This document shows, one piece after another, positions 1 to 12,214 of a stretch of DNA of 12,214 bases (position 1 is its first letter; each line of letters begins with the position of its first letter). The stretch lies in NCBI GenBank assembly GCA_027596945.1, contig JADGJH010001062.1, positions 1 to 12,214 on the forward strand, in the 5' to 3' direction. Source of the stretch: Physocladia obscura. Lineage: Eukaryota; Chytridiomycota; Chytridiomycetes; Chytridiales; Chytriomycetaceae. A model generated the notes under the pieces. That model was not told the DNA's origin and did not search any database. It saw nothing but the letters and a program-made list of their open reading frames with translations. The position numbers and the translations under genes are program-made.

Positions 1-67
1 CTCTCTCACTTTGCATGACAAAGTTTTGTTGGGGTGTAAGATTTGGAAAAATTGGAAGCATAAGTCA

Positions 68-118
68 ATGAATATCATGGGTGAAGAATCTCACAAAAAC
101 AAAAAAAAAAAATTGTGA
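68..118 (+). promoter_or_regulatory. Possible upstream ORF in the acyltransferase leader
   Basis: A 16-codon ORF (ATG at 68, TGA at 116-118) ends 17 bases before the acyltransferase ATG and contains an A-rich run encoding lysines. If transcription begins upstream of base 68, this uORF would be met before the main start and could lower translation. The transcription start cannot be seen, so this may simply be promoter sequence. Confidence 0.2.
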
Positions 119-135
119 TCAAAAATAGAACACAT

Positions 136-1577
136 ATGGCACAACCACCAAACAAGCACAATCGAGTTTCGGATAGCGAATATTATGTCCGACTGGGCAT
201 ATTTGTAGTTTTTAACCTATGGATTGCAATGGGCGTGGTGTTCTGCGGGCTACCAGCTATGCCATTGAGACTTGTATCTGCGCAACTGGGTGACAGCAAA
301 ACTGGTGTATTTGTACACTCGTTCTACCGCGCGTGGATTCGACCTATACAGGCCGCGTATGTGTCGGCGCTGCTTGTCCTAACTGCACTGTCTATGAACG
401 GCTCTGCGCTTGTTGTGTCGGGCGATTGGGATCAAATCGCACCGTCGGCTAAACAGATTGCCGTTTCAAATCATCAAATCTATCCAGACTGGTTTTTTCT
501 CTTTATATTTGCTCGATTCAGGTGTGTTGTGTGGACTGAAAAATTCATATTTTTTGTCTTTTGTTTTCTTTTTGTTTTAAACTCGTCAAAAAACAGAAAC
601 TGCCATGCAGATATCAAAGTCATCCTTATCAATATTCTCTCGCGTTTACCGCTCTTTGGTCAAGGCATGTGGTTGTTCGAGTTTCTTTTCATGAAACAAC
701 GCTTCGACAAGGATAGGCAAAATATGGCTAGAAACCTCACCACTGCGAAAAATGACCCACATCCCTTGTGGCTACTGATTTTCCCTGAAGGAACTCTCAA
801 TACACCAGGAAATATCGATAAATCGAGAGCTTATGCTAAAAAGGTGCATTTCAGATCATGAAATAAGAACGAAATACTAATCTTTTGTTGAACACATTTA
901 AAAAAAAAAAAAAAAATATTAAAACTGGAAAACTAGATGAATATCAACTCGCACCCGTAAGAAAAAAATTTTATGCTGAAACACTTTTTTTTTTTGAATT
1001 TTGAATTTTTTTTTGAATTTTTTTTTGCAGGAACCACTGCATCCTTCCAAAATCCACTGGTTTATTCTTCTGCCTTGAAACACTTACGCCTGTATCTACG
1101 CCGTTCCTATTCGACTTAACCGTCGGATATTCTGGTCTCAATGGCGTCGAAATTCCATACGATCGATACCTAATCGATCGTGTCTTTTTTGCCAAAGACT
1201 TTCCGCGCGAAATCCATATTCACGTGAAACGATATCAGACCCGCAATTTACCCGGATTTACGGACGCCGAAGAACGACAGCAGCAAAGTAGTGGCAGTGA
1301 TGAAAAAGAAATTGAACGGAAGACGCGGTTTGATGAATGGTTGCGTGGAATCTGGTTTGAAAAAGACGAACGAATGGCACGCTTTTACAAGACAGGTTCG
1401 ATGCTACAGCGTGATAAAGAAAAAGAATTGACAAGCCGGGTTGTAAGAATTCCACTAGTACCTTCGACTTTGGATTGGGTTTCGGTTATCGTTTTGTTTG
1501 CTCTTGGACTCTTTTTGCCTGTCGTTTACTGGAACATTTTAAAATTGGCTTTTGCGGCTCTTTTGACTTTCATTTAA
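136..1577 (+). CDS. Lysophospholipid acyltransferase, CST26/LCLAT1-like (PlsC family), 4 exons
   Basis: Predicted to acylate a lysophospholipid (lysocardiolipin, lysophosphatidylinositol or lysophosphatidate) using acyl-CoA, in a membrane such as the ER. Model: exons 136-521, 597-843, 937-956 and 1031-1577, giving 399 aa; all introns are GT-AG and phases agree. Seen: N-terminal hydrophobic segments, the catalytic NHxxxxD motif as NHQIYPD (residues 112-118), the FPEGT glycerophosphate-binding motif (191-195), LPKSTG (223-228), a family-typical stretch with FDEWLRGIWFEKD, and a C-terminal hydrophobic helix. Start: the first in-frame ATG (136); the frame is open back to a GTG at 115. Intron 1 (522-596) removes a hydrophobic stretch absent from the family. 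Intron 2 (844-936) carries a perfect TACTAAT branch site near 875. Exon 3 is only 20 nt and is required to restore frame. The family is clear; the exact acceptor substrate is not. Confidence 0.88.
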
Positions 1578-1771
1578 CACTTCTGTGTTCATTCTAGTTG
1601 AAGTAAAAGTTGCTCTTAATTTTCTCAAGTGGGAAAAAAAATATTTACAGATATTCTGATAGGACCTGCCATTACAGAAATATCTTCACAATCAATCAGG
1701 GTAAACACAAAAAAGTGAAAGCGTGACAAACTAAAAAAAAAAGGAGTAGAAAGAAGATGTAGAGTGATATC
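1578..1771. other. Convergent intergenic region, acyltransferase / NADPH oxidase
   Basis: These 194 bases lie between two stop codons and must hold both 3' UTRs. They are AT-rich with A-runs; no canonical AATAAA was seen on either strand and no further gene is apparent. Confidence 0.6.
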
Positions 1772-3630
1772 TCAGAAATGTTCGGTTCCAAAGTAAAACT
1801 TGGTTCCAGTCTCCGACGCATTTGTTTGTGTATTGCAGGCTTTGTGTAAGCCATCACCCAAAGGTTTTGGCCCACAGAAAAACACTCCGACGTCTGTTTT
1901 CGGATGCACTAAACCAAACTCCTTGAAAATAAGATCAAAATTCGGCCGACCAAAGAAAGTGCGTGATCTCAGTCCCGTAACCAAATCATTACTGGCTTCT
2001 CGATCCAATAACATCATTCGCTTGGCATCATTTGCAGGAATCTTGCCAGTGAAATAAGTTCTAATTTCTAGAAAGCCTTCAGCGATATCCTCTTCAATTG
2101 TTAACAGTAAGTCCTGGAACCATTCGAAAGCCTGTGATTAAGTTAAATACAGTAAAAACTTTCAAGAAGACAAAAAATTTTAAAGCAGAACTTACCTCTT
2201 TGTCTCTGCAAACCCAAATGAAATACACCTTCTTCAACCTATTTAGATTGTTCTCCTGTTTTGAACGATACCAAATCGTCTTCAAAATGGATGCAAATGG
2301 TGTGACACCGATCCCACCACCAACAAGCACACCAACTTCATAATCAAAAACATCCTCAGAGATGGTACCGTAAGGTCCATCCACCAATAAATACGGCAAG
2401 GATGTTGTCTGCGACTCCAACTCGACGTTTTTTCCTCCCTTTTCGTCAAATCGACATCCCAACCGTGTTGCAAACTCTTTGGTCCAATCACCAACCGCAT
2501 TGATATGAACGCTAATGAATTTCTCGTCAGGAGACGACGTCAATGTGAATGGGTGCCATTGATATGGTGAAATCTCTGGACAGCAAATAGAAATATATTG
2601 GCCTGCTTTTGGTTTGCAACTGGGTTTCATAATCTGAACTTCAACGACACGGGATGGATGTTGAACTGCCTTTGAAATGTATGTTCGAGAGCGAGCACGA
2701 ATCTCACGCCCAATTCGTTCGGCAATGTATAACACTGCACCACCAATCCAGAACTTCCAGAATAAAGGTCCACCACGGCAAATGTCACCAGTATCGCCCT
2801 ACAATCAGAATGAAAACGAATGTAAATCGAAATTAGATTTTTGGAGATGTAAAGTATGAATAAATTTCTGATATTCATTTTGCACAAGCCCTGAGACACC
2901 TGAGAGAATCATGTGGACAACACGGATTTGGCGAGAAAAGAATTTACCTTAATCAGACAGAACGCACCATGCATGAGAATTCCGCCAAAAAATACAATAA
3001 ACAGGTGATGTAAGAACCAAAAAATCTCAAATTGCTTTCTCCGTGTTGCTTCCATGGCACTCGTTCCCATCAGAAACAGGACCACACTGATGATTTGCCC
3101 CGTGAGACCCGGTCCACTCAAAAGGTTGAGGTACTCCGCCGTCACAACATCTGCCGTGAGAAAAAGCTCAACAGCGTAAAAGTTGTAGAAATGCGCCAAT
3201 GAGTGTACAACAGACCAGAAAATAATGCCGTAGGCAATTAAAATGTGCATGTCGATATTCTCATCGAACGGAATCAGACGGCCAAGGAACGTAGCTCGCA
3301 ATAGAGAGAGAATATTCTTGCAAACAGTGAGGAGAATTAAGGCGCAATTCAAGTTGATGATATTTGCCGCAGCACGGGCAATCATCAGGCCGGGACCCAA
3401 AACAAGTCTGAAAGTAGCAAGGACAGGGGTAGTCGATAGTACATAGTAACTCTGGATAAAGTAACCAACTTGGGCTGCGATCCACACACCAATCACAATG
3501 TGTTTACGAGCTGTCAGAGAAGTTAACCACGAATCCGCGTATTTGGAAACACGGTTATGCGCTTACCCGCATCCGTTGCATAGCTTCGGAGTGGATTCTT
3601 TCGTGTCGAACTGCTGCCAAACAATCCCAT
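1772..3630 (-). CDS. nox: Superoxide-generating NADPH oxidase (gp91phox/Nox family), 4 exons
   Basis: Transfers electrons from cytosolic NADPH through FAD and two membrane hemes to oxygen, making superoxide; in fungi this is linked to differentiation and polarised growth. Model on the minus strand: exons 3630-3567, 3510-2948, 2798-2196 and 2131-1772, giving 529 aa, with introns of 56, 149 and 64 nt, all GT-AG. Heme-ligand histidines are H110/H124 (14 apart) and H189/H202 (13 apart, in an HHLF...HG context), as in gp91phox. The FAD motif HPFTLTS is at 291-297. NADPH-site motifs are DGPYG (349-353), GGGIG (369-373) and CGPKPL (from 496), and the protein ends in an aromatic F. No EF-hand extension is present, so it fits the fungal NoxA/NoxB class rather than NoxC. 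The first ATG precedes a basic, serine-rich 21-residue N-terminus; that short first exon is the least certain part. All key residues are intact. Confidence 0.93.
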
Positions 3631-3935
3631 TTGTTTTTCTTTTTTTACACTCCAAAAAATCTAATTTTGGAAAATATTCTATCGCTTTTCATTTTCAATT
3701 TCATTCATTTTGTTGACACTTGTGCCCACTCACGTCACAGTGACTAATAACAGAAGCAGAAAATTATTACTTTTCATTTCGTCAAAAAAAGCCCTTTTCG
3801 TATTACAAGAGAGTAAATATTTTTTAAAGATTATTACCAAATTCACTTGAATCAAAATTTCAATTACCAAGCTTTGCTTGCTTTTCAGTAAACGCACCCA
3901 CCGTTCGATAAATTGTGAAAAGTACTGTAAAAATA
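3631..3935. promoter_or_regulatory. Divergent intergenic region upstream of the NADPH oxidase
   Basis: About 305 AT-rich bases separate the oxidase start from the start proposed for the small membrane-protein gene. It is the expected location of the oxidase promoter and leader. T-rich tracts lie just upstream of the oxidase ATG; no convincing TATA box or other site was identified. Confidence 0.35.
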
Positions 3936-4699
3936 ATGCCTCACACTGTCACGTTTACTGCAGAAGTCGGATTCATTTGTAAGATAACTGCCAAACTTTA
4001 AAATCGCGAAAAACAAGGAGATTGTTTGGATCCCAGAATATCACGAAAAGCGAAAATTTTATTCATACTCATATTCTTTGTCAATTTACTATTGCTGGCT
4101 GTTGTCGAGTTATTTTATGGTCTGTACAAAAAGTGCAAACTTAAGGTAACAAAAACGCGTGTAAAAAAAAAGGAATAAAGATGTACAGTACAGCAAAATG
4201 ATCGAATCGAGAATATTTAAAGGAGATTGATAATTTTCGTGTCGAAACACACAAAAGCGTTGGGTATGGTTGTATTGTTTGAAAAATAGTCGAAACACAA
4301 ATAGTAATTGAAGGTTTTTGGTCTATAAAAATGGCGGGCTTGGATTGTACCTCATTTTCATGAATATAATTTTTTTACCGTAGTTTGGAAGATATGGGGT
4401 GCTATGCTGGGGATGGTTAGCTAGGTCAAGGATCATCCTTTGAACCGTTTCCATTTTATTTATACTCATAATCCCAATAAACTAGATAATAATAATCTTT
4501 GCGATGACCCCACTGTCGCTACGCTCTACTCTACTATATCTCTTTCTAGCTAGCTTTTGGCTCCAGAACTCTCGTTGTCAGTGAAAAAGAATTGATGGAT
4601 ACCGCCAATAGTTTGAGAAGAGAAAACATAAGTGGAAATTTCAAGTTAACAGTAAGGATGTTTGAATCAGACGACTCAAAACTCGACTTGACCAATTGA
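3936..4699 (+). CDS. Tentative small single-pass membrane protein, 3 exons, unrecognised
   Basis: I do not recognise this protein. Model: exons 3936-3978, 4021-4145 and 4550-4699, phases 1 and 0 matching, 105 aa. Introns are 42 nt (GTAAGA...GAG) and 404 nt (GTAACA...TTTCTAG). Seen: a short N-terminus, then a strongly hydrophobic helix at about residues 27-47 flanked by basic residues (ISRKAK before, KKCKLK after), then a polar, charged tail of about 49 residues starting near LAFGSRTLVVSEKELM and ending SKLDLTN. The third exon has coding-like composition and an excellent polypyrimidine acceptor. The long second intron is unusual here and could hide another exon. Without that splice, exon 2 reads on to a TAA at 4176-4178, giving 66 aa. 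An alternative start in good context is at 4331. It is divergent from the oxidase, so a shared promoter is possible. Transcription is unproven. Confidence 0.35.
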
Positions 4700-4750
4700 G
4701 GGCGTTGTCGTAAATTTCGTTTTTTGTTGCGCGTTTTTTGGTAATAATAG

Positions 4751-4969
4751 AGAGATTTTGCAAAAAAGAATTCCTTGTGAGAATTCACTGTGGGACCACA
4801 TGAAATTCCTTAAAACAAAGTTTGACAAAACAAATACCCAATGCTTAAATGAAGAAGTACTTTATAAGGATTTCTGATAAGGATTTTGTTTCATTAAGAG
4901 GAATTCTAAGAACTTCATGTGGTCTCACAGTGAATTCTCACAAGGAATTCCTTTTTGCAAAATCTTTCC
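4751..4969. mobile_element. Foldback / MITE-like element with ~56-bp inverted repeats
   Basis: Bases 4753-4808 and 4910-4965 are inverted copies matching at 53 of 56 positions, around a loop of about 100 bases. The three differences are all transitions. The outer end reads AGATTTTGCAAAAA, and each arm contains two GAATTC sites. AATAG occurs at 4746-4750 and again at 4970-4974, a possible 5-bp target-site duplication, though the terminal few bases of the arms do not align perfectly. There is no ORF, so this looks like a small non-autonomous element. It lies about 50 bases after the stop of the proposed small membrane-protein gene, likely in its 3' UTR. Confidence 0.65.
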
Positions 4970-4974
4970 AATAG

Positions 4975-5156
4975 GTGCCCTTTCTCTCCAAAAAATTTCT
5001 TAACAAAATTAAGTTAAAGCAACACCATCAATGAACAAAAACCATAGCAGCTCCCAAAATCACAAATCAAAATTTTTTTTATTTAATAAACGATATCACA
5101 GAGAAAGAAAAGAATAGAAGTAAAACCAACAACATCGTTGTCAAAGTAGAGCCAAC
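4975..5156. other. AT-rich spacer, nothing recognised
   Basis: Low-complexity AT-rich sequence between the foldback element and the transposase relic. The downstream end of the pogo-like element should lie here, but no terminal inverted repeat matching the far side could be identified by eye. Confidence 0.4.
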
Positions 5157-6777
5157 TTAAGCGCACGTCTTAATATGATCCTCCATTTGAATTTTGTTGC
5201 AATTTTTACAGCCAGCACAGAAACCAAAGGCGTGGCATTTTGTGCATATCCTCCGGCTGTGCTGCGGTGCCATGTTTTAGCACAGCATCAATGAAAAACA
5301 GTTTTTGCCGTCTTGGAATTTTCCTTGTCAATTTTTGCTTGCTTCCTAGCTTGACTTCGTTCTGTAGATGCTATCTCTTGTTGTGTTTGGCATCGACAGC
5401 TTTCTGTCGGCTTAGGTGAAGTTCATTGAAACTATAAATCTTATCTAATTTTACGCATTCCTCTGGCTTTGCATTAACTTTCTTGACCTGTGAGTGTGAA
5501 GCTGACAATTCAAATACACTGCTTTTGCTGCGGCGTCAGTTGGTCCAATTTCGCTTTTTTGAGCGTTTACGTTGTCCATTGCATTTCGAACAATGATTTT
5601 CTTATCAAATGGAAAAATTCCTGTACACTCAAACGACAACTGAATAATATGCGACAAAATTGACTCGCGAGCTTCAATAGCAATTGAGATAAGTTCTTCA
5701 CCCACTTTTGCCAGTGCTTTTGTGGTAAAACTGCTTTTTTCTTGATATAATCTACAGGTCTTAAGACCGACAAGTCCAATGGCTGCAGAAATGGGTTGTG
5801 TTTGGTGGCAAAAAGAACCCAGCAATTTGTGTCTCAAAGCACTGTGTGAGAATGTCAACCGTTCTGTGCACACCAAGATTATCATACAAAAGAACTGGGT
5901 GAGTCCATTGTGTTGTTCTGACCAAACTGACTTCAAATCAACCAAAATAGCATGCCATTGCACCTCTGTCACATATCCTGTTTTACTAAACGTGAAGAAT
6001 GTGGTAGTGATGTTTTCATGTCGCAAACGAGTCATTTTGCTTGTAATTGGATGTTCGCAAATTTGACAGGTAAGACAAAAACATCCATTATTTGCTCCCC
6101 ACTTGCAGTAACAAATGGAATGAAGCTGGCGTATTGTCCTCAATCACCTTGAATCTCGTTTGGACGTGAAATATTGACACTAACAAGGGCCTTTGGGCCT
6201 TTGATTGTGAGTTATCATTCTGTAATTTTTGCATTTCGTCAACGTTCATTATATTTTTCCAACTGTAGCTATTATCGTTCATCCAGAGCTCGAAATCTTC
6301 TACCCACGTTTGCACCAACTCAAGAGTAAGGTGGCTTGTCCGAGCCACAGTTATTGTCTTAGTGTGTTTGAAAGTGACTGTGTTTTTGTGCCGCTTAATA
6401 AACTTGTTGAACCATGACTCTGCTGACCATCCAACTTCCCCATGAACTTGTGTATTATATCTTGAGACTAAATGAATAAAGTCTATGCGTCCCATTGGGT
6501 GGTGGCACAAGGATCTCACCTTGGCAAAGGCAGCAAAGATTTCTTCTTCTTCATCAGTGAACTTTTGGTTGCCATTGGTTCTTCCTGGGTGGTTTTTCAT
6601 CCGTCTTTACACTGATCTGCCAGCTTCTTTTGATATATTCATTGATTCACTGAGATTTTTGGCAGCCTTGTTGACTGACATGTAATTGTTAACAGATGAA
6701 TTGATTTCCTTAAAAACGGCGCGGTTTCGCTCCGATTGTTTCAGGCTCTTGTGGATAGATCTGCAAGTTGGTGTCAT
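5157..6777 (-). pseudogene. Decayed pogo-like DDE transposase
   Basis: A minus-strand relic in all three frames. From the 5' side: an N-terminal HTH-like stretch (MSVNKAAKNLSESM), an in-frame TAA at 6604-6606, then a CENP-B-type DNA-binding region (WFNKFIKRHK). The first catalytic Asp is in NVDEMQ. After a frameshift near 6125 comes VTASGEQIMDVFVLPVKFAN, then another shift near 6030. The second Asp lies in LLYDNLGVHR (another shift near 5900), followed by LPPNTTHF and, after a further shift near 5785, LQPLD with the third Asp. The order and the PPNTTxxLQPLD signature are typical of the pogo/Fot group. The C-terminal part carries GIFPFDKK, then a lysine-rich, frame-shifted stretch, and ends with a cysteine-rich tail whose stop is at 5157-5159. 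At least five frameshifts or stops mean no active enzyme. Terminal repeats and target duplication were not found. Confidence 0.85.
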
Positions 6778-6829
6778 TTCAGATAATACTGAGTGCAATG
6801 ATGTAAAGTTGACACAGAATGAGTTTTAT

Positions 6830-7375
6830 TTAAAAAATAAATCTTTGTTGTTGGTTGTTTAATGTTTTGGTGGGAAGAGAACGGTCAGCTATTGCCTCTC
6901 TCAAACATCCAAAGCTCAAATACTTCAACCAAGATTTGATTTCTATGAAATTGTATGGACTGGTACATGCCAATTAGATTCCTTTCAAAAAATTCTTCAG
7001 CCTAATCTCATTTTTATGTTACCTGTAACCATGAATCAGCTGTCCAATCACACTACCCACAAGTCTAGAAATAGTATCTGGAGACAAGTGCAATGAAATT
7101 CAAGTGTGCCATTTGGGTGTGTATAAATAAAATAAAAGCCATGTCTTGAGTATCATTGAATTCTGAATTGCTTGTGATGTATCTGAATGCTTGCTAATGC
7201 ATCAATATGCTGATCAGACAGCTTCAGGTGTGATTCCAAGGTTTCAGCTAGCTATTTCAGCAGCCTCTCTTATGAGATGGCCATTGTTGACTAGGTTGGC
7301 AATATCTTGAAAAATATGTCTTGATTGCATTACTTTTTGCTTTAAGTTAGAAATTCCGGAGATCAGTTGCTTCAT
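6830..7375 (-). pseudogene. Broken minus-strand coding remnant, possibly a hAT-type transposon N-terminus
   Basis: Several short minus-strand stretches look coding but are split by stops and shifts. One is a 43-residue ORF from the ATG at 7375 to 7244 (LISGISNLKQKVMQS...IREAAEIAS). It is followed in another frame by ETLESHLKLSDQHIDALA (7245-7153). Further on, 6973-6830 reads SPYNFIEIKSWLKYLSF and then ADRSLPTKTL. The last piece recalls the hAT region in which a 'PF..VE...F..LL' stretch precedes 'LPSRkTl', but the match is loose. The relic ends close to the 5' end of the pogo-like relic, as if interrupted or abutted by it. A decayed host gene cannot be excluded. Confidence 0.3.
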
Positions 7376-7452
7376 TTCACTTCAATACACAGATTCAGTT
7401 GTTATGTTTGTCATTAATCAGTTTTTATATGTCGGTTACTTTGAGCATGTGA

Positions 7453-7563
7453 ACAGCAGCTGAAGAAAATGTAAGTGAAGAAGTAAAATTGCTTGCTTCA
7501 ATTTTTGAAAAGAAACTGGTTTCTGAACAAAAAGAGAAATTGGAATTAATCAAAAGATGGTAA
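7453..7563 (+). other. Short coding-like fragment, charged helix
   Basis: An open stretch of 36 codons ending in TAA encodes a highly charged, probably coiled-coil sequence (ENVSEEVKLLASIFEKKL, then EQKEKLELIKRW). No start codon in good context and no obvious splice partner were found. It may be another transposon remnant; the minus strand is also open across it, so its coding status is weak. Confidence 0.2.
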
Positions 7564-7809
7564 AGAATCAGATATGCAATGACGCATGATACAGCACATT
7601 TTTCAAATGATTTCAAACATTCTATTAGAGTTGGGCTAATGGTGGGTTGATTTCAATAAATAAAAAGGAATCCAATTGTGAAAATAATTCAAAATTTAAA
7701 CAATCTGGTTATATTAGTTGTAGTTAACAAAATAATCAATATCTTTGCTATCAATTTCAAGTTAGGATAAAAAAATGAAAATTTCATCCATTATCAGCAA
7801 GTTCAACCT

Positions 7810-8122
7810 ATGGTCAAAATGGTCTTGCTGTATCTGGACATATTTGCCAACTCCTATTCCATTGTCTCAAATGGAACATTTAATTTGCAAGTAATTTTGG
7901 ATGTATGGCCCAATCAGCAGTTGATGTCTGGAAAATTCTTCATATGTGGTTTCTCAATGAAAATTGCGCAAGATTCATATCTTGTGTGGCTCTACTACGT
8001 GAAGACATATCCAATGGAATCTATTGCAGCAACTCTCTTTCACACATCAGAGACAAACTGGTGTGACAAGATTTTATGAAGATCCAGGATTGGTATGGCT
8101 TTTGTATGAATATCATGGGTAA
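7810..8122 (+). pseudogene. Transposase-like helix-turn-helix fragment, truncated and frame-shifted
   Basis: An 89-codon open frame (ATG 7810, stop 8077-8079) ends in a segment resembling the N-terminal HTH of Tc1/IS630-type transposases: DSYLVWLYYVKTYPMESIAA followed by TLFHTSET. Near 8057 the reading continues better in the next frame (TGVTRFYEDPGLVWLLYEYHG region, to the stop at 8120-8122), so a single-base shift probably broke it. No catalytic domain follows; the next 220 bases are AT-rich without coding character. I infer a 5'-end remnant of a transposon; the first 50 residues are unrecognised. Confidence 0.35.
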
Positions 8123-8311
8123 TAGTATTTATTCATTATAAAAAATTTTTAAAAAATGAATGACACAAACCATTGCAACAAATTTCTTGACTTGATGAAG
8201 CAGATGGTACCGTTGAGGCAAAGTATAGATATAATTTTGCTTTACTATAATTTATTTTCACACTTAATGTAGTGAATCATGTAAACAAAGAGTCATGCCA
8301 GTTTGAATTTT

Positions 8312-8383
8312 ATGAGTTTTCACTTTCTGACTTTACGAAAAAAATGTTTGAAACAAAAGCTCAGCGTGTGGGTCCGACAATGA
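8312..8383 (+). promoter_or_regulatory. Possible overlapping upstream ORF at the start of the APSES gene
   Basis: A 23-codon out-of-frame ORF begins at ATG 8312 and ends in a TGA at 8381-8383 that overlaps the in-frame ATG at 8380 (ATGA). If the message begins upstream, this arrangement would favour reinitiation at 8380 over initiation at 8344. It is only relevant if this region is leader rather than an exon. Confidence 0.15.
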
Positions 8384-10563
8384 AACTAGTGCTATCTGCA
8401 ACTCATGCGTTCAATAATATCGAAGATTCAAACGAAGCTGCTGCTGCTGCGGAACCTAAAATTATCATTCAACAGCCATCGTTAAACACACTCGCTTCTG
8501 AATCAGAACAGTTCTCGTCAAGCTCTAACGCGTCAAATTCTTGTAGTGATTATATAATCCGTCAGTCTTCACTTTCGCAGTCGCAATTTCAAAAAATTAA
8601 GCGCAATTATTCAAATAACAGCTTGAGTGAATATACAGGTATATTTAAGTCGATTATTTTTTGTTGTATTCAAGTCGATGCTACAAAGGGCGCGTTTCTG
8701 AAGCCGGAAATAGCAGTACGCTGATTGAAACTATTTCTGCATCAATGGAAGTTGAAACGGTATTGACTGCAACGGAACAGTCTTTCAATTCTTTGGCTGA
8801 CAACAGACCATACGAAATTTTCGAAAATTTTCAAACAAATCCGCGCATAGTACAGCTTATTTATAACGGAATAAATGTGACCAGACGACCAGACTCCCCG
8901 TTTTCCGTAAACGTTAGCCATCTTTTGCATTTGGCGGGTGTCGAAAAAAATAGGGCAAGCATATTTCAGGAAAAATTCATTAAGTTGAAGTGGAATCACG
9001 AGATGATGGTTTCTGAAAATCAGCTTTTGAATGGAATCTGGTTGGTTTTGCAAGTTAATGATTTTTTAATAGCTTTTATATCTTTTTTATTCATTTCCGC
9101 ATCTATTGCAACTAGGGTGTCCGCACAAAATGCGCTTACGCTTGCAAGAGAATATAATATCGAAAGCTTGATTCAAAAGCTTATTAACCATGGTGGTTCG
9201 TCAAGCCATCAGCAGGAAACGATTCAAAGCGTGCCTGTCTCTGATTTGGACGAGTCAAAAACTAAGTCTCTCCTGCAAAAAAAATCTCGTTTGAATACAA
9301 AAACGAAAGATCATAATGCCAGTATTTTTCTTGCGGGACCATTTCTCTTGAAACTCGTTTTTAAAGGAATTGCCGTTGGAAAACGCACAAACTCGGCACT
9401 CAACTTTAATCTGTCCAATATGTTGACTCTTGCGGGAGTCAGCACAACCAAGAAGAATGAGATTTTACTTAAAAAATGCAAACGTCCAGAACATGATGAC
9501 TTTATTTTCGAAAAAGTTAGAGGCGGAACTGCAAGTGGGACTTGGTATACTTTTTCATTATGTTTGAGCTGAAAATAAAAATTCATTTGATTAGGGTTTC
9601 AGCTAGTGACGGGTTGAGATATGCAAGAATTTTTGGCGTTGAAGAATTGATGACAAAGTTTATCGACTTTGATTCAAGTGATTTGTGCCCACTTGATGTC
9701 GCTGTGGATTTTGTGAAAAATCCGGGATTACAGTGGTTGATTCCACATTCGAACAGAAAATCAAATTTAAAAACGAAGGACACCGACGTTTTGATGAATG
9801 AAGATTGCAGTGAAAATACTTTTGGGATGCTGTTTGAACATGTTATTCAAGAAAATGAAAGTAAGAATTTATTTCCAAAAATTGTCTGCGAATGGCGATA
9901 TCTAAAAAACCGATTAGAAGAAATTAGGGAAAAAATCATAAATGAAACATTTATGGATGAAAACGAAACTATTTTTGTATACCCTCAATTCACTTTGGCT
10001 TTTTTTAAAGGATTCTCAACTCTATTTATGGAGCGACTAATTAGACTTGAGATTAACAATTTTGAAGCACATTGTATTTCCCGACAGCAAGTTTTTTGTT
10101 TTGTTTCTACTCTCAGAAATCATGGAGGACTTGAAACAGAACAGGTGTAAAAATATAAACAACAAAGAGAAACTAAAAATTAAATTTTTTGATCGCAGAA
10201 ATGTCCAACACCATTTCAATTTGAAACGTGTCAAACAGCAAGAAATTTTATAGCAGCCAGCCGCGCTTTGGATGCAAACACGTATCCAATTTTCAAGTTT
10301 CCTGATTCTTCCACTGTTTACTATTCCCCGAAAATGGGTAAAAAAAATAATCAAATCTGTCTGATTTGCAATTAACATTTTCTAGCGTGGTACACCTTAA
10401 CAAGTTGCTCTTCTTTTTTAAACGCGCTTGAAAACCCACCAGTAAGTAGCAATTTTAGAATTGCAAACCAACCAAATTAATTTTGTCATTGGTGTAATAG
10501 GAATTTCCGCCAACTGTTCTAAAAGATTATGTTATGGATTGTTCACAAGAATTCAATGAATAG
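8344..10563 (+). CDS. Putative transcription regulator with two tandem APSES/KilA-N-type DNA-binding domains, 7 exons
   Basis: Probably a nuclear DNA-binding protein. Model: exons 8344-8638, 8704-9040, 9116-9544, 9595-10144, 10199-10337, 10386-10441 and 10501-10563, 622 aa; all six introns are GT-AG with consistent phase. Residues 1-145 are low-complexity, with a run of five Ala and many Ser, Asn and Gln. Domain 1 is about 147-237: VNVSHLLHLAGVEKNRASIF, then GIW (W211), then SAQNALTLAREYNIESLI. Domain 2 is about 288-380: FNLSNMLTLAGVSTTKKNEI, then EKVRGGTASGTW (W354), then SDGLRYARIFGVEELM. Both follow the APSES pattern of a hydrophobic strand, an 'AG..K' helix, a G.W turn and a final 'A..y.v..L' helix. 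Basic linkers (LNTKTKD, NLKTKD) follow each domain. Residues from about 400 onward, including KCPTPFQFETCQ, are unrecognised. Start chosen: first in-frame ATG (8344); ATG 8380 or an upstream exon ending at the TGTAG at 8271 are alternatives. Confidence 0.75.
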
Positions 10564-10626
10564 CGCTGAATTACTATCACATCCTTTATTTTTTCAATCA
10601 ATAAAATCCAATTTCAAATGATATTG
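10564..10626. terminator. Shared 3' end with polyadenylation signals on both strands
   Basis: Only 63 bases lie between the stop of the APSES gene (10561-10563) and that of Prp39 on the other strand (10627-10629). AATAAA is at 10600-10605 on the plus strand, and TTTATT at 10585-10590 gives AATAAA on the minus strand. Cleavage the usual 10-30 bases past each signal would fall at or inside the opposite gene's stop codon, so the two mRNAs probably overlap at their 3' ends. Confidence 0.6.
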
Positions 10627-12214
10627 TCACCAAGTCCCTTGTTGTCCATAGCCAGTACCGCCCTGGCTAAATCCGTTCCAAGTTCCACCATACGCAGACT
10701 GCTGAGTGGTCACGGTTGATGCGGCTGGAGTCGATCCAGCGATTGTTTTGGCTATCTTGAAAACACCGCCTTCCTCAGTCGCTGTTCTCTTTTTCCCTAA
10801 AATATTTCCTGCGCCATCAGCCTCGGCCAGAGCAGCAAGTGTAGGCATCTTGTACGCCGAATTCAACTCCCTAACAAGATTATTATAGAAAACCAGGCCA
10901 CTGTCATGCTCAAGAAGAAAATCGGAATAACGCTGACCCAAAGTAAGTTTATCATATTCCGTAAATGCTGGACTTGACTTAACAGTATCCCAGACTGCTT
11001 GAGCATTTTCTACAGAGTTTGATGTAGCGGGAAGATTCAATTCAAACAAAAAGTATTGGAGGAGCAGATATTTTGAGTCTGGAAAATTTGAAACAAATTC
11101 GGTATAAATAGCGCGGGCATCTTCAATAGAGCCCCGATGCTGGTAAACCAATTTTGCTTTCACGGATATTAAAAACGCGCGAGTTTTTTCGTCTTCAAAA
11201 GTGGCTGTGACGGATGTCAAAAACTCTTCGGCCTGTTCCACTCCGAAGTTACGCCGCACAAATTGTACATATTTAAACAATGTTTCAATATGACCAGGAA
11301 CTGTTATGGAATTTTGAATAAACAATAAAAAGAAATCATGGAACAGCAAACCATTTTCCATCTGCTTGGTGTAGATTTCCGCGGCTTCCGTAACCCGCCC
11401 TTGTTCTTCTTCAAATGCCGCAAATTCAAGCCTTAATTCGGTCCGTCCGTTTACCAAAAATTGAGTTGCAGCACGATAGTACGCGTTCTTAGCTCCATCA
11501 TAATCGCCTCTTGCAATTAAGCATCTTGCATATCTCAACCAGAATTCTTCGTAAAGCGCACAAGCAACCATGCATCTCTCATAGAGAACGTACAATGAAG
11601 AAATATCGGCCGTACCGCTATCTACGGCAGATTCTTGAAAATCTAGATACTTACGCCAGTTTGCTAGTTGCGCTTCGTCAATAGGTTTGATGTGGAAATA
11701 CGGGCGCTTGATTTCAGATTCAAAAGCCCAACATTTATGAACAAGATCTTGAGTTTTTAGGTAAATTTCGCTCTTAATGCCATGTATTTTTTGACGCAAT
11801 TCTTGCTCAATATCCTGTCAGTCAATAAAACAGCAGCAAGCACTAAGAAAAACAAAATAAAAATAAAAATAAAAAGGAACCCAAACCATTTTTGACGGAT
11901 CTGCAGTTTTTATCTCAGATGATAACCGATCAATTTCACTCTGATCGATAAGTTCGTTGACAGGCCTCGTGACAGAAACTTGGGAATATCTGGATGGAAC
12001 ATCAATCGAAACTCAAAATGTTAATCAAACTAACTTTTCAAAGTAGCGAGCATATTGATGAAGAGGAATTCGAATCACACGCTCAAGAATAGCCAAAACG
12101 TTTTGACTAGACTGCTGCTTGTTTTCTTCAAACTCAATGTACTTATCCCAGAAAGTATGTGACAGAAAATCACTTCCTACTCCCTGAGAAGCACGCTCAA
12201 AGAGACTGAAGATA
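10627..12214 (-). CDS. PRP39: Pre-mRNA-processing factor 39 (HAT-repeat protein), 5' end outside the window
   Basis: A U1 snRNP-associated splicing factor that helps commit the 5' splice site; nuclear. Three exons are seen on the minus strand: >12214-12035 (partial), 11989-11887 and 11814-10627, with introns of 45 and 72 nt (GTTAGT...CCAG and GTTTGG...ACAG), phases 2 and 0; about 490 C-terminal residues. Evidence: repeated HAT-type helix pairs with W/Y/F-x-x-Y/F-x-x-F-E spacing, such as FWDKYIEFEENKQQ, NWRKYLDFQESAVD, LYEEFWLRYARCLIARGDYD and RLEFAAFEEEQGRVTEAAEI. The block KRPYFHIKPIDEAQLANW is a strong Prp39/PRPF39 signature, as is the following ALYEEFW. After the last repeat comes a basic stretch (GKKRTA) and a short Gly/Gln/Trp tail ending GYGQQGTW. 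The gene is convergent with the APSES gene. Prp42-like paralogues are the main alternative, but the conserved block favours Prp39. Confidence 0.9.

Follow-up and report, generated by a model that had tools for sequence, protein, structure and literature searches.

A two-domain APSES-type gene in Physocladia obscura

The window analysed here, 12,214 nt long, is the whole of contig C960 of the chytrid Physocladia obscura (Chytriomycetaceae), whose genome comprises 21.76 Mb in 1222 contigs. The window carries the gene HK100_000325, which encodes a protein (P0001) named 'HTH APSES-type domain-containing' in UniRef, as returned by our protein search. Two APSES domains, D1 and D2, lie in this protein on either side of a linker. 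The coordinates of these features and of the other frames in the window are collected in Table 1.

Table 1. Features of the window and their coordinates.
Feature	Position	Strand	Remarks
Gene HK100_000325 (P0001)	8344..10150	+	509-aa NCBI protein fitted to the window
NCBI exons of HK100_000325	8344-8579, 8675-9040, 9116-9544, 9595-9860, 9918-10150	+	Reproduce the 509-aa P0001
Exons of our own 593-aa model	8344-8638, 8689-9040, 9116-9544, 9595-10144	+	Plus a doubtful tail
D1 (APSES domain 1), first part	8841..9040	+	Ends after two bases of the Trp codon
Phase-2 intron in the G.W Trp codon of D1 (TG^G)	9041..9115	+	GTTGGT...CTAG; splicing reproduces P0001
D1, last part (W-VSAQNALTLAREYNIESLIQKLINH)	9116..9191	+	
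Linker, 49 residues	9192..9338	+	In one exon with the D1 end and the D2 start
D2 (APSES domain 2), first part	9339..9544	+	
Phase-2 intron in the G.W Trp codon of D2 (TG^G)	9545..9594	+	GTATAC...TTAG
D2, last part (W-VSASDGLRYARIFGVEELMTKFIDF)	9595..9670	+	
C-terminal region of the window protein	9671..10150	+	Intron 9861-9917 in the NCBI model
Protein with Acyltransf_C	1017-1577	+	Pfam
Oxidoreductase, ferric reductase type	2094-2798	-	FAD_binding_8 and NAD_binding_6 (Pfam)
Frames of an apparent repeated element	5451-6606	-	Includes a 172-aa frame, 6088-6606
PRP39-type splicing factor	10627-11817	-	Pfam

The 622 aa given for this protein in a first-pass annotation made from the sequence could not be reproduced, since the NCBI model yields 509 aa and our own model 593 aa. 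Both models are identical from position 8689 to the end of D2 and differ in their N- and C-terminal exons. The first NCBI intron is weak, with the odd borders GTCGCA...CAAG, and an alternative start at an ATG near 8745, read by eye, is possible; the first intron and the C-terminus of the gene model are therefore given as uncertain. As far as the exon structure tells, our computation shows that both domains reside in one polypeptide. A single uninterrupted exon runs from within D1 through the linker into D2, and on this ground the assignment of the two domains to separate genes was set aside. The pair stands between an acidic N-terminal region and an acidic C-terminal region (pI 4.8 for residues 371-509, the C-terminal part) and is joined by a basic linker (pI 9.3 for residues 229-272). 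The C-terminal region belongs to no recognised family: it had no match in Pfam or NCBIfam, found only itself in the own-genome search, and a BLASTP comparison with the Swi6 C-terminus gave nothing meaningful.

Both domains belong to the APSES family

The same genome contains several other APSES copies. Two genes, on contigs C554 and C854 (P0002 and P0003), are named 'transcriptional regulator swi6' by NCBI and carry ankyrin repeats, and an SBF-type gene on C624 (L020) combines an APSES domain with ankyrin repeats. Further copies lie on C733 and C1131 (both Mbp1-type), on C4 and on C724, with a fragment on C235. The Swi6 gene (proteins 81% identical) and the Mbp1-type gene are each present as a pair, and the two-domain gene was found once. 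We use the term Mbp1-type after dropping the designation of L002 and L003 as Mbp1 orthologs, because inspection by eye showed no ankyrin-like frame of at least 90 aa downstream in L012 (C733). The C235 fragment (L016) is 80% identical to the Mbp1-type domain, contains two in-frame TAG codons and may be a decayed copy.

To compare the window protein with this family, we used an HMM of seven other APSES domains (C624, the two Mbp1-type domains, C4, C724, yeast Mbp1 and PCG2). Five of its members come from this same genome, and it was built without D1, D2 and Swi6. The HMM matched the 509-aa protein in two separate stretches, residues 138-225 (D1, i-E 1.2e-9) and 282-369 (D2, i-E 2.8e-7), in both cases with Z set to 100,000; the best value among 2000 shuffles of the window protein was E = 23. 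D1 and D2 aligned to each other with a BLOSUM62 score of 117, which none of 1000 shuffles reached, and chance similarity was rejected on these two shuffle tests. These results confirm the tandem APSES-type pair that the first-pass annotation had recognised. Its span of 8845..9675 agrees with a D1 beginning at 8841 and a D2 ending at 9670, and its copies of about 90 residues set about 50 residues apart correspond to 92 residues (D1), 94 residues (D2) and the 49-residue linker. The AG.. helix, the G.W turn and a final helix are present in both domains as had been described, except that the final helix of D2, ARIFGVEEL, strays slightly from the pattern A..Y.V..L.

The Pfam KilA-N profile (PF04383), proposed earlier as a check, gave a different picture. 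It matched neither the 593-aa model nor D1 or D2 at E<=10, nor the 509-aa P0001 at E<=1, and the window was not among its matches in the own-genome search. For scale, the Mbp1-type L003 frame scored E 5.9e-5, just under the cut-off, and the first C624 exon E 0.034. Since PF04383 also misses Swi6, D1 and D2 resemble Swi6 in this silence too. A single-sequence search of the PDB with the window protein returned Mbp1 only at E 0.17; with a D1+D2+Swi6 profile, all seven distinct sequences at E<=1 were Mbp1/PCG2 or Bqt4 (best E 5.9e-5). Structure prediction, another of the checks proposed, gave D2 an APSES winged-helix fold, with Mbp1, PCG2 and Bqt4 occupying Foldseek ranks 1-9. D1 was modelled only within a full-length AF2 model that reached a mean pLDDT of 34.7 and was not used.

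The reported lack of ankyrin repeats held, as no ankyrin model was reported for the 593-aa or the 509-aa protein; in the same Pfam scan, ankyrin was over the cut-off in Swi6 and in the C624 frame, and P0003 was just below it. The scan also produced Phage_HK97_TLTM matches under the cut-off (E 5.9e-5 for the 593-aa model, 8e-4 for P0001), which we took to be driven by the Ser/Ala-rich composition. Matches of the window protein to Utp13 (E 0.03) and DUF6669 (E 0.15) were likewise under their cut-offs, and none of the three families was used.

Similarity to Swi6 and a shared intron position

Outside the window, a search of the own genome with the window protein matched the two Swi6 genes alone, both weakly (E 0.012 and 0.048). 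As single comparisons against Swi6, BLASTP gave 9e-12 for D1 and 6e-9 for D2. In pairwise alignments D1 scored highest with Swi6 (121), then with D2 (117) and C624 (89), and D2 scored highest with D1 (117), followed by C624 (90), C4 (89) and Swi6 (84). Swi6 itself scored 123 with C624 and 121 with D1. The scores with Bqt4 were 68 for D1 and 40 for D2. In each of the 27 pairwise comparisons, the observed score was reached by none of 500 shuffles.

Gene structure provided a second line of evidence. In D1, D2, both Swi6 genes, both Mbp1-type genes and the SBF-type C624, the Trp codon of the G.W turn is interrupted by an intron (TG^G); these are seven of the nine domain copies whose site was examined (C235 left out). 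In C4 a nearby intron directly precedes the Gly, and C724 lacks an intron at this place. The shared intron is evidence, separate from residue similarity, that D1 and D2 belong to the SBF/MBF/Swi6 line. In addition, D1, D2 and both Swi6 rows carry a one-residue insertion before a conserved Asn that is not present in the other eight rows of the alignment. The capture of a viral KilA-N domain was rejected, given that the intron position of D1 and D2 is common to the fungal genes and that an alignment-based scan of viral contigs produced 48 pattern matches and no confirmed relative.

In an 11-row phylogenetic tree all seven inner branches were open. A group of D1, D2 and Swi6 received support of 86/96 with eight rows and 76/82 with nine rows and was never starred. 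Pairing of D1 with D2, as expected from a tandem duplication, was not separable from pairing of D1 with Swi6, and AU tests rejected none of the alternatives tried (p 0.07 to 0.59). For these reasons, and with weak tree support, a Swi6 origin of D1 and D2 is our leading reading of the sequences rather than a result.

Beyond this species, a protein search with residues 140-410 of the window protein returned only the protein itself (one of 3168 candidates at E<=1). A search with Swi6, in which scoring was confined to the candidates with the most words in common, returned two of 7994 at E<=0.001, and one with the Swi6 N-domain two of 4795 at E<=10, in both cases from this species. Swi6 is widespread in fungi. 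Because the same searches miss Swi6 elsewhere, the lack of outside relatives says little about the uniqueness of the two-domain protein. In the portions of the literature that our search covered, no protein with two APSES or two KilA-N domains was described, and 'two APSES' there denoted two proteins or genes, or APSE phages, and never two domains in one protein.

Most DNA-reading residues are missing from D1 and D2

According to PMC4333399, PCG2 contacts DNA through H53, K56, K62, R65 and T91, among others, and through a QxGxGxxQ wing whose key residues, the glutamines Q82 and Q89, read CGCG. The same paper describes Swi6 and Cdc10 as devoid of DNA-binding activity, and presents Swi6 as a protein whose wing is shorter, whose 20-loop is missing and whose charge pattern differs (PMC4333399). 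We compared nine positions, these seven residues plus G84 and G86, after the PCG2 numbering had been set on the printed chain with an offset chosen to agree with Q82 and Q89; S23, which lies beyond the fragment, and T51, which misfits the offset, were left out. All nine were identical in yeast Mbp1 and in the Mbp1-type domains of this fungus, seven in C624 and six in C4. D1, D2, Swi6 and C724 each kept two of nine, and Bqt4 none. The wing of D2 is two residues shorter than that of the Mbp1-type domains and its gap placement is arbitrary, the count being 2/9 under both placements compared.

The QxGxGxxQ wing with both glutamines is absent from D1 and D2 and present in the Mbp1-type domain; the glutamine columns are occupied by V and N in D1 and by R and S in D2. 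The SBF-type C624 has Leu at the Gln82 column and keeps Gln89, and the Mbp1-type frames L003 and L012 (C733) and L002 (C1131) show a complete wing preceded by a Gly/Arg-rich stretch. By this comparison, most of the CGCG-reading residues have been lost from both domains, and the protein may therefore act by binding partners and not by reading DNA. The calculated pI was 9.6 for D1, 9.8 for D2, 10.7 for Swi6 and 5.9 for the Mbp1-type domain. Since the Swi6 domain is basic and the Mbp1-type domain is not, charge fails to separate DNA readers from non-readers; as both D1 and D2 are basic, DNA binding in another mode is possible. The suggestion that one polypeptide grips two half-sites found no support in these data, with two of nine contacts per domain, no wing glutamines and D1 nearest to Swi6.

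A putative two-headed Swi6-like regulator

The known systems closest to the window protein are Swi6/Cdc10 (the SBF/MBF subunit without DNA binding), the DNA-binding subunits Mbp1, Swi4 and PCG2, and Bqt4. The Swi6 proteins P0002 and P0003 share with it an APSES-like domain, N-terminal in their case, the TG^G intron, the one-residue insertion and the lack of wing glutamines. Swi6 differs in having a single such domain together with ankyrin repeats and a long C-terminal part. The window protein carries two, and no ankyrin repeats or Swi6-type C-terminus could be recognised in it. With Mbp1, Swi4 and PCG2 it shares the winged-helix fold, as predicted for D2, and the TG^G intron of the members in its own genome. 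In contrast, those proteins read DNA with one domain bearing the QxGxGxxQ wing that D1 and D2 lack, and Mbp1 and Swi4 have central ankyrin repeats, of which none were recognised here. Mbp1, Swi4, Res1 and Res2 each have one DNA-binding domain (PMC4333399).

We favour, with a probability of about 0.5, a two-headed Swi6-like regulator that makes mainly protein contacts and at most weak or altered contact with DNA. D1 and D2 would descend from the Swi6-type branch, which does not read DNA, through an internal duplication or a fusion. The protein could then serve as a nuclear co-regulator in which both domains dock proteins, by analogy with the APSES-fold domain of Bqt4 and with Swi6 in MBF/SBF. 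Any weak or altered DNA contact would more likely involve D2, which is more basic and keeps part of the G-G wing.

A two-headed DNA binder, in which D1 and D2 each contact DNA in a non-Mbp1 style, so that one chain reads a composite or double site with no need to dimerise, would suit the basic domains and is a tentative alternative, clearly behind a Swi6-like co-regulator. Against it stand the loss of the wing glutamines from both domains, the two of nine contacts in each, and the closeness of D1 to Swi6, whose counterparts in yeast lack DNA-binding activity (PMC4333399); basic charge is itself uninformative, given the values for Swi6 and the Mbp1-type domain. In a more specific and rather doubtful version, the protein would be a self-contained transcription factor that, as a monomer, recognises a composite operator other than CGCG with two non-identical winged helices fused in one chain. 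This intramolecular pair, one Swi6-like head and a second retaining residual DNA-reading features, would take the place of the heterodimer of Swi6 and Mbp1.

It is also improbable that the gene is a fast-evolving relic, a decaying two-domain chain, or a mis-annotation with wrong N- or C-terminal exons. The long branches in the tree, the failure to find a relative outside the species, the odd borders of the first intron and the single copy, whereas Swi6 and the Mbp1-type gene are paired, would fit such a history. Nevertheless, D1 and D2 are intact and in frame with their introns, contain no stop and keep the family positions. Least probable of all is a Bqt4-like protein anchored at the nuclear envelope or telomere: fission yeast Bqt4 shares the APSES fold and has been solved with Rap1, LEM2 and Sad1 (PDB titles), but its similarity is low, the D1-D2 score and the own-genome scores lie far above that between D2 and Bqt4, and it has one such domain, as far as PDB entries show.

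PMC4862756 describes an early acquisition of the SBF/APSES family in fungi, its entrainment to G1/S control and, in chytrids, the retention of an early, hybrid form of the G1/S network. A protein that has two APSES domains and in which ankyrin repeats are not recognised would demonstrate that this family can pair domains in one chain. It also offers a compact test case for the role of Swi6-type domains, as docking modules or as readers of DNA.

Elsewhere in the window, the frames of the apparent repeated element had no Pfam family over the cut-off and perhaps encode a transposase. Its 172-aa frame had 111 matches in the genome at E<=0.001 (136 candidates), many of them with stops.
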